In this document: positions 1-64,000 of the stretch, piece after piece
How positions within the stretch are numbered: position 1 is the stretch's first letter
How the letters are laid out: each line of letters starts with the position of its first letter
Made by a program: the position numbers and the translations under genes
Assembly: GCA_944385095.1 (NCBI GenBank)
Contig: CALWVS010000001.1
Location: 210,658-274,657, forward strand
DNA: 64,000 nt
Direction: 5' to 3'
DNA from: an uncultured Oscillospiraceae bacterium
Lineage (GTDB): Bacteria > Bacillota > Clostridia > Oscillospirales > Oscillospiraceae
The notes under the pieces: model-generated
The model's input: only the letters and a program-made list of their open reading frames with translations
Told to the model about the DNA's origin: nothing
Database searches by the model: none

Positions 1-1
1 T

Positions 2-616
2 TCCTTTCAAACATTATTGTACCGAGATGTGACTGGAATTGATGGGGCACAGTTGCCAAAAGGAAGTGGTACATTGGTGGTAGCGACCACTGTAGATTAT
101 TCACACTCCTCTGTAGAAGCAACTGGACGAAAGCAGGACTATTCTATTTTAGGAGATGGCTTCTTTGCATTGTACGAGCCAGCCACACAACAAGTTTCAC
201 TGACCAGAGATGGTGCCTTTACAGTTTCTCAATTTTTAGAAATGGATGAAGATGAGGAGCCAATCACTGTCTATTATCTGACAGATGGAGAAGGACGTCA
301 GGTTTTGGGACAGGATGGATATCCAATTCAGGTGACTGATCCTGAAGCAGAACAGCCAGTGGGAATTTTTGAAGTCCAGTATCAAAGTGGTCTACAGCAT
401 TTAGACAGCAGCCGATTTATTACAACAGAAAAAAGCGGAGCGATCTATTTAAGCGACTCAAAAGCATTACAAGGTACTTTGGAGGCATCCAATGCTGATA
501 TGGCTACAGAGATGAGCAAGGTGATTGAAGCACAGCGAACCTATAGCTACGCCTTGAAAATGGTAACAACTGCGGATGAAGTAGAAACTACCATAAATAA
601 TTTGACAAATGGATAG
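2..616 (+). CDS. flgG: Flagellar basal-body rod/hook protein, FlgG/FlgF type (5' truncated by window edge)
   Basis: The reading frame is open from the first bases of the window, so the start lies upstream. The first visible residues (SFQTLLYRD) match the N-terminal region of axial flagellar proteins that build the distal rod and hook. The C-terminus (SNADMATEMSKVIEAQRTYS, then a stretch ending in TTADE) is the conserved coiled-coil end of FlgG and FlgF, which packs with the N-terminus in the rod. The protein would be exported through the flagellar type III apparatus. It is 11 bases upstream of cheC and so probably in the same operon. FlgG, FlgF and FlgE share these ends, so the exact paralogue is the uncertain part. 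Confidence 0.8.
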   Translation, partial: SFQTLLYRDVTGIDGAQLPKGSGTLVVATTVDYSHSSVEATGRKQDYSILGDGFFALYEPATQQVSLTRDGAFTVSQFLEMDEDEEPITVYYLTDGEGRQVLGQDGYPIQVTDPEAEQPVGIFEVQYQSGLQHLDSSRFITTEKSGAIYLSDSKALQGTLEASNADMATEMSKVIEAQRTYSYALKMVTTADEVETTINNLTNG

Positions 617-627
617 GCGGGATAACA

Positions 628-1248
628 ATGAAAACATTCAATGAACTCAATATTTTGGAATTGGATACCATTCGAGAGATTGGTAGTATTGGAACAGGAA
701 ATGCTGCGACTGCATTGTCCAATATGTTGGGTTGTCAAGTTCGCATTGATGTTCCAGAGGTCCGCATTATGGAATATAATGAGGCGATTGATTGGATCGG
801 AGGACCAGAGGCCATTACAGCCGGAGTTTTGGTCCGTATCAATGGAGAGGTCAATGGTATTATGTTGGCAGTGCAGCAAATTGAGTTTGTCAACATGATT
901 TTGTCCCGTATTTTGGGAAAAGAAATTACCAGCTATGATGAACTGAAAGAGCTAGAGAGCTCTGCACTGGTAGAGGTGGGAAATATCACTATTTCAACCT
1001 TTATCAATGCTTTGTCCAGTTTAGCTGAGATTACCATGCATCTGACAGTACCAGCTTTTGCAGTAGATATGCAGGGAGCGATTTTGACAGTTCCTATGGC
1101 TGAGTTTGGTGGGCAATCGGACTATATTATGACCATTGGTTCCAACTTTATCTGTGACAATAAGGTAGTTCCCTACCGTTTACTGCTTTCACCTGACGTG
1201 CGTTCGCTCAATTTCTTGCTTAAGAAACTAGGTGTTCTGGATGAATGA
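628..1248 (+). CDS. cheC: CheC, CheY-P phosphatase family
   Basis: The 206-residue product has the two CheC half-repeats. CheC removes the phosphate from CheY-P and binds CheD, linking adaptation to the phosphorylation state. Each half should carry a Glu-x-x-Asn active site. The second half has it intact (E116, N119 in VEVGNI). The first half reads REIGSIGTGNAA, so Glu17 is present but the paired Asn is Ser20. The first site may therefore be weak or inactive, leaving one working centre as in CheX. The start has an in-frame ATG after a GGCGGGAT-type ribosome-binding site. The end overlaps cheD by 8 bases, suggesting translational coupling. Confidence 0.93.
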   Translation: MKTFNELNILELDTIREIGSIGTGNAATALSNMLGCQVRIDVPEVRIMEYNEAIDWIGGPEAITAGVLVRINGEVNGIMLAVQQIEFVNMILSRILGKEITSYDELKELESSALVEVGNITISTFINALSSLAEITMHLTVPAFAVDMQGAILTVPMAEFGGQSDYIMTIGSNFICDNKVVPYRLLLSPDVRSLNFLLKKLGVLDE

Positions 1249-1723
1249 TAAGATTGTTGTAGGTATTGCCGATATGAAACTAGCGCAGCGTCAGGGAATG
1301 CTCATTACCTATGCTCTTGGGTCATGTATTGGAATTTGTTTGTACGACCCAGTGATTAAACTGGCAGGGTTGATTCATGTTATGCTTCCATTGAATATGG
1401 AGACAGGACGCAAATCACCCATGAAGTATGCAGATACAGGAATACGGGAGACATTACGGCAGATGGAGCAGAAAGGTGCGAGCAGGAGTCGTATTGTGGC
1501 AAAAATTGCTGGTGGAGCAAGAATGTTTGATGTACCGGGGAATGGAAGCTTGGGAAACATAGGGCAGAGAAACATAGAAGCGGTGCATATGACATTAAGA
1601 AGGGAAAATATCAAGCTTTTGCGTGAAGATGTTGGCGGAACAGTAGCAAGGACCTTGCTGTTTGATGCATCCAGTGGACAGGCATGTATCAGAAGCTATG
1701 GAAAAGCGGAAGTCATTTTTTAA
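1241..1723 (+). CDS. cheD: CheD, chemoreceptor glutamine deamidase
   Basis: CheD deamidates glutamines on chemoreceptors and, in Firmicutes, forms an adaptation complex with CheC. The 160-residue product has the conserved catalytic region: Cys29 in ALGSCIGI, His46 in GLIHVMLP and Thr23 nearby, in the spacing of known CheD enzymes. The ATG at 1241 is preferred because it gives the usual short N-terminus (MNDKIVVGIADMK). A GTG nine bases earlier is possible. It overlaps the end of cheC, matching the physical pairing of the two proteins. Confidence 0.93.
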   Translation: MNDKIVVGIADMKLAQRQGMLITYALGSCIGICLYDPVIKLAGLIHVMLPLNMETGRKSPMKYADTGIRETLRQMEQKGASRSRIVAKIAGGARMFDVPGNGSLGNIGQRNIEAVHMTLRRENIKLLREDVGGTVARTLLFDASSGQACIRSYGKAEVIF

Positions 1724-1755
1724 CTGAAGTGTATTTTGAATGGGGGAAATGCGAT

Positions 1756-2691
1756 ATGGATCACAATAAAAGTGAGATTCTGTTGGAAACTGGTACAAAT
1801 GAAATTGAAATAATGCAGTTTACGATTGATGGTATCCTGTATGGGATCAATGTGGCAAAAGTGCGTGAGATTATGATGTCTGCACCGGTCCATACAATGC
1901 CCCATTCTCATCCAGCAGTGGAGGGTATTTTCAAGCCCAGAGACATTGTGATTACTGTGATTGACTTACCCAAGTATTTGAGTAGACAGGATGGCGAAAA
2001 AGGGGAAAAAGACCTGTTTATTGTAACCAACTTTAACAAGATGTACATTGCATTTCGTGTTCATACTGTGGTTGGCATCAGTCGGCTTTCCTGGAGAGAT
2101 ATCCAAAAGCCAGATAATACAGTCTCTGGCGGTTCTGATGGTGTAGCTACAGGGATTGCACAATGCAATGGTGAACTGGTGACGATTTTGGACTTTGAGA
2201 AAATTGTGGCAGAGATTGCACCAGAAACAAGTATCCAAATGTCAGAAGTGGATGCACTGGGACCCAGAGAGAGAAACACCTGCCCCATTTGGGTGGCTGA
2301 GGATTCTATTTTGCTCAGTCAAATGATTCGCACAGCATTAACCAAAGCTGGGTATACCAATCTGCGGATGTTCCCCAACGGCGCAGAGCTTTGGGAGGCA
2401 CTGATTCCTCTAAAAGATGATCCTGAAAAGAGAGAAAAAAATGTATCTTTGATTATCACAGATTTGGAGATGCCACAGATGGATGGGCATCGTTTGACAA
2501 AGCTGGTTAAGACAAATGACAAGTTGAAAGCGATTCCCATTGTCATTTTCTCGTCTCTGATTACAGAGGAAATGAGAATCAAAGGTAAAAATATTGGTGC
2601 AGATGAACAGCTGAGTAAGCCAGAAATCGGGCATCTCATTGGAATTGTGGATCATTTACTTGGGCGCAGTGGGCAGGAGGAACATAAATGA
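1756..2691 (+). CDS. cheV: CheV, CheW-receiver fusion coupling protein
   Basis: The product is 311 residues. Residues about 17-160 form a CheW-like coupling domain (IEIMQFTIDGILYGINVAKV), which links receptors to the CheA kinase. Residues about 190-311 form a receiver domain with the phosphoacceptor Asp236 in ITDLEMPQMDG and a conserved Lys in the LSKPEIG segment. This CheW-REC order defines CheV, which tunes signalling when phosphorylated by CheA. The start at 1756 follows a GGGGGAAA ribosome-binding site; earlier in-frame starts would lie inside cheD. The end overlaps the next gene by 4 bases (ATGA). Confidence 0.93.
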   Translation: MDHNKSEILLETGTNEIEIMQFTIDGILYGINVAKVREIMMSAPVHTMPHSHPAVEGIFKPRDIVITVIDLPKYLSRQDGEKGEKDLFIVTNFNKMYIAFRVHTVVGISRLSWRDIQKPDNTVSGGSDGVATGIAQCNGELVTILDFEKIVAEIAPETSIQMSEVDALGPRERNTCPIWVAEDSILLSQMIRTALTKAGYTNLRMFPNGAELWEALIPLKDDPEKREKNVSLIITDLEMPQMDGHRLTKLVKTNDKLKAIPIVIFSSLITEEMRIKGKNIGADEQLSKPEIGHLIGIVDHLLGRSGQEEHK

Positions 2692-3950
2692 GCAGCAAAT
2701 ACATTGTACGCCAGCCAATTAAAAACTTGGAAGATAAAGTGGTGGCATATGAAATTCAATATTATGGAGATAATCAATCCTTAGGGGTAGATTCTTCACC
2801 AACCAATGATTTTGCAGCGGCAGATACCATTTATAATTTCCTCACCATGAATATGGAGAAACTGCTGCGCGGTACCCTTCATTTCATGACCTTTACAACC
2901 ACTTTGTTGTTGAAAAAAACCCCCAGGTTTTTTGACAAAGAGGAATTGGTGATTCAAATTGATGATAGTGTCATCATTCAACCATTGGCTATGCGTATGG
3001 TGCAGCAATATGCAAAAGAAGGCTATAAGATTGCAGTCAATGAGTTTCAGTTTGCGCCCCGTTACCTTGGAATCATGGATTCCATTGATTACATTAAACT
3101 GAACTTTAAAACAACACCTGAGATGACCTTGAAAAATGTCATTGAAATTGCCCACAGTATGAATAAACAATGTATTGCCATTGGAGTGGATACTGAGGAG
3201 TTATACAATAGAGCTCAAAAACTACAGGTAGATTCCATGCAGGGCGTGTATGTGGCAGAAAAACTTGCAATTCGTGCCCACAACAGTGGATATTTGCAGA
3301 GCAATTTCTTCCGTTTGATGGTGGCTGTTACAAAAGAAGAACCAGATGTGGAGGAGATTGAACAGATTATATCTGTGGATGCAACCCTGACATATGGTAT
3401 TTTAAAAATGGCAAATTCCTGCTACTTTGCACTGAGACGTTCTGTGACCACAGTGCGTCAGGCCATTATGACAATGGGACTTGGTGAGTTGAAGCAGTGG
3501 GTCTATTTACTCAGTGCCAGCAATGCAGAAAATCAGATGGAGGAAGGGGCAGAGGAATTCTTGAAACTGTCCTTCATGAGAGGCAGTTTTTGCAGCAGTT
3601 TGATGAATTATGCAAAGGGAGTTCCTATTTCCAGACCAGAGGCCTATCTGATGGGTATGTTCTCCACTCTGCATTATCTCATTGATGCCCCACTTGCTGA
3701 GATTTTGGAGCAGATACCCTTGTGCGATGAGGCAAAGGAAGGGCTCTTAAACCATACTGGTCCCTGTGGTCAGCTTTATGATTTGGTTCTTGCCTATGAA
3801 TGGGGAGATTGGGCTAAAATTGATGCAATGGCAACAGCACTCAGTATCCCTACCAATTTAATCACCAGTCTGTATTTTAATTGTGTTGAAGATGTGAACC
3901 GCATCTGGAATGAGATGACAAATCCAGAACCAACACAGATGGGGACTTGA
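2688..3950 (+). CDS. EAL-HDOD (YuxH-like) signalling protein
   Basis: The 420-residue product has an N-terminal EAL-related domain (residues about 1-205) and a C-terminal HDOD domain (about 205-400, with ISVDATLTYGILKMANS). This is the YuxH/CdgJ arrangement. The EAL signature is replaced by YEIQYYG and the usual metal-binding acids of phosphodiesterases are not evident, so c-di-GMP hydrolysis is unlikely; a scaffold or binding role is more plausible. Relatives affect motility in other bacteria, which fits the 4-base overlap with cheV and the place at the end of the chemotaxis operon. A strong hairpin terminator follows. Confidence 0.85.
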   Translation: MSSKYIVRQPIKNLEDKVVAYEIQYYGDNQSLGVDSSPTNDFAAADTIYNFLTMNMEKLLRGTLHFMTFTTTLLLKKTPRFFDKEELVIQIDDSVIIQPLAMRMVQQYAKEGYKIAVNEFQFAPRYLGIMDSIDYIKLNFKTTPEMTLKNVIEIAHSMNKQCIAIGVDTEELYNRAQKLQVDSMQGVYVAEKLAIRAHNSGYLQSNFFRLMVAVTKEEPDVEEIEQIISVDATLTYGILKMANSCYFALRRSVTTVRQAIMTMGLGELKQWVYLLSASNAENQMEEGAEEFLKLSFMRGSFCSSLMNYAKGVPISRPEAYLMGMFSTLHYLIDAPLAEILEQIPLCDEAKEGLLNHTGPCGQLYDLVLAYEWGDWAKIDAMATALSIPTNLITSLYFNCVEDVNRIWNEMTNPEPTQMGT

Positions 3951-4014
3951 TACATTTTACACTTTAGTCAGACTGAACTGTAACCCCCATAAAATGAAAC
4001 ATAAAATCTGTAAT

Positions 4015-4060
4015 AAAATCCTGGTATCATATGGATTACCCACATGATACCAGGATTTTT
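4015..4060 (+). terminator. Bidirectional intrinsic terminator
   Basis: A near-perfect 16-base-pair inverted repeat around AATCCTGGTATCAT has T-runs on the right and A-runs on the left. It can end the chemotaxis operon from the left and the minus-strand chemoreceptor gene from the right. Confidence 0.85.
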
Positions 4061-4103
4061 ATTGTATATAGTTCTTTTCCTACAATTGGATATAAGGTAG
4101 ATA

Positions 4104-5882
4104 TCAATATTTTGAAAATTGATTACCAAAATCCATGGAAGAAGAATCCTCAAATACTGGTGTGGAAGAAGGAGAAGTGTAGGGGTCAGAAATAGGGGCA
4201 CTTTGAGGAGAGAGCTTAAACTGGTTGACCATTCGTTTTAATTGTGTTGCTTGGTCTCCAAGATCTGCACTGGCAGCAGCACTTTCCTCAGAGGTAGCAG
4301 AATTGGTCTGAACAACCGTTGAAATCTGATCCATACCCAGATGAATTTGAGCAACTGCGCTGGCTTGCGCTTGAGAGTCTGTAGAAATTTGTTCCATAAG
4401 TTGGTCACTCTTTTGGATACTGTTGACCACACCCACCAAAAGTTCCGCGGTTTCTGTAGCAATTGTAACCCCTTTATCCACAGCTTGCGTTGTATTTTGA
4501 ATCAACTGTGCAGTTTGCTTACTGGCCTCTGCACTTTTCCCGGCTAGGTTTCGCACCTCATCAGCGACAACGGCAAAGCCCTTACCTGCGGTTCCAGCCC
4601 GGGCTGCCTCAACAGCTGCATTCAAAGCAAGGATGTTAGTCTGGAACGCAATATCTTCAATGGTTTTAATGATAGCCCCAATTTGTTGAGAAGCAACTCG
4701 AATTTCATCCATTGCATCAGTCAGAGAGGACATCTTTTCGTTACAAGTGGAGACCTCTGCACTGGAGGTATTGATTTCGCTCATAGCATCTCCAATGCGA
4801 CTGGTTGTATGTTCAATTTGTGTGGTTACATCATTGATGGTAGCTGCCAATTCCTGAATGGAAGATGCTTGCTCTGTGGAACCCTGTGCCAAAGCCTGAG
4901 CACCATTTGCCACCTGAGATGCACTCAAATTCACCTGTTCAGCAGAGTAGTCGATAGAATAAAGGGTACGACTAAGAGAACTAACAATGGTCTCCAATGC
5001 AACTTTAATTTCAGAAAATTCCCCTACATAATCCAATGTAATGTGTTGGTCCATATTGCCATGAGACATTTCGGTCAGCTTTTCACGGATATCTAAAATG
5101 TAAGAGCTAAGGGTTTCACGAGTCACCTGCATAGCATGAGCCAACATACCAAGTTCAGAAGTATCTACCTGAAGTTCAGATTCAAAACTCAAATTGCCTT
5201 TGGATAGCTCCATCATCTCATGCTGAATTCTACGAACCGGAAGAATAATTTTTGTTTGTATCACTTTGATTGCAATGAATTGAAATACAGCAGAAACAAC
5301 AGCAAGTACAAACACAAAAAATTGCAGGGGTTGGGTGATCGCTTGTGATGCAGAAATTTTGTTTTGTGTACGAGACTGTAGCGTTGTCAAAAATTCATCC
5401 TGTAGACTTTGGATTTCTGCCAATATGTTACAATAATCCTCACCATATACACACCGTATGGCTGCTCCAGTCTGTCCACGCTGGACCCACTCTATGGCAC
5501 TGGTTTCAAGGGGAACTAATTCATTGGAAAGATCGGACATCTTTTGAATTATGGCAGCTTCTTCATCAGTGATGCCGATTTCCATCATAGCAGCGATGCT
5601 TTTTTCACGATTTTGGTCTATCTCAACTTCCTGATTGTACTCATCAACGTAGATTGCAGTACCTGTTGCTGCATAGGCACGTACTTTTTCCGTAAGTAGG
5701 GAGGAAGCATCAATAAACTGTTGAGCGTAGTTGGTGAGCAGCAGTTGGTTTTTGTATCTGGTGAACCCTTGCGTATAGAATAACATAATCAAGATAAAGA
5801 AGATGGATATGGCTGCAACCAGACCAATCGTAATAAAATGCAGTAACATCATCATGGTAGACTGCTTCATAGCATGCTTCAT
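4104..5882 (-). CDS. Methyl-accepting chemotaxis protein with HAMP domain
   Basis: The 592-residue product is a classic transmembrane chemoreceptor. A first membrane helix lies at about residues 11-33, followed by an extracytoplasmic helical sensor of about 150 residues, a second helix near 190-210, a HAMP linker and a long cytoplasmic coiled coil. The conserved hairpin tip ([20 protein letters not shown]), which contacts CheA and CheW, is intact. The ligand is unknown. The ATG at 5882 sits after AGAGGTAATCCT; upstream in-frame starts lack such a site. It faces the cheC-cheD-cheV operon, whose products would adapt this receptor. Confidence 0.92.
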
Positions 5883-5973
5883 AGGATTACCTCTTTTCTT
5901 TGTTCCTACCAACACAGACTTTTTGACTAAAATATGCGCGGGAATGACAATAAAATGAAATATTGACAGATTT

Positions 5974-6002
5974 AGTGTACACCCTAGCCAAAATATTGTC
6001 AA
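5974..6002 (-). promoter_or_regulatory. Sigma-A-type promoter for the chemoreceptor gene
   Basis: On the minus strand a perfect TTGACA (6002-5997) is followed after 17 bases by TACACT (5979-5974). A small inverted repeat (CTAGCCAAA and its complement) overlaps and precedes the -35 box and could be a binding site. Confidence 0.6.
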
Positions 6003-6086
6003 GAACAGACCCTAGTTTGGCTAGAGAAAGATAGGGCAATATGTTGTAGAGTTTGAAGAATTTCAATATAAATTGAGAGGAAACTG

Positions 6087-7343
6087 TCATTCATAGGAGA
6101 GGTTGGATAAATACCTGCGCAGAAGCTCCAGAGCGTGAAGTGCCGTATGCGTACGCAGACGTTCACGGACAGGGCGATTGCCAAGAGAAAGGGGACGGAC
6201 ATGACAGCCATCTGGTGTGGCAATGGCAACAAAAATCGTACCTACCTCATTGCCACGGTCGTCTCGATCTGGACCTGCTACTCCTGTAGAGGAGAGGGCA
6301 ATATCACAACCCAAAACATGCCGTGCACCCTCTGCCATAGCCTGCGCTACAGGGGCAGACACTGCACCATACTGCTCTAACAGTGGAGCAGGTACACCTA
6401 GAACATTGGCTTTGACTTCATTGGTGTAGGAGACAATGCCACCTTTGAACGCCTGTGATGCACCTGACAGGTCTGTGATGAGCTTGGCAATCAGCCCACC
6501 TGTACAGCTCTCCGCAGTTCCCAGGGTGAGATGGGCAGCTTTGAGTTTTTGTAAAACCACCCAACTGAGAGAGGGCACATCCACACCATATACCAGTGCC
6601 CCAAAGTGACTGATGAGCTGTTCCACAACAGGAGAGAGAAGGGATTGGGCTTCCTGTTCTGTTTCTGCTTTTGCAGTGACACGCAGCTCACATTCTCCCT
6701 CTTTGGCATAGGGGGCAAGGGTTGGATTGGACATCGTGTTCATCTGTTCCCTCAGTTGTGCTTCTACAGCGGATTCTCCAATGCCAAACAGTTTTAGGGT
6801 ATGGGAGACAATGACACCCTCAGAGAGAGATTGCAAATAAGGGACAGCACGGTATTGAAACATAGGAGTACATTCGCTGGGTGGACCTGGCAGCATCAAC
6901 ACATATACACCATTTGCCTCAAATGCACATCCTGGTGCAGAACCCCAATCGTTGGAAAACACAGTACAGCCCTCTGGAACCAATGCCTGTTGAAGATTGT
7001 TTTCTGTCATGGGGCGGTTGGTTTTGGAAAAATAGCTGCGAATGCGTTGTTCTGACTCAGCATCTGTCACCAGTTTCTTTCCAAATGTTTGACAGATTAC
7101 ATGCTTTGTCAAATCATCACAGGTAGGACCAAGCCCACCGGTGGTGATGATAATATTTGCCCGTTTTTTTGCAATTTCCAGTGCTTCTCCCAGCCGTTGG
7201 GGGTTATCTCCTACTACAGTGTGCCAGTAGACATTCAATCCAAGGGCAGTTAAACCCTGAGAGAGCATTTGAGCATCTGTGTTGACAATAGACCCAAGCA
7301 GCAATTCTGTACCAACAGCAATCAGTTCTACTTTGTGAGCCAT
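6087..7343 (-). CDS. cinA: CinA-family protein, NMN deamidase
   Basis: The 418-residue product joins an N-terminal molybdopterin-binding-like (COG1058) domain, beginning VELIAVGTELLLG, to a C-terminal CinA domain. The C-terminal segment carries the PncC signature (TAESCTGGLIAK and SSTGVAGPD), known for deamidating nicotinamide mononucleotide to nicotinic acid mononucleotide. This recycles the NMN made by NAD-consuming enzymes. The ATG at 7343 follows a GGAGG site. The gene lies 20 bases downstream of thiI on the same strand and is probably cotranscribed. It complements the nadE, nadR and pnuC genes elsewhere in the window. Confidence 0.92.
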   Translation of the reverse strand: MAHKVELIAVGTELLLGSIVNTDAQMLSQGLTALGLNVYWHTVVGDNPQRLGEALEIAKKRANIIITTGGLGPTCDDLTKHVICQTFGKKLVTDAESEQRIRSYFSKTNRPMTENNLQQALVPEGCTVFSNDWGSAPGCAFEANGVYVLMLPGPPSECTPMFQYRAVPYLQSLSEGVIVSHTLKLFGIGESAVEAQLREQMNTMSNPTLAPYAKEGECELRVTAKAETEQEAQSLLSPVVEQLISHFGALVYGVDVPSLSWVVLQKLKAAHLTLGTAESCTGGLIAKLITDLSGASQAFKGGIVSYTNEVKANVLGVPAPLLEQYGAVSAPVAQAMAEGARHVLGCDIALSSTGVAGPDRDDRGNEVGTIFVAIATPDGCHVRPLSLGNRPVRERLRTHTALHALELLRRYLSNLSYE

Positions 7344-7363
7344 AGGGTTTGCCTCCTCATCCA

Positions 7364-8530
7364 TTAAACATGAATTCGTTCAATTCCTTCTACAGCAGCC
7401 TGTACCATACCGTCAATATCCAAGGAACATTCTGCCTTTTCTACTTCACTGAGCATAGGGCGCAGTCTGGGGTGTCTGGGAGTAAAGACGGTGCAACAGT
7501 CCTCATAGGGGAGAATGGAGGTCTCAAAAGTACCAATTTTGCGGGCAATCTGAACGATTTCCTCTTTGTCCATACCAACGCAGGGGCGCAGGATAGGAAG
7601 GTCAACCACAGCCCCAGTGACCATCATGGCCTCCATAGTCTGGCTGGCAACCTGTCCCAGACATTCCCCAGTCACAAGAGCTTTTGCACCACAGCGGTTG
7701 GCTACAGCCTGTGCAATGCGCATCATAAACCGACGCATAATCACGGTAAACAGCTCTTCAGGGCAGGAGCGGCGCAGTTCCTCCTGAATGGCAGTAAAGG
7801 GGACCACATGAACCGTCAAATGACCAGTATAGGGGGTAAGGAGACGGGCAAGTTCAATCACTTTCTCTTTCGCTTCAGGAGAGGTGTATGGATAGGAGAA
7901 GAAATGCACCATTTCCAATGCAATGCCACGCTTTGCAATCATCCATGAGGAAACAGGGCTGTCAATGCCACCAGAGAGCAGAGAGACAGCACGACCATTG
8001 ATTCCCACAGGCAATCCGCCAGCACCAGCCACAGCCTGTGCATGGACATAGGCGGCAAAGTCGCGAATTTCTACATGCACAACCAGTTCAGGGTGATGTA
8101 CATCTACTTCTAAATTGTCATATGCCTCATGCAGTTCCCCGCCTACATATTGGCTTAGTTGAATGGAGGTCATGGGGAAAGATTTGTCCGCACGTTTTGT
8201 CTCCACCTTAAAGGTTTTGGCTGTACGCAGTTGGTCATCCAGAAATTCCTTGGCAGTGGCTAAAATGGCATCTTTGTCCTTTTCACAGGGACGGGCAAGG
8301 GAAATACCCACAATACCAAAAACTTTTTGCAGTGCCTCATAGGCAGCCATCACATCACAACTGTCATCTTTTGGTTCCACATAGGTGGTAGATTGGCGAG
8401 TATATACCCGAAATTGCCCAAAGGCATGCAGGCGACGATGGATGTTTGCCTGTAGTTTATCTTCAAAGCTGCGGCGGTTGAGACCTTTTAATACCATTTC
8501 TCCCAGCTTGAGCAGAATCATTTCTTTCAT
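7364..8530 (-). CDS. thiI: ThiI, tRNA uridine 4-sulfurtransferase
   Basis: The 388-residue product has an N-terminal ferredoxin-like and THUMP RNA-binding part (residues about 1-165) and a PP-loop ATPase domain with SLLSGGIDSPVSSW near residue 185. It makes 4-thiouridine in tRNA and can supply sulfur to thiazole synthesis. It lacks the C-terminal rhodanese domain of the E. coli enzyme, which is usual in Firmicutes. The partner cysteine desulfurase gene, often next to thiI, is not in the adjacent region. The start at 8530 (MKEMILLKLGEMVLKG) matches the family N-terminus. Confidence 0.93.
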   Translation of the reverse strand: MKEMILLKLGEMVLKGLNRRSFEDKLQANIHRRLHAFGQFRVYTRQSTTYVEPKDDSCDVMAAYEALQKVFGIVGISLARPCEKDKDAILATAKEFLDDQLRTAKTFKVETKRADKSFPMTSIQLSQYVGGELHEAYDNLEVDVHHPELVVHVEIRDFAAYVHAQAVAGAGGLPVGINGRAVSLLSGGIDSPVSSWMIAKRGIALEMVHFFSYPYTSPEAKEKVIELARLLTPYTGHLTVHVVPFTAIQEELRRSCPEELFTVIMRRFMMRIAQAVANRCGAKALVTGECLGQVASQTMEAMMVTGAVVDLPILRPCVGMDKEEIVQIARKIGTFETSILPYEDCCTVFTPRHPRLRPMLSEVEKAECSLDIDGMVQAAVEGIERIHV

Positions 8531-8597
8531 GGGTTTCTTTCCTTTCCAAATAATCAAAATCACAGATATTATACTGAATCTTTTTACAAATGTCCAT

Positions 8598-8629
8598 AAA
8601 AAGTCAGCCATCTACGGAGAGATGGCTGA
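8598..8629 (-). terminator. Intrinsic terminator after the SLH-domain gene
   Basis: A perfect 10-base-pair hairpin (TCAGCCATCT and complement, 6-base loop) is followed on the minus strand by five T residues. It separates the SLH gene from thiI-cinA. Confidence 0.85.
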
Positions 8630-8636
8630 TGTTTAT

Positions 8637-9599
8637 TCAGGGTTTCAAATTTTGATACATACGCAGAGCCATAATGAGACATTCCTGCTGCTTTGCAGTG
8701 TCGTCAGGTGCAAATCGACCGTCTGGATATCCAGAAATAATGCCGTTTGCAGATACGAAGGAGACTGGGGTGACAGCCCAAGATTGGATTTGATTGGCAT
8801 CAGAAAAAGACAGGGTACTCGGGGTGACTGTACCACCTAATTTTTGGTAGACTGCACAGAGCATGGTGGCAGCCTGCTGGCGGGTGAGCAGTGTGTTTGC
8901 ACCAAACTGTGTTTTACTAATGCCCGCTGTAAACCCCATAGAGTAGGCTTTTAAAACAGCCTCATCTGATGTATCAGTGAATGGGTTGGTGATGGTGGGG
9001 GTTGGAATGGTCTGCCCACTCATAGCCTCATAAAGACGTACGGTGAGGGCTGCAAATTGGGTACGGTTAATGGGGGTGCGCAAATCCTGCCCTTTCATAT
9101 GGGTAGGAATCAAATTCATCCCAATGGCACCATTGACCAAATCCACTGCCCATTCATCCACCAGCTCTCCTGTAATGGTAATGGGATGCAGAGAGGATTG
9201 AGCACCACGCACCCAGATACCACGGTCCAGTGTGCCATTTGGGAATGGAGCAGTCTCATCCAGAGTAGAAATATGATAGATGTGGTTTGTATCAGAGACG
9301 GTCAATTCTTCCTGATTGGTGGTGACAGAGGTAAGAGACCAATATCCAGATTGTTCTGAGTAAGTGAACAGTTCAATATACATCAAAGGACCACTATCAC
9401 TGTGAATCACAGTATCCAAAGGCACCAGGGTCACAGAGTGGGACTCGGTTTCAGAGTAGGCAAAAGGCTCTGTACCAATGGGATCATGTGTGAGCTGATA
9501 GGTAGCCTGATTGCTTTGTAATGTGGAGGCAAATGCACCTGTCACCAGTGTACTGCACAAAATACAGAGGAAGAGCACAAAGGAACACAGTTTTTTCAT
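8637..9599 (-). CDS. Secreted SLH-domain surface protein
   Basis: The 320-residue product starts with a signal peptide (positive MKK, a hydrophobic core, and a likely cut after AFA near residue 24). Residues about 30-145 form a region of unknown fold. The C-terminal half consists of two to three S-layer homology repeats (NRTQFAALTVRLYEAM, then LTRQQAATMLCAVYQKLG and a final WAVTPVSFVSANGIISGYPD), which usually bind secondary cell-wall polymer. It is probably a cell-surface protein. Nothing in the neighbours points to a more exact role. Confidence 0.85.
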   Translation of the reverse strand: MKKLCSFVLFLCILCSTLVTGAFASTLQSNQATYQLTHDPIGTEPFAYSETESHSVTLVPLDTVIHSDSGPLMYIELFTYSEQSGYWSLTSVTTNQEELTVSDTNHIYHISTLDETAPFPNGTLDRGIWVRGAQSSLHPITITGELVDEWAVDLVNGAIGMNLIPTHMKGQDLRTPINRTQFAALTVRLYEAMSGQTIPTPTITNPFTDTSDEAVLKAYSMGFTAGISKTQFGANTLLTRQQAATMLCAVYQKLGGTVTPSTLSFSDANQIQSWAVTPVSFVSANGIISGYPDGRFAPDDTAKQQECLIMALRMYQNLKP

Positions 9600-9816
9600 G
9601 GGGAAAAAAGTCCTTTCTATGAGAATTTGAGAAAAAGAAACTTGTAAAATAGCAGGGAGACAGATATAATTTACTCTGCCAAATAGAGAGACCAGAGAGC
9701 AGAGCCATCTCTCTTCATTCTAGCCGATTTGTTAGGCAATTACAAGCGGCAATTTCTTAATAATTTGTGAAGAACAGAAGGAAAATCGTGGAAGCCAAAA
9801 GGAGGATAGAAAAAGG

Positions 9817-10281
9817 ATGGAGTACCAGATTGTATCCATGGACCGCAGCCATATTCCACAAATTGCACAGATGGAACAGGAATATTTTTCTGCTCCATGG
9901 AGTGAAGCCATGTTGACAGAGGCATTATTTGACCCACAATCCAGTTTCATTGTAGCAGAGTCAGAGGATGGTGGCGTGTTGGGCTATGCAGGGCTACAAG
10001 TTGTATTGGATGAGGGCTATATTGACAATATTGCAGTAGAGCGGTCAGCACGCAGACATGGCGTTGGAGGGGAATTGTTAGATGTATTCTGTCGCTTTGC
10101 AGCGGAGCACCTGAGCTTTCTCACTTTAGAGGTGAGAGCCTCCAACCAGCCAGCCATTGCACTTTATATGAAATATGGATTTGAACAGGTGGGCAGACGC
10201 AAGAATTATTATGTAAACCCCAAAGAAGATGCCATTTTGATGACACGCCATTTTAAGGAGAAAAAGGAGGAAACGGAGTGA
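9817..10281 (+). CDS. rimI: RimI, ribosomal protein S18 alanine N-acetyltransferase
   Basis: The 154-residue GNAT-fold protein has the acetyl-CoA-binding region (VERSARRHGVGGELLD) and the RimI-type end (EVRASNQPAIALYMKYGFEQ). RimI acetylates the N-terminal Ala of ribosomal protein S18; specificity in Clostridia may be broader. It overlaps tsaD by 4 bases. rimI and tsaD are neighbours in many Firmicutes together with tsaB and tsaE, which are absent here. Confidence 0.9.
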   Translation: MEYQIVSMDRSHIPQIAQMEQEYFSAPWSEAMLTEALFDPQSSFIVAESEDGGVLGYAGLQVVLDEGYIDNIAVERSARRHGVGGELLDVFCRFAAEHLSFLTLEVRASNQPAIALYMKYGFEQVGRRKNYYVNPKEDAILMTRHFKEKKEETE

Positions 10282-11288
10282 AGATTTTAGCCATAGAATC
10301 CTCTTGTGATGAAACAGCCACAGCAGTGGTGGAAGATGGACGCACTGTGCTGTCCAACTGTATTGCCTCCCAGATTGATATGCACACCATATATGGTGGT
10401 GTGGTGCCAGAAATAGCTTCCAGAAAGCATGTGGAAGTAGTCAGTGGATTGGCAGAAAGAGCGTTACAGGAGGCAAAAGTAGAAAAACAGGAGTTGGATG
10501 CCATTGCTGTGACTTATGCGCCGGGGCTGATTGGTGCGGTGTTGGTTGGTGTGAATTTTGCAAAATCAGCGGCAATGGCACTGAATCTCCCAATCATTCC
10601 AGTGCACCATGTCCGTGGGCATATTGCCGCAAATTATATTACTCATCCAGAACTGAAGCCCCCCTTTGTCTGTCTCTGTGTTTCCGGTGGAACAACCTTG
10701 ATAGTAGATGTAAAATCCTATACAGAGATGGAAATTATGGGCGGTACAAGGGACGATGCAGCAGGGGAATGTTTTGATAAGGTGGCACGTGTATTGGAAA
10801 TTGGATATCCTGGAGGAAAGCCAATGGATGACCTGGCACAAACAGGAGATGACGGTCGTTATGAGTTACCCTGTGCCCATGTACAGGGTGCAGAATTGGA
10901 TATGTCATTTTCTGGCTTGAAAACTGCCAGCCTGAATCTGATTCACAATGCTCAGCAGAAGGGGGAACCTCTCTGTTTGCCAGATTTGGCTGCCAGTTTC
11001 AACAGGGCAGTGAGTGAAAGTCTGGTCCCCCGCGTGATGACAGCAGCGAGACAAAAGGGGTATGGGAAAATTGCAGTGGCAGGGGGTGTGGCAGCCAACA
11101 GCCGAATTCGCAATGATTTATGGAAAGCATGCCAGAGAGAGAAACAGCAACTCTATTTACCAGAGTTAAAATACTGTGGTGACAATGGGGCTATGATTGG
11201 TTGTCAGGGATACTATGAATATCTGGCTGGCAAACGGGGTGATGCCAGTTTGAATGCCTACGCAAATCGGGACATTGCATTGGGTTGA
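10278..11288 (+). CDS. tsaD: TsaD, tRNA threonylcarbamoyladenosine transferase subunit
   Basis: The 336-residue product belongs to the Kae1/TsaD family and transfers the threonylcarbamoyl group to A37 of ANN-decoding tRNAs. It begins ILAIESSCDETATAVVEDG and has the metal-binding VHHVRGHIAANY segment. The GTG start at 10278 overlaps the rimI stop. The product is the t6A that MtaB (at 36415) then methylthiolates, so two steps of this tRNA modification are in the window. Confidence 0.95.
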   Translation: MKILAIESSCDETATAVVEDGRTVLSNCIASQIDMHTIYGGVVPEIASRKHVEVVSGLAERALQEAKVEKQELDAIAVTYAPGLIGAVLVGVNFAKSAAMALNLPIIPVHHVRGHIAANYITHPELKPPFVCLCVSGGTTLIVDVKSYTEMEIMGGTRDDAAGECFDKVARVLEIGYPGGKPMDDLAQTGDDGRYELPCAHVQGAELDMSFSGLKTASLNLIHNAQQKGEPLCLPDLAASFNRAVSESLVPRVMTAARQKGYGKIAVAGGVAANSRIRNDLWKACQREKQQLYLPELKYCGDNGAMIGCQGYYEYLAGKRGDASLNAYANRDIALG

Positions 11289-11296
11289 CCCCAACT

Positions 11297-11330
11297 CTGT
11301 CCTGTTTCAAAAATTTTGAGGGCAGGACAG
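11297..11330 (+). terminator. Hairpin after tsaD, possible weak terminator
   Basis: CTGTCCTG and its complement flank a shorter inner inverted repeat. No T-run follows, so termination is uncertain. Confidence 0.4.
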
Positions 11331-11338
11331 AAAAGCTA

Positions 11339-11367
11339 TTGACAACATAGTTATAGTGTGTTAGAAT
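11339..11367 (+). promoter_or_regulatory. Sigma-A promoter of infC-rpmI-rplT
   Basis: TTGACA at 11339 and TAGAAT at 11362 are spaced by exactly 17 bases, a near-consensus promoter about 160 bases upstream of infC. Confidence 0.8.
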
Positions 11368-11384
11368 ACCACGGAAAACAAAGT

Positions 11385-11509
11385 AGGAACGGTACCACGT
11401 CCCTCACCCCAAGCCAGAGCTTACGGGTTAACATGGAACAGAAGTGTCGAGTGAATCGACACAGTTTTGATGTGACGTGGGTGCCTTCGGCAACTGCGTT
11501 TTATTTTTT
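11385..11509 (+). promoter_or_regulatory. Attenuator leader of infC-rpmI-rplT (L20-leader-like)
   Basis: The untranslated leader holds a terminator stem at about 11475-11499 (ACGTGGGTGCC against GGCAACTGCGT, with wobble pairs) followed by a T-rich run to 11509. An upstream segment at 11391-11401 (GGTACCACGTC) can pair with 11474-11485 and so block that terminator. A separate perfect hairpin (GTGTCGA) lies at 11444-11462. In Firmicutes such leaders before infC bind ribosomal protein L20, which causes termination. The structure is read from the sequence; the L20 role is by analogy. Confidence 0.7.
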
Positions 11510-11529
11510 ATGTTTGGAGGTGCTTTCCC

Positions 11530-12066
11530 ATCGCTAACACAGGTCATCAAATCAATGAGGAAATCCGGGACAAAGAGATTCGACTGATCTCTGACACTGG
11601 CGAGCAGCTTGGCATTATGTCCTCTCAGGAGGCACTGCGTATGGCAGAGGAGCAGAATCTGGATTTGGTAAAGATTTCACCCAATGCAGTTCCCCCCGTC
11701 TGTAAGCTGATGGATTATGGTAAGTTCCGGTTCGAGCAGACCAAGCGCGAAAAGGAAGCCCGTAAAAATCAGCGTGTTGTGGAGATCAAAGAAGTGCGTA
11801 TGTCTCCCAGCATTGATGTCAATGATTTCAATGTAAAGCTGCGCAGTGCACAGAAGTTTCTGGCAGATGGAAACCGCTGCAAAGTGACTGTACGTTTCCG
11901 TGGTCGTGAGATGGCTCACACCAACATCGGTCAGGATTTGCTGATGAAGTTTGCAGAATCCTGCGGCGATATTGCCGTCATGGATAAAAGTCCTAAGCTG
12001 GAAGGGCGTCATATGTCCCTGTTCTTATCCCCAAAGCCAGCAAAAGATGTGAAAAATAAGGAGTAA
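11530..12066 (+). CDS. infC: Translation initiation factor IF-3 with ATC start codon
   Basis: IF-3 promotes ribosome dissociation and checks start-codon selection. The conserved N-terminus ([14 protein letters not shown], then GEQLGIMS) is encoded upstream of the first in-frame ATG, so a start at that ATG would lose about 29 residues. The frame opens at an ATC codon at 11530, 8 bases after GGAGGT. Its product is 178 residues, the normal family length. Non-canonical starts such as AUU or AUC are a known feature of infC: IF-3 discriminates against them, giving feedback control. rpmI and rplT follow in the standard order. Confidence 0.92.
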
Positions 12067-12080
12067 AGGAGTTTTCTGTT

Positions 12081-12284
12081 ATGCCAAAGATTAAGACTCA
12101 CAGTGGCGCAAAGAAGCGTTTTTCTCTCACCAAAACCGGCAAGGTAAAGCGTGCACACGCCAACAAGCGTCACCTGCTCAATGGTCATGGTAAGACTACC
12201 AAGCTGAAGAGAGGTCTGCGTAAGGGTGCTTATGCTGATAAGACCAATGAGGCCGCTGTTAAGCGTATGATTCTGTACAAATAA
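12081..12284 (+). CDS. rpmI: Ribosomal protein L35
   Basis: The 67-residue basic protein starts [20 protein letters not shown], typical of bacterial L35. It is the middle gene of the infC-rpmI-rplT operon and is controlled with it through the leader. Confidence 0.97.
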
Positions 12285-12306
12285 GATTCGAAGGAGGTAG
12301 AGTACA

Positions 12307-12663
12307 ATGGCAAGAGTGAAGGGCGCAATGATGTCCCGTAAGAGAAGAAATAAAATCCTGAAGCTGGCAAAGGGCTATTGGGGTTCTAAGTCCAAGCACT
12401 TCAAGATGGCAAATCAGGCTGTCATGAAGTCTGGCGTATATGCTTATACTGGTCGTAAGCTGAAGAAGCGTGACTTCCGTCAGCTCTGGATTACCCGTAT
12501 CAATGCTGCATGCAAGATGAACGGCATGAACTATTCCACCTTTATGAATGGTCTGAAGAAGGCTGGCGTAGTGATCAACCGTAAGATGCTCTCTGAGCTG
12601 GCTGTGAACAATCAGGCTGCATTTACTCAGCTGACTGAGACCGCAAAGAAGGCTCTGGCTTAA
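12307..12663 (+). CDS. rplT: Ribosomal protein L20
   Basis: The 118-residue product is a full-length L20 ([20 protein letters not shown]), a 23S rRNA assembly protein. In Firmicutes it is also the repressor that binds the leader of its own operon, a role consistent with the attenuator upstream of infC. A GGAGG site precedes the start and a strong terminator follows. Confidence 0.97.
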
Positions 12664-12671
12664 TGAAATGG

Positions 12672-12707
12672 AAAAGCACTTGTACAGAAATGTACAGGTG
12701 CTTTTTT
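12672..12707 (+). terminator. Intrinsic terminator of the infC operon
   Basis: A 15-base-pair stem (AAAAGCACTTGTACA and complement, with one wobble) has a GAAA tetraloop and ends in a run of T residues. Confidence 0.95.
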
Positions 12708-12753
12708 CATCTCAAAAAAATCAGTTTGTCTGGTAGGCATTTTCTTGATTTAG

Positions 12754-12762
12754 TGCTATAAT
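12754..12762 (+). promoter_or_regulatory. Extended -10 promoter for the sensor kinase gene
   Basis: TG-C-TATAAT is a perfect extended -10 element; the -35 region (TAGGCA) is weak. It places the transcript start near 12769, which excludes the earlier ATG at 12761 as the start codon. Confidence 0.6.
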
Positions 12763-12811
12763 GTGGAGGATAGTAAAAGAAACTGACATACCAATGGTTG
12801 GAGCGGGATAT

Positions 12812-14131
12812 ATGGAACAGAAGAAAAAATCTTTGGTACAGTGGAGAGCCACAAGAATGGAGAGAAGGTTTGTAACAGCCATTATAACCGCTGTCAGTGC
12901 TGAATTCTTTATCAATCTCTGGACAGATAATTTTCGGGTTTCTGCTTCTGTTGTGTTGTTTCCTGTTTTATTATTGACATTGATGAGAGACTGTACAGAG
13001 CCAGGTACAGGCGTTGTGACAGGGCTGATGGTGCTGTTGGTACGAAGTATAGTTGGAATGATGTCTGGAGTAGAATTTTCCTACACAGTTGAAATGGAGT
13101 ATTCTGGGGCTCTTTTTTACATTTGTTATGATATTTTGTTGTGTATACAGATACCAGACCGCAACCGAGCCAGACTATCTAAACTGTGGTATCAGCTGTT
13201 TTTCTGTGATGTCTGCTCTAACTTGTTGGACCTCACCCTGTCCCGATGGAGTATACCAGATTTGGATGAAATGGTGACTCTGGTTTTGGTTGGAGTGCTG
13301 CGTTCTGCCATTGCTGTGTTGATTTTATGGGGTGTAGGATACTATAAACGGCTTCTGCTGGCAGAGGAACATGAGAGACGGTATCAACGGCTGTTTTTAA
13401 TGACAGCAAATTTAAAAAATGAACTGTATTTCCTGAAAAAAGATGCAGAAAATATCGAAGGCATTATGTCGAGGGCTTATCGACTTTATGAACAGCTCAG
13501 AGAACGGAGTGCCCCAGAGGAGATGTGCCAGTTGGCACTGTCCATTGCAAGGGATGTTCATGAGGTGAAAAAAGACAATCTAAGTATCATTCGTGGCATT
13601 GAAGGGGAGGTTATGAATTCCTACAATGATGAAAAAATGAGAATGTCTGACCTGTTTCATATTTTGGCAGATACCATTTATCATATTTTTCATGAGCAAA
13701 GTGGGAGAATTGTGTTAGAGTACGATTGTCAGGCAGATTTTACCACCAGTGAACATTATAGGCTAATGTCAATTTTAAAAAATCTGGTTATGAATGCCGC
13801 AGAGGCAATTTTAGGAGAGACAGGAACAGGGACAATATGGGTCTCAGAGGAGATTATAGGGGACCAATTAAAGTTGACAGTACAGGATAATGGTCCAGGG
13901 ATTTCCCCAAGAGCCATGAGAAAGCTGTTTTCTGTGGGATATTCTACAAAGTTTGATCCGGAGACAGGGAATATCAATCGAGGAATAGGGCTGCCAGCCG
14001 TGGAATTTATGGTGCAGGAAATGGGAGGCTCTATTCGGGTTGTTCCAAACAACGAGACAGCCAGAAATTGTAAAGGGGCATGTTTTGAAGTCATGATTCC
14101 TGTGCAGTCACTGGGGAAGGGGGATATATGA
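12812..14131 (+). CDS. Membrane sensor histidine kinase, GlnK/YcbA-like
   Basis: The 439-residue product has about six hydrophobic segments in residues 15-180, a coiled-coil linker and a GHKL kinase core. The phosphoacceptor is probably His250 in RDVHEVKKD, a form used by the GlnK, CitA and DcuS group. The N box (ILKNLVMNAAEAI), G1 (VQDNGPGI) and G2 (NRGIGLPAVEFM) ATP-binding boxes are intact. The start at 12812 has GGAG 8 bases upstream. It overlaps its response-regulator gene by 4 bases. In B. subtilis the similar pair controls glutamine use; the signal here is unknown, and no glutaminase or glutamine transporter is adjacent. Confidence 0.85.
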   Translation: MEQKKKSLVQWRATRMERRFVTAIITAVSAEFFINLWTDNFRVSASVVLFPVLLLTLMRDCTEPGTGVVTGLMVLLVRSIVGMMSGVEFSYTVEMEYSGALFYICYDILLCIQIPDRNRARLSKLWYQLFFCDVCSNLLDLTLSRWSIPDLDEMVTLVLVGVLRSAIAVLILWGVGYYKRLLLAEEHERRYQRLFLMTANLKNELYFLKKDAENIEGIMSRAYRLYEQLRERSAPEEMCQLALSIARDVHEVKKDNLSIIRGIEGEVMNSYNDEKMRMSDLFHILADTIYHIFHEQSGRIVLEYDCQADFTTSEHYRLMSILKNLVMNAAEAILGETGTGTIWVSEEIIGDQLKLTVQDNGPGISPRAMRKLFSVGYSTKFDPETGNINRGIGLPAVEFMVQEMGGSIRVVPNNETARNCKGACFEVMIPVQSLGKGDI

Positions 14132-14964
14132 GGATTTACATTGTCGAGGATGATGACTCCGTAATTGGTGTTCTGGAGGATATTGTAGAGAGAAATGAAT
14201 TGGGTATGGTCTGTGGGGACTGTGGCGGTGGTGTAGCAGATATTCAGCAAATCCTCTCTCTGGAACCAGATTTGGTTTTAGTGGATCTGTTAATGCCAGA
14301 AAAAGACGGAATTCAGGTGGTGCGAGAGCTGAAAGCACAGGGCTGTCAGGCGAAATTTATTATGATCTCACAGGTTAGCAGCAAAGAGATGGTAGCAAAG
14401 GCCTATCTTGCAGGTGTGGACTTTTTTATCAATAAACCCATCAATCTCATAGAGGTACGTCAGGTGATTCGCAATGTACAAATCCAGTTGAAAAATGAAA
14501 AGGCACTGCATACTATCCAAAGTCTGTTCACAGAAAGACCCAGTGCACCTGTGAATGAAAAACAACAGGAGAGAACCAGACGGCGCTTGCAGAATACACT
14601 CAGTCAACTGGGAATGGCAGGAGAAAAAGGTGCAAAAGATATTTTGGATATGTGTAATTACCTTTTGGAGCATGACCAGCAGGTGAGTCAGATTGGAATT
14701 GGAACTTTGTGTGCAAAACTGAGTGACAGCCCAAAGTCTATGGAACAGCGGGCCAGACGTGCAGTGGAGCGTGGTCTCACACATTTGGCAAGTCTGGGGC
14801 TGGAGGACTATGGCAATGAAACATTTACTTTATACGCATCCAGGCTGTTCCCATTTCAGGAAGTACGCACAGAAATGCTGTCTTTGCAGGGAAAGGGAGC
14901 CAAAGGAAAAGCGAATTTGAAGCGTTTTCTGGATGGTATGTTAATTTTAGCACAAGAAGATTGA
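14128..14964 (+). CDS. Response regulator with YcbB/GlnL-type output domain
   Basis: The 278-residue product has an N-terminal receiver domain (residues 1-120; phosphoacceptor Asp53 in LVDLLMPEKDG) and a C-terminal region (about 140-275) resembling the YcbB DNA-binding domain of GlnL. The DNA-binding part is inferred from the family. It is translationally coupled to the kinase gene upstream, so the two form a cognate pair. The target genes cannot be identified from the window. Confidence 0.85.
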   Translation: MRIYIVEDDDSVIGVLEDIVERNELGMVCGDCGGGVADIQQILSLEPDLVLVDLLMPEKDGIQVVRELKAQGCQAKFIMISQVSSKEMVAKAYLAGVDFFINKPINLIEVRQVIRNVQIQLKNEKALHTIQSLFTERPSAPVNEKQQERTRRRLQNTLSQLGMAGEKGAKDILDMCNYLLEHDQQVSQIGIGTLCAKLSDSPKSMEQRARRAVERGLTHLASLGLEDYGNETFTLYASRLFPFQEVRTEMLSLQGKGAKGKANLKRFLDGMLILAQED

Positions 14965-14965
14965 G

Positions 14966-14999
14966 AAAAAAGAGATGAGAGATTGGCTCATCTCTTTTT
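14966..14999 (+). terminator. Intrinsic terminator of the two-component operon
   Basis: A stem of AAAAAGAGATGAG and its complement ends in five T residues immediately after the response-regulator gene. Confidence 0.9.
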
Positions 15000-15021
15000 C
15001 TTCTGAAAAGGAGTTTTACAC

Positions 15022-15525
15022 ATGATACACTTATATTGTGGAAATGGAAAGGGAAAGACAACAGCAGCAATGGGGCTTGCACTGCGTGCTGCCGGACGGG
15101 GAAAACCAGTGGTGATTGCTCAGTTCTTAAAAGGGGAGAATAGTGGAGAACGCCGTATTTTGGAACGATTGCCACAGGTGAACTTACTCCCACTGCCTGA
15201 GACCATTCAATTCACCTTTGCTATGTCAAAGGAGGAAAAGGAAAAAGAAAAGGTACGCTATCAATGTATGTTGAAGGAAATTGCAGATGCAGCACAAGTT
15301 TGTGAACTGCTGATTTTGGATGAAGTCTGTGCCGCAGTCAATACAGGAATGATTTCATTGCAGGCAATCTTGCAGCTTTTGGATGAGCTGACATGTGAAA
15401 TTGTTATGACGGGGAGAGAACCTGCACAGGAGTTGAAACAGCGTGCAGACTATATCACCTGTATGGAGAAGGTGAAACATCCCTACGATGAAGGAATTTG
15501 TGCAAGAGAAGGAATTGAATACTAA
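15022..15525 (+). CDS. cobO: Cob(I)yrinic acid a,c-diamide adenosyltransferase (CobA/BtuR type)
   Basis: The 167-residue product has the P-loop GNGKGKTT at residues 7-14 and the family segments QFLKGE and LLILDEV. It attaches the adenosyl group to cob(I)alamin or precursors, giving the active coenzyme. It stands alone without other corrinoid genes, so salvage of imported cobamide is as likely as de novo synthesis. The family end (QRADYITCMEKVKHPYDEGI) is complete. Confidence 0.92.
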   Translation: MIHLYCGNGKGKTTAAMGLALRAAGRGKPVVIAQFLKGENSGERRILERLPQVNLLPLPETIQFTFAMSKEEKEKEKVRYQCMLKEIADAAQVCELLILDEVCAAVNTGMISLQAILQLLDELTCEIVMTGREPAQELKQRADYITCMEKVKHPYDEGICAREGIEY

Positions 15526-15640
15526 GTGATAATATACCAAAAATATGTTGTATAATTTCATAAAATATCATAAAATTGATAACGTATCGAAAAAAGAAAG
15601 AAATTAAGAGAAAAAATTGTAAAAAATCACAAAAGAGAGG

Positions 15641-15813
15641 TTGCATTCTGTTGCTATAGATTGTATAATGGTCCAGTAGAACAGAGTCTATCTTTTATGG
15701 ATTCTGTACAGAAGGACTGGTTTTGGTTCCAGACATCGCTGCGAATGGACTCTGTGAGAAGGAAGCATTCAAACGGCGTAATTGTTGTAGGCAACAGAAA
15801 GGAATGAAGGAAA
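15641..15813 (+). promoter_or_regulatory. Promoter and structured leader of ppdK
   Basis: TTGCAT (15641) and TATAAT (15664) are 17 bases apart. The roughly 140-base leader contains ACAGAGTC near 15680 that can pair with GACTCTGT near 15748, enclosing a possible multi-stem structure. There is no T-run terminator. The preceding 100 bases (15530-15640) are AT-rich with no evident gene. Confidence 0.5.
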
Positions 15814-18444
15814 ATGGCTAAGAAATATGTGTATCTGTTCTCTGAGGGAAATGCAAATATGAGAGAGCTCTTGGGTGGTAAGGGTGCCAATCTTGCAGAG
15901 ATGACCCATATTGGACTGCCCGTTCCTCAGGGATTTACCATTACCACGGAGGCATGTACCCAATATTATGAGGATGGACAGAAAATCAACGAGGAAATTC
16001 AGGCTCAAATTATGGAGTATGTGGAAAAGATGGAGGAAATCACCGGAAAGAAGTTCGGCGATTTAGAGAACCCTCTCCTTGTTTCTGTCCGCTCTGGTGC
16101 CCGTGCCTCTATGCCTGGTATGATGGATACCATTTTGAATCTTGGTCTGAATGAGGATGTTGTACAGGTCATGGCAAAAAAGTCTGGAAACCCACGCTGG
16201 GCTTATGACTGTTACCGTCGCTTCATTCAAATGTATTCCGATGTTGTCATGGAAGTGGGCAAAAAATATTTTGAAGAGCTCATTGATGAGATGAAAGAAA
16301 AGAGAGGCATCAAGGAAGATGTAGAGCTGACTGCTGAGGATTTGAAGGAGTTGGCTGAACAGTTCAAAGCAGAATATAAATCTAAAATTGGAGTAGACTT
16401 CCCCATTGACCCAAAAGAACAGCTTATGGGTGCCATTAAGGCGGTGTTCCGTTCCTGGGATAATCCCCGTGCCAATGTTTACCGTAGAGATAATGATATT
16501 CCATATTCTTGGGGCACCGCAGTCAATGTGCAGTCTATGGCTTTTGGTAATATGGGTGATGACTGTGGAACTGGTGTAGCCTTTACCCGCAATCCAGCCA
16601 CAGGAGAAAAGAAGCTGTTTGGTGAATTTTTGACCAATGCGCAGGGCGAGGATGTAGTAGCTGGTGTGCGTACCCCCATGCCCATCAGCCAGATGGCAGA
16701 AAAATTCCCTGAAGCCTTTGCACAATTCCAAAATGTGTGCAGTATTCTGGAAAACCACTACCGTGATATGCAGGATATGGAGTTTACTGTAGAAAATGGG
16801 AAGCTCTATATGTTACAGACCAGAAATGGCAAGAGAACGCCAGCCGCCGCCCTAAAAATTGCCTGTGATTTGGTTGATGAGGGTATGATTGACGAGAAAA
16901 AAGCGGTTTCTATGATTGAACCCCGTTCCCTGGACACCATGCTCCATCCACAGTTTGATGCAAATGTGTTGAAAACAGCTCCTATGGTGGGCAGTGCTCT
17001 GGCTGCCTCTCCTGGTGCTGCCTCTGGCAAGGTGGTATTTACAGCAGAAGAGGCCAAAGAGTGGGCATTGCAGGGGGAGAAGGTTGTCCTGGTACGTCTG
17101 GAGACCTCTCCTGAAGATATTGAAGGCATGAAGGCAGCCCAAGGTATTTTGACTGTGCGTGGTGGTATGACCTCCCATGCTGCTGTGGTAGCCCGTGGTA
17201 TGGGTAAGTGCTGTGTATCTGGCTGTTCTGCCATTAAAATGGATGAGCAGAATAAGCAGTTTGAACTGGGCGGAAAGGTGTTCCACGAAGGCGATTGGAT
17301 TAGCTTGGATGGCTCCACCGGTCGCATTTATGATGGTGCAATTCCCACTGTGGAGGCTTCCATCAGTGGAGAATTTGCCCGTGTGATGGCTTGGTGTGAC
17401 CAGTACCGCAATTTGCAGGTGCGCACCAATGCAGATACCCCAGAGGATGCCAAACAGGCTAGAAAGTTTGGGGCACAGGGCATTGGTCTGTGCCGGACTG
17501 AGCATATGTTCTTTAATGAAGATCGTATTCCTGCCATCCGTGAAATGATTTGTGCTGACACCAAAGAGGAGAGAGAGAAGGCACTTTCCATCCTGGAACC
17601 AATGCAGCAGGGCGATTTTGAAGGTATTTATGAGGCGATGGAGGGATGCCCTGTTACCATCCGCTTCTTAGATCCTCCCCTCCATGAGTTTGTTCCCACA
17701 GAGGAGGACGATATTGCAAAGCTGGCACATGACATGGGCAAGACAGTGGCAGAAATTAAGGATATTATCACTGCCCTCCATGAGTTTAATCCAATGATGG
17801 GACACCGTGGCTGCCGTCTGGCGGTGACCTATCCTGAAATTGCAGCCATGCAGACCCGGGCTGTAATGAAGGCAGCTTTGAAGGTGCGCTCTCAGCATCC
17901 AGAATGGAATATTGTACCAGAGATTATGATTCCACTGGTAGGCGAAGTGAAGGAATTTGTTTATGTAAAGAATGTTGTCACACAAACTGCGGATGAGTTG
18001 ATTCAGGCAGCAGGTTCTGACATGAAGTACAAGATTGGTACCATGATCGAGATTCCTCGTGCTGCTCTCACTGCCGATGAAATTGCAAAGCAGGCTGACT
18101 TCTTCTCCTTTGGCACCAATGACCTGACCCAGCTCACCTTTGGATTCAGCCGAGATGATGCAGGAAAATTCCTGGATGCCTACTATGATACTAAAATTTA
18201 TGAGAATGACCCATTTGCCAAACTGGATCAGAAGGGTGTAGGAAAGTTGGTGGAGATGGCAGCAAAGTTAGGACGTTCTGCCAATGAATCTCTGCATCTG
18301 GGTATCTGTGGCGAGCATGGTGGAGATCCTTCCTCTGTGGAATTTTTCCACAAGGCAGGTCTGGACTATGTTTCCTGTTCTCCCTTCCGTGTACCCATTG
18401 CCCGCCTGGCAGCAGCCCAAGCGGCTATTAAAAATCCTCGATAA
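15814..18444 (+). CDS. ppdK: Pyruvate, phosphate dikinase
   Basis: The 876-residue product has the full length of the family. It interconverts pyruvate, ATP and phosphate with phosphoenolpyruvate, AMP and pyrophosphate. An N-terminal ATP-grasp domain is followed by the swivelling domain with the phosphorylated His in GGMTSHAAVVARGMG, and a C-terminal TIM-barrel PEP domain with the catalytic Cys in CGEHGG. In anaerobes it works in either direction with pyrophosphate metabolism. It is monocistronic, with its own promoter, a leader and a strong terminator. Confidence 0.97.
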   Translation: MAKKYVYLFSEGNANMRELLGGKGANLAEMTHIGLPVPQGFTITTEACTQYYEDGQKINEEIQAQIMEYVEKMEEITGKKFGDLENPLLVSVRSGARASMPGMMDTILNLGLNEDVVQVMAKKSGNPRWAYDCYRRFIQMYSDVVMEVGKKYFEELIDEMKEKRGIKEDVELTAEDLKELAEQFKAEYKSKIGVDFPIDPKEQLMGAIKAVFRSWDNPRANVYRRDNDIPYSWGTAVNVQSMAFGNMGDDCGTGVAFTRNPATGEKKLFGEFLTNAQGEDVVAGVRTPMPISQMAEKFPEAFAQFQNVCSILENHYRDMQDMEFTVENGKLYMLQTRNGKRTPAAALKIACDLVDEGMIDEKKAVSMIEPRSLDTMLHPQFDANVLKTAPMVGSALAASPGAASGKVVFTAEEAKEWALQGEKVVLVRLETSPEDIEGMKAAQGILTVRGGMTSHAAVVARGMGKCCVSGCSAIKMDEQNKQFELGGKVFHEGDWISLDGSTGRIYDGAIPTVEASISGEFARVMAWCDQYRNLQVRTNADTPEDAKQARKFGAQGIGLCRTEHMFFNEDRIPAIREMICADTKEEREKALSILEPMQQGDFEGIYEAMEGCPVTIRFLDPPLHEFVPTEEDDIAKLAHDMGKTVAEIKDIITALHEFNPMMGHRGCRLAVTYPEIAAMQTRAVMKAALKVRSQHPEWNIVPEIMIPLVGEVKEFVYVKNVVTQTADELIQAAGSDMKYKIGTMIEIPRAALTADEIAKQADFFSFGTNDLTQLTFGFSRDDAGKFLDAYYDTKIYENDPFAKLDQKGVGKLVEMAAKLGRSANESLHLGICGEHGGDPSSVEFFHKAGLDYVSCSPFRVPIARLAAAQAAIKNPR

Positions 18445-18471
18445 ACTGTTTTAATATAATGGAATGAATTG

Positions 18472-18519
18472 ATACTGCCCCAAATTGTACAACTAGTACA
18501 ATTTGGGGCAGTATTTTTT
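18472..18519 (+). terminator. Intrinsic terminator of ppdK
   Basis: A perfect 19-base-pair stem (starting ATACTGCCCC) with a 5-base loop is followed by TTTTTT. Confidence 0.95.
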
Positions 18520-18651
18520 GGACAAGAGAGACATAGGTATCATTGGTTAGGATATTCTCTTTTCATGTTTCAATAGAATTGTAATGTAGTACACAGTTTT
18601 TATATAAAAAGTTTCTATCCCATCTACAAATTATGAATGGAGTTGAAGGAA

Positions 18652-18680
18652 TTGACTTACTGATTGAATTGGGTTAAAAT
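18652..18680 (+). promoter_or_regulatory. Sigma-A-type promoter for the EAL-domain protein gene
   Basis: TTGACT and TAAAAT are spaced by 17 bases, with transcription expected near 18687, 35 bases before the GTG start. Confidence 0.65.
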
Positions 18681-18721
18681 CAATCGCAAGGGCAAGGAAA
18701 TCTTTGACAGAGAGGTGTGAT

Positions 18722-21622
18722 GTGACGAGTATGAAAAACTTAAAAAATACACTAGCAATGTTAGTTGCTAGTGTAGTAATGCTTTGTAATATAACAATAG
18801 TCCATGCGCAGGGTTCCTCTGATCATGTTGTGCGTGTTGGATTCCCAATTCAAGATGGCATATCTTATGTGGATGAATATGGAAACTATGCTGGATATTT
18901 GGTAGATTATCTGGAACAGTTAACTCTCTTTACAGACTGGGAGATTGAGTATGTTCAGGCAGAAGGAGATATGAATGCACAACTATCTACCTTACTGGAT
19001 CAACTGGAATGTGGTGAAATTGACATGATGGGTACCATGAATCGGAACGCGACCTTAGAGGAGATGTTCCTGTATCCAGATTATAGTTATGGTTCTACTT
19101 ATACTGTTTTGGCAGTTCGGGATGATTCCAGCTACATTTCAGAGGATTATTCCAATTGGGATGGAATTACCATTGCAACCTATCCCAAAATGGCAGGAAG
19201 AATGGAGCTTCTGAAGCAGTATGCAAAGGTCAATGGGTTCACCTATGAAGTGATAGAGTGTAAGGATGCAGATGAGATGGTGGACACTGTTTTTTCAGGT
19301 AGGGCTGATGCCATGCTTCAAGTGGATATTTCTATCATAGATGGATTAAGATGTATTGGACGGTTTTCCCCCACTCCCTACTATTTTGCGTTATCCAACG
19401 AACGGGAAGATTTGCTTCCTGAATTAAATGCTGCCATGGAAATTGTGGCTGTTTCCTATGAAAATCTACAGCATGAGTTGTATGAACGCTATTTTGTGGA
19501 TTCTTCTGATTTTTTTCGTGCATCTGAGGAGGAACTGGAATATATTCAGTCATTGGGACCACTTCGTGTATTATTCTTTACCGGAAATGCACCATTTCAA
19601 TACATTCGAAATGGTCAACTGGAGGGATTTGCTGTAGAATACTTCGACGATTTTGCAGAAAGTGTAGGTCTACAGTATGAGAAAGTGGTGGTAGATAGTC
19701 TGGATGAAGCAATCGAACTTGTGAGGAATGATCAGGTTGATTTGATTGCCTGTATGGCAACAGATTCTGCACTTTCTTATGAAGCAGGAATTCGATTATC
19801 TCTCCCTTACTTCCAGAGTTATGCAATTCGAACCTATTCTGTAGAACATCAGGGGACAGAAGAACAGGTACTGGACTTCAACATGAAGACAGAGGAAGCA
19901 TTGGATCAGGTACTGTCTAATGGAAATTATTGTGCCTGGGTGGATGGATATTCTTTGAACTATTATCTACGAAAAGGGACAGTGTATGACCATATTGTGA
20001 CAGACTGGGCAGATACAAAAGAGTTTTCCTATGCAGTTGCTGTTGTCAACGATCTTTCAGGCACCAGTAGAATGGTTTCGCTTTTAAACCAGTTTGCCAG
20101 TTCTATTAGTGATAAGGAGATACAGCTTCATTTGTCTGCACATCTTCTCAGTCCGATTGAATACACACCCAAAGAGTGGATCATGGCAAATAGAGCAGTA
20201 ATAGTGGGAATTGCCACAAGTATCATCTTTATGATTAGTGTGTTTATTTTTTATGTTTATCATAAAAAAATGGCGTATAAAACACTGGAGAGTGAAAATA
20301 AACTGCTTCATCTTTCCATCCATGACGAATTGACAGGTGCATACAATCGTACTTATTTTTGTAGACTCATGGAGAAGAAAATTGCAAACAGCGAGCCAGG
20401 TGCACTGGTGGCTCTAAATATCCACAATTTTAAATACATCAATGACACATATGGAACCCATCGGGCAGACCAGCTTCTCTGTAAAATGAAGGATATCTTA
20501 GCTGCCAATCTGACAGAACATGAGCTGCTGTGTCGACCCTCAGCGGACTGCTTTTATCTTGTGATTTCAGAGTATCTACCTGAAGAAGTGAGTCACAGAA
20601 TGGAAGGGATTCAGACACAGTTAAAAGAGATGGCACAGGAATTGCTGGATGGATATCGAATGTCCCTCTATTGTGGTGCAGTTTCTTCCGCTACATCTCC
20701 AGATATATCCAGTACACAGGCAAATTTGAACTGCCTCATGGTGGCATTGGCACACGCAAAACAAGAGCTTGATTCCATTGTCTGTATGTATAATGAAACC
20801 ATGCATCAAGAGGAGCAACTGAGACAGTATATTGAGGCAAATATGCATCGTGCTCTTGCGGAGAGCGAATATCAAGTCTATCTACAGCCAAAGATGAATT
20901 TACATACTGGTCAGATAGATAGTGCAGAGGCATTGGTTCGCTGGCAGACAAAGGAGAGGGGATTGCTTTTTCCAGATCAGTTTATTCCCTTGTTTGAACA
21001 GAATGGATTCTGCAAATGGCTGGACCTATATATGCTGGAAAAATCGTGCCAGATGCTTAGAAATTGGATGGATGCAGGGATTCCTCCCATTGTGATTTCC
21101 ATTAACCAGACAAAAGCACTATTTGTGAGTGATGATTATGTGGAAAAGCTACAGGAAATTACAGCCAAATATCAGGTTTCACCTCAGTATATTATGCTGG
21201 AAATTTTGGAGGGACTTGCTTTTGAAAACAGTGCTGAACTAAATGACACCATAGCACAGCTAAATCAGGCTGGTTTCCGTGTGTCTATGGATGATTTTGG
21301 CTCTGGCTACTCATCTTTGAATACCTTGGGAAAATTGTGTATTGATCAGATTAAATTAGACCGTATGTTTCTAATGGACTTGAGAAAAGAACAGAGAAAA
21401 GCCCAATATGAAGTGATGTCTTCTATTTTCGCCATGGCCAAGCGATTAGGCATTGAGATTGTGACTGAGGGTGTGGAAACCAAGGATGAGGAAGCGATGA
21501 TTTTGTCTACAGGGTGCGACTATGCACAAGGTTATTACTATAGCAAACCGATACCAGCACAAGAATTCTGCAATATTTTTCTAAAAGGAAAACAGTACAA
21601 TTCAAATACAGAGAAAATGTAG
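18722..21622 (+). CDS. Membrane c-di-GMP signalling protein: two solute-binding domains, degenerate GGDEF, EAL
   Basis: The 966-residue product has a signal sequence, two consecutive family-3 solute-binding domains outside the membrane (about 30-260 and 270-480), one transmembrane helix near 495-515, a GGDEF domain and an EAL domain. The GGDEF active-site motif is replaced (CRPSADCF), so it should not make c-di-GMP. The EAL domain keeps AEALVRW, MDDFGSGYSSL and EGVET, as expected of an active phosphodiesterase. The sensor halves suggest an amino-acid-like ligand controlling c-di-GMP breakdown. The GTG at 18722 is chosen because AGAGG lies 6 bases upstream; an ATG at 18731 is the alternative. 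Confidence 0.9.
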   Translation: MTSMKNLKNTLAMLVASVVMLCNITIVHAQGSSDHVVRVGFPIQDGISYVDEYGNYAGYLVDYLEQLTLFTDWEIEYVQAEGDMNAQLSTLLDQLECGEIDMMGTMNRNATLEEMFLYPDYSYGSTYTVLAVRDDSSYISEDYSNWDGITIATYPKMAGRMELLKQYAKVNGFTYEVIECKDADEMVDTVFSGRADAMLQVDISIIDGLRCIGRFSPTPYYFALSNEREDLLPELNAAMEIVAVSYENLQHELYERYFVDSSDFFRASEEELEYIQSLGPLRVLFFTGNAPFQYIRNGQLEGFAVEYFDDFAESVGLQYEKVVVDSLDEAIELVRNDQVDLIACMATDSALSYEAGIRLSLPYFQSYAIRTYSVEHQGTEEQVLDFNMKTEEALDQVLSNGNYCAWVDGYSLNYYLRKGTVYDHIVTDWADTKEFSYAVAVVNDLSGTSRMVSLLNQFASSISDKEIQLHLSAHLLSPIEYTPKEWIMANRAVIVGIATSIIFMISVFIFYVYHKKMAYKTLESENKLLHLSIHDELTGAYNRTYFCRLMEKKIANSEPGALVALNIHNFKYINDTYGTHRADQLLCKMKDILAANLTEHELLCRPSADCFYLVISEYLPEEVSHRMEGIQTQLKEMAQELLDGYRMSLYCGAVSSATSPDISSTQANLNCLMVALAHAKQELDSIVCMYNETMHQEEQLRQYIEANMHRALAESEYQVYLQPKMNLHTGQIDSAEALVRWQTKERGLLFPDQFIPLFEQNGFCKWLDLYMLEKSCQMLRNWMDAGIPPIVISINQTKALFVSDDYVEKLQEITAKYQVSPQYIMLEILEGLAFENSAELNDTIAQLNQAGFRVSMDDFGSGYSSLNTLGKLCIDQIKLDRMFLMDLRKEQRKAQYEVMSSIFAMAKRLGIEIVTEGVETKDEEAMILSTGCDYAQGYYYSKPIPAQEFCNIFLKGKQYNSNTEKM

Positions 21623-21632
21623 AAAATAGTGG

Positions 21633-21661
21633 TAGCAAAAAGAATGTATTTATGATATAAT
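21633..21661 (+). promoter_or_regulatory. Candidate promoter of the 5-oxoprolinase operon
   Basis: TATAAT at 21656 is perfect; the -35 box 17 bases upstream (TAGCAA) is weak, which suggests an activator or low basal use. The leader is about 65 bases. Confidence 0.5.
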
Positions 21662-21732
21662 ACAGACGTTATGATTGATTATGAAAATCGGTCATATCTG
21701 GTTTTTGTTATTCTAAATAGGGAGGTTTTTTC

Positions 21733-22500
21733 ATGTACAAAGTGGATTTGAACAGTGATTTGGGTGAAAGTTTTGGTGCCTATACCATTGGGCTGGATGG
21801 GGAAGTGATTCAATATGTTTCCTCTGCCAATGTGGCCTGTGGATATCACGCTGGTGACCCTCTGGTGATGGACCAGACAGTGTCTGCTGCCAAGAAAGCA
21901 GGTGTTGCAGTGGGTGCACACCCTGGTTATCCTGATTTGATGGGATTTGGTAGACGAAATATGGTCTGTTCTCCTAAAGAAGTCAAAGCTTATATTCAAT
22001 ATCAACTGGGTGCGCTGATGGCGTTTACCGCTGCTCATGGTGTGAAGTTGCAGCACTGCAAGCCTCACGGCTCCCTGTATAACATGGCTGCCAAGGATAT
22101 GGAACTGGCTATGGCGATTGCTGAGGGAATCTATAGTGTAGACAAAGATGTCATTCTGTTGGGTCTTGCAGGCAGCAAGATGCTGGAGGCAGGAAAGCAG
22201 GTTGGTCTGCGTGTAGCCAGCGAAGTCTTTGCTGACCGTGCTTACCAGGCAGATGGTTCTCTGGTGCCACGGAAACAGCCTGGAGCAGTGATTCACGACA
22301 AAGAGGAAGCCATTGCCCGTACCATCCGCATGGTGACAGAGGGAAAAGTGACTGCCATTACAGGGGAGGATGTGAGCATTGATGCCCATTCTATCTGTGT
22401 CCATGGTGATAATCCCTCTGCGGTAGAATTTGTGAAGAATATCAGAGCGGAGCTGGAAGCAAAAGGTGTTACCATTGCTCCCATTGCAGATATTGTGTGA
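21733..22500 (+). CDS. pxpA: 5-oxoprolinase subunit A
   Basis: The 255-residue product is of the LamB/YcsF family. With PxpB and PxpC it forms the bacterial ATP-dependent 5-oxoprolinase, which opens 5-oxoproline (pyroglutamate) to glutamate. The family start ([17 protein letters not shown]) and [13 protein letters not shown] are present. An AGGGAGG site precedes the ATG. The other two subunits lie 1.4 kb downstream in the same direction, separated by a transporter gene, as in the ycsFGI-kip locus of B. subtilis. Confidence 0.95.
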
Positions 22501-22546
22501 GAGATTGTAAAAGGAGACTCTCAAAAGAAATTAGGAGGTCAATGTT

Positions 22547-23821
22547 ATGAGTAATCAACCCAATACCCCAACTCAGCCCAAATCCACGGCAGCAAAACCA
22601 AGCCGGTCTGTTCTGTTTGGTGCCGCTTTTCTGATGGCCACTTCTGCCATTGGACCGGGGTTCTTAACCCAAACATCTACCTTTACAGCCAAACATGGTG
22701 CAGCATTGGCTTTGGTCATTGTGCTGGCAATCATAATGGATATCACTGCCCAAATGAACATTTGGTCTGTGGTGACTGTGTCCAAAATGCGTGCACAGGA
22801 TGTAGCCAATAAGCTTCTGCCCGGTTTGGGTGTCATCATTGCCATTCTGGTGGCAATTGGAGGACTTGCCTTTAATGTAGGCAATGTAGGAGGCGTGGCT
22901 CTGGGCTTCAATGCCATGATTGGTCTGGACCAAAAAATTGGTGCAGTGGTAGCTGGATGTCTGGGTATCATTATTTTTATCAATAAGAATGCAAAGACCA
23001 TTATGGATAAGGTGGCAACCATTTTGGCTGCTGTGATTTTGATTACCGTGTTGGTTGTGGCAGTGATTTCTGAACCCCCTCTGGGTGAAGTTGGAAAAGG
23101 AATGGTCAATTTTGGATATCTGCTCGACCCTGAAACACAGATGTTTACTGCTTTGACTACCATTCTGGGTGGTTCCTGTGGCGGTTATATTGCTTTTTCT
23201 GGTGCACACCGTCTGTTAGATGCTGGTGTTTCCGGTGTGGAGAATATTACACATGTGCGTAAGAGTGTGATCCAGGGCTGTGGCACTTCTGGTGTAGTGC
23301 GTATCCTGCTGTTTTTGGCAGTGCTTGGCACCTGTATGAGTGGAACCCAGTGGATTGCAGCCAATGCAGAAAGCATTTTGGGCGCAACCAACCCAGCCGC
23401 TGAGGCATTCCGTCTGGCTGCTGGTGACATTGGCTATCGTCTGTTTGGTCTGTGTCTGTTTTCTGCTGGTGTCTCCTCTGTGGTAGGCGCAGCTTATACT
23501 TCTGTATCTTTCCTAAAGACTTTGCATCCATTCATTGCTCAGTATGAGCGTCAGTTTGTGGTAGGCTTCATTGCCTTCTCCACAATTATGATGGTGGTAT
23601 TGGGCAATGCTGCCGCCCTGCTCATTATTGCAGGTGCTTTTAATGGTTTGATTCTCCCAGTTACCTTGGGTGTCATGATTATTGCTGGGTATCAGAGACG
23701 TATTGTGGGTAGTGAGTACAAGCATCCCATGTGGTTGACACTGATAGGTGCCATTGTAGTATTGGTTGCACTGTTTTCTGGAATCCAGACTGTGCCTACC
23801 ATTACAGATCTATTTGCCTGA
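22547..23821 (+). CDS. NRAMP-family transporter, YcsG-like
   Basis: The 424-residue product has about eleven predicted membrane helices and the NRAMP/SLC11 fold signature region. In metal-transporting NRAMPs helix 1 carries DPGN; here the corresponding segment reads SAIGPGFLTQT, without the metal-binding Asp and Asn. Together with its place between pxpA and pxpB, this argues that the substrate is not a divalent metal but possibly 5-oxoproline or a related compound. That is inference from context; no substrate is shown by the sequence. Confidence 0.85.
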   Translation: MSNQPNTPTQPKSTAAKPSRSVLFGAAFLMATSAIGPGFLTQTSTFTAKHGAALALVIVLAIIMDITAQMNIWSVVTVSKMRAQDVANKLLPGLGVIIAILVAIGGLAFNVGNVGGVALGFNAMIGLDQKIGAVVAGCLGIIIFINKNAKTIMDKVATILAAVILITVLVVAVISEPPLGEVGKGMVNFGYLLDPETQMFTALTTILGGSCGGYIAFSGAHRLLDAGVSGVENITHVRKSVIQGCGTSGVVRILLFLAVLGTCMSGTQWIAANAESILGATNPAAEAFRLAAGDIGYRLFGLCLFSAGVSSVVGAAYTSVSFLKTLHPFIAQYERQFVVGFIAFSTIMMVVLGNAAALLIIAGAFNGLILPVTLGVMIIAGYQRRIVGSEYKHPMWLTLIGAIVVLVALFSGIQTVPTITDLFA

Positions 23822-23830
23822 TTTACTTGT

Positions 23831-23856
23831 GGTACACCTGCCAAAGCAGGTGTACC
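23831..23856 (+). other. Intercistronic hairpin between transporter gene and pxpB
   Basis: A perfect 10-base-pair stem (GGTACACCTG) with a 6-base loop and no following T-run. It could set mRNA stability or relative expression within the operon rather than stop transcription. Confidence 0.6.
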
Positions 23857-23879
23857 AATCATATGGAAAGGAGACAGCT

Positions 23880-24617
23880 ATGTCAGATGTAAGATTTCTC
23901 CTGACTGGAGATACCTCTCTGTCAGTGGAGTTTGGCAATGAAATCAATATAGAAATCAATGCCAAAATTCGTGCTTTCAACATTGCATTGGAGCAAAGTG
24001 GAATTGCTGGGATTGTGGAGACAGTGCCAACCTATCGGTCCCTGATGGTTCACTATGACCCAGGTGTTATTCTGTATGACGATTTGGTGAAGAAAATGAA
24101 AGGTTTGCTGGGAAGTTTGGACAAAATTCAAATCCCACCCAGTTCTGTTTTGGAAGTTCCTGTGCTATATGGTGGGGAAGCTGGTCCTGATTTGGATTTT
24201 GTTGCAGAACATGCTGGTAAGACAGCAGAAGAAGTTATCAAAATTCATACTTCCACAGAGTACCTCATTTATATGCTGGGCTTTACCCCTGGTTTCACCT
24301 ATTTGGGTGGTATGGATGAATCCATTGCTACTCCTCGTCTAAAGCAGCCTAGAGTGAAGATTCCAGCCGGTTCTGTGGGTATTGCAGGTTCTCAAACTGG
24401 TGTGTATCCCATTGATTCCCCGGGTGGATGGCAGCTCATTGGTCAGACTCCGGTTCGGATGTATGACCCAAATCGTGCAGAGCCAATTCTTCCAAAAGCT
24501 GGAGAGTATATCAAATTCTATTCCATTACCAAGGCTGAGTTTGATGAGATTGCGGCTCAGGAGGCTGCGGGTACTTACACATATAAGCGTCATCCGAGAG
24601 GGGAGGCAACAACATGA
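23880..24617 (+). CDS. pxpB: 5-oxoprolinase subunit B (KipI family)
   Basis: The 245-residue product begins DVRFLLTGDTSLSVEFG and contains the family core GFTPGFTYLGG. PxpB and PxpC together form the part of 5-oxoprolinase that activates the substrate with ATP. The B. subtilis homologue was first described as the kinase inhibitor KipI. The ATG at 23880 follows AAAGGAGA and the hairpin; an upstream extension would overlap the transporter gene. It overlaps pxpC by 4 bases. Confidence 0.95.
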   Translation: MSDVRFLLTGDTSLSVEFGNEINIEINAKIRAFNIALEQSGIAGIVETVPTYRSLMVHYDPGVILYDDLVKKMKGLLGSLDKIQIPPSSVLEVPVLYGGEAGPDLDFVAEHAGKTAEEVIKIHTSTEYLIYMLGFTPGFTYLGGMDESIATPRLKQPRVKIPAGSVGIAGSQTGVYPIDSPGGWQLIGQTPVRMYDPNRAEPILPKAGEYIKFYSITKAEFDEIAAQEAAGTYTYKRHPRGEATT

Positions 24618-25558
24618 GTGTGACTGTTTTGAATCCTGGTTTGCTTACCACAGTACAGGATATGGGACGGGTAGGCTATCAACAGTTTGGTGTATCTGTG
24701 TCTGGTGTGATGGACCCAAGAGCAGCTTCTATTGCCAATATTCTAGTGGGCAATGAGGAGGGAGAGGCAGTGCTGGAGTGTACCATGATGGGACCTCAGC
24801 TCCGCTTTGATGTGTCCAACTGCATTGCCATTACAGGTGGAGATTTGGGTCCTACATTGGATGGGGCTCCTATTCCTAATTATGCCGCTGTGAGTGTACA
24901 GGCAGGGCAGGTGCTGCGGTTTACTGCACCAAAGACTGGATGTCGGTGTTTTATTGCCTTTGCTGGCGGTCTGGATATTCCTGTGGTTATGGGCAGTCGC
25001 TCCACTTATCTGAAAGCAAAGATTGGTGGATTGGAGGGGCGTAAACTCCAGAAAGACGATGTGATTGGATTCCGCGACCCTAAGACACAGTTGAAAAATA
25101 TGAATGACCGAAATCTCTATCCAGAGTTTGTACCTAGAGCAGTGTATACCGTTCGTGTGGTGATGGGACCACAGGACGACGCCTTTACCCAGAAGGGAAT
25201 TCAAACATTCCTGAATGAAACTTACACAGTGACCCCAGAATTTGACCGTATGGGTTGCCGTCTGGAAGGTGCTGTGATTGAACATGTACAGAGTGGAGAT
25301 ATTATCTCAGATGGCATTGCATTTGGAGCCATTCAGGTTCCATCCTCTGGTCAGCCTATTATTATGCTGGCAGATCGTCAGACAACGGGTGGCTATACCA
25401 AAATTGCCAATGTAATTACCGCAGATTTTCGCATTTTAGGGCAACTGAAAGGCGGAGATAAGGTGCGATTTGAAAAAGTTTCCATTGCCCACGCACAGGA
25501 TGCCCTGCTGACACAGCGGGCAGCCCTGCGCCTGTTGCGCAAGTCAGTGGACCGGTAA
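24614..25558 (+). CDS. pxpC: 5-oxoprolinase subunit C (KipA family)
   Basis: The 314-residue product starts VTVLNPGLLTTVQDMGRVGY, diagnostic of the biotin-dependent-carboxylase-like/KipA family that forms 5-oxoprolinase with PxpA and PxpB. The ATGA overlap with pxpB indicates coupled synthesis of the two partners. The length is normal and no key region appears missing. Confidence 0.95.
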   Translation: MSVTVLNPGLLTTVQDMGRVGYQQFGVSVSGVMDPRAASIANILVGNEEGEAVLECTMMGPQLRFDVSNCIAITGGDLGPTLDGAPIPNYAAVSVQAGQVLRFTAPKTGCRCFIAFAGGLDIPVVMGSRSTYLKAKIGGLEGRKLQKDDVIGFRDPKTQLKNMNDRNLYPEFVPRAVYTVRVVMGPQDDAFTQKGIQTFLNETYTVTPEFDRMGCRLEGAVIEHVQSGDIISDGIAFGAIQVPSSGQPIIMLADRQTTGGYTKIANVITADFRILGQLKGGDKVRFEKVSIAHAQDALLTQRAALRLLRKSVDR

Positions 25559-25573
25559 GGAGGGAATCAACCA

Positions 25574-26389
25574 ATGGCATTTGATATTACTCCCTATGTA
25601 GATAAAAAACCCAGTGAAGTGCGGCAAATCATTCGAGAGGGCATCATTGATTTTCCCACCGCTGGTATGTGTCGGGGCTATGCCCAAGCCAATTTGGTGA
25701 TCCTTCCACCGGAATATGCGTCTGATTTTGAGGCATATACCAAGAAAAATCCATTCCCCTGTCCTGTATTGGAAATCATTAAGGGGACACCCGAAACCCA
25801 TGCCATGGGTGAGGGTGGCAACATTTGTACAGATATTCCCCGTTACCGCATTTATCGGGATGGTGTATTTTCAGAAGAAATCACAGATGCCTCCCAATAT
25901 TGGCAAGAAGGGTATGTGGGCTTTCTCATTGGCTGTTCCTTCTCCTTTGAGGAGGCGTTGATGGCAGCAGGAATTCCTGTGCGTCACATTGAGCAGGGCT
26001 GTAATGTACCTATGTTCAAAACCAATATTCAGACCGAGAAGGCAGGACCGTTTGAAGGTCCTATGGTATGTTCCATGCGTCCTATGACTCCAGAACAGGC
26101 TCAGATGGCATATGACATCACTGTGAAGATGCCAAATGTGCACGGTGCTCCTGTACAGATTGGAGAACCAGAAAAAATCGGGGTTATGGATGTGATGAAG
26201 CCTGACTATGGGGACCCAGTGGAAATTCGGCAGGGAGAAATTCCTGTGTTCTGGCCATGTGGTGTGACCCCTCAGGCGGCAGTGGAGAATGCCAAACCTC
26301 CCATTGTGATTACCCACGCACCAGGACACATGTTTATTACAGATATTCTAAATACAGAATTGAATGATTATTTAGAGAAAAGAAAATAA
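25574..26389 (+). CDS. DUF1445 protein, D-glutamate cyclase / YcsI-like
   Basis: The 271-residue product is a full-length DUF1445 protein (CRGYAQANLVILP, then FLIGCSFSFEEAL and HIEQGCNVPMFKT). The mammalian mitochondrial homologue converts D-glutamate to 5-oxo-D-proline; bacterial members are often labelled hydro-lyases without proof. Lying 15 bases after pxpC with an AAGGAGGG site, it is probably part of the operon and suggests a link between D-glutamate and 5-oxoproline in this organism. A terminator follows. Confidence 0.85.
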   Translation: MAFDITPYVDKKPSEVRQIIREGIIDFPTAGMCRGYAQANLVILPPEYASDFEAYTKKNPFPCPVLEIIKGTPETHAMGEGGNICTDIPRYRIYRDGVFSEEITDASQYWQEGYVGFLIGCSFSFEEALMAAGIPVRHIEQGCNVPMFKTNIQTEKAGPFEGPMVCSMRPMTPEQAQMAYDITVKMPNVHGAPVQIGEPEKIGVMDVMKPDYGDPVEIRQGEIPVFWPCGVTPQAAVENAKPPIVITHAPGHMFITDILNTELNDYLEKRK

Positions 26390-26443
26390 AGTTACATAGA
26401 AGCTGACTATTCAGGTAGTATTTCATTTTAGAAAGAGTAAGCA

Positions 26444-26492
26444 AAACAGCCCCATTAGTTCCAATTTGAGTAACAGAGTGGGGCTGTTTCAT
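26444..26492 (+). terminator. Intrinsic terminator of the 5-oxoprolinase operon
   Basis: AAACAGCCCCA and its exact complement, with a 24-base loop region, end in TTT-C-A-TTT. Confidence 0.8.
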
Positions 26493-26513
26493 TTGTAGAG
26501 AGGATAAAATAAT

Positions 26514-27227
26514 ATGAGGTTATTAAAAAAATTCTTCACAGCATTTTGCTGTATGTGTATGGCAGTGGGTTTGGTCTCCTGTAGTAGTAGCATTACAGAT
26601 GATGCAACTGTATATGTACAGGGATTGTTAGACTCTGCCTATCTGGGAAAGACCAGTCAGGAGTACATTGATGTTGTGGAAGGTATGACAGAGGCAGATG
26701 CACAGGAGGAGCGAGACACCAATCTTGAGGTAGAGGCAGACTATATGCTTTCCTTTTTGGCAGTAGAAATGCCCACAGATGCAGTCAATGAGCGGGCAAG
26801 AGAAGTAGTGGCAGAGATTTATTCCTATGCCAAGTACAGTGTAAAGCCAGCGGAGAAACTAAGCAGTGGCGATTTGGCAGTAGAAGTGACTGTTTCCCCC
26901 ATTGAAATCATTCCTCTTGTTACAGATGACCAGCTCATGCAAATGTGGGAGGATGTGAAACAGCAGGCAGGAGTCACAGATGAAGACCTGATGATGATGA
27001 GCGATGAGGAGTATCAAGCAATAGATGAACAGTATGCTATGGCTCTGTTGGATCATTTGGAAAGTTTGATTCCTGAAATTACCTATGGTGAAGATCAAAT
27101 TATTATGCTTCAGATGAAAGAGGAAGATGGTTATTATTCTCTGGTGGATTCTGGAATGCAAAAACTGGATGAAGTCATGATTGACTATAACGGTTCCTAT
27201 ATGCAACAAGTGAATGAAACAGTCTAA
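26514..27227 (+). CDS. Predicted lipoprotein of unknown function
   Basis: The 237-residue product has a lipoprotein signal peptide with lipobox LVSC at residue 23, so it should be anchored to the outer face of the membrane after lipid modification. The mature part is acidic and mainly helical, without a motif I can name. An AGAGGATA site precedes the ATG. It stands alone between two terminators. I do not recognise a function. Confidence 0.8.
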   Translation: MRLLKKFFTAFCCMCMAVGLVSCSSSITDDATVYVQGLLDSAYLGKTSQEYIDVVEGMTEADAQEERDTNLEVEADYMLSFLAVEMPTDAVNERAREVVAEIYSYAKYSVKPAEKLSSGDLAVEVTVSPIEIIPLVTDDQLMQMWEDVKQQAGVTDEDLMMMSDEEYQAIDEQYAMALLDHLESLIPEITYGEDQIIMLQMKEEDGYYSLVDSGMQKLDEVMIDYNGSYMQQVNETV

Positions 27228-27266
27228 TCAAAACGGAAGACAGGGATTCATCCTATAGCAGCATAG

Positions 27267-27322
27267 AAAAGAGCACTTTCATATAGATGCCAATGTGGTA
27301 TCCGTGTGGAAGGGCTCTTTTT
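27267..27322 (+). terminator. Long-stem intrinsic terminator after the lipoprotein gene
   Basis: A stem of more than 20 pairs with wobbles and small defects (AAAAGAGC to GCTCTTTT) closes on a 3-base loop and is followed by T residues. Confidence 0.85.
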
Positions 27323-27360
27323 TGGTAACAGAGAGAAGATATTTTGACCATCCTCGCTGG

Positions 27361-27389
27361 TTGCTTTTCCATCCTATTTGGAGTATGAT
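27361..27389 (+). promoter_or_regulatory. Promoter of nadE
   Basis: TTGCTT and TATGAT are spaced by 17 bases, about 36 bases before the nadE start. Confidence 0.6.
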
Positions 27390-27424
27390 AAACACAATGA
27401 AAATTCCCAAGGAGGCGTTCTATT

Positions 27425-29350
27425 ATGAGAGATGGACTGATTAAAATTGCCGCTGGTACCCCATCCATCCGGGTTGCAGATTGCCGCTATAATGCAGAAC
27501 AGATTTTTACTTTAATGAGAGAGGCACAGCAACAGGGAGTCAAATTGCTGTGTTTGCCAGAGTTATGTTTAACAGGGTACACCTGTGGAGATTTATTTTT
27601 ACAGAATACACTGCTGAACGGTGCAGAGGAAGGGCTGGAGACTATTTTAGAGGCAACCGTTAATTTGGAATTGGTTGCTGCAGTGGGTTTGCCAGTGCGG
27701 TGTAATTGGAACCAGAAACTTTATAACTGTGCAGCAGTGATTCAAAAGGGAAAGATTTTAGGGTTGATTCCTAAAATTTATCTGCCTAATTACAATGAGT
27801 TTTATGAGGCAAGGTGGTTTACCTCTGGAGAGGGTGTAGACTGTACCATTACGCTCTGTGGTCAACAGGTTCCATTGAGTGACCAACTGACATTCTGGTG
27901 TGAAAGTATGCCCGATTTGGTGTTGGGGGTGGAAATTTGTGAAGATTTGTGGACAGCCAATCCACCTTCCGTTCGTCTGGCACAAAGTGGCGCAACCGTC
28001 ATACTGAATCTTTCTGCTTCCAATGAGTTGGTAGGAAAATCAGATTATCGCCGTCAGTTGGTGGCTGGGCAGTCTGCTCGGTTGTTGTGTGGCTATTTGT
28101 ATGCCAACGCAGGGGAGGGTGAATCTACCACCGATGTGGTTTTTTCTGGGCACAACCTCATAGCAGAAAATGGTTCTCTGTTGGCAGAACGTCGGTTTGT
28201 CACTGGATTGACTATGAGTGAATTTGATGTCAGCCGACTGGCGTATGAGCGGCAGAGGATGACTACTTTTGTCAGCCATACACAATCAGAAGTACATCGC
28301 ATTCCATTCTCTCTGTCTCTGGAGCGGACACAGCTTACCCGTTACATTTCTCCCAACCCCTTTGTGCCAGAGGATGAGGGAGACCGAAAGGAACGCTGCA
28401 ATGAAATTTTGTGTCTGGCTGCCTTGGGACTGAAAAAGCGGTTGGAACATACCAGAGCGAAAACAGCGGTTGTGGGTCTGTCTGGTGGACTGGATTCTAC
28501 ATTAGCCATTCTGATCACTGCCCTTGCCATGAAGATGTTAGACCGTTCTCCATCGGACATCATTGCAGTGACTATGCCATGTTTTGGTACAACTGACCGT
28601 ACCCGTGATAATGCGGTGGAATTGGCAGAGCGGTTGGGAGCCACCCTGCGACGCATTGACATTGGTGAGGCGGTAAAGGTACACTTTAAGGATATCGGGC
28701 AATCTATGGAGGACCACTCTGTTACCTTTGAGAATGGACAGGCCAGAGAGCGGACACAGGTGCTGATGGATATTGCCAACCAGACAGGCGGTATGGTGAT
28801 TGGTACAGGAGATTTGAGTGAGTTGGCTCTGGGTTGGGCAACCTACAATGGGGACCACATGTCTATGTATGCGGTGAATGCAGGGATTCCCAAAACACTG
28901 GTGCGCCATCTTGTCTCTTTTATCTCCAGTGATAAAGGGGAGGATGACCCCCGTCTCTCCCATGTGTTGGAAGATATTCTGGACACCCCTGTCTCCCCTG
29001 AATTACTGCCTGCCATTGAGGGAAAAATCAGTCAAAAGACAGAGGATTTGGTGGGACCCTATGAACTGCACGACTTTTTTCTGTATTATGCCATCCGCTG
29101 GGGATTTTCTCCCCGAAAAGTGTACCGACTGGCACAGTATGCACTGGGGAAACGCTATGACAGAGGTACTATTTTGAAGTGGCTGCACAATTTTTATCGC
29201 CGTTTCTTTACACAGCAGTTCAAACGCTCCTGTCTGCCAGATGGTCCAAAAGTGGGTTCTGTTACCCTGTCTCCCCGTGGAGATTGGCGTATGCCCAGTG
29301 ATGCCGTGGCTGCTCTCTGGATGGCAGAACTGGATACCATTTCAGAATAA
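27425..29350 (+). CDS. nadE: Glutamine-dependent NAD+ synthetase
   Basis: The 641-residue product fuses an N-terminal nitrilase-type glutaminase (residues about 1-300) to a C-terminal NAD synthetase (about 330-641). The glutaminase triad is visible: Glu in CLPELCLTG, Lys in GLIPKIYLP and Cys in GVEICEDLW. The synthetase has the PP-loop GLSGGLDSTLAIL. It makes NAD+ from nicotinate adenine dinucleotide using glutamine as the nitrogen source. The start follows AAGGAGG. Confidence 0.97.
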   Translation: MRDGLIKIAAGTPSIRVADCRYNAEQIFTLMREAQQQGVKLLCLPELCLTGYTCGDLFLQNTLLNGAEEGLETILEATVNLELVAAVGLPVRCNWNQKLYNCAAVIQKGKILGLIPKIYLPNYNEFYEARWFTSGEGVDCTITLCGQQVPLSDQLTFWCESMPDLVLGVEICEDLWTANPPSVRLAQSGATVILNLSASNELVGKSDYRRQLVAGQSARLLCGYLYANAGEGESTTDVVFSGHNLIAENGSLLAERRFVTGLTMSEFDVSRLAYERQRMTTFVSHTQSEVHRIPFSLSLERTQLTRYISPNPFVPEDEGDRKERCNEILCLAALGLKKRLEHTRAKTAVVGLSGGLDSTLAILITALAMKMLDRSPSDIIAVTMPCFGTTDRTRDNAVELAERLGATLRRIDIGEAVKVHFKDIGQSMEDHSVTFENGQARERTQVLMDIANQTGGMVIGTGDLSELALGWATYNGDHMSMYAVNAGIPKTLVRHLVSFISSDKGEDDPRLSHVLEDILDTPVSPELLPAIEGKISQKTEDLVGPYELHDFFLYYAIRWGFSPRKVYRLAQYALGKRYDRGTILKWLHNFYRRFFTQQFKRSCLPDGPKVGSVTLSPRGDWRMPSDAVAALWMAELDTISE

Positions 29351-29365
29351 AAGGGAGTAGAACAT

Positions 29366-29929
29366 TTGAATTTGTATTTTGATTTATTTTTTACCTTTGC
29401 CCGTATTGGTGTGTGTACCTTTGGGGGTGGCTATGCCATGCTGCCTATTTTGCAGCGTGAAATAGTAGAAAAGAAACAATGGGCAACAGATGCAGAATTG
29501 ACAGACTATTTTGCCATAGGACAGTGTACACCGGGGGTCATTGCGGTGAACACAGCCACTTTTGTGGGGTATAAACATGGTGGTATTTTTGGTGGTATTT
29601 GTGCCACCTTGGGTGTGGTGTTTCCCAGTTTGGTAATTATCACTGTCATTGCAGCATGTCTTAGTAATTTTTCAGACTATCCTGTGGTGCAACATGCCCT
29701 TTCTGGCGTCAATGCCTGTGTGGTGGCACTGATTGCCAGCAGTGTATTGAAATTGGGAAAAGGAACTTTGGTCAATCTGTTTAGTTGGGCAATTTTTGTG
29801 GGTGTTTTGCTGATTTCTGTGTTGGTGGGAATTTCTCCTGCGGTTCTGGTGATTGCGGCTGGATTATTGGGGTATTTGACTCTGCCAGTTCAAAAATGGA
29901 AACAGAGGAAGGAGGATAAGAACCCATGA
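29366..29929 (+). CDS. Chromate transporter family protein, first half
   Basis: The 187-residue product is a single CHR domain (TFGGGYAMLP, then GQCTPGVIAVNTATFVGY) with about six membrane segments. Two such short proteins together equal a full-length ChrA. The family exports chromate; in gut anaerobes the real substrate is unproven. The TTG start at 29366 has AAGGGAG upstream. It follows nadE by 15 bases and overlaps the second half by 4 bases. Confidence 0.88.
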   Translation: MNLYFDLFFTFARIGVCTFGGGYAMLPILQREIVEKKQWATDAELTDYFAIGQCTPGVIAVNTATFVGYKHGGIFGGICATLGVVFPSLVIITVIAACLSNFSDYPVVQHALSGVNACVVALIASSVLKLGKGTLVNLFSWAIFVGVLLISVLVGISPAVLVIAAGLLGYLTLPVQKWKQRKEDKNP

Positions 29930-30492
29930 TATTGCTGAGTTTGTACTATGAATTTTTTAAAACAGGGTTGTTTTCGGTAGGTGGAGGACTTGCCACCATT
30001 CCCTTTTTACAACATATGGGGGAGAGTACAGGCTGGTTTCAAAACAGTGATTTAACCACAATGATTGCCGTTTCAGAGTCCACACCGGGTCCTATGGGAG
30101 TGAACATGGCAACCTATGTGGGGTACCAAACCGCAGGAATTGCAGGGGCAATCGTTGCCACATTGGGACTTGTGACTCCTTCTATTATTGTAATTTTAAT
30201 TGTGGCTGGATTTTTGCAGAAATTTCGACAGAATCCAGTGGTTGAGGCGGTGTTTTGTGGGCTGCGTCCAGCATCCACTGCGCTGATTGTTGCAGCTGGA
30301 CTGTCTGTCGCATACTCTGTATTTACGGTAGCTGATATGGAAAGTACACAAAGCCTGTCTGCACTCAATCTACCCTGTATTGTCTTGGCAGTTGCCATTT
30401 TTGTTGGATTGAAGTGGACTCCACTGAAAAAACTCCATCCCATTTTGTTTATTGCATTTGCCGCAGTGGTGGGAATTGTGGCACAGCTATAA
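29926..30492 (+). CDS. Chromate transporter family protein, second half
   Basis: The 188-residue product is the second CHR domain (SVGGGLATIPFLQHMG, then SESTPGPMGVNMATYVGY). In known split systems the two halves insert in opposite orientation and work as a heterodimer. The ATGA overlap with the first half supports equal synthesis. A terminator follows. Confidence 0.88.
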   Translation: MILLSLYYEFFKTGLFSVGGGLATIPFLQHMGESTGWFQNSDLTTMIAVSESTPGPMGVNMATYVGYQTAGIAGAIVATLGLVTPSIIVILIVAGFLQKFRQNPVVEAVFCGLRPASTALIVAAGLSVAYSVFTVADMESTQSLSALNLPCIVLAVAIFVGLKWTPLKKLHPILFIAFAAVVGIVAQL

Positions 30493-30496
30493 CTGG

Positions 30497-30533
30497 TGTC
30501 CCAGAATATGGCGGTATTCTGGGGCATTTTTTT
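30497..30533 (+). terminator. Intrinsic terminator after the CHR pair
   Basis: CCCAGAATA and its complement, extended by a wobble pair, are followed by TTTTTTT. Confidence 0.9.
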
Positions 30534-30552
30534 AGAGAAAAGAAAGAAGTGA

Positions 30553-31932
30553 ATGATATTGTCAAAAACGAATGCACATTCTGGTCAGCGAGAGCGTATG
30601 TTGGAAGCCTCTGTTCCCAAATTGGTGGTGACTTTAGCCATTCCAACCATTATCAGCATGATGGTATCTGCCATCTACAATATGGCAGATACCTATTTTG
30701 TATCTCAAATCAATACCAGTGCTTCTGGTGCAGTTGGGATTGTTTTTTCTATTATGGCACTGATTCAGGCGGTTGGATTTACCATAGGGATGGGTTCCGG
30801 CAGCATTTCTTCCCGGCTTTTGGGGCAGGGGATTCCAGAGCGTGCAGCAATTTTTGCCTCCAGTGCAGTGACGGCTGCACTGATTGCGGGCAGTTTACTG
30901 ACTTTTTTTGGATTGCTGTTTTTACAGGATTTTGTGTGGGTGTTAGGTGCAACACAGACCATCTACCCCTATGCGCTGGATTATGCAACCTATATTTTAT
31001 GGGGTGCCCCTGTGATGTGTATTTCCTTTACACTCAATAACCTGTTGCGATGGCAGGGAAAGGCAAAGCTCTCAGTGGTTGGGCTGGGAATCGGGGGTAT
31101 CTTAAACATTATACTTGATCCCATTTTTATTTTTGTGCTGGGGTTGGGTATTTCTGGTGCAGCCACTGCAACTTTGGTGAGCCAACTGACCAGTATGTGT
31201 ATTTTATCCTCCTTTTTTCTGCTGGGACACAGTGACATTCGGGTTTCTCCCAAATGTGTGTCCCGCTCCCCTCGTATCTACTTCTTAATTCTGAAAAGCG
31301 GGCTTCCCTCTTTCTTTAGGCAGGGAATGTCCAGTGTATCAACCATGGCACTGAATTTCAACGCAGGTATGTATGGAGATGCAGCAGTGGCTGCCATGGC
31401 AATCGTGACCAAAGTGTTCAATTTTATTCTGTCTGCGGTGATTGGCTTTGGTCAGGGTATGCAGCCTGTGGTTGGTTATAACTACGGAGCGGGGAAATTA
31501 CATCGAGTCCGGCAGGCAGTGTTCTTTTCCATCAAATTTTGTACTGTCATCTTGACGATTGCCGCCATTGTGGGCGCACTGTTTGCCCATGAGATTGTGG
31601 CATTTTTCCGAGATGACCCACAAGTAATTGAAATTGGCACAAGGGCGTTCCGCTATCAGTGTATTACCCTTCCCATTGGGTCGGTTTTGGTGTTTTCCAA
31701 TATGGTGTTTCAGTCTATGGGAAAGTCTGTGCGTGCTTCCATTTTGGCTTTGTGTCGTCAAGGGCTTGTGTTTATTCCTATGGTGTTTTTATTGCCAAAT
31801 TTGTTTGGATTAACAGGACTGGAATTGACCCAGACAGTTTCGGATGCAGTTGCCTTTATTATTTCAAGCATTATCTTTGTCCATTATTTCTTTCAAGAAC
31901 TTCCAAAAGAACAGCAAAAAGAGCCGGATTAG
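30553..31932 (+). CDS. MATE-family efflux transporter
   Basis: The 459-residue product has about twelve membrane helices and the MATE signature around IPTIISMMVSAIYNMADTYF. Members export drugs or metabolites using a sodium or proton gradient. Substrate cannot be predicted. The ribosome-binding site is modest. Its last codons and stop lie inside a terminator hairpin shared with the convergent gluQ gene; the two coding regions overlap by 4 bases. Confidence 0.93.
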   Translation: MILSKTNAHSGQRERMLEASVPKLVVTLAIPTIISMMVSAIYNMADTYFVSQINTSASGAVGIVFSIMALIQAVGFTIGMGSGSISSRLLGQGIPERAAIFASSAVTAALIAGSLLTFFGLLFLQDFVWVLGATQTIYPYALDYATYILWGAPVMCISFTLNNLLRWQGKAKLSVVGLGIGGILNIILDPIFIFVLGLGISGAATATLVSQLTSMCILSSFFLLGHSDIRVSPKCVSRSPRIYFLILKSGLPSFFRQGMSSVSTMALNFNAGMYGDAAVAAMAIVTKVFNFILSAVIGFGQGMQPVVGYNYGAGKLHRVRQAVFFSIKFCTVILTIAAIVGALFAHEIVAFFRDDPQVIEIGTRAFRYQCITLPIGSVLVFSNMVFQSMGKSVRASILALCRQGLVFIPMVFLLPNLFGLTGLELTQTVSDAVAFIISSIIFVHYFFQELPKEQQKEPD

Positions 31933-31951
31933 CAAAAATCCGGCTTTTTTT
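31917..31951 (+). terminator. Bidirectional terminator spanning two convergent stop codons
   Basis: AGCCGGATT and its exact complement close on a 6-base loop. T-runs follow on both strands. The TAG of the MATE gene (31930-31932) and the TAA of gluQ (31931-31929, minus strand) both lie at the top of the stem. Confidence 0.9.
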
Positions 31952-32855
31952 GTAAGTTTATCACAAAATCCTTTTTGGGAAGTTTCTCCCATGAAAAAAG
32001 TGGAATCAGTTCTTCGGGAGAGATGGGGGAGTATTCATCCAGTAATCCAGCAGCATAGGCGAGCTGCCCCACCAGTTCTCTGGCAGAATATTTCTCCTGT
32101 AATTCATCCATTGCCTTATCCCGGTCACGCTTTGCCAGCCTGCGACCATCTGGAGCAAGGAGCAGTGGGACATGCCCATAGGTGGGATGTGGAAGGGAGA
32201 GAAGGCGTTGTAAGTACATCTGTCGAGGGGTAGAATCCAATAAATCGCTTCCCCGAACCACCTCTGTGACCCCCATATCACCGTCGTCAATGACCACGGC
32301 AAGCTGATAGGCATAAACCCCATCCGAGCGGCGGATGATAAAGTCTCCACAGGATTGTGCCAGATTTTCAGTGTAAGTGCCTTGCAGCAGGTCCTCAAAG
32401 GAAATGGTTTCAGAGGGAACTGCAATGCGCCACGCCGCTTTTCTGGTTTGGGAAAACAGCAGTTTTTGTTCCGGGGTTAGGGTGCGACAGTGTCCATTAT
32501 AGAGTACAACACCATCGGAACGGTGGGGCGCAGAGGCTGCCAGCCGTTCTGCTCTGGTGCAATAACAGGGATAGAGTACTCCCTGTGCCTGTAACTGTTC
32601 AAAAACTGCTGCATAGAGTTTGGTACGTTTGCTCTGATAGACTGGTCCATTGTCCCAATCTAGCCCCAACCACTCCAAATCACACATAATTTGGTCACAG
32701 TAATGTTGATTGCACCGTTCGGGGTCTAAGTCCTCTAAACGCAGCACCATGGTTCCTCCCTGACTGCGGACACTGAGCCATGCAAGGAGAGAAGCCCACA
32801 GATTCCCTAAATGAATGCGACCACTTGGGCTGGGTGCAAATCTTCCACAGACCAT
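31929..32855 (-). CDS. gluQ: Glutamyl-Q tRNA(Asp) synthetase
   Basis: The 308-residue product resembles the catalytic half of glutamyl-tRNA synthetase without an anticodon-binding domain. It begins VCGRFAPSPSGRIHLGN, holding the HIGH-like motif, has Cys pairs around CYCTRAE for zinc, and the KMSKS-like RRLAKRDRD. The family attaches glutamate to queuosine in tRNA(Asp). This is relatively uncommon in Clostridia, so queuosine use is implied. The start at 32855 follows AGAGGGGGA; an ATG 27 bases earlier is possible. Confidence 0.93.
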   Translation of the reverse strand: MVCGRFAPSPSGRIHLGNLWASLLAWLSVRSQGGTMVLRLEDLDPERCNQHYCDQIMCDLEWLGLDWDNGPVYQSKRTKLYAAVFEQLQAQGVLYPCYCTRAERLAASAPHRSDGVVLYNGHCRTLTPEQKLLFSQTRKAAWRIAVPSETISFEDLLQGTYTENLAQSCGDFIIRRSDGVYAYQLAVVIDDGDMGVTEVVRGSDLLDSTPRQMYLQRLLSLPHPTYGHVPLLLAPDGRRLAKRDRDKAMDELQEKYSARELVGQLAYAAGLLDEYSPISPEELIPLFSWEKLPKKDFVINLQKKPDFC

Positions 32856-32911
32856 CGCTCTTCCCCCTCTCTTTTTCTTCATTATAACATAATAACATAG
32901 ATACTGTACTC

Positions 32912-32940
32912 TTGCAATGGAGAGACACTCAGACTATAAT
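32912..32940 (+). promoter_or_regulatory. Sigma-A promoter upstream of the ECF sigma operon
   Basis: TTGCAA and a perfect TATAAT are spaced by 17 bases. The leader to the sigma gene is about 105 bases and contains GGGTGG and CCACCC arms near 32947 and 32986 followed by TTTTT, a possible attenuator. Confidence 0.65.
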
Positions 32941-33053
32941 AAAGTCGGGTGGATTTGCCACTTTTCTCTAAAAAGCGGGGTTGAACCACCCACCATTTTT
33001 CTTGCAATAAAAATACCATCTGGTGCATTATCAATATGACAGGAGAATGGACT

Positions 33054-33632
33054 ATGTTGATGATACTTGCTGCCATAGAGGAAGAATATGGCAAACTAAA
33101 TAATTCTGAGTTAGAAGATTTGATGCAGGGACTGGTCAGAGGGGAACAGGAAGCACTTTCCCAACTCTACCACTATGCGCGTACTGCGGTTTATGGGCTT
33201 GCACTGTCTATTGTCCGAAATGGACATGATGCAGACGATATTACACAGGACACTTTTGTACGGGCATGGGAGAAAGCGGAACAATACCGTCCCCAGGGAA
33301 CCCCTATGGCATGGCTCTTATCCATTACACGCAATTTGGCATTGATGAAACTGAGAGAGCAGAAGCGAACACAGGACCTTCCACCAGAGGATTGGGCACA
33401 GTTTTCAGTTGCCTCTCACGATGTGACCACAGAAGACCGTACAGTCCTTGGTGCAGCTATGACCATTCTCTCGGATGAGGAGAGGCAAATCATTTTACTC
33501 CATGTAACCTCTGGTTTAAAACATCGGGAGATTGCATCCCTTTTGGAGTTGCCTCTCTCTACTGTGCTGTCCAAATATCACCGCGCCTTGAAGAAACTCA
33601 AAGAAAAACTGAAAGGAGATGACACCCCATGA
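33054..33632 (+). CDS. ECF-type sigma-70 factor
   Basis: The 192-residue product has sigma region 2 (residues about 28-95, with DADDITQDTFVRAWEKAEQY) and region 4 (about 130-185, LSDEERQIILLHVTSGLKHR), without region 3. That is the extracytoplasmic-function layout. The ATG at 33054 is preferred over one at 33036 because AGGAGA lies 7 bases before it. It overlaps the membrane protein gene downstream by 4 bases, as expected for its anti-sigma factor. Confidence 0.93.
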   Translation: MLMILAAIEEEYGKLNNSELEDLMQGLVRGEQEALSQLYHYARTAVYGLALSIVRNGHDADDITQDTFVRAWEKAEQYRPQGTPMAWLLSITRNLALMKLREQKRTQDLPPEDWAQFSVASHDVTTEDRTVLGAAMTILSDEERQIILLHVTSGLKHREIASLLELPLSTVLSKYHRALKKLKEKLKGDDTP

Positions 33633-35116
33633 CAGACAAGGAACTGAGACAGAGGTTGTACACTGCCCTTGACCATGCTGCACCCAATGACATTGAGGGT
33701 GTGCTCTCTCGTTGCCAGCCCAGGACAGGGAAAGTGGTACCCATTTCCAGTGGTGGGAAAAAGGCAAGGAAGAAATGGGTTCCTGCATTGGCTGCCGCCT
33801 GTGTGGCATTGGTTGTTGCTGGTGGAGGGTTTCAATACTATATGCAGAATAACACTGTGGCATCCATCGTACTGCTGGATGTGAACCCCAGTGTGGAACT
33901 GACAGTAAACCAAAAAGAGAAAGTCCTATCTGCCACACCTGCCAATGAGGATGCATCTGTGATTCTGGATGGAATGGATTTGAGGGGAGCCCATGTGGAT
34001 GTGGCGATGAATGCCATTGTAGGTTCCCTGTTACAACATGGTTTTGTGGATGAACTGGCAAATTCCATTTTGATTACCGTAGAGGATACCAATGCAGAAC
34101 GAGGAGCCCAGCTGCAACAGGATTTGACTGCACAGGCAGATGCCATTTTGTCCAGTGCGCAGGTCCATGGAGCCATCCTGTCCCAAACGATACAAGATTC
34201 TCAGCTCCTTCAGCAACAGGCAGAAACCTATGGAATTTCTGCCGGCAAAGTGGTACTCATTCAAACGATTGTAGATGCAAGTGGCGGCTTGCACACCTTT
34301 GAGGAATTGGTGGGGCTGTCCATCAATGAATTGAATTTGCTTTATACATCTCTTACAACCCAGAATTCCAATCAGCAGACACAGCCAACTACCCCCAGTC
34401 ATACCATTCAATCCTCAGGGGAGGCAAGTGTACAGGCATATATTGGCACAGAGGCAGCCCAGGCAGCCGCTTTTGCCCATGCAGGAGTATCCAGCTCAGA
34501 TGCTGTGGTTTTAGAAGTGGATTATGACTATGAAGACGGATGTATGGTGTATGAAATTGAGTTTGTAGTTGGCTCAGTGGAGTATGAATATGATATTGAT
34601 GCTGCCACAGGGGCTGTCATCAAATACCAGAAAGAGGGGGGGCATACCCCTGTCATCTCACAAAATCAGCCACAGACGGGAACTGCTACCACAGAAATAG
34701 GGGAGAAACAGGCAAAATCCATTGCATTTTCTCATGCAGGGGTATCTGAATCTCAGGTTTCCTCTCTACGTGTGGAGCGGGATTTGGATGATGGTAGATT
34801 GGAGTACGAAGTGTCATTCTGGGTAGGTGATACAGAGTATGAGTACACCATTGATGCAGCAAGTGGTGGAGTGTATAAAAGTGAGTCCAAGACCCATACC
34901 GTTTCTTCCACCGGTGATATAGGGGAAGCACAGGCGAAATCCATTGCCCTCACCCATGCAGGGCTGGCAGAATCAGAGGTTTTTGAACTGAAAGTGAAAC
35001 GGGAAGTAGATGACATCCAGTTGGAATATGAGGTAGAATTTAAAACTGCCTATGCAGAATATGAGTATAAAATTGATGGAGCCACTGGTTCGATTTTAGA
35101 GTTTGAGCAGGACTGA
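33629..35116 (+). CDS. RsgI-like membrane anti-sigma factor with three PepSY domains
   Basis: The 495-residue product has a short cytoplasmic N-terminus (about 48 residues), one membrane helix at about 51-69 and a large outer part. Just outside the membrane lies a segment like the RsgI middle domain, with SIVLLDVNPSVELTVN; the Asn86-Pro87 pair matches the place where RsgI proteins cleave themselves. Three tandem PepSY repeats follow (about 265-335, 350-420 and 428-495), each with an AxxxAFxHAG-like start and an EYEYxIDxATG end. It is coupled to the ECF sigma gene and is probably its anti-sigma factor. PepSY domains in place of carbohydrate-binding modules suggest a peptide or envelope signal; that is inference. 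Confidence 0.82.
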   Translation: MTDKELRQRLYTALDHAAPNDIEGVLSRCQPRTGKVVPISSGGKKARKKWVPALAAACVALVVAGGGFQYYMQNNTVASIVLLDVNPSVELTVNQKEKVLSATPANEDASVILDGMDLRGAHVDVAMNAIVGSLLQHGFVDELANSILITVEDTNAERGAQLQQDLTAQADAILSSAQVHGAILSQTIQDSQLLQQQAETYGISAGKVVLIQTIVDASGGLHTFEELVGLSINELNLLYTSLTTQNSNQQTQPTTPSHTIQSSGEASVQAYIGTEAAQAAAFAHAGVSSSDAVVLEVDYDYEDGCMVYEIEFVVGSVEYEYDIDAATGAVIKYQKEGGHTPVISQNQPQTGTATTEIGEKQAKSIAFSHAGVSESQVSSLRVERDLDDGRLEYEVSFWVGDTEYEYTIDAASGGVYKSESKTHTVSSTGDIGEAQAKSIALTHAGLAESEVFELKVKREVDDIQLEYEVEFKTAYAEYEYKIDGATGSILEFEQD

Positions 35117-35131
35117 GTGTAACATACGCAG

Positions 35132-35170
35132 AACGCCTGGACAGAATGTTTTCTGACCAGGCGTTTTTGT
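35132..35170 (+). terminator. Intrinsic terminator of the sigma/anti-sigma operon
   Basis: AACGCCTGG-A-CAGAA and its complement close on a 4-base loop and are followed by TTTTTG-TTTT. Confidence 0.92.
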
Positions 35171-35186
35171 TTTCGTTTTACACAAT

Positions 35187-35224
35187 AAAAAACACCAGAA
35201 TCCCACAATCTGGGATTCTGGTGT
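35187..35224 (-). terminator. Intrinsic terminator of the minus-strand SH3-domain gene
   Basis: A perfect 14-base-pair stem (ACACCAGAATCCCA) with a 5-base loop is followed, on the minus strand, by a T-run. Confidence 0.9.
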
Positions 35225-35259
35225 AAGAATGTGTTGCTATAAAGGGCTATAAAATGAAA

Positions 35260-36192
35260 TTAGGAATTTTTTGGGGTCAAGTAAGTACCAAGTACATATC
35301 CTTCTTCATAATTTCCACCACCAGTGGAATACTTGATTTTATACCAGCCATCCTGTGCTTTTTCCAGAATTTCCACCGTTGCGCCGTTGGAGGTACTTGC
35401 TTTGACTTCATAGGTGGTGCCAGGACCAGAGCGGATATTCAACCCACCGCTTGCACCAGTAATTTCCACCTCTGTATTGGGAGCAAAATCACCACTGCTA
35501 CCTTGATTGTTAGAGGAACCAGATTGACCACTGCTGGTAGAGCCAGACTGGCTACCAGAACCAGAGGAGGTATCTGGGGTTTCTGGCACAATATTCTCTC
35601 CTGTTCCATCGCCCAGACAGTGAACCGTACACTGTGCTGTTACATCTCCCACTGTGGCAGTAATCACAACGGGTACCTCATCACTGCCCTTGTAGACATT
35701 GGTAATATTACCAAATTCATCTACGGTGGCAATATTTGGGTTTGCACTGGTCCATGTAATGGTTACATTGGCACCCTTTGGATCTGTTGTGGCAATGACC
35801 TGATAGGGTTCATTGGGTTGCAGTGAGAAATCGGTGCGGCTGAGAGTCAAACCCTGAATTTCTACCACTTGAGTTTGAGAGGAACCTGTGGAGGATTGAT
35901 CAGAAGAGGAGCCATGAGCGGGATTATTTCCCATAAACATGGGGGAAACATAGCGAATGACAATAATCAGAGCGGTTAAAATTAAAACCAGAGAAACCGC
36001 AAGACCAAAAATCTGAATGGGATTTGCTTTACCGCCAGAGATACGGCGTCCCACAATGCCACGATATCCACTTTGTGCTGGTCTTTCATCGCAGAATGGA
36101 CAGCGTTTATAGGTGACAGAATATTCTTCTCCACAGTTTTCACACTGAATCACATCAGTGTTACGACGGGGAGGGGCTTTTTTCGTAGACAT
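35260..36192 (-). CDS. Membrane protein with zinc ribbon, Big2 and SH3 domains
   Basis: The 310-residue product starts in the cytoplasm with a zinc ribbon (CENCGEEYSVTYKRCPFCDE at about residues 17-36), followed by one membrane helix at about 60-82. Outside lie a bacterial Ig-like Big2 domain (about 110-195), a Ser/Gly-rich linker (about 205-235) and a C-terminal SH3 domain (GGLNIRSGPGTTYEVKAS). SH3 domains of this type bind cell-wall peptides. A structural or sensory envelope role is likely; no enzyme domain is present. Confidence 0.85.
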   Translation of the reverse strand: MSTKKAPPRRNTDVIQCENCGEEYSVTYKRCPFCDERPAQSGYRGIVGRRISGGKANPIQIFGLAVSLVLILTALIIVIRYVSPMFMGNNPAHGSSSDQSSTGSSQTQVVEIQGLTLSRTDFSLQPNEPYQVIATTDPKGANVTITWTSANPNIATVDEFGNITNVYKGSDEVPVVITATVGDVTAQCTVHCLGDGTGENIVPETPDTSSGSGSQSGSTSSGQSGSSNNQGSSGDFAPNTEVEITGASGGLNIRSGPGTTYEVKASTSNGATVEILEKAQDGWYKIKYSTGGGNYEEGYVLGTYLTPKNS

Positions 36193-36225
36193 AAATGGAA
36201 ACCTCCATCCTATAATTCAAAACAT

Positions 36226-36252
36226 AAAATAGATTCACATCGAATCTATTTT
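36226..36252 (-). promoter_or_regulatory. Perfect palindrome upstream of the SH3-domain gene
   Basis: AAAATAGATTC and its exact complement flank ACATC, about 35 bases before the start codon on the minus strand. It could be an operator or an mRNA hairpin in the leader. Confidence 0.45.
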
Positions 36253-36345
36253 ACAGGGATTTTATCTATCCGTCAACGGGAAAAGGTGGAATTACAGATT
36301 TTTTACAAAATGGTCACGAAATGCAAGAAAAACGAAAATGTTTTC

Positions 36346-36374
36346 TTGACCTTATATGGGCTTTCTTTTATAAT
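36346..36374 (+). promoter_or_regulatory. Sigma-A promoter of mtaB
   Basis: TTGACC and TATAAT are separated by 17 bases, 40 bases before the mtaB start codon. Confidence 0.8.
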
Positions 36375-36414
36375 GTGTTAGTTAGGTTATTTGAGAGAAT
36401 AAAAGGAAAACACA

Positions 36415-37704
36415 ATGAAAATTGCATTTTATACCTTAGGATGTAAGGTCAATCAGTATGAAACTCAGGCATTGGAACAGCTTGCTGTGCAGCATGGGCA
36501 TACGCTGGTTCCTTTTGATGGAGAAGCAGATGCCTATGTCATCAATACCTGTACTGTAACAGCGGTTAGTGATAAAAAATCTCGTCAAGTCATTCGTCGC
36601 TCACGAAACAGAACACCAGATGCAGTGATTGCAGTGTGTGGCTGTTACCCACAGACCCATCCAGACGATGTGGAAGCTCTTGGGGTAGATTTGGTTGCAG
36701 GGACAGGGGACAGACTGCACTTTCTCACCCTGCTGGAACAGGAGTGGAACAGCAGACAGCCCATCACTGCATTGGATAACGCATTTGAACGGCATGTATT
36801 TGAGCAGCTTCCAGCCGGAGGGCTGGAGGGGCGTACCCGTGCTATGCTGAAAATAGAAGATGGTTGTGTGAATTTCTGTTCCTACTGTATTATCCCCTAT
36901 GCAAGAGGGCGTGTGCGCTCTCTGCCTCTGGAGGACTGTGTGAGACAGGTCAGGGAGTTGGTGGAAACTGGATACCAGGAGATTGTACTCACTGGAATTG
37001 AGATTTCTTCTTGGGGACAGGATTTAGATGGGCAAAAGAGCCTCATTGATGTGGTAGAAGCCATCTGTTGTGCTGTGCCTGATTCTGTGAGGATTCGACT
37101 GGGGTCTTTGGAACCACGCACCATTACAGAAGAATTTTGCCAGCGCGCGGTAAAATGCACCAATCTATGCCCTCACTTCCACCTCTCCATGCAATCGGGC
37201 AGTGATGATGTGTTGCGCCGTATGAACCGGAAATATGATACTGCCAGATACAAAAAAAGTGTGGATTTACTCAACCAGTTTTATGTTGCTCCAGCCATTA
37301 CCACAGACATGATTGTGGGCTTTCCACAGGAGACGGAGGAGGAGTTTGAACAGTCACTGCACTTTATCAAAGAATGTGGCTTTGCTTCTATGCATATTTT
37401 CCCCTATTCCAAACGCCCGGGGACACCGGCAGCCAAGATGGAAGGGCAAATTTTAAATGCACTCAAAGAGCAAAGGGCGCATAGAGCTTCAGAAGTTGCA
37501 AATGATATGGAAAAAGCATTCCTGAAACAATTTGTGGGGCAGAGAGAACAGGTGCTGTTCGAGGAACTGCGGGATGGAATGTGGCGTGGATATACCACAC
37601 GTTACTGTGAAGTTCGGTTAGAAAGTCAGGAAAACCTCCACAATGTACTGTGTGAGGTGGAATTGATTGCGCAAGTAGACTCCCACTTGATTGGGAGACT
37701 ATGA
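36415..37704 (+). CDS. mtaB: tRNA (N6-L-threonylcarbamoyladenosine(37)-C2)-methylthiotransferase MtaB
   Basis: The 429-residue radical-SAM enzyme has an N-terminal MTTase domain with three cluster Cys (TLGCKVNQYE, NTCTVT and CGCY), a radical-SAM core with CVNFCSYC near residue 150 and a C-terminal TRAM-like region. It adds the methylthio group to t6A37, giving ms2t6A. MtaB rather than MiaB is indicated by the start MKIAFYTLGCKVNQYE and the ARGRVRS segment. Its substrate is made by the TsaD pathway. Confidence 0.95.
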   Translation: MKIAFYTLGCKVNQYETQALEQLAVQHGHTLVPFDGEADAYVINTCTVTAVSDKKSRQVIRRSRNRTPDAVIAVCGCYPQTHPDDVEALGVDLVAGTGDRLHFLTLLEQEWNSRQPITALDNAFERHVFEQLPAGGLEGRTRAMLKIEDGCVNFCSYCIIPYARGRVRSLPLEDCVRQVRELVETGYQEIVLTGIEISSWGQDLDGQKSLIDVVEAICCAVPDSVRIRLGSLEPRTITEEFCQRAVKCTNLCPHFHLSMQSGSDDVLRRMNRKYDTARYKKSVDLLNQFYVAPAITTDMIVGFPQETEEEFEQSLHFIKECGFASMHIFPYSKRPGTPAAKMEGQILNALKEQRAHRASEVANDMEKAFLKQFVGQREQVLFEELRDGMWRGYTTRYCEVRLESQENLHNVLCEVELIAQVDSHLIGRL

Positions 37705-37746
37705 TATAACTTTAGTTTGTGTTCTATTTTGAAAGGAGAATCTGTT

Positions 37747-37974
37747 ATGACACGTAAGGAATTTAATGAGATTTTTGAGAGCTGCCGGAAGCAGTGCCTG
37801 CCCAGTGACCAGGCTCAGGTAGAAGCAAAGCTGAACGCATTCTGTGATAAGAACGGAAAAATCAGTCCACAGGCAATGGCAATGTTTACCTATGTGGAGA
37901 CCATCCAGTACACCAATGCCATGCTGTATTCTGTTCTCTCCAAAGTGTTGAATGTAGAGGACGAGGAGCAGTAA
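37747..37974 (+). CDS. Small conserved-looking protein of unknown function
   Basis: The 75-residue product has a clear AAAGGAG site 8 bases before the ATG. It is mostly helical and contains two Cys in SCRKQCLPSDQ and one in AFCDKNGK. It lies 42 bases after mtaB on the same strand and may be cotranscribed. I do not recognise a family. Confidence 0.7.
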   Translation: MTRKEFNEIFESCRKQCLPSDQAQVEAKLNAFCDKNGKISPQAMAMFTYVETIQYTNAMLYSVLSKVLNVEDEEQ

Positions 37975-37975
37975 G

Positions 37976-38020
37976 GAAAAAGACACCCTTTCCAGCCAGA
38001 CAGATGGTTGGAAAGGGTGT
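37976..38020 (-). terminator. Terminator of the rpe-recR-membrane-protein operon
   Basis: ACACCCTTTCCA and its complement form a 12-base-pair stem with a partly paired loop. A T-run follows on the minus strand; it may also act weakly on the plus strand. Confidence 0.75.
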
Positions 38021-38028
38021 TACTGCTT

Positions 38029-38781
38029 TCAGAGAGGATGTTTGGGGCGGATGCGTTTATACCGACAGAGCTGTTCAGAACAGTTGCTGCATTGCAAAGC
38101 CTGATTGGAGCCATACCAAAAACGCTCTGGGTGTTGGTGGTACCGCACCTCCCAGCAGACCAGAACCAGAATGCCAGTCCAAAACAGAGATTGGGCATAC
38201 CAATGAGGGACGAGAAGCAGAGGGGCAGCCATCATCCAAGAACCCCATGCAAAAATACGACAATTGACACAACAGCGGTTTTTCATCAAAAAATATTGAA
38301 ATGGGCAGAAAAACAGCACACAAATCAAATCACATAAGAAGTAGAAGGCACACAGGAGAATCAATTCTGCGGAGCGGATGACAGTGCCTGTATGATAGAG
38401 TATCCCAAAACAGAAATTGATGCAAAACCAGAGTAGAGCCACTTTTTTGGCACCACGGTTCTGGGCTTGTACCGCCTGTTTCAAAGCAACCGTGTCATAC
38501 TGTCTGACGGGGCGGTATCCAGTGGGATATTGCTTTAGACAGCCTTTGGTGAGACGGCTTTTTGGATTGAGTTGTACTAACATGGAGCAAATCATCATCA
38601 CCCACAATAAGGCAAGGGGAATACTCAGCCCAGAAGGTGCAGTAAACTCAAGAATTTCAGGATTGGATACATAAAAAAAGAGGATGAGGAGAAAAATAGA
38701 CAGGCGGACGGAGAAGTCCAACAGATAACGCTTGGTTACTTTGGTGAGGGAAGCAGAATAAATGGGAGCAGAAGCACTCAT
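38029..38781 (-). CDS. Membrane protein of unknown function with Cys pairs
   Basis: The 250-residue product has about six hydrophobic segments. Two short Cys clusters stand out: NRCCVNCRIFAWG near residue 168 and the C-terminal LQCSNCSEQLC. They look like a split zinc-binding site on the cytoplasmic face. It overlaps recR by 4 bases, so the two are translated together, though a shared function is not evident. I do not recognise the family. Confidence 0.75.
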   Translation of the reverse strand: MSASAPIYSASLTKVTKRYLLDFSVRLSIFLLILFFYVSNPEILEFTAPSGLSIPLALLWVMMICSMLVQLNPKSRLTKGCLKQYPTGYRPVRQYDTVALKQAVQAQNRGAKKVALLWFCINFCFGILYHTGTVIRSAELILLCAFYFLCDLICVLFFCPFQYFLMKNRCCVNCRIFAWGSWMMAAPLLLVPHWYAQSLFWTGILVLVCWEVRYHQHPERFWYGSNQALQCSNCSEQLCRYKRIRPKHPL

Positions 38782-39380
38782 AATTCCCGCCGCCCTTCCA
38801 GAGCACGCATCAGGGTAGCATCATCTGCATATTCCAAATGGCTGCCCACAGGGATACCGTAGGCCAGACGGGTGACACGGATTTGAAACGGCTTGAGCAG
38901 ACGGGAGAGATACATGGCAGTTGCTTCCCCCTCTGTGTCTGGATTGGTTGCCATAATCACTTCATCCACACCCCCAGATGCCACCCGTTCCACCAGAGAT
39001 TTGATGTGTAAATCATCAGGTCCCACATGGTTCATGGGGGAGATGACACCATGAAGCACATGATAGACCCCTGTATATTCTCGTGCCCGCTCCATTGCCA
39101 TCACATCTTTGGGATCTGCCACAACACAGACAATATTTTGGTCCCGGTGTTTATCAGAACAGACAGGGCATACCCCATCTCCCTGTGTCAGATTCTGACA
39201 GACAGGGCAGCAGTGAATGGCGGTTTTGGCGTTGATAATCGCCTGTGCAAAGATGTTGGCTTCCTCCTCTGGCATGGACAGGACGTGAAATGCCAGCCGC
39301 TGGGCTGATTTCACACCAACACCGGGGAGCTTTGCAAATTGCTCCACAAGATGCTCTAAGGCAGGTGGAAAGTATTGCAT
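38778..39380 (-). CDS. recR: Recombination mediator RecR
   Basis: The 200-residue product has a helix-hairpin-helix (AKLPGVGVKSAQRLAFH), a C4 zinc finger (CCPVCQNLTQGDGVCPVC) and a Toprim domain (VCVVADPKDVMAMER). With RecO it loads RecA on gapped DNA. An AAGGAGG site precedes the start. It usually follows dnaX and ybaB; here it follows rpe. Confidence 0.97.
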   Translation of the reverse strand: MQYFPPALEHLVEQFAKLPGVGVKSAQRLAFHVLSMPEEEANIFAQAIINAKTAIHCCPVCQNLTQGDGVCPVCSDKHRDQNIVCVVADPKDVMAMERAREYTGVYHVLHGVISPMNHVGPDDLHIKSLVERVASGGVDEVIMATNPDTEGEATAMYLSRLLKPFQIRVTRLAYGIPVGSHLEYADDATLMRALEGRREL

Positions 39381-39427
39381 GAATCAGTTTGACCTCCTTG
39401 CTGCATCAGTGGTGAGACAGCATTCAT

Positions 39428-40072
39428 TTAAAGGCGCAGTGCTGCAATGGCAGCAGGGATGTCCTGAGCACCATAGACAGCAGAGCCAGCCACCAATACA
39501 TTTGCACCAGCTTCCACCACAAGAGGGGCTGTTTTTGGGGAAATGCCACCATCTACCTCTAATTCACAGTTGGGGTTGTATTGGTCTATGATGGAACGAA
39601 CCTGACGAATGGTGTCCAGTTGTGTATCCATAAAAGCTTGCCCGCCAAAACCTGGTTCTACTGTCATTACCAGCACCAAATCCAGTTGTTCAATATAGGG
39701 CAAAATGGCACGGGCATCTGTGATAGGGCGCAGTGCAATCGCCTTTTTGACCCCACACTGTCCCATTATGTCCAGAGCTTTGGCAATGCCAGAGGGGTGG
39801 TCTGCCTCCAGATGGATGGAGAGTAAATCGGCACCAGCTTTTGCAAAGTCCTCAATATACCGCACTGGTTTTTCAATCATCAAATGCACATCCAGAAACA
39901 TATCTGTATGTTTGCGAATGGATTGCACGACTGGAATACCAATAGTCAGGTTTGGAACGAATGCGCCATCCATCACATCCACATGGAGATAGTCCGCAGT
40001 GGAAACCCGATGAATGTCCCGTTCCAGATTACAGAAATCAGCAGAGAGAATAGAAGGAGCTATTTTAATCAT
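39428..40072 (-). CDS. rpe: Ribulose-phosphate 3-epimerase
   Basis: The 214-residue product has the family start IKIAPSILSADFCNLERDI and the active-site segments HVDVMDGAFVPNLT, HLEA, MTVEPGFGGQ and EVDGGI. It interconverts ribulose-5-phosphate and xylulose-5-phosphate in the pentose phosphate pathway. The ATG at 40072 is preferred because AAAGGTGAG lies 7 bases upstream, overlapping an earlier GTG. recR follows after 47 bases. Confidence 0.96.
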   Translation of the reverse strand: MIKIAPSILSADFCNLERDIHRVSTADYLHVDVMDGAFVPNLTIGIPVVQSIRKHTDMFLDVHLMIEKPVRYIEDFAKAGADLLSIHLEADHPSGIAKALDIMGQCGVKKAIALRPITDARAILPYIEQLDLVLVMTVEPGFGGQAFMDTQLDTIRQVRSIIDQYNPNCELEVDGGISPKTAPLVVEAGANVLVAGSAVYGAQDIPAAIAALRL

Positions 40073-40084
40073 AGATTGTCTCAC

Positions 40085-40299
40085 CTTTCAAACAGAATAA
40101 CAGAGAACCCAATGACTGCATAGGATAAAGAGCGGAAGGGAGAGGGGACCCCCTTCTCTGGTGTGTCCCCAGTGGCTGACAGATGCCCCAAAAGAACCCA
40201 ATGAACTCCTGTCTCTATCAGCAACTGGATGTGACCTGCCGCTTTTTAGATACCTGCCCTCTGGAAAGGAATACTCCTTTTCAGAGGGTGGGAACAGAA
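40085..40299 (-). ncRNA. Possible structured RNA between ilvA and rpe (6S-like layout, unproven)
   Basis: No gene is seen in this 215-base interval, but several helices can form on the minus-strand RNA. CCCTCTG-AAAAGGA pairs with its complement at 40257-40288. Further inside, AGCGG near 40230 can pair with CCGCT near 40131, GCTGATAG near 40218 with CTGTCAGC near 40177, and GGGGAC with GTCCCC around 40147-40171. A closing stem, a bubble with a side hairpin and an upper stem resemble 6S RNA. A leader of rpe is the alternative. The direct repeat AGAACCCAATGA occurs twice (plus strand, 40104 and 40193). Confidence 0.35.
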
Positions 40300-41517
40300 T
40301 CAATAGAAGTCGGCAGTCATAATTTCCTGTGCTACATAGCCATGTTGGCGTAGCTGATTCATAATTTCCTTTTTGTGGTCGTGTCCAAAGGCCTCCAGTG
40401 TGACCTTTAATTCCACACCATTTTGGCGATTGATATTCACAAACTGGTTGTGCTCCAGTTTGATGATATTGCCGTTGCACTGTGCCAGCAGACCAGACAC
40501 CCGCATCAGCTCTCCTGGACGGTCAGGCAGCAGGACAGAGAAGGTAAAAATGCGACCACGGTTGATGAGACCATGCTGTACAAGAGAGGCCATGGTAATC
40601 ACGTCCATGTTTCCACCAGAGAGCACACACACCACATTGAGACCCTTCACATCCAGATGTTTCAGGGCAGCCACAGACAGTAAACCTGCATTTTCTACTA
40701 CCATTTTGTGCCGCTCCATCATATCGAGGAACGCATCCACCAGTTCTGTATCAGAAATGGTAATCACATGGTCAATGTTGGCTTGCACATAGGGGAATAC
40801 CAAGTCCCCTGGGGTTTTCACTGCCACACCATCGGCAATGGTATTGGCAGTGGGCAACGTGACCACATGACCAGCTTCCAGACTGGCTTTCATGGAGGCG
40901 GCCCCCTCTGGCTCTACACCGATGACAGTCACATTGGGATTCAAAAGTTTTGCTAAAGTGGAAATACCAGCAGCCAGCCCACCGCCTCCAATGGGAACTA
41001 AAATCACATCTACATCTGGGAGATCCTGAAAAATTTCATAGGCAATGGTGCCCTGTCCGGTGGCAATCCCCAAATCATTGAAGGGATGCACATAGGTCAG
41101 CCCTTCTTCTGCGGCAATTTGGACAGCTCGCTCGGCTGCTTCGTCAAACACTTCACCATGTAGAATGACTTTTGCCCCATAGTCCTTGGTATTGTTTACC
41201 TTTACAAGAGGCGTTGTGGTGGGCATAACAATGGTGGCAGGGACACCAGCAGCCTGTGCAGCATAGGCAAGCCCTTGGGCGTGGTTGCCAGCAGAGGCAG
41301 TAATCAGCCCCCGACTTTTTTCTTCCTCTGACAGTGTACTGATTTTATAGTATGCCCCCCGGATTTTATAAGCACCTGTGACCTGCATATTTTCCGGTTT
41401 TAAATAGACATGGTTTCCCCATGCCTTGGAAAAGGCGGGGGAGTAGATGAGATTTGTATTGCGAATAATGCCCTGTAAGGTGGAGCGGGCAGCTTTGAAT
41501 TGTTCCAGGGTCAGCAT
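40300..41517 (-). CDS. ilvA: Threonine ammonia-lyase with ACT domain
   Basis: The 405-residue PLP enzyme deaminates threonine to 2-oxobutyrate. The Schiff-base Lys is in TGAYKIRGAYYK, and the phosphate-binding Gly loop is VPIGGGGLAAGIS. A single C-terminal ACT domain begins near residue 328 (IFTFSVLLPDRPGELMR). This length and layout match the clostridial short form, which is closer to catabolic TdcB than to the long biosynthetic IlvA with two regulatory lobes. No other isoleucine genes are adjacent, so catabolism is possible. Confidence 0.93.
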   Translation of the reverse strand: MLTLEQFKAARSTLQGIIRNTNLIYSPAFSKAWGNHVYLKPENMQVTGAYKIRGAYYKISTLSEEEKSRGLITASAGNHAQGLAYAAQAAGVPATIVMPTTTPLVKVNNTKDYGAKVILHGEVFDEAAERAVQIAAEEGLTYVHPFNDLGIATGQGTIAYEIFQDLPDVDVILVPIGGGGLAAGISTLAKLLNPNVTVIGVEPEGAASMKASLEAGHVVTLPTANTIADGVAVKTPGDLVFPYVQANIDHVITISDTELVDAFLDMMERHKMVVENAGLLSVAALKHLDVKGLNVVCVLSGGNMDVITMASLVQHGLINRGRIFTFSVLLPDRPGELMRVSGLLAQCNGNIIKLEHNQFVNINRQNGVELKVTLEAFGHDHKKEIMNQLRQHGYVAQEIMTADFY

Positions 41518-41642
41518 GACAGTCTCCTTTGATTACAAAATTTGATACCTTTTATCATACCCCACATCCTGTTGAAAAGTCAACCAAACAAAACAAAAAA
41601 ACAGGGAAATCGTGACGCTCATTTACACAGACTACAATGGGC

Positions 41643-41671
41643 TTGACACTGTTTTTTGAGAACGGTACAAT
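41643..41671 (+). promoter_or_regulatory. Sigma-A promoter of the xpaC-telA operon
   Basis: A perfect TTGACA and TACAAT are 17 bases apart. Transcription from about 41678 rules out very early start codons for xpaC. Confidence 0.8.
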
Positions 41672-41728
41672 GAGAACAAATATGTGGATGTGCAGGCAGT
41701 ACAGCACAGGAAAGGAACAGAAATCCAT

Positions 41729-42445
41729 ATGGCAGAGCATGTGAAAAGAAGTGTGTTACCTATCTATCTGATTGGTGTCGTATGGCTGGTGTTTGGGATA
41801 CAGTTCTCCTTACATCAACTGTGGGACTATATTCTGTGTGGCGTAGTCTCTGTGATTGTGTTTATCATCGCAAAAGCGATTTTCCCTGACCGGCATTTCC
41901 GATTGCCGGAACAGGAACAAAAAGCAGCAGAGTCACCAGAGAGACAGGAACCCAAACAGCAGCAATCATCCACAGGGAATCCTGAACTGGATGCACTGAT
42001 TCAGGAGCGGGAACGTGCCATTTCAGAGATGCGGCGTCTCAATGACAGCATTGAAGACCCTGTACTATCAAAACAGATAGACCATTTGGAAGAAGTAACA
42101 GGTAAGATTATAGATGAGGTGGTACAAAAACCGGAAAAGCTGCCCCAAATCAGGCGGTTTTTAAACTATTTTTTGCCCACAACATTGAAGCTGTTAAATG
42201 CCTATGACAGAATGGATGCGACGGGAATTTCAGGTGAAAACATAGACAGCACCAAACAGAAAGTGGAATCTATGTTGGATACCATTGTAAAAGCATTTGA
42301 CCAACAATTGGATGCATTGTTTTCCAATGAGGCAATGGATATTTCTACTGATATTACCGTGATGGAGCAGCTACTCACCAGAGAAGGATTTGGACAGAAA
42401 AAGACAGATACAGAGGATGAGGCGTCCATCCATCTGGAACTATAA
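41729..42445 (+). CDS. XpaC-like 5-bromo-4-chloroindolyl phosphate hydrolysis family protein
   Basis: The 238-residue product has two N-terminal membrane helices (about residues 9-55), a charged linker and a helical C-terminal domain with LPQIRRFLNYFLPTTLKLLN, characteristic of the XpaC family. The named activity comes from an early screen; the physiological role is unknown. XpaC genes are commonly followed by telA, as here with an 18-base gap. Confidence 0.87.
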   Translation: MAEHVKRSVLPIYLIGVVWLVFGIQFSLHQLWDYILCGVVSVIVFIIAKAIFPDRHFRLPEQEQKAAESPERQEPKQQQSSTGNPELDALIQERERAISEMRRLNDSIEDPVLSKQIDHLEEVTGKIIDEVVQKPEKLPQIRRFLNYFLPTTLKLLNAYDRMDATGISGENIDSTKQKVESMLDTIVKAFDQQLDALFSNEAMDISTDITVMEQLLTREGFGQKKTDTEDEASIHLEL

Positions 42446-42463
42446 GAACAGGAGGACAAGCAA

Positions 42464-43630
42464 ATGAGTGAATTTGATATGACACCCCAACTGACATTGA
42501 CCCCAGAGGCAGAACCAGAAGCACCAGTGGTGCCAGAACTGAAAATGGAAACAGAGACACAACTGTCAGAAAACAAGACAGTACAACCAGTGCAAATTGA
42601 TGAATCCATGCTCACTGAGGCAGAGCGGAAGATGGTAGACGAATTTGCCCAGAAAATTGATGTGACAGACAGCAATGTGGTACTGCAATATGGAGCAGGT
42701 GCCCAGAAAAATATAGCAAATTTCTCAGAAAGTGCCCTCAACAGTGTGAGAACAAAAGACTTGGGAGAGGTTGGAGAAGCCCTGTCCAGTTTGGTGGTGG
42801 AGTTAAAAGATTTTGGTCAGGATGAGGAAAAGAAAGGTGGTATTTTTGGATTTTTCCAGAAAAAGAGGAATGAACTGGAGGCATTGAAAGCCAGCTATGC
42901 GAAAGCGGAGGTCAATGTCAATAAAATCGTCCAGATTTTGGAAAACCATCAGGTAGTGCTGATGAAAGATATTGCAATGCTGGACCGCATGTATGAGCTG
43001 AACACAAAATACTATAAAGAGTTGACCATGTATATCATTGCAGGGAAAAAACGTCTGGAATATCTGCGAACCCATGACCTTGTGCAGTTGAAGGAAAAAG
43101 CTGCCAGTACAGGGGCACAGGAGGATGCACAGGCATACCATGACTACACCAATCTATGCAACCGCTTTGAAAAGAAAATTCATGACTTGGAGTTGACCCG
43201 TATGATTTCTGTGCAGATGGGACCACAGACCCGTCTGTTACAGAACAATGATGCCATGATGCTGGAAAAAATCCAGTCTTCTCTGGTCAATACCATTCCA
43301 TTGTGGAAAAGTCAAATGGTCTTATCCCTTGGACTGGAACATGCAAGACAGGCAACCCAGGCACAGGCTGCTGTGACAGATATGACCAATCAACTGCTGC
43401 AAAAGAATGCTGATATGCTCAAAATGGGAACCATTGAGGCAGCAAGAGAGGCAGAGCGTTCCATTGTGGATATTCAGACCTTACAACACACCAATCAACA
43501 ACTGATTTCTACTCTGGATGAGGTGATGCAAATTCAGACAGAGGGACGCCAGAAGCGCAGAGAGGCAGAAGCGGAACTGGGTCGCATTGAAGGGGAGTTG
43601 AAGCAAAAACTGCTGGAACTGAGGGGATAA
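42464..43630 (+). CDS. TelA-like toxic anion resistance protein
   Basis: The 388-residue product is a largely alpha-helical cytoplasmic protein of the TelA/KlaA family (GIFGFFQKKRNELEALKASY, then VQMGPQTRLLQNND). The family was named for tellurite resistance but is often linked to envelope stress. The first 45 residues are Pro/Glu-rich and probably disordered. It lies between the xpaC-like gene and a TPM-domain gene. Confidence 0.9.
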   Translation: MSEFDMTPQLTLTPEAEPEAPVVPELKMETETQLSENKTVQPVQIDESMLTEAERKMVDEFAQKIDVTDSNVVLQYGAGAQKNIANFSESALNSVRTKDLGEVGEALSSLVVELKDFGQDEEKKGGIFGFFQKKRNELEALKASYAKAEVNVNKIVQILENHQVVLMKDIAMLDRMYELNTKYYKELTMYIIAGKKRLEYLRTHDLVQLKEKAASTGAQEDAQAYHDYTNLCNRFEKKIHDLELTRMISVQMGPQTRLLQNNDAMMLEKIQSSLVNTIPLWKSQMVLSLGLEHARQATQAQAAVTDMTNQLLQKNADMLKMGTIEAAREAERSIVDIQTLQHTNQQLISTLDEVMQIQTEGRQKRREAEAELGRIEGELKQKLLELRG

Positions 43631-43677
43631 TCCATAGGTTTCCTTGTGTAATCGGCAAGTAGGACAGGAGTATTGCC

Positions 43678-44673
43678 ATGAAATTGTTACAGAAAACCTG
43701 GGTGGCAGTGGTTTTAACCATTTGTATGATAGTGGCTGCCATTGGAATCGGACAGTGGAGAGCAGATACCACACCGGAAGCCAGTGCAGAGGCAGGAACA
43801 GCCACACTGAACACCACCCTCAATACCTCTGAGTATGAACAAAAGTGGATTGCAGACCAGGCAGGGGTTCTGTCAGCGCAGGAGATAAAACAGATTGCCA
43901 TCTATCAGGCAAATTGGGTCAAGCAGTTCGACATCTTGATTGCGGTCAATACAGTCCCTTCCCTCTCTCAAACCATAGAGGACTATGCCTATGAGACGGG
44001 GGAGCGTATTGGGCTTGCAATGCAAGATGGGATTTTGGTGGTGGATGCCAGCACAGGAAATTGTTTTTTGGCAGTTGGACAGGAATTTCCTCTCACAGAC
44101 AGTCAAATTACATCCTATTTAGACCACTATCTCTATGAAGATGCCATGTCTCAGCAGTATGGTGAGGGTATTTTAAATTTATTTTCTGCCCTTCATGACT
44201 ACTATGCAGACCGATATGGAGTGAATTTGCAACAGACCTCATCTAGCAAGGCAATAGACCTCATCGTGTTGCTGATTATGGGGTTGATATTTGCGAGTGT
44301 GTTAGATCGGTATCTGTTTCGACGGTATCATGAAACATATTATGGAAATCCCAATCCACCATTTGTATTTCGACCAATTCTATTCTGGCATGGACCAGGG
44401 TTTGGCTGGTACCGCAGACGCTGGAATCGTGTGCCACCAGGCAGCTTTTCTGGTGGTTTTGGGTCACACCATCATCATAGTGGCGGTAGCTTTGGCAGTC
44501 ATCCCCGTGGCGGTGGTTTCAGTGGCGGGTTTCGTGGCGGTGGTTTTGGCAGCAATCCAAGAGGTGGTGGATTTAGTAGCAGCTCTCGAGGCGGTGGATT
44601 TGGAGGACGTTCCCGTGGCGGTGGATTTAGTCGGCGTTCTGGCGGGGGACGTTCCCGTGGTGGCGGCTTTTAA
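43678..44673 (+). CDS. TPM-domain membrane protein with RGG-rich tail
   Basis: The 331-residue product has an N-terminal signal or anchor helix (about 7-26), an outer TPM domain (about 55-165; WIADQAGVLSAQEIKQI), a second membrane helix near 198-215 and a cytoplasmic tail. From about residue 250 the tail is Gly/Ser/Arg repeats of the RGGGF type with a His4 run. TPM domains can have weak phosphatase activity or stabilise membrane complexes. The operon with xpaC- and telA-like genes suggests a joint envelope-stress role; this is inference. Confidence 0.83.
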   Translation: MKLLQKTWVAVVLTICMIVAAIGIGQWRADTTPEASAEAGTATLNTTLNTSEYEQKWIADQAGVLSAQEIKQIAIYQANWVKQFDILIAVNTVPSLSQTIEDYAYETGERIGLAMQDGILVVDASTGNCFLAVGQEFPLTDSQITSYLDHYLYEDAMSQQYGEGILNLFSALHDYYADRYGVNLQQTSSSKAIDLIVLLIMGLIFASVLDRYLFRRYHETYYGNPNPPFVFRPILFWHGPGFGWYRRRWNRVPPGSFSGGFGSHHHHSGGSFGSHPRGGGFSGGFRGGGFGSNPRGGGFSSSSRGGGFGGRSRGGGFSRRSGGGRSRGGGF

Positions 44674-44708
44674 TTGAAACAAAACCAAATCAATTTTTAA
44701 AAAACAAT

Positions 44709-44760
44709 CCCATTTGTTAGTTTGTAGTTTGTACAGACTGACAAATGGGGTATTTTTATT
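44709..44760 (+). terminator. Intrinsic terminator of the xpaC-telA-TPM operon
   Basis: CCCATTTGTTAGT pairs with ACTGACAAATGGG across a 16-base loop, followed by a T-rich run. Confidence 0.85.
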
Positions 44761-44826
44761 TTTTATGGGTATGCTATTTTATATCAAATCAAATAAAAAT
44801 GAAAATTCCAACAGGAAGGATAAAAA

Positions 44827-44898
44827 ATGATAGGGCAGCCAGAATTCACTAGCTTTAAAAATATAAAAATCACCCATACTGTTTTATGGGCAGCTTAG
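44827..44898 (+). CDS. Possible 23-residue small ORF
   Basis: An ATG follows GGAAGGATAAAAA and opens 23 codons (MIGQPEFTSFKNIK...). The good ribosome-binding site is the only support; it sits just before spoIVB and may be a leader peptide or chance. Confidence 0.25.
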   Translation: MIGQPEFTSFKNIKITHTVLWAA

Positions 44899-44928
44899 CT
44901 GTCTCATGGATTTTGGGGGGGTGAACAT

Positions 44929-45996
44929 TTGAGTAGAAAAGCAATATCAGGTGTGGTTTTAGCCTTTGTGCTATCCATCTTCATGCAAGGTGGAGTTGGT
45001 GTACAGGCAGCAGCGGTTCAAGAGCCAGAGATTGCCTGTATCCAGACACAGGAGATGGAGGGAAAACAACTGATTCCATTGGGGAATGCAGTTGGAATTA
45101 AGTTGTTTTCCGATGGTGTGTTGGTGGTGGGATTGTCCTCCATTGATACAGTGACTGGTCCAGCCTCACCGGGAAAGACCAGCGGATTAAAGGTAGGGGA
45201 CTTGATTACCCATATCAATGAACAGGAAGTCAACACCATAGAACAGGTGCAGGACATTTTGAAACAGGAACAGGGAAACCCTCTGACTCTACAGGTAAAC
45301 CGCAAGGATAGTTCCTTGCAGCTTTCCGCTCAGGCACTGCAAAATAGTGCAGGTGATTACCAGTTGGGGGTATGGCTGCGAGATTCTATGGCTGGTATTG
45401 GTACCATGACATTCTATGACCCAGAAAGTGGTATGTTTGCAGCATTGGGGCATGGAATCAATGATGTGGACACAGCCATGAGAATGCCATTGGAATCGGG
45501 CAGTATTATGGAAGCCACGGTTTCGGAGGTCAAAAAAGGCACAGCAGGAGAACCGGGGGAATTGCATGGTGTGTTTGATTTGACAGAAGATATGGGAACC
45601 TTGTTTGCCAACACAGACCAGGGTATTTTTGGGCAAATTGAGCCAGAGAACATGATTGCACCCATGGAGCCAGTAGAAATTGCAGCTCCACAGGAAATAA
45701 AAAAAGGGAAAGCAACCATACGTTCTAATATTTCTGGTAACGAAGTGTTAGAATATGAGATAGAAATTCTTGATATTGACACAACTGAGAACACCAGAAA
45801 TATGATGATTCAAGTCACAGACCCAAGACTGCTGGAGGCGACGGGCGGCATTGTACAGGGTATGTCAGGCAGTCCCATTTTGCAGGACGGAAAGATTGTA
45901 GGAGCTGTGACCCATGTTCTGGTCAATGACCCCACAAGGGGCTATGGTATTTTCATTGAAAATATGCTGGAGGCAGTGGGGAACAGTGCACAATAA
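44929..45996 (+). CDS. spoIVB: SpoIVB serine peptidase
   Basis: The 355-residue product has a signal or anchor helix, a PDZ domain (about residues 55-125; SGLKVGDLITHINEQEV) and an S55 peptidase domain. The catalytic His lies in ALGHGIND and the Ser in VQGMSGSPILQ. In sporulation SpoIVB is made in the forespore and triggers pro-sigma-K processing. The TTG start at 44929 is preceded by a run of G residues. In most spore-formers spo0A follows directly; here it lies about 4 kb downstream. Confidence 0.93.
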   Translation: MSRKAISGVVLAFVLSIFMQGGVGVQAAAVQEPEIACIQTQEMEGKQLIPLGNAVGIKLFSDGVLVVGLSSIDTVTGPASPGKTSGLKVGDLITHINEQEVNTIEQVQDILKQEQGNPLTLQVNRKDSSLQLSAQALQNSAGDYQLGVWLRDSMAGIGTMTFYDPESGMFAALGHGINDVDTAMRMPLESGSIMEATVSEVKKGTAGEPGELHGVFDLTEDMGTLFANTDQGIFGQIEPENMIAPMEPVEIAAPQEIKKGKATIRSNISGNEVLEYEIEILDIDTTENTRNMMIQVTDPRLLEATGGIVQGMSGSPILQDGKIVGAVTHVLVNDPTRGYGIFIENMLEAVGNSAQ

Positions 45997-46035
45997 AGAG
46001 ACAGGGCAGCCAACGGGTTGCCCTGTCTCTTTATA
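45996..46035 (+). terminator. Intrinsic terminator of spoIVB
   Basis: AAAGAGACAGGGCA and its complement enclose a short loop and end in TTTAT. Transcription should not run on towards spo0A. Confidence 0.88.
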
Positions 46036-46126
46036 AAAAACGTTCTTGAAATAGATTCATAAATATGGTACAATCCGAAAAAATTCTGATTGATGGTTTT
46101 AGCTTCACAATAGGAGGAAAAAGGCG

Positions 46127-46327
46127 GTGTACCAATATAAAACAGAAATTTTAACAGTCAGTATGAAATGGTTCTCAGATAAAGCAGATGCAAATGATAT
46201 AGCAGCATTGGACCAACTTCTGAATGAGAGAGCGGCAGATGGATGGGAACTGGTGACATACGATTATATGGCAACCTCACTACAGGTGAAGGGTGCATTT
46301 GTGATTACATTTAGAAAGCCTAAGTAA
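46127..46327 (+). CDS. DUF4177-type small protein
   Basis: The 66-residue product (GTG start after AGGAGG) has the DUF4177 pattern: LNERAADGWELVTYDY followed by a beta-strand end. Function is unknown. It is the first gene in the interval between spoIVB and spo0A. Confidence 0.75.
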   Translation: MYQYKTEILTVSMKWFSDKADANDIAALDQLLNERAADGWELVTYDYMATSLQVKGAFVITFRKPK

Positions 46328-46369
46328 GAGACGATTTTACAAAATTGGAATATATAAAATTAGGTGTGT

Positions 46370-47413
46370 TTACCAGTTGGTAAACACGCCTAGTTTTTGC
46401 CCAATGAGTTCTTTTGCTTTCGTAAAACGCTCAAGGTAACTTCCACCAATGGAAGTGTATTCCACACCATAGTGGTGGAGCAGGTCCACGATTTGCTTGC
46501 TGTATTTTTCTCTGTTTTGGGCGATTTCTTCACTTCTGGTTCCGTCTTGTACAAACTCCACCGTTGGTTCCAAAAAGAGCACCAAATCCCAATGGGTAAT
46601 GATGTGGATTGCCTCTGCCAACGCCTGACAGTTGTTTTTTTCTTCCTGATTGTTCAATAGAAAATTGGCATAAAATAAGGTGGTTAATGCATCTGTATCC
46701 ACAAACAGCAGACGATTGCTCTCTTTCACTGCATCCATTACCTTTATTTTTTGTCTCAGCAGATTTTCATATAAATCCTCTGCCATCATCCACTCCTCTC
46801 CACCGGCGTAGGCACAGGTGCCTCTGCCCACTTCAGCCACAAAATTGGTATTGTAGGCAAGAGCCAGATTTTGCACCAAAGTGGATTTTCCTGTGGATTC
46901 ACTGCCTAAAATTAGAATTTTATTCACATAATAAGGTTTGCATGCCTGCGGAATGTAGTCCCAGTGGGACAGTGCCCACTTCCGAATTTCTGTGGAACTA
47001 ATGGGAACCTCCTTTCTGGGAAAGTAATGTACCACAGACTCAGGTGCATAAAGTTGCTCAAATCGGTTGGTGCCCAAATAATCATCTCCACAAAATACAA
47101 TATCAATGGGCTTTCCAATTTTGCGTTTGATGTCTCTGGCACCTTGTTCCCAATAGTAGTCTGTGTTGTATACCTCTTTGCTGATGGCAGTATCTTCCAC
47201 CAGAATGATTTTAATATTGGGAAGATGTTTGAGGCTGTTTAAAATCCATCGATACCTTAATTCCTTGCTGGTGGACTCTCTCCCTTCACACCAACTGATG
47301 ACAATATACAGCTCCTCACACATAGAGGCAGCTTTGATCATGTCGTGAAGGTGCCCCACATGGAGCGGGTCAAAGGAACCACCAAACATGCCTACTTTAT
47401 ATTGCACTGCCAT
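46370..47413 (-). CDS. nadR: NadR-like NMN adenylyltransferase / ribosylnicotinamide kinase, no HTH
   Basis: The 347-residue product joins a nucleotidyltransferase domain (GMFGGSFDPLHVGHLHDMI with the HxGH motif; residues about 1-165) to a P-loop kinase (LGSESTGKSTLVQNLA; about 165-347). It should phosphorylate nicotinamide riboside and adenylate the product to NAD. The N-terminal helix-turn-helix repressor domain of enterobacterial NadR is absent, so it is likely only enzymatic. It overlaps pnuC by 17 bases. Confidence 0.93.
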   Translation of the reverse strand: MAVQYKVGMFGGSFDPLHVGHLHDMIKAASMCEELYIVISWCEGRESTSKELRYRWILNSLKHLPNIKIILVEDTAISKEVYNTDYYWEQGARDIKRKIGKPIDIVFCGDDYLGTNRFEQLYAPESVVHYFPRKEVPISSTEIRKWALSHWDYIPQACKPYYVNKILILGSESTGKSTLVQNLALAYNTNFVAEVGRGTCAYAGGEEWMMAEDLYENLLRQKIKVMDAVKESNRLLFVDTDALTTLFYANFLLNNQEEKNNCQALAEAIHIITHWDLVLFLEPTVEFVQDGTRSEEIAQNREKYSKQIVDLLHHYGVEYTSIGGSYLERFTKAKELIGQKLGVFTNW

Positions 47414-48122
47414 TTCCTGCTTTCTGTTCTAATTTCTTTTCATTGTGCATTGCCTCGGTTTCCCATTTGATACACATGATAATGGCATTGCCAAGATAGA
47501 CAATCCACATGAGAAGGGTAGCAATGTTGTCATTCCCTGCCATGAAGTCACAACTCCAAAGATAAATGGTGAATATGTCAACACAAATCCAAATCCACCA
47601 CTGCTCCGCATACATGCCAATACTGACAATCATTGCAATGACAGAACAAGTGGTGGTGAATGAGTCTACATAGGGCATAGCACCACCCAACAGCTTTAAG
47701 ACCAGCCCATAGAGCAGAGTAAAAACAGCGATACAGAGGACATAACAGATGCGTTTTTTCTTTGTCATATGCCGTTTGTTGACTTCGGCTGTCTCCGCAT
47801 TCATATGTTTTTTCCACACACAAAACCCTACAATCTGCATGGGGGCATAGTACAGGGCATTTAACATGGTTTCTCCATAATATGCCGCTTGATAGGCAAT
47901 GATGGCATACAAAATGGAGTTGACCAGACCAAACAGATAGGCAGATAGCTTCCCTTTTCCTGTACAGATGACACAAATAACTCCACTTGTAGCAGAAATA
48001 ATACCCAAAATACTGTCTTGCCAGTAGATACTGAGTCCAATGATGACCGCACAGGCAAGAAAAATCCATGTAATTTCCCATAGTTTCCAGCCGGTGAGTT
48101 CCTGTTTTAGAATGGTTTTCAT
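47397..48122 (-). CDS. pnuC: Nicotinamide riboside transporter PnuC
   Basis: The 241-residue product has seven predicted membrane helices and the PnuC motifs WQDSILGIISATSGVICV and EQWWIWICVDIFTIYLW. It lets nicotinamide riboside enter by facilitated diffusion, trapped by the NadR kinase encoded next. The start is uncertain: an ATG at 48122 (MKTILKQELTGW) or a TTG at 48149. Confidence 0.93.
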   Translation of the reverse strand: MKTILKQELTGWKLWEITWIFLACAVIIGLSIYWQDSILGIISATSGVICVICTGKGKLSAYLFGLVNSILYAIIAYQAAYYGETMLNALYYAPMQIVGFCVWKKHMNAETAEVNKRHMTKKKRICYVLCIAVFTLLYGLVLKLLGGAMPYVDSFTTTCSVIAMIVSIGMYAEQWWIWICVDIFTIYLWSCDFMAGNDNIATLLMWIVYLGNAIIMCIKWETEAMHNEKKLEQKAGNGSAI

Positions 48123-48201
48123 TGTTTTCGAGTGCCTTATATTTTTCAATTAAAAGTAGACACCCTTTCTCTCCTTTCGTCTGTATTCCCTTTCCAACAG
48201 A

Positions 48202-48230
48202 ATTATAGTATAGGTAACCAAGAAAAACAA
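48202..48230 (-). promoter_or_regulatory. Promoter of pnuC-nadR
   Basis: On the minus strand TTGTTT is followed after 17 bases by TATAAT. The leader is about 75 bases and contains GAAAGGAGAGAAAGGG but no recognised riboswitch. Confidence 0.65.
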
Positions 48231-48265
48231 GATTGACAAGAAAACCCAATTTATAGCCAAATACG

Positions 48266-48316
48266 AAAAATCTCAGCAGAAGGTGGGGAACGAACCACCT
48301 TCTGTTGAGATTTTTT
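48266..48316 (-). terminator. Bidirectional terminator
   Basis: TCTCAGCAGAAGGTGG pairs with CCACCTTCTGTTGAGA except for a 2-base internal mismatch, flanked by A- and T-runs. It ends the XRE/membrane-protein operon on the minus strand. Confidence 0.9.
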
Positions 48317-48358
48317 ATTTTATGCGTCAAGAAAAATGTCAGGTACTATCATATTCCT

Positions 48359-48760
48359 TTAATATTTGCGTTTCAAAACCAAATAGCTGACCCAATACAA
48401 CAAAATCAAAAGGCAAACCCCACTGCTTGTGACCAGACTGAGTGTATTCTGACCCAAAATATGCAGTACAATGCAGGCAATGGCACAGATGAGCACAAAG
48501 AGATATCCAGCCCAAGCCCATGCCTTTGTGGCAAGGTAACGGTTGCGTTCATCTTTTGATTCTACTTCCATTTTTTTACGATATTCTGGATTGAGCATGT
48601 AACGCCCCCAGCGCATTATCTGTACAATACCCACTGCAATAAAAGCAATCCCTAAACTGTTCCAATATTCATCCAGTTTTGTGACAAAATACGCAATACA
48701 TAGACCAATACCCAAAAGAACCCAAAAAATGCTGAGAAAAATTCTGCGATTGTTTTTCAT
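48359..48760 (-). CDS. Four-helix membrane protein linked to an XRE regulator
   Basis: The 133-residue product has four predicted membrane helices arranged as two hairpins, with a polar cytoplasmic loop between (LNPEYRKKMEVESKDERNRY). Such proteins often follow a small XRE regulator in Firmicutes. Function is unknown. The 4-base overlap with the regulator gene shows they form one unit. Confidence 0.8.
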   Translation of the reverse strand: MKNNRRIFLSIFWVLLGIGLCIAYFVTKLDEYWNSLGIAFIAVGIVQIMRWGRYMLNPEYRKKMEVESKDERNRYLATKAWAWAGYLFVLICAIACIVLHILGQNTLSLVTSSGVCLLILLYWVSYLVLKRKY

Positions 48761-48960
48761 AGGGCTTCCTCCTCAAAAATAAAAATGTCCTCAATGGTCA
48801 TACCAAAATACACAGCAATGTTGTGGGCCAGAAAGATAGAGGGGTTATATCTGCCACGCTCTAAAGAACTGATGGTCTGTCTGGATACCCCAAGACTTTT
48901 TGCCAAATCTTCCTGTAGGATGCCCCGTTCTTTGCGGAGTTCTTCTATACGGTTTTTCAT
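48757..48960 (-). CDS. XRE-family transcriptional regulator
   Basis: The 67-residue product is a single helix-turn-helix domain (LAKSLGVSRQTISSLERGRY) ending FGMTIEDIFIFEEE, typical of small self-regulating Cro/CI-like proteins. The ATG at 48960 has AAGGAGGAAGAT upstream. Two similar 18-base operator-like sites flank its promoter, which suggests tight self-repression. Confidence 0.9.
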   Translation of the reverse strand: MKNRIEELRKERGILQEDLAKSLGVSRQTISSLERGRYNPSIFLAHNIAVYFGMTIEDIFIFEEEAL

Positions 48961-48975
48961 ATCTTCCTCCTTTGT

Positions 48976-49039
48976 TGTAAAGCTTGCTTTACATTTGTAT
49001 CGTAACATAGAGCTTCTTAAATGTCAAGTACACTTTACA
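48976..49039 (-). promoter_or_regulatory. Promoter with two flanking operator-like palindromes
   Basis: On the minus strand TTGACA (49027-49022) and TACGAT (49004-48999) are 17 bases apart. An 18-base inverted repeat, TGTAAAGCAAGCTTTACA, lies at 48976-48993 over the expected transcript start. A related copy, TGTAAAGTGTACTTGACA, lies at 49022-49039 and includes the whole -35 box. Bound repressor would block both. Confidence 0.75.
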
Positions 49040-49153
49040 TGAAAATGGGAATCTTTTTATCTTGGACGTGTAATGAATAGAAGGAACTAGAGCATATAGA
49101 AACCTGACAAAAGGTAAGAAATATCTTACCTTCCATATTTACAAATAAATACA

Positions 49154-49182
49154 TTGAAAAACATAGCATGTTATTATATAAT
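49154..49182 (+). promoter_or_regulatory. Promoter of the RelB-like gene
   Basis: TTGAAA and a perfect TATAAT are spaced by 17 bases, followed by AAAAAGGAGG before the start. Confidence 0.7.
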
Positions 49183-49210
49183 ATAGAATGTAAAAAAAGG
49201 AGGGCTTTCC

Positions 49211-49741
49211 ATGAGTTATACCATTACCATTGATGACAAGCTGGAACAAGATGCACAGTTGGTTTTGGATCGGATTGGCTTGGATATGGATGCACTCATT
49301 CGGATGACCCTGAAACGGGTGGTGTTGGATGAAGGAATTTCCTTCTTAGTGGGGGAACAGAAAAGCAAAAAAAAAGCGATGCCCTGTGAGATAGACCGGA
49401 TGACAAAAAACAAAGCCATTTCTCTTTTTGCAGCAAAGGGCATCAGTGTGGGAAAAAATGTGACCTTTGCCTCCAAAAATAAAATGGCATCCAATTATTG
49501 GGCAAACCCAATGTTTGAAGTTTTAACCATGGAATGGTGCTTGATTCTCAATGATTGGATTCATAGAACCCTGTTTCTGTTCCGAATTCCATTGGGGACA
49601 GTATTACCAACTCAGTTGGTGAAACGAAGGGACCAACAACAGCGAATTGATTTACAGATTTGCTACAGCGACCCTACCTTTACGGATAATCGGAGTAAAT
49701 TGAGCTTTGCCCCATTTTTGGTAGAGCAGGTATCTTATTGA
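49211..49741 (+). CDS. RelB/DinJ-like ribbon-helix-helix protein with extra C-terminal domain, no toxin
   Basis: The first 48 residues (TITIDDKLEQDAQLVLDRIG and then a helix ending in LKRVVLDEGISF) resemble the DNA-binding part of RelB/DinJ antitoxins. A further 128 residues follow, far longer than a normal antitoxin tail, with WANPMFEVLTMEWCLILNDW and no match I know. No RelE/YafQ-like toxin gene lies on either side. It may be a repurposed regulator or a fused single-gene system. Confidence 0.65.
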   Translation: MSYTITIDDKLEQDAQLVLDRIGLDMDALIRMTLKRVVLDEGISFLVGEQKSKKKAMPCEIDRMTKNKAISLFAAKGISVGKNVTFASKNKMASNYWANPMFEVLTMEWCLILNDWIHRTLFLFRIPLGTVLPTQLVKRRDQQQRIDLQICYSDPTFTDNRSKLSFAPFLVEQVSY

Positions 49742-49815
49742 CACATACCTTGTGGAGAGAATGTGTGTGATTAATTTTGCATAATTTCAGGTAAGAAATG
49801 CAATAAATTGAGTTG

Positions 49816-49824
49816 TTTGTCGAA
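49816..49824 (+). promoter_or_regulatory. Spo0A-binding site (0A box) upstream of spo0A
   Basis: TTTGTCGAA is an exact match to the 0A-box consensus, 134 bases before the spo0A start; a partial second copy (TAGTCGA) follows 4 bases later. It suggests autoregulation. I could not assign a convincing promoter around it. Confidence 0.65.
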
Positions 49825-49957
49825 TATAGTCGATATTTTCTTTACCATTTTATGCCAAACCATCTTGCGTATGCTGTCTGATTATGATACATTTAACTCA
49901 ACCAATCCAATTCCCATCGAAGTGGATGGAATTACAATGATAAAGGGAGATGTCAAA

Positions 49958-50734
49958 ATGGATTTCACTAAAAAAGTATTGGTGGCTGATGCCGGTGAGG
50001 AGTTTCGCAGCCACTTTATAGAAAGGCTGAATCAAGAAAATGATTTGGTGGTTGTAGGTGAGACAGGTGATGGGGAGGAACTTCTGGAGCTTGTGAAAAG
50101 TACAGAAGCAGATATCATTGTGATGGAAATGGTACTGTCCACAATAGATGGTGTGGAGGTTTTGGAGAAATTAGAGGAGATGAATCTTCCAACAAAACCA
50201 AAAATATTGGTTCTGTCCAGCTATGCCTGCGGGGCTATGGCAGAGTTGGCAGCCTCCAAAGGTGCCGATCACTATATGGCAAAACCCTGTCGCTTGGGAA
50301 CTGTGTGTGAACGGATTCGGCAGTTGACTTCTGTCTCTGGCAGTGTACCTGCTACCCAAAATCTGCCCAGCAGTCTGGAAAGTAAAGTGACAGCAATTAT
50401 ACATGAAGTGGGTGTGCCAGCTCACATCAAAGGGTATCAATACTTGAGAGAGGCAATTATGATTGCTGTGGCTGACATGGATGTCATCAACGCAGTGACA
50501 AAGGTACTGTATCCTGAAGTTGCAAAAAAGTTTAATACCACATCTTCCCGTGTGGAGAGAGCCATTCGACATGCCATTGAGGTTGCATGGGATCGAGGCG
50601 ATTTGGAGGTATTGCAGAAGTATTTTGGTTATACCGTTTCCAACATCAAAGGAAAACCCACCAACAGCGAGTTTATTGCAATGATTGCAGATCGGCTTCA
50701 TCTGCAACAGAGAGAAAGCAAAGAGTGGAAGTAA
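49958..50734 (+). CDS. spo0A: Sporulation master regulator Spo0A with altered phosphorylation site
   Basis: The 258-residue product has a receiver domain (1-125) and the Spo0A C-terminal DNA-binding domain (about 140-258), whose recognition region ([20 protein letters not shown]) is well conserved. In the receiver the usual acidic pair is D11-A12 rather than D-D, and the phosphoacceptor Asp is replaced by Glu57 in [14 protein letters not shown]; the common Pro after it is also lost. The conserved Lys (MAKPC) and Ser/Thr (LVLSSY) remain. It may not be switched by the normal phosphorelay and could be constitutively active or differently controlled. The ATG at 49958 follows AAAGGGAGA. Confidence 0.92.
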
Positions 50735-50843
50735 ACAGAGGATTGTTACAATCCGCTGTTTTTGTGTAATTTTGGCAGAATAACCTCCAAGTAGAAAGAG
50801 AGATGGGCAAAAATCGTGTGCCCCAATGAGAGGAGAACATAGG

Positions 50844-51098
50844 ATGACCATTCAGTATCAACCAAAGGGAGTTTGTGCAAGACAGTTTCAGATTGAATTG
50901 GAAAATGGCGTGATTCAATCCCTGCAAGTGCAGGGAGGATGCAATGGAAATTTACAGGGAATTGCTATGCTGCTCAAAGGAATGCCTGCCAAAGAGGCCA
51001 TTGAGCGAATGCAAGGGATTCGCTGTGGAATAAAAGGGACCTCGTGCCCCGATCAGATTTCCAAAGCCCTACAGGCGGCGTTGGACTCAGAGACATAA
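50844..51098 (+). CDS. TSCPD-domain protein (TIGR03905 type)
   Basis: The 84-residue product has conserved Cys in PKGVCARQF, QGGCNGN and CGIKGTSCPDQI, the pattern of the TSCPD domain found at the end of some ribonucleotide reductases and as stand-alone small proteins. Function of the stand-alone form is unknown. The start at 50844 has GAGGAG upstream. A shared hairpin follows. Confidence 0.85.
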   Translation: MTIQYQPKGVCARQFQIELENGVIQSLQVQGGCNGNLQGIAMLLKGMPAKEAIERMQGIRCGIKGTSCPDQISKALQAALDSET

Positions 51099-51140
51099 AA
51101 AATGGGTGCAGCACTTGCAAATCGCAAAGGCTGCACCCTG
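51096..51140 (-). terminator. Bidirectional terminator between the TSCPD gene and ftsH
   Basis: GGGTGCAGC and its complement with an inner TTGC/GCAA pairing. A T-run follows on the minus strand after ftsH; the plus-strand side has a weaker TTTATT. Confidence 0.85.
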
Positions 51141-51144
51141 TTTA

Positions 51145-53334
51145 TTATGGTTGATTGTCTTTTGGTTCAGTAGAATCTGTGGGAGTGTTATTCTCATCTT
51201 CTGGTGTAGATGAGGGTGGTTCCTCATCAGAGGTGTTGGTCTTGTCTGGTGCGTGTTCCTCCTCCGCCTTCTCCGATTCCACAGGGACAGGAGGTTTGAT
51301 TTCCTCACTAATCATGTGGATATTGCGGGCTGGAGGCTCAATATCACCAGACAGAGGTTTTGCATGTGTGGAAGCATAGGCATCTTCCACCAGTGCAGGG
51401 TCACGTCCCTCCAGAATGGCAACCATCTCACCACCTGTGATGGTCTCTTTTTCCAACAGATAGGCAACCACCTTATGAATATCATCCAGGTTGTCACGAA
51501 TGAGGGTGACTGCATCCTGATAGCACTGTTCCAACAGACGCTTTACCTCTCGGTCCATAACAGCGGCGGTTTCCTGCGCACAATCCAGACCGTAGCCACC
51601 GTCCAAATACTGGTTACGGACAGAACCCAATGCCATCATACCAAACTCATCACTCATACCAAACATAGCCACCATGTTGCGGGCAATGTTGGTTGCCTCT
51701 TGAATGTCTTGAGAAGCACCATTGGTCATGGTGTTCATCACCACTTCTTCTGCGGCTCGACCGCCCATAGATACTGTAATCTTAGCCATCAGTTCCTCTT
51801 TGGTGCGCAGATTGGTCTTATCTTCCTCAGGCATGAGCAAGGTATAGCCCAGAGAACCTTCTGTGTGAGGTACAATGGTGATTTTCTGTACTGGTTCTGC
51901 ATTCTTTTGCTTGTAGGCAACCATAGCATGACCCACTTCATGGTATGCCACCAGTTTTTTCTCAAATTCAGTGAGAACAGAGTTTTTCTTTTCACTGCCA
52001 GCGATGACAAATTCAAAAGAGGCAAGCAAGTCCTCCTGTGTCACCAGTCGGCGACCATGACGAACGGCACGCAAGGCGGCTTCATTCACCAGGTTGGCAA
52101 GGTCGGCACCTACACAGCCAGCGGTGGCCAGAGCAATTTTCTTCAAGTCCACATCGTCAGAGAGTTTAATCTTTCTGGTGTGTACCTGCAAGGTGGTCAA
52201 TCTGCCAGCCAGATTGGGTCGGTCAATGGTGATTCGGCGGTCAAAACGTCCAGGACGCAATAGAGCCTTGTCCAGTACTTCAGGACGGTTGGTGGCACCC
52301 AATACAATGATGCCCTTTCCAGGATCAAAGCCATCCAACTCAGCCAAAAGCTGATTCAAAGTCTGTTCCCGTTCATCATTGCCACCCATGCGGTTGTCAC
52401 GGGATTTACCAATGGTGTCAATCTCATCAATAAAGATGATACAGGGAGCCATTTTGGAAGCCTCTTTAAAGAGGTCCCGAACACGGGAGGCACCTACACC
52501 CACAAACATCTCCACAAAGTCAGAACCGGAGATGGAGAAGAAGGGAACACCGGCCTCACCGGCAATGGCTTTTGCCAAAAGGGTTTTACCAGTACCCGGA
52601 GGTCCCACCAATAAGGCACCCTTTGGCAGCTTGGCACCAATTTCGGTGTACTTTTGTGGATTGTGCAGGATGTCAATAATCTCCTGCAAGGATTCCTTTG
52701 CCTCATCCTGACCGGCCACATCTAAGAAGGTGACGCCTGTTTTCTTTTCCACATAGACTTTGGCATTGGCTTTGCCAACACCACCCAAACCGCCCATGCC
52801 GCCTTTGCCGCCTACACCTCGGAACAGGAACAGGAACAAAAGCACCATAACCAGAATGGGCAGAATGTAAACCAGGAACAGGTTCAGGAAATAGGCGGAA
52901 CTGTCCACAGGTTCTGTGAATGCAGTGACACCATGAGCGGTAAACAAATCCATAATGGCATCATCCCGCACACCATAGAGGGGGATGGTCACATATTTTG
53001 TTTCTGTTTGTTCCTGTGGTCTTGGGACCAATGAATTGAGCAGTTCCTGTGTTGCATTGGTGGAACGCTCCTGCTCAGGAATTTCCACAGTGACCCCCTC
53101 TTTGAGGGTAAAGGTGTATTGACTGCTTTCGATGTTGACTGTGTCAATTTTATCCTCCTCTACCCATTGAATGAATGTGGTATAGGGGACAATGACTGTG
53201 CTGGCGTTTTCATAGGAGGACCAGCAGCCTCGGAACAGGACTGTCAGAAGCAAAGCCCAGATCACAATGCTGACAATCCCTAGGGCATTTCGCTTGTTGC
53301 GGTTTCCTTTGTCTGGTAACTTATTTGGTTTCAA
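51145..53334 (-). CDS. ftsH: ATP-dependent membrane zinc protease FtsH
   Basis: The 729-residue product has membrane helices at about 18-36 and 150-172 around a small extracytoplasmic domain, an AAA+ module (Walker A GPPGTGKT at 244-251, Walker B FIDEID near 301) and an M41 protease domain with HEVGH at 465-469. A Gly-rich linker follows the second helix. The last 90 residues are acidic and Pro-rich and probably disordered. FtsH degrades damaged membrane proteins and regulators; in B. subtilis it also affects sporulation. The TTG start at 53334 follows GGAGGGA. Confidence 0.97.
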
Positions 53335-53420
53335 TAGGGAATCCCTCCGTTACAAATACGTACATACTGTGGATGAAGCTGTTCGTTCACACAGATGTTC
53401 ACCACTGGCAAGTGTCCTCT

Positions 53421-53449
53421 ACTATAACACAATCTTCCATTAAACACAA
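53421..53449 (-). promoter_or_regulatory. Promoter of ftsH
   Basis: On the minus strand TTGTGT and TATAGT are spaced by 17 bases, about 85 bases before the TTG start. Confidence 0.55.
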
Positions 53450-53523
53450 GAAAGAGTGCTGTAAACTTTCTGTGAAACTCGTCAGAAGCCCGTGAAATTG
53501 TGCTTCCCTCTCTTTTGAAACTA

Positions 53524-53532
53524 TGCTATAAT
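53524..53532 (+). promoter_or_regulatory. Extended -10 promoter of rlmB
   Basis: TG-C-TATAAT lies 45 bases before the rlmB start; the -35 region (TTCCCT) is weak. Confidence 0.6.
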
Positions 53533-53577
53533 CAACCTCAATGAAAAATACATCCCAAATATTCAGGAGGTTTTGTT

Positions 53578-54363
53578 ATGGATAAACGCCCACCTCTCCG
53601 CCGCTCTGCACCAATTGAGGCGGAAAATGATGGAGTGATTGAAGGTCGCAATGCGGTGATTGAAGCACTGAGAGCCAATGTGACCATTGATAAGATTTTT
53701 ATTGCAAAGGGAGAGACAGACGCAACCCTTGGGCATATTGCATCTTCGGCAAGAGAAAAGGGAATTGTAGTGGTAGATGCAGACCGTAGAAAACTGGACA
53801 ATATGAGCCGGACACACTCCCATCAGGGTGTCATTGCGCTGGCGGCTGTGCGTGCCTATGTGTCAGTGGATGACATTTTGGAAATTGCACACAAAAAAGG
53901 GGAGCCCCCTCTGATTGTGGTCTGTGATGAACTCAGTGACCCTCACAATTTGGGTGCAGTCATCCGCACAGCAGATGCAGCCGGGGTCCATGGTGTGATT
54001 ATTCCAAAACGCCGTTCTGCTGGGCTGACTGCTGTCGTGGCAAAGACTTCAGCGGGAGCGGTGGCACATGTGCCAGTGGCACGGGTGCCCAACATTCCTA
54101 CCTTACTAAAAGAACTGAAAGAGGAGGGCGTTTGGGTGTTTGGCACTGCGGCACAGGGAACCACCACACTCTATCAGGCGGATTTAAAGGGACCAGCCGC
54201 CATTGTGATTGGAAGTGAGGGGGATGGTATGGGACGACTGGTGACAGAACAGTGTGATTTCACCGTTTCCATTCCCATGTTTGGTGCCATCAATTCACTC
54301 AATGCCTCAGCTGCCGCAGCAGTATTGCTCTATGAGGCAGTGCGTCAAAGACATGGAACCTGA
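53578..54363 (+). CDS. rlmB: 23S rRNA (guanosine-2'-O-)-methyltransferase, RlmB/TrmH family
   Basis: The 261-residue product has an N-terminal substrate-binding domain (about 18-95; VIEGRNAVIEALRAN) and a SPOUT knot domain with DPHNLGAVIRTADAAG, IVIGSEGDGMGRLV and SLNASAAAAVLLYE. RlmB methylates a guanosine of the 23S rRNA peptidyl-transferase region; related TrmH proteins act on tRNA, so the substrate is by homology. In many Firmicutes it follows cysS and mrnC, absent here. Confidence 0.9.
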   Translation: MDKRPPLRRSAPIEAENDGVIEGRNAVIEALRANVTIDKIFIAKGETDATLGHIASSAREKGIVVVDADRRKLDNMSRTHSHQGVIALAAVRAYVSVDDILEIAHKKGEPPLIVVCDELSDPHNLGAVIRTADAAGVHGVIIPKRRSAGLTAVVAKTSAGAVAHVPVARVPNIPTLLKELKEEGVWVFGTAAQGTTTLYQADLKGPAAIVIGSEGDGMGRLVTEQCDFTVSIPMFGAINSLNASAAAAVLLYEAVRQRHGT

Positions 54364-54474
54364 CCTACTTTATGGTTCACCACATGTCTCAGACACCTAG
54401 AATACAGTATGACCTGAATTGGGTATCCTATTCTGCCAAGAAACAGAATTTGTGATACAAAGAGGAAGTCTACC

Positions 54475-56712
54475 ATGCGAGACAACGAAAAGGATAATTT
54501 CAAAGCCTCCGATTTAAGCGATGTGAAAAAGCTGATAGGAGATACGGACAAAAGCATTTTAAGTATAGACGATATATTGGCTGAGTACTCTGGCAGAACG
54601 ACAAAAAAAACCTCCTCCACATCTTCCAAGCAACAGGAAGGGGAAAAAGCCACAGTGGTGGCATTTCCTGGTGTTGCAGTGGCAGACAGAGAGGAAGCAG
54701 GGGAAGAGGAATACGCAGAGGAACACGAGGAGCCAATGGAAGAACTGGGGGACTCTCCAGAGGAGGAGCAGGAAGAAACAGAGGAGTTGGAACCCGAACC
54801 AGAACAGGAACAGGATCCCCAATCACAGGAACATTCTGATACCATTGTATCCTTTCCTGAGGAGGAGAGTGTTCTCTCTGCTTTTCTGAAGGATTTGACC
54901 CGAAAGGCAGACGCCTATGCAGACCAGATGTATGAGCAGTCGGAACAGATGGATTCTGAAGAAATAGAGCGTCTGGAGCGATGGATTCCAGGAACAGATG
55001 AAGAAGAGGAAGAAAATATACCTGCAAGACCTCTGTTTCATTGGGGCAGAAGACAGGAGGAGTTACCACCGGATTTGTCACCACAGGAACTGTCCAGACA
55101 ATATGGGAAGGGTCTGGGGGGACTACGGGTAAGAAATCTTTTTCTGTTTTTCCTCTCTGCTTTATCCATTGCCCAGTTGATGATTCCAAAATTCGGCTAT
55201 GAGTGGATAGAACCACTGAATCAGTATCAGATTCAGGTATGGATTGCCACAGGGATTCTGTCAGTGGCAGCTCTGCTGTCTGTGGATTTACTGTGGGAGG
55301 GAGTGCAACGCACCATCCATGGAAAATTTGGCATGGATACACTGGCATTGTGTGCTGTTCTATGTACTTTGGCAGACAGCATCTCACTGGCATTTACGTT
55401 AGACAGAGAGGGAGAACTTCCCTGTTGCGCTGTGGTGGTAGTTGGGTTATTTTTCCTCAGCAGAGGTCGCTACCAGAAACGAAGTGCGTTGCGGTTGAAC
55501 TGCCGTACAGCAGCATCGGCGGCGGAACCCTATCTTGTCACTTTGGATGAAGGCTTATGGAATGGTCGTCCTGCCTATTGCAAACATTCAGGAATTCCCA
55601 ATGGATTTGGAAGTCAAATACAGATGGATGATGGGGCTCAGAGAATTTATCAGCGTGTGTGCCCAGTTTTATTCATCGCCTGTATTTTATTTTCTATTCT
55701 TGCTTCCTACGGAATGGAGCGAGGAGACAGATTGTTATGGAGTTTGTCAACCACATTTACTGCAGCCACAGCCTTTGGTGGTACGTTGATTTTTGGACGA
55801 CCACTCTTTAAGATGATAAAACGACTGTCCCCCAATGGGGTCAGTGTAGGTGGTTGGACTGGAATTGCACAGTCAAAGCATGGGGAAAAGGTGCTGTTGT
55901 GTGATGGGGATTTGTTTCCACCAGGCTATGTAGAATTGAATGGAATTAAAGTGTTTGGAGATTACTCTGTAGAACGGGTGATTGGATATACAGCCACTCT
56001 AATTCGAGATTCTGGAAGTGGACTGACAAAGTTGTTCCACGATTTACTCAGGGCACAGGGGGGATTATTTCGACGTGCAGAGGACATTGCCTTCCATGAG
56101 GGAGGCGGAATCTCTGCCAATATTCGAGGAGACGATGTGCTGGTTGGCTCTGCTGCCTTTATGAATCTGATGGATGTACCATTGCCTCAGGGATTGAATG
56201 TAAAAAACGCTGTATTTTGTGCCATTGATGGAGAATTGGTGGGGATTTTTGCTCTGAACTACAGGCTGCCAGATGGTGTGTTTCCATCAGTGGAAGGATT
56301 TTTCAAAGAAAAAATCGGGATTGTGCTGGCAACCAGAGATTTCAATTTAATTCCAGCCATGCTACAGCAGCGGTTCAAGCTGGCAACAAACAAGATGGAG
56401 TTCCCACCCATTGAGCGGCGGCGCGAATTGTCCGACCCAGATCAAATGCACAATCCAATCTTAACAGGGCTACTGTGCAGAGAGGGGCTTTTGCCATTTG
56501 CGGAACTGGTGATTGGTGTAAAACGATTGCGCTGGGCAACCCGATTTGGGGCGGTGCTTTCCTGTATTGGGTCACTGTTGGGGATTCTGTTAGCCTATTA
56601 TCTCACCTCAGTGGATGCCTATGGTTCTCTGTCTACCCTGAATTTGATGGTGTACATGCTGTCATGGTTTGCACCAGTGTGGTTTTTAACCAGTTGGGTT
56701 CCAAGATATTAG
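54475..56712 (+). CDS. Degenerate P1B-type ATPase-like membrane protein (pseudoenzyme candidate)
   Basis: The 745-residue product has a hydrophilic N-terminus of about 215 residues rich in Glu and Pro (54650-54830), then six to eight membrane helices in pairs. Between them lies a cytoplasmic part following the P-type ATPase order: an N-domain-like GGGISANIRGDDVLVGSAAF and a P-domain-like LPDGVFPSVEGFFKEKIGIV. The catalytic motif DKTGT is replaced by LLCDGDLFPPG (Asp477), TGD by TRD (620-622), and no CPC-type metal site is seen in the helix before it. ATP-driven transport is therefore unlikely. It could be a regulatory or scaffold protein. It has its own GAGGAAG site and a strong terminator. 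Confidence 0.7.
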   Translation: MRDNEKDNFKASDLSDVKKLIGDTDKSILSIDDILAEYSGRTTKKTSSTSSKQQEGEKATVVAFPGVAVADREEAGEEEYAEEHEEPMEELGDSPEEEQEETEELEPEPEQEQDPQSQEHSDTIVSFPEEESVLSAFLKDLTRKADAYADQMYEQSEQMDSEEIERLERWIPGTDEEEEENIPARPLFHWGRRQEELPPDLSPQELSRQYGKGLGGLRVRNLFLFFLSALSIAQLMIPKFGYEWIEPLNQYQIQVWIATGILSVAALLSVDLLWEGVQRTIHGKFGMDTLALCAVLCTLADSISLAFTLDREGELPCCAVVVVGLFFLSRGRYQKRSALRLNCRTAASAAEPYLVTLDEGLWNGRPAYCKHSGIPNGFGSQIQMDDGAQRIYQRVCPVLFIACILFSILASYGMERGDRLLWSLSTTFTAATAFGGTLIFGRPLFKMIKRLSPNGVSVGGWTGIAQSKHGEKVLLCDGDLFPPGYVELNGIKVFGDYSVERVIGYTATLIRDSGSGLTKLFHDLLRAQGGLFRRAEDIAFHEGGGISANIRGDDVLVGSAAFMNLMDVPLPQGLNVKNAVFCAIDGELVGIFALNYRLPDGVFPSVEGFFKEKIGIVLATRDFNLIPAMLQQRFKLATNKMEFPPIERRRELSDPDQMHNPILTGLLCREGLLPFAELVIGVKRLRWATRFGAVLSCIGSLLGILLAYYLTSVDAYGSLSTLNLMVYMLSWFAPVWFLTSWVPRY

Positions 56713-56754
56713 AAAAACACCTTGAAGTTCCGTTTGGAATTTCAAGGTGTTTTT
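56713..56754 (+). terminator. Bidirectional terminator
   Basis: AAAAACACCTTGAA and its exact complement flank a 14-base loop. It ends both the P-type-ATPase-like gene and, on the minus strand, hbd. Confidence 0.92.
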
Positions 56755-56760
56755 AGTCTA

Positions 56761-57654
56761 TTAGTGCTTTACAAAAATGGGATTCACGCCAATCTTTTTA
56801 CCCTCGTCATAGAGGTAGAAACCTGCACCAGACTTGCGTCCCAAGTAGCCAGCGGCAACCATCTTGCGCAGCAAGTGAGAAGGACGGTATTTGGTGTCAC
56901 CCAGGTCGAGATAGAAGGTTTCCATCACTTCCAGCAGAATATCCAAACCAATCATATCAGCCAGAGCCAGAGGACCCATGGGGTGGTTACAACCACGCAT
57001 CATACCCTCATCCACATCTTCCACACTGCCGATATCTTCGTCCAATACCTGAACAGCCTCATTGAGCATAGGAAGCAGCATACGGTTGACAATAAAGCCG
57101 GGCTTGTCTTTTGCCAGAATGGTGCGCTTGCCCATGTGTTCGCCTACTCCAGCAACAATGTCCATCACTTCCTTGGAGGTGCGCAGACCATAGACAATCT
57201 CCACAAGACTCATCACAGGCACAGGGGAGAAGAAGTGCATGCCAACCACACGCTCAGGACGGCTGGTAGCAGCAGCCAGACTGGTCATGGAAATGGAAGA
57301 AGTGTTGGAGGCAAAAATGGTGTGTGCATCACAAATTTTATCCAACTGCTGGAAGATAGCCTGCTTTGCTTCCAGATTTTCATAGATTGCCTCAATGACC
57401 AGATCAGCATTGGCAGCAGTATGTACACTGACAGAGGTGGTCAGACGGTCCATACAAGCCTGCTTCTCCTCTGCTGTCATACGACCTTTTTCTACCAGAC
57501 GATCAAGGCGTTTGCTGATGCCAGCCTGCCCACGCTCAAGGGCAGCCTTGCTCTGGTCGTTCAGAGTGACATTGTAGCCATGTTGAATGGCGGTCTGGGC
57601 GATGCCGCTACCCATAAGACCGGAACCAACCACAAAGATATTACGAATTTCCAT
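56761..57654 (-). CDS. hbd: 3-hydroxybutyryl-CoA dehydrogenase
   Basis: The 297-residue product has an N-terminal Rossmann fold (IFVVGSGLMGSGIAQTAIQ) and the C-terminal 3-hydroxyacyl-CoA dehydrogenase domain (MHFFSPVPVMSLVEI, then KDKPGFIVNRMLLPMLNEA). It reduces acetoacetyl-CoA to 3-hydroxybutyryl-CoA in butyrate formation. It is monocistronic here, away from thl, crt, bcd and etf. The start at 57654 follows AAGAAGGGA and gives the standard length. Confidence 0.95.
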   Translation of the reverse strand: MEIRNIFVVGSGLMGSGIAQTAIQHGYNVTLNDQSKAALERGQAGISKRLDRLVEKGRMTAEEKQACMDRLTTSVSVHTAANADLVIEAIYENLEAKQAIFQQLDKICDAHTIFASNTSSISMTSLAAATSRPERVVGMHFFSPVPVMSLVEIVYGLRTSKEVMDIVAGVGEHMGKRTILAKDKPGFIVNRMLLPMLNEAVQVLDEDIGSVEDVDEGMMRGCNHPMGPLALADMIGLDILLEVMETFYLDLGDTKYRPSHLLRKMVAAGYLGRKSGAGFYLYDEGKKIGVNPIFVKH

Positions 57655-57877
57655 TGTAGTTCCCTTCTTTACTGAATAATTTGTAAGTACGGACATAAGC
57701 CGGCAACCAATCTCGGCGGAAATTGGTGCAATTCATCATATCACAAGGAGCAATCCTTGTCTACCCTATTTCTGGCATTGTCTCAGATTTTCTATTTGGG
57801 GAGAAAAATAGAGGTGGGATGCCTTGTGTTTCCCTATCATATTTTTTATAATAGAAGAAGATGAAGGAAGTGGACAT

Positions 57878-58402
57878 ATGCGAAAAAACATGCTATATGC
57901 AAGTGTATTACTCCTATTGATGTTGACAGGGTGTCAAGGGCAAGGAACAGAGACTTCAGAGGCAGTCAGAAAGAGGGTAGAAATTGGAGAGACGATTTCT
58001 ACGGCATGGTTTGATTATACCATTGTTTCTGTTGAGGAATTAGAACAGGATGCCTTTGAGGAGATAGAGGTAACAGAAGGAAACCAACTTTTGTCTGTGG
58101 CAATCAAGCTCAAAAGCACCTACTATAAAGAAACTCCCATGTCCAGATATGATTTTCAGATATACTGGGACCACATGGAAGATACAGATGAACGCTGTTT
58201 TGCTTTGGCAGCAGTGACAGAGGAACAGTTGCCTGATACCTATGAGCTGGATGCGGGAGAGACATGGGAGGGAACACTGCTGTATTTGGTGCCAGAGGAT
58301 CAGGACAGATATGTTTTAGTATTTCAGGAGCACTTTGATGATGGAACACAACAGGGTGATGTGGGGACTTCCTATGGAACGTTCTTGCAGCTGAACAGCT
58401 AG
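57878..58402 (+). CDS. Predicted lipoprotein, DUF4352-like
   Basis: The 174-residue product has a signal peptide with lipobox LTGC (Cys at residue 18). The mature part, with a GETISTAWFDYTIVSVEE start and alternating strands, resembles the immunoglobulin-like DUF4352 domain found in exported Firmicutes proteins. Function is unknown. The start at 57878 has AAGGAAGTGG upstream. Confidence 0.75.
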   Translation: MRKNMLYASVLLLLMLTGCQGQGTETSEAVRKRVEIGETISTAWFDYTIVSVEELEQDAFEEIEVTEGNQLLSVAIKLKSTYYKETPMSRYDFQIYWDHMEDTDERCFALAAVTEEQLPDTYELDAGETWEGTLLYLVPEDQDRYVLVFQEHFDDGTQQGDVGTSYGTFLQLNS

Positions 58403-58483
58403 CCAGAACCGTTCTTACTCTTGCTTTTTTCTCAGAAGCAGAGTATGATACCATCTGAATTGTCAATGATTGAGGGAATGAAT

Positions 58484-59254
58484 ATGCGTTTATTTGATAC
58501 CCATGCCCACTACGATTCCCACGCCTTTGATGGGGATCGAGTGGATCTTTTGAGCACAATGCCAGAACAGGGAGTAGAATTGATTTTAAATCCAGGCTGT
58601 GATTTGGAGACATCCAAAATGGCGGTCTCTCTGGCAGAACAGTTTCCATTTGTCTATGCAGCAGTGGGATTCCATCCCTCTGACTGTGGTGGATACAACG
58701 ACGAATTGGAGCAACAGCTGAGGCAGATGGCTGCCCATCCAAAGGTAAAAGCCATTGGAGAAATTGGTTTAGATTATTATTGGAAAGACAATCCTCCCCA
58801 CGACTTTCAACAAGAGGTATTTCACCGTCAACTGTGTTTGGCAGAGGAGCTGCATTTGCCAGTGATTGTCCACGACCGTGAGGCACATCATGACTGTTTG
58901 GAAGTGGTGCGCCAACACCCCAATGTGAAGGGGGTCTATCACTGCTATTCTGGCAGTTTGGAGGATGCCAAAACGCTGGTGAAATTGGGCTGGATGCTCT
59001 CTTTTACAGGAGTGATTACCTTCAAAAATGCCAGAAAATCTCTGGAGATTATCGAGTGGCTCCCTATGGAGCGGATTATGATTGAAACAGACTCTCCCTA
59101 TCTGACCCCTGAGCCATTCCGAGGAAAAAGAAATGACTCAGGAAAGGTGCATTTGGTGGCAGAGACCATTGCCAAAGTCAAAGGGATGACTGTGGAGGAA
59201 GTGGCTTCTGTCACAATGGAAAATGGAATGAAATTTTTTGGAATTGAAGGGTAA
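58484..59254 (+). CDS. tatD: TatD-family metal-dependent hydrolase
   Basis: The 256-residue TIM-barrel protein has the metal-binding motifs FDTHAHYDS, GEIGLDYY, HDREAHHD, HCYSG and ETDSPYL. TatD proteins are 3' to 5' nucleases or D-aminoacyl-tRNA-type deacylases; the role here is by homology. The ATG at 58484 follows GAGGGA. A TatD-associated radical-SAM gene follows 16 bases on, a known pairing. Confidence 0.93.
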   Translation: MRLFDTHAHYDSHAFDGDRVDLLSTMPEQGVELILNPGCDLETSKMAVSLAEQFPFVYAAVGFHPSDCGGYNDELEQQLRQMAAHPKVKAIGEIGLDYYWKDNPPHDFQQEVFHRQLCLAEELHLPVIVHDREAHHDCLEVVRQHPNVKGVYHCYSGSLEDAKTLVKLGWMLSFTGVITFKNARKSLEIIEWLPMERIMIETDSPYLTPEPFRGKRNDSGKVHLVAETIAKVKGMTVEEVASVTMENGMKFFGIEG

Positions 59255-59270
59255 ATGAGAGGATGTATCT

Positions 59271-59894
59271 GTGATGACAATTACCTATGAGTATGAGGGA
59301 GCACTGTATGTCAATCTGACCAACCGCTGCAACTGTAACTGTGAATTTTGTCTGAGACATGGGAAAAAAGAGGGGTCTATCTATACAGAAGATTCCCTGT
59401 GGCTGGAGCGGGAGCCGACTCGTCAGGAGGCATTGGACAGTTTTCTAAGCAGAGAGGTCAGTTCCTACCGTGAAATCGTCTTTTGTGGGTATGGAGAACC
59501 CACCTACCGTGTGGATGATATTGTATGGCTTGTAGATGAGCTGAAAAAGCGATTGGGCGACCAGCTGCCACCTGTGCGAATCAACACAAATGGACACGGA
59601 AATCTCATTCATGGCAGAGATATTTTGCCAGAATTGCAGGGGCGGATTCAAACTGTGTCCATCTCCCTCAATGCCAATAATGCCCCTGATTATGTGGCAC
59701 TTTGTCATCCTGTACAGGGAGAAGTGGCATATCAGGCAATGCTGGATTTTGCCAGAGAGGCAAAGCAGTATATCCCCCATGTGGTCTTTACTGTGGTGGA
59801 CCAAGGGACTGCACCAGAGACATTGGAGGAGAGCAAAACGATTGCAGAGAAATTAGGGGTGGAGCTGCGAGTACGCAGTTTTATTGATTCTTGA
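59271..59894 (+). CDS. TatD-associated radical-SAM protein (TIGR04038 type)
   Basis: The 207-residue product has the radical-SAM cluster motif CNCNCEFC (CxxxCxxC) near residue 20 and a GYGEPTYR segment for SAM binding. It is a minimal radical-SAM core without an extra cluster domain. Members are known mainly by their constant place beside tatD; the substrate is unknown. The start is GTG at 59271 or the ATG one codon later. Confidence 0.88.
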   Translation: MMTITYEYEGALYVNLTNRCNCNCEFCLRHGKKEGSIYTEDSLWLEREPTRQEALDSFLSREVSSYREIVFCGYGEPTYRVDDIVWLVDELKKRLGDQLPPVRINTNGHGNLIHGRDILPELQGRIQTVSISLNANNAPDYVALCHPVQGEVAYQAMLDFAREAKQYIPHVVFTVVDQGTAPETLEESKTIAEKLGVELRVRSFIDS

Positions 59895-59994
59895 TTCTCT
59901 TGTTTCTCGAATACCATAAAAATCTTTTCTTTTTGGAAAAGGTGTGGTACACTGGACTTTGTTATTGATTTCACAATGAGAGGGACTAGATAGC

Positions 59995-60552
59995 GTGCAG
60001 AACATTACATTGATTGGAATGCCTGGTTCAGGCAAAAGTACAGTGGGGGTACTGCTGGCAAAAGCACTGGGCTATGGTTTTTTGGATACTGACTTGGTGT
60101 TACAACAGCAGGAGAATGCCCTGTTGCAGGAAATTTTGGACCAGCATGGAGTAGAATATTTTTTGGAAGCAGAGGAAAAGGCAATTTGTTCTGTGGACTG
60201 TGAACATCATGTGATTGCACCAGGTGGCAGTGTGGTATGTAAAGAAAAAGCCATTGAACATTTGAAGGCAATGGGACCAGTGATTTATCTGAGAGTTCCT
60301 CTGGCAGAGTTGAAAAATAGAATTCAAAATCTGGATACCAGAGGGATTGCCCTCAGACCAGGGCAGACACTGGAGGATATTATGGAGCTGCGTGCACCAC
60401 TCTATGAAAAGTATGCAGATTATATTGTGGATGCCCATGAGGGGCAGGATATGGCAGAAAGTGTGAGACAGGTTCTGGATGTAATCGGCAGAAAAGCTTC
60501 CATAGAGTGGGACAGTTTGCATGAAAACAATGAAGTAGCAGAGTCGGTTTAG
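59995..60552 (+). CDS. aroK: Shikimate kinase
   Basis: The 185-residue P-loop kinase has GMPGSGKST at residues 8-16, GFLDTDLVLQ for magnesium and substrate binding and the lid region DTRGIALRPG. It phosphorylates shikimate on the way to chorismate. The GTG start follows GAGAGGGA. It stands alone, without other aro genes. The C-terminal 20 residues extend beyond the usual end. Confidence 0.88.
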   Translation: MQNITLIGMPGSGKSTVGVLLAKALGYGFLDTDLVLQQQENALLQEILDQHGVEYFLEAEEKAICSVDCEHHVIAPGGSVVCKEKAIEHLKAMGPVIYLRVPLAELKNRIQNLDTRGIALRPGQTLEDIMELRAPLYEKYADYIVDAHEGQDMAESVRQVLDVIGRKASIEWDSLHENNEVAESV

Positions 60553-60592
60553 GTCTCTGTCTTAGATTACTGTGGTAAAAGGAGGGAAGAAA

Positions 60593-61108
60593 GTGCAAAA
60601 GGAACAGTCTATTCGTAGAAAGACTGGGGAAACTGGACAGCCAGAGAAACGAGCAGTACAGAAGAAGGAAATGAAGCACAGACACATGGAAGCCGCACAG
60701 AAAAAAGAAAAGGTGACAGGTTCACCAAAGCAAAGAAAGAAGGCAGTACGTCCAGGAAGCTGTATCAAAACTGGAAATGCAGTTCCAAATACTGAGGTGA
60801 CAAGACCCAATCCACTGATGGGAGAACAGGTGATGGATGCTACTGCTCGTCTTTTGGCACCAAAGACCATGCCAAAGAAGAAAAAAGAGCAGGTTCAAAC
60901 CCATAGACACAGAGAGAAAAAAGCACAACACAAAAGAGACGGTATTGTGCCACAACAGAAAAGAAGTAACCGTGTGCCGAAGCGTTCCGATGATAAACAA
61001 AACAGACTGGATATACCAAGAGGTCCAGTGGAACCGATGAAGTCAGGAAGAGTGAAAGACTCTACAGAACAGCACAGTTTGATGAAACCCTACTATATTG
61101 AGTATTAA
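60593..61108 (+). CDS. Very basic, probably disordered protein of unknown function
   Basis: The 171-residue product is strongly enriched in Lys, Arg and Gln, with KK and KR clusters along its whole length and very few hydrophobic residues. It resembles no family I know; nucleic-acid binding is a guess from charge. The GTG at 60593 has GGAGGG 6 bases upstream. It ends IEY and lies 26 bases before the CoA-transferase gene, possibly cotranscribed. Confidence 0.6.
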
Positions 61109-61134
61109 AAATAAACATTTTGGAGGGTATAAAC

Positions 61135-62475
61135 ATGGATTACCAGGCAATGTATCAGCAAAAACTCACAACTCCAGAACAGGCAGTAAAAGTAGTCAAA
61201 TCAGGTGACTGGGTGGACTATGCGTGGTGTACCAATCACCCTGTGGTGCTGGATCGTGCACTGGCTGCTCGCAAGGATGAGCTGACCGACGTGAAAGTGC
61301 GTGGCGGTGTGACAATGTGGATGCCAGAAATTGCAAAGGCAGAGGATGCAGGAGAACATTTTACATGGCATTCCTGGCATTGCAGTGGCATTGACCGCAA
61401 ACTGATTACCAAAGGCATGGGCTACTTTAATCCTATGCGGTATTCTGAATTGCCCCGTTTTTATCGTGAGCATTTGGACCCTGTAGATGTGGTTATGCTG
61501 CAAACAACGCCAATGGATGCACATGGTAACTTTAACTTTGGTCTGGCCGCATCCCATTTGGCAGATGTGATTGCCCGTGCCAAATGTATTCTGGTGGAAG
61601 TTAATGAGAATATGCCCTGGGTCTATGGCTTAACAGGTACAGAGGTCAACATCAAAGATGTCACCTATGTGGTAGAGGGTGAAAACACACCTGTTGCACA
61701 GTTGGGTGCAGGTGGTGAGCCAACAGAAGTAGACAGAGCAGTGGCAAACCTGATTGTGCCCCAGATTCCCAATGGAGCATGTCTCCAGCTGGGTATTGGT
61801 GGTATGCCCAACACAGTAGGTGCAATGATTGCTCAGTCTGACTTGAAAGACCTGTCTGTTCATACAGAGATGTATGTGGATGCCTTTGTGGACATTGCAG
61901 CCGCTGGGAAAATCACAGGCAAGCAGAAAAATCTGGATAAGGGCAGACAGGTATTTGCTTTTGCCGCTGGTACTCAAAAACTCTATGACTATGTGAATCG
62001 CAATCCAGATGTGATGGCAGCACCAGTGGACTATACCAACGATGTACGGGTGATTGCTCAGTTGGACAACTTTATTTCCATCAATAATGCGGTGGATATG
62101 GACCTGTTTGGTCAAATCAATGCTGAGTCTGCTGGCACAAAGCAGATTTCTGGTACAGGTGGTCAGCTTGACTTCGTGATGGGTGCTTATCTCTCCAATG
62201 GTGGTAAGAGCTTTGTGTGTATGTCCTCCACCGTAAAAGGAAAGGATGGTACAGTGAAAAGCCGTATTGTCCCCACCCTGACCCCCGGTTCTATTGCCAC
62301 CGACCCCCGTTCTACTGTACACTATGTTGTGACGGAGTATGGTATGGTCAATATGAAAGGTCTGTCTACCTGGCAGCGTGCTGAGGCTGCTATCAGCATT
62401 GCACACCCTGACTTCCGTGAGCAACTGATTGCAGATGCAGAGAAGATGGGCATTTGGCGTCGCAGTAATAAGTAA
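61135..62475 (+). CDS. but: Butyryl-CoA:acetate CoA-transferase
   Basis: The 446-residue product is a family I CoA-transferase of the acetyl-CoA hydrolase/transferase type. The catalytic Glu is in [14 protein letters not shown] and the CoA-binding Gly loop in [13 protein letters not shown] and [13 protein letters not shown]. Its closest known type is the butyryl-CoA:acetate enzyme that completes butyrate production and yields acetyl-CoA; the 4-hydroxybutyrate enzyme is similar and cannot be excluded. The start at 61135 follows GGAGGG. With hbd it supports butyrate fermentation. Confidence 0.88.
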
Positions 62476-62485
62476 TTGTGTTTTC

Positions 62486-62523
62486 AAACAGGGTGTCCCC
62501 GTTGCCGTGGGGGCATCCTGTTT
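62486..62523 (+). terminator. Hairpin terminator after the CoA-transferase gene
   Basis: AAACAGG-GTG-CCCC and its near-complement form a long stem followed by a short T-run. Confidence 0.75.
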
Positions 62524-62537
62524 ATGATAAAATGGAG

Positions 62538-62567
62538 TTGACATGGAAACTTATAATGTTGTATACT
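62538..62567 (+). promoter_or_regulatory. Promoter of the antiporter gene
   Basis: A perfect TTGACA and TATACT are spaced by 18 bases; the transcript should begin about 62573, at the start of the riboswitch. Confidence 0.75.
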
Positions 62568-62570
62568 GAG

Positions 62571-62672
62571 GAGCGGGAATGAGGTCTCCCGTGTTCGTGA
62601 AGAACAAAACCGCCGATTGGCTGATGGCTTCTGCAATGACTGGAAATGGTTGCAGGAGGTATCAGCTTTTTT
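62571..62672 (+). promoter_or_regulatory. Fluoride riboswitch (crcB motif) with terminator
   Basis: The aptamer (about 62572-62633) has a first hairpin GGGA-ATGAGGTC-TCCC, a second small hairpin (GTTC/GAAC), then AAAACCGCC and GGCTGATGGCTTCTGC, the conserved crcB-motif blocks. The last block also forms the left arm of a terminator (GCTGAT...CTGCAA with TTGCAG...ATCAGC, then TTTTTT, 62620-62672). Fluoride binding should hold the arm in the aptamer and allow read-through. The assignment is from remembered consensus blocks. Confidence 0.8.
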
Positions 62673-62701
62673 GTTGCCATTTTCTGAGAGGAGAATGAAC
62701 C

Positions 62702-63904
62702 ATGTTAACAAGTTTGGGATGGATTTTTTTCACAGGGCTGGTGTTGGGACTGGCAGCAAAAAAGGTGGGATTGCCGCCTTTGGTTGGTATGATGGCAGCC
62801 GGTGTGGTGATGGGTCCCTATCAACTGGGGATTTTGGATGAATCACTCCTGAATATTGCCCCTGATTTGCGGCAGTTGGCTTTGATTTTGATTTTGACAA
62901 GGGCTGGACTTTCACTGGATTTGAATGCATTAAAAAAAGTGGGTCGTTCTGCCATTTTGATGTGCTTTGTGCCAGCATGTTTTGAAATTGCAGGAATGAC
63001 AATATTTGCCCATCATTTATTAGGGGTTTCCTATCTGGAAGGAGCCATCATTGGGGCAGTGGTAGGGGCGGTTTCTCCCGCTGTCATTGTCCCTAGAATG
63101 ATTCGTCTCCATGAGGAGGGCTGGGGAGCTCGGAAGGGAATTCTTCAGATGATTTTGGCTGGAGCTTCAGCAGATGATATTTTTGTCATTATCATTTTTA
63201 CCGCATTGACTGGTCTAGCTGACAGTGGAACTGTACCAACCGTTGGAATGTTGTTAGAAATTCCTGTTTCTATTGTGACAGGGATTGGATTTGGCTGGAT
63301 TGTCGGAAAAGGATTGGCATATTTATATACTACCTATATAAAAGATAATACACATATGGTCTTGCTATGTTTGGCTGCCTCGTTCTTTCTGGTGGAATTG
63401 GAGACGAGATTGGAAGGTGTGATTCCATTTTCAGGTCTATTGGGCGTGATGGCAGCAGGTCTGAGTATTCAGCAGAACAGTGAGCAAGCTACAAATATAT
63501 TATCAAACTGTTTCTCAAAATTATGGATAGCAGGTGAGATTATTCTATTTGTATTGGTTGGTGCAGCAGTAGATTTGAAGTATGCACAGATGGCAGGACT
63601 TGCAGCAGTAGTAGCGGTACTAGGTGCATTGTGTGTCAGAGCTTTGGGTGTGTTGCTCTGTACAGCGGGAGCAGGGCTAAATGGAAAGGAGAGAATATTT
63701 TGTGTGCTTGCCTACCTACCAAAAGCGACTGTACAGGCAGCCATTGGTGGAGTGCCTCTTGCGATGGGGTTGGCATGCGGTCAAATGGTATTGACTGTGG
63801 CAGTGATTGCAATTTTAGTGACTGCACCTTTAGGAGCCATTGCTATTGACAGAAGTTATTCTATCCTGTTGGAAAAAAATCTTGAAAAAAGTGTTGACAA
63901 ATGA
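62702..63904 (+). CDS. Cation:proton antiporter, fluoride-riboswitch controlled
   Basis: The 400-residue product has about twelve membrane helices of the sodium/proton exchanger superfamily (PF00999 type). It holds an Asp-Asp pair in LAGASADDIFVI, typical of electrogenic members. The start follows GAGAGGAG. Fluoride riboswitches most often control crcB/fluc or CLC-type fluoride exporters, but sodium/proton antiporter genes are a recorded minority class. The likely role is tolerance of fluoride or of the pH and ion stress it causes; whether it carries fluoride is unknown. The next promoter lies inside its last codons. Confidence 0.88.
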   Translation: MLTSLGWIFFTGLVLGLAAKKVGLPPLVGMMAAGVVMGPYQLGILDESLLNIAPDLRQLALILILTRAGLSLDLNALKKVGRSAILMCFVPACFEIAGMTIFAHHLLGVSYLEGAIIGAVVGAVSPAVIVPRMIRLHEEGWGARKGILQMILAGASADDIFVIIIFTALTGLADSGTVPTVGMLLEIPVSIVTGIGFGWIVGKGLAYLYTTYIKDNTHMVLLCLAASFFLVELETRLEGVIPFSGLLGVMAAGLSIQQNSEQATNILSNCFSKLWIAGEIILFVLVGAAVDLKYAQMAGLAAVVAVLGALCVRALGVLLCTAGAGLNGKERIFCVLAYLPKATVQAAIGGVPLAMGLACGQMVLTVAVIAILVTAPLGAIAIDRSYSILLEKNLEKSVDK

Positions 63905-63922
63905 GGAAAGGTCTGGTATTAT
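63894..63922 (+). promoter_or_regulatory. Promoter of the next transcription unit
   Basis: A perfect TTGACA inside the last codons of the antiporter gene and TATTAT after 17 bases. Confidence 0.75.
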
Positions 63923-63928
63923 GGCAAA

Positions 63929-64000
63929 GCTGTCTGCGAGAGACAGCAGACAACCGCATGATGGGAATTGAGGGTGCGAAGAAGAGTTTAAAAAACTTGA
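63929..64000 (+). promoter_or_regulatory. Leader RNA of the next gene (truncated), possible lysine riboswitch start
   Basis: A perfect hairpin GCTGTCT-GCGAG-AGACAGC (63929-63947) is followed by TTGAGGGTGCGAAGAAGAGT, which resembles the 5' block of lysine riboswitches. No coding region has begun when the window ends. The assignment is tentative. Confidence 0.35.

Follow-up and report, generated by a model that had tools for sequence, protein, structure and literature searches.

Spo0A with an acceptor site rebuilt apparently several times, which may act without a phosphate signal

Results

The spo0A Gene and Its Product

The window, namely the whole stretch of 64,000 nucleotides that was analyzed, carries a spo0A gene whose product combines a putative pseudo-receiver with a DNA-binding domain (Table 1). 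The protein matched the NCBIfam family TIGR02875 with 282 bits (cut-off 200) and Pfam Response_reg with 59.5 bits, and its TIGR02875 score, together with its receiver and Spo0A_C domains, identified it as a Spo0A. The phosphorylatable Asp and the two metal-binding acids, a requirement that we derived from textbooks and that lies outside the TIGR02875 cut-off, were not all found in it, given Glu57 and Ala12; two of the five catalytic residues, the second acid and the acceptor Asp, are missing. The receiver fold that a pseudo-receiver should have was recognized both from the Response_reg match and in an AlphaFold2 model built from 21 aligned sequences, with block mean pLDDT values of 84–98 across residues 11–120. 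The structures matched by sequence were 1fc3 and 1lq1 for the Spo0A DNA-binding domain, and 1dz3, 1qmp, 9phz and 9pi0 for receivers.

Table 1. Features of the spo0A locus (positions in the window).
Feature	Position	Strand	Basis
spoIVB	44929..45996	+	TIGR02860, 367.5 bits (cut-off 305.25); about 4 kb upstream of spo0A
0A boxes upstream of spo0A (candidate)	49818..49834	+	exact TGTCGAA at 49818-49824; AGTCGAT (5/7) ten bases on, at 49828-49834
spo0A, 258 aa, putative pseudo-receiver and Spo0A_C DNA-binding domain	49958..50734	+	translation, profile matches
Receiver domain, residues 7-124	49976..50329	+	Pfam Response_reg, residues 7-120; predicted receiver fold
Codons of Asp11 (first acid, retained) and Ala12 (second acid, lost)	49988..49993	+	alignment
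Codon GAA, Glu57, phosphoacceptor position	50126..50128	+	translation, alignment
Codon of Ser61, where Pro is usual	50138..50140	+	alignment
Codon of Ser87, conserved Ser/Thr, retained	50216..50218	+	alignment
Codon of Lys109, conserved Lys, retained	50282..50284	+	alignment
Spo0A_C DNA-binding domain, residues 144-247	50387..50698	+	Pfam Spo0A_C, 156 bits

The first-pass annotation of this locus had read Glu at the phosphoacceptor position, Ala as the second residue of the acidic pair, and a loss of the Pro that usually follows the acceptor. Alignment bore out all three, and translation the Glu codon as well, with B. subtilis Spo0A as the reference, in which Asp56 is the counterpart of Glu57, Asp11 that of Ala12 and Pro60 that of Ser61. 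The DNA-binding domain and the conserved Lys and Ser, described there as kept, are indeed present. A second, normal Spo0A had also been considered. With the TIGR02875 and Spo0A_C profiles, no second full-length Spo0A was found in the window's own genome (assembly completeness 98.9%): one of the 28 matches passed the TIGR02875 cut-off, and the Spo0A_C match was also single.

Among the other regulators of this genome, six that were examined by eye retain the two acids and the Asp; another (G000:C2:87626-87889; L152:1537-2223), which reads FVILSTVLYGLDG, apparently lacks the acceptor Asp. Three other genomes (G183, G190 and G192) each carry two full-length spo0A genes of equal score, and both copies in G192 are devoid of the second acid. 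Many short stand-alone Spo0A_C proteins (∼105–170 aa) were seen in relatives such as G017, G013 and G021, and none in the window's genome; five of those in G017 have an identical score and lie on two contigs, as if borne by a mobile element.

Neighborhood and Sporulation Genes

The interval between spoIVB and spo0A (45997-49957) holds nadR, pnuC, genes for an HTH regulator and for a small protein that matched nothing in Pfam, and a RelB-like ORF. Named genomes were scanned, giving 590 confirmed loci, of which the best 80 were taken. In a motif search among these 80, spoIVB was upstream of spo0A in 42 loci, 32 showed none over at least 2.5 kb, and 6 had too short a flank; in several relatives the end of spoIVB lies within a few hundred bases of spo0A. 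Homologs of spoIIAB, spoIIGA, sigE, spoIIE and spoIVB were found in the window's own genome, and spoIIAA was recognized by reading. The SigF-like gene scored 257 bits, below the cut-off of 321, and the SpoIIE and SpoIIGA matches likewise fell below their cut-offs. Among 40 genomes including this one, SpoIIE-like matches, some of them partial, were present in 37 (none over the cut-off) and SpoIIGA-like matches in 38 (one over the cut-off).

Distribution of Glu and Loss of the Second Acid

The Oscillospiraceae are an abundant family of gut bacteria. In 34 of the 36 other genomes of the same genus a full-length Spo0A could be read, which makes 35 proteins with that of the window. The acceptor residue is Glu in 24 of them and Asp in 11; the second position is occupied by Thr (25), Ala (7) or Met (3), the second acid being absent from all 35, and the first acid Asp11, the Ser and the Lys are retained in every one. 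Whether Glu57 is conserved in close relatives, as the first-pass annotation had asked, therefore has a divided answer, with Glu in 23 of the 34 other members and Asp in the rest. Asp at this codon in all close relatives, which would have spoken against the reading of Glu57, was not found, and the 23 come from separate assemblies.

The best 80 of the 590 named loci include Flavonifractor, Lawsonibacter, Oscillibacter, CCNA10 and other Oscillospiraceae. Of these 80, the 63 loci L059–L121 lack the second acid in 62 cases and have Asp in 50 and Glu in 13; all three acids are present in L126, Pro and Glu in L127, and the full acid triad in each of the remaining 15, mostly Clostridium with two Bacilli. 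As aligned, no member of the genus has the second acid, and hardly any of the sampled Oscillospiraceae do.

In a class-wide sample, a Spo0A_C match (E up to 1e-33) was present in 111 of 147 genomes. The table compiled from most of these matches and some order members (122 rows, the ‘ruler’ row included) showed the Asp-Asp-Asp triad in 89 rows, Asn in 3 and Glu in 6, with the second acid absent from all 6. When family f38 was sampled more widely, Glu was found in 4 of 30 rows, each of the 4 lacking the second acid, and the family holds three states: both acids; second acid lost with Asp kept; and second acid lost with Glu. Wider sampling of family f29 gave Glu in 6 of 33 receivers, of which four lack the second acid and two retain both acids; three f29 members combine Lys at the second acid with Glu at the acceptor.

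Across 295 Spo0A proteins, the second acid is absent in 43 of 47 with Glu (4 retain it) versus 102 of 242 with Asp (140 retain it). A strict dependence of Glu on second-acid loss was rejected on account of these four Glu rows. Of the 147 rows of this set without the second acid, 145 have Asp or Glu and two have Asn. Because of the four Glu exceptions and the two Asn rows, the rules linking Glu with the second acid are tendencies only.

Order and Rate of the Changes

With the three trait columns left out of its construction, a 118-row tree showed at least 12 changes at the acceptor (among Asp, Glu and a single Asn row) and 3 at the second acid. A 45-row tree, for which the rows were picked after the first tree had been seen, placed the genus and four close named relatives in one supported group (99/97). 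At least four Asp/Glu changes were counted on it, with three groups of Asp rows lying within the Glu rows; on the fewest-change reading, Glu was gained once and Asp returned three times, and within the genus these returns come without a return of the second acid. All Glu rows as a single clade were rejected on the same tree (p-AU 1.8e-5). The first-pass annotation had not captured that many genus members have Glu, that the change is reversible and tied to second-acid loss, and that it is present in other families as well.

On the 295-row tree Asp was replaced by Glu 11 times and Glu by Asp 6 times; of these 17 changes, 13 fell on the background that had lost the second acid versus 4 on the intact one (binomial p 0.003), the summed branch lengths being 54.6 and 78.7, respectively, with branches capped at 1. 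An earlier 244-row tree had given 12.8 versus 2.0 changes (p 0.0002), and the contrast is weaker in the larger sample; both p-values come from parsimony on single quick trees. Changes to other residues occurred three times on the intact background, once on a switching branch and never on the lost background of the 295-row tree, and 0.7 times on average on the lost background of the 244-row tree. An independent-pairs test of the link between Glu and the second acid was not significant (median p 0.5), with too few pairs. Judged from the trees, exchange between Asp and Glu is faster where the second acid is missing.

Constraint on the Receiver and Its Phosphodonor Contacts

Ten Glu-Glu pairs, some with a row in common and two, involving the window, saturated, gave a receiver dN/dS of 0–0.25. 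By these ratios the Glu-type receiver is under purifying selection, and a decaying copy beside a normal Spo0A, a case raised in the first-pass annotation, was rejected on these ratios and on the genus-wide occurrence of Glu. The DNA-binding domain evolves slower than the receiver in most of the ten pairs, and the mean identity of Spo0A_C is 83–89% within two Oscillospiraceae groups. By hand arithmetic, two of the eight non-synonymous single-base neighbors of an Asp codon are Glu codons. Since almost only a carboxylate appears on the lost background, its charge may have a structural role, perhaps in a pair with Lys109.

Seven phosphodonor-contact positions, named in the available text of PMC6136694, were mapped onto the receivers. 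In canonical Spo0A their conservation was 0.62 versus 0.52 for the rest of the receiver. The corresponding values were 0.37 versus 0.52 in Glu-type Oscillospiraceae, 0.30 versus 0.38 in Asp-type Oscillospiraceae, 0.32 versus 0.47 in f38 members without the second acid, and 0.16 versus 0.36 in the mixed family f29; in five f38 rows with both acids the donor contacts were also low (0.37 versus 0.59). Draws of matched positions as low as observed numbered, of 5000, 101 for Glu-type, 776 for Asp-type, 261 for f38 without the second acid and 2 for f29; in a helix-only control, with the first contact residue omitted, they numbered 390, 1922, 1 and 4 of 5000 in the same order. As a sign of lost kinase contact the relaxation is at most suggestive, and the donor contacts of Asp-type Oscillospiraceae without the second acid do not appear clearly relaxed.

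Kinases and Phosphatases

A search of the own genome for sporulation kinases, as the first-pass annotation had proposed, was performed by comparing kinase and regulator positions by eye and covered all but one (on C15) of the 26 ATPase matches. Only a hybrid kinase and a kinase-like protein without a clear phosphorylatable His were apparently unpaired with a regulator. No Spo0E-like phosphatase was found in any of the 40 genomes, with a positive B. subtilis control; this absence is order-wide and says little.

Outside the window, an orphan kinase-like protein of 353 aa (P0002; G000:C15:38755-39777, locus L157) is encoded beside the gene gap. It has strong matches in 31 of the 36 other same-genus genomes (30–43% identity). 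The G2 ATP-binding motif and the N-box Asn are kept, and the conserved His of the phosphorylation motif was not seen in 30 aligned sequences; P0002 is likely a pseudo-kinase conserved in the genus. As a partner of Spo0A it was rejected, since nothing ties it to Spo0A.

Candidate 0A Boxes

The exact 0A box TTGTCGAA occurs once in the window (49818-49824), with a chance mean of 1.33. The count being at chance level, the weight rests on the position and conservation of the box. When 350 bases upstream of spo0A were scanned, an exact box was found in 28 of 36 Glu-type regions (shuffle mean 1.5, largest 5 of 200 shuffles) and in 53 of 85 Asp-type regions (shuffle mean 3.3). A second box lay exactly ten bases away in 16 of the 28 Glu-type and 29 of the 53 Asp-type regions, and at twenty bases in 9 and 16; at spacings of 7–9 and 11–19 bases, 0–1 Glu-type and 0–5 Asp-type cases were counted. 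Tandem boxes one helical turn apart would fit the dimer binding expected from known Spo0A biology, and the boxes upstream of spo0A indirectly support candidate 0A-box binding by Glu-type Spo0A.

No exact box was found upstream of spoIIE, spoIIGA and spoIIA in the own genome; in relatives it was present in 0 of 10 spoIIGA stretches and 3 of 10 spoIIE stretches, counts that were made without a proven-sporulator control and to be read with the degeneracy of real 0A boxes in mind. Genome-wide, tandem boxes with up to 2 mismatches gave 13 matches versus 31 for the reversed pattern, that is, no excess. Two near-consensus tandem pairs lie on opposite strands within 70 bases (G000:C4:52440-52509), and a near-consensus triple box lies between a flavoprotein-like and an mnmE-like gene, both named by eye (G000:C2:172426-172452). 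A box between dnaA and dnaN of the own genome had hinted at control of replication; this was dropped, as no such box was found in any of the 21 other genus members read.

Discussion

In the textbook view, Spo0A requires a phosphate signal to act, and its phosphorylation is treated as the universal entry to endospore formation. According to the accessible part of a 2024 mBio article (PMC11210211), all endospore formers start via Spo0A, activated by phosphorylation of a conserved Asp, and the available text of a 2018 study (PMC6136694) describes Spo0A as remarkably conserved across pathway types. Natural Glu or second-acid loss in Spo0A is not reported in the accessible portions of either article or of PMC4395418, PMC7924749, PMC11536998, PMC4671073 and PMC12632262, and a Glu- or pseudo-receiver Spo0A in nature was not found in the literature searched, which mostly excluded subscription journals and preprints.

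With a slight lean in its favor, we read the Spo0A of the window as a pseudo-receiver transcription factor that would bind 0A boxes and act without His-to-Asp phosphorylation. Of the three options offered in the first-pass annotation (always on, controlled by other means, or accompanied by a second Spo0A), control by other means appears the best supported. The second acid contacts the metal directly, as stated in the available part of PMC12632262, and therefore phosphotransfer should suffer from its loss whether the acceptor is Asp or Glu, which would explain both the exchangeability of Asp and Glu and the returns to Asp without the second acid. Two supporting lines are weakened by the two Asn rows and by the low contact conservation in the f38 rows with both acids. 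Loss of the second acid would have come first; together with Lys109 and Ser87, the carboxylate that remained would hold the receiver in a dimerizing, DNA-binding-competent state; and control would have shifted from phosphorylation to the amount of Spo0A through its self-regulated promoter, perhaps with additional control by a novel ligand or partner of the receiver. More tentatively, and with slightly more doubt than belief, Spo0A may have been released from His-Asp phosphorylation independently in several Clostridia families, by a similar route in which the second acid goes first and Asp and Glu at the acceptor then interchange; entry into sporulation would there depend on how much of a constitutively competent Spo0A is present, or on a new receiver partner, instead of on a phosphorelay or an orphan kinase.

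A repurposed Spo0A would bind 0A boxes and regulate itself and other genes without directly triggering sporulation, which would be rare, lost or otherwise started. This would agree with the lack of exact boxes before the genome's own spoIIE, spoIIGA and spoIIA and the low counts in relatives (0/10 for spoIIGA, 3/10 for spoIIE), as well as with the near-consensus tandem boxes that in some cases adjoin genes without an obvious tie to sporulation. However, real 0A boxes can be degenerate, SpoIIE-like matches (some partial) and SpoIIGA-like matches are present in 37 and 38 of 40 genomes, Spo0A_C is 83–89% identical within Oscillospiraceae groups, and spoIVB is upstream in 42 of the best 80 of 590 loci, so that we consider repurposing unlikely. 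Spo0A could also still be phosphorylated otherwise: Asp11 may take the phosphate, a Hanks-type kinase may act on Ser/Thr, or Asp57 may be weakly phosphorylated in Asp-types, with Glu-types constitutive. The absence from both Asp and Glu types of the genus of the second acid, metal-binding according to the available text of PMC12632262, and some donor-contact relaxation in Glu species make this quite unlikely, and the lack of a Spo0E-like match in 40 genomes, weak since order-wide, points the same way; in its favor are the retention of Asp11, Ser87 and Lys109 in all 35 genus members, the Asp-type contacts that are not clearly relaxed, and the hybrid kinase without a neighboring regulator in the own genome.

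That the receiver is decaying or drifting, with the DNA-binding half alone mattering, is very improbable. Two of five catalytic residues are altered, the DNA-binding domain changes more slowly than the receiver, relatives often have stand-alone Spo0A_C proteins and Asn occurs in two rows without the second acid, all of which would suit decay; nevertheless, the receiver dN/dS is 0–0.25 in the ten Glu-Glu pairs, the receiver fold is predicted with high confidence, and Asp or Glu is kept in 145 of 147 rows without the second acid, although Glu codons make up just 2 of 8 neighbors of the Asp codon. A sequencing or assembly error at codon 57 has a negligible probability: no supporting evidence was found, and it is refuted by the separate assemblies of other genus members, of which 23 of 34 have Glu as well.

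If pseudo-receiver action holds and the Oscillospiraceae do dispense with Spo0A phosphorylation, searches for their sporulation kinases would be misdirected. A genus that toggles between Asp and Glu in one ortholog whose kind of DNA target is known would provide a natural test set for pseudo-receiver switching.

The window Spo0A resembles canonical Spo0A (B. subtilis, Clostridium; TIGR02875) in its domain order, DNA-binding domain, conserved Lys and Ser/Thr and 0A-box motif before the gene, and possibly in having spoIVB nearby. It differs in Glu for the phosphorylated Asp, Ala for the second acid and the lost Pro after the acceptor, and its donor-contact residues read GEFHERR, compared with NEFIDYD, NDFIEYD or NEFIEYD as the commonest canonical forms. 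In activating CheY-type mutants the same two positions are altered as here in nature; those, however, were made in the laboratory, and the window Spo0A has Ala, not Lys. The suggestion of the first-pass annotation that an Asp-to-Glu change mimics phosphorylation stands for some regulators and not for others: as described in the available text of PMC4671073, Asp-to-Glu activates some regulators and Lys at the second acid activates CheY, but both kinds of change failed to activate EpsW. On CheY, two of the cited papers do not agree. The accessible part of PMC4395418 refers to Spo0A just in connection with Asp-to-Glu mutants and in the title of a reference, and the available text of PMC12632262 does not mention it. 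According to the latter, the position that most often lacks an acidic residue in pseudo-receivers is that of the second acid (about 80%), and how bacterial pseudo-receivers are switched on and off is still a mystery. Like the pseudo- and aspartate-less receivers of these two sources, as far as their available text describes them, the window Spo0A is without residues that catalyze phosphotransfer; unlike known pseudo-receivers, it belongs to a single orthologous regulator in which this state switches back and forth within one genus and has arisen more than once.
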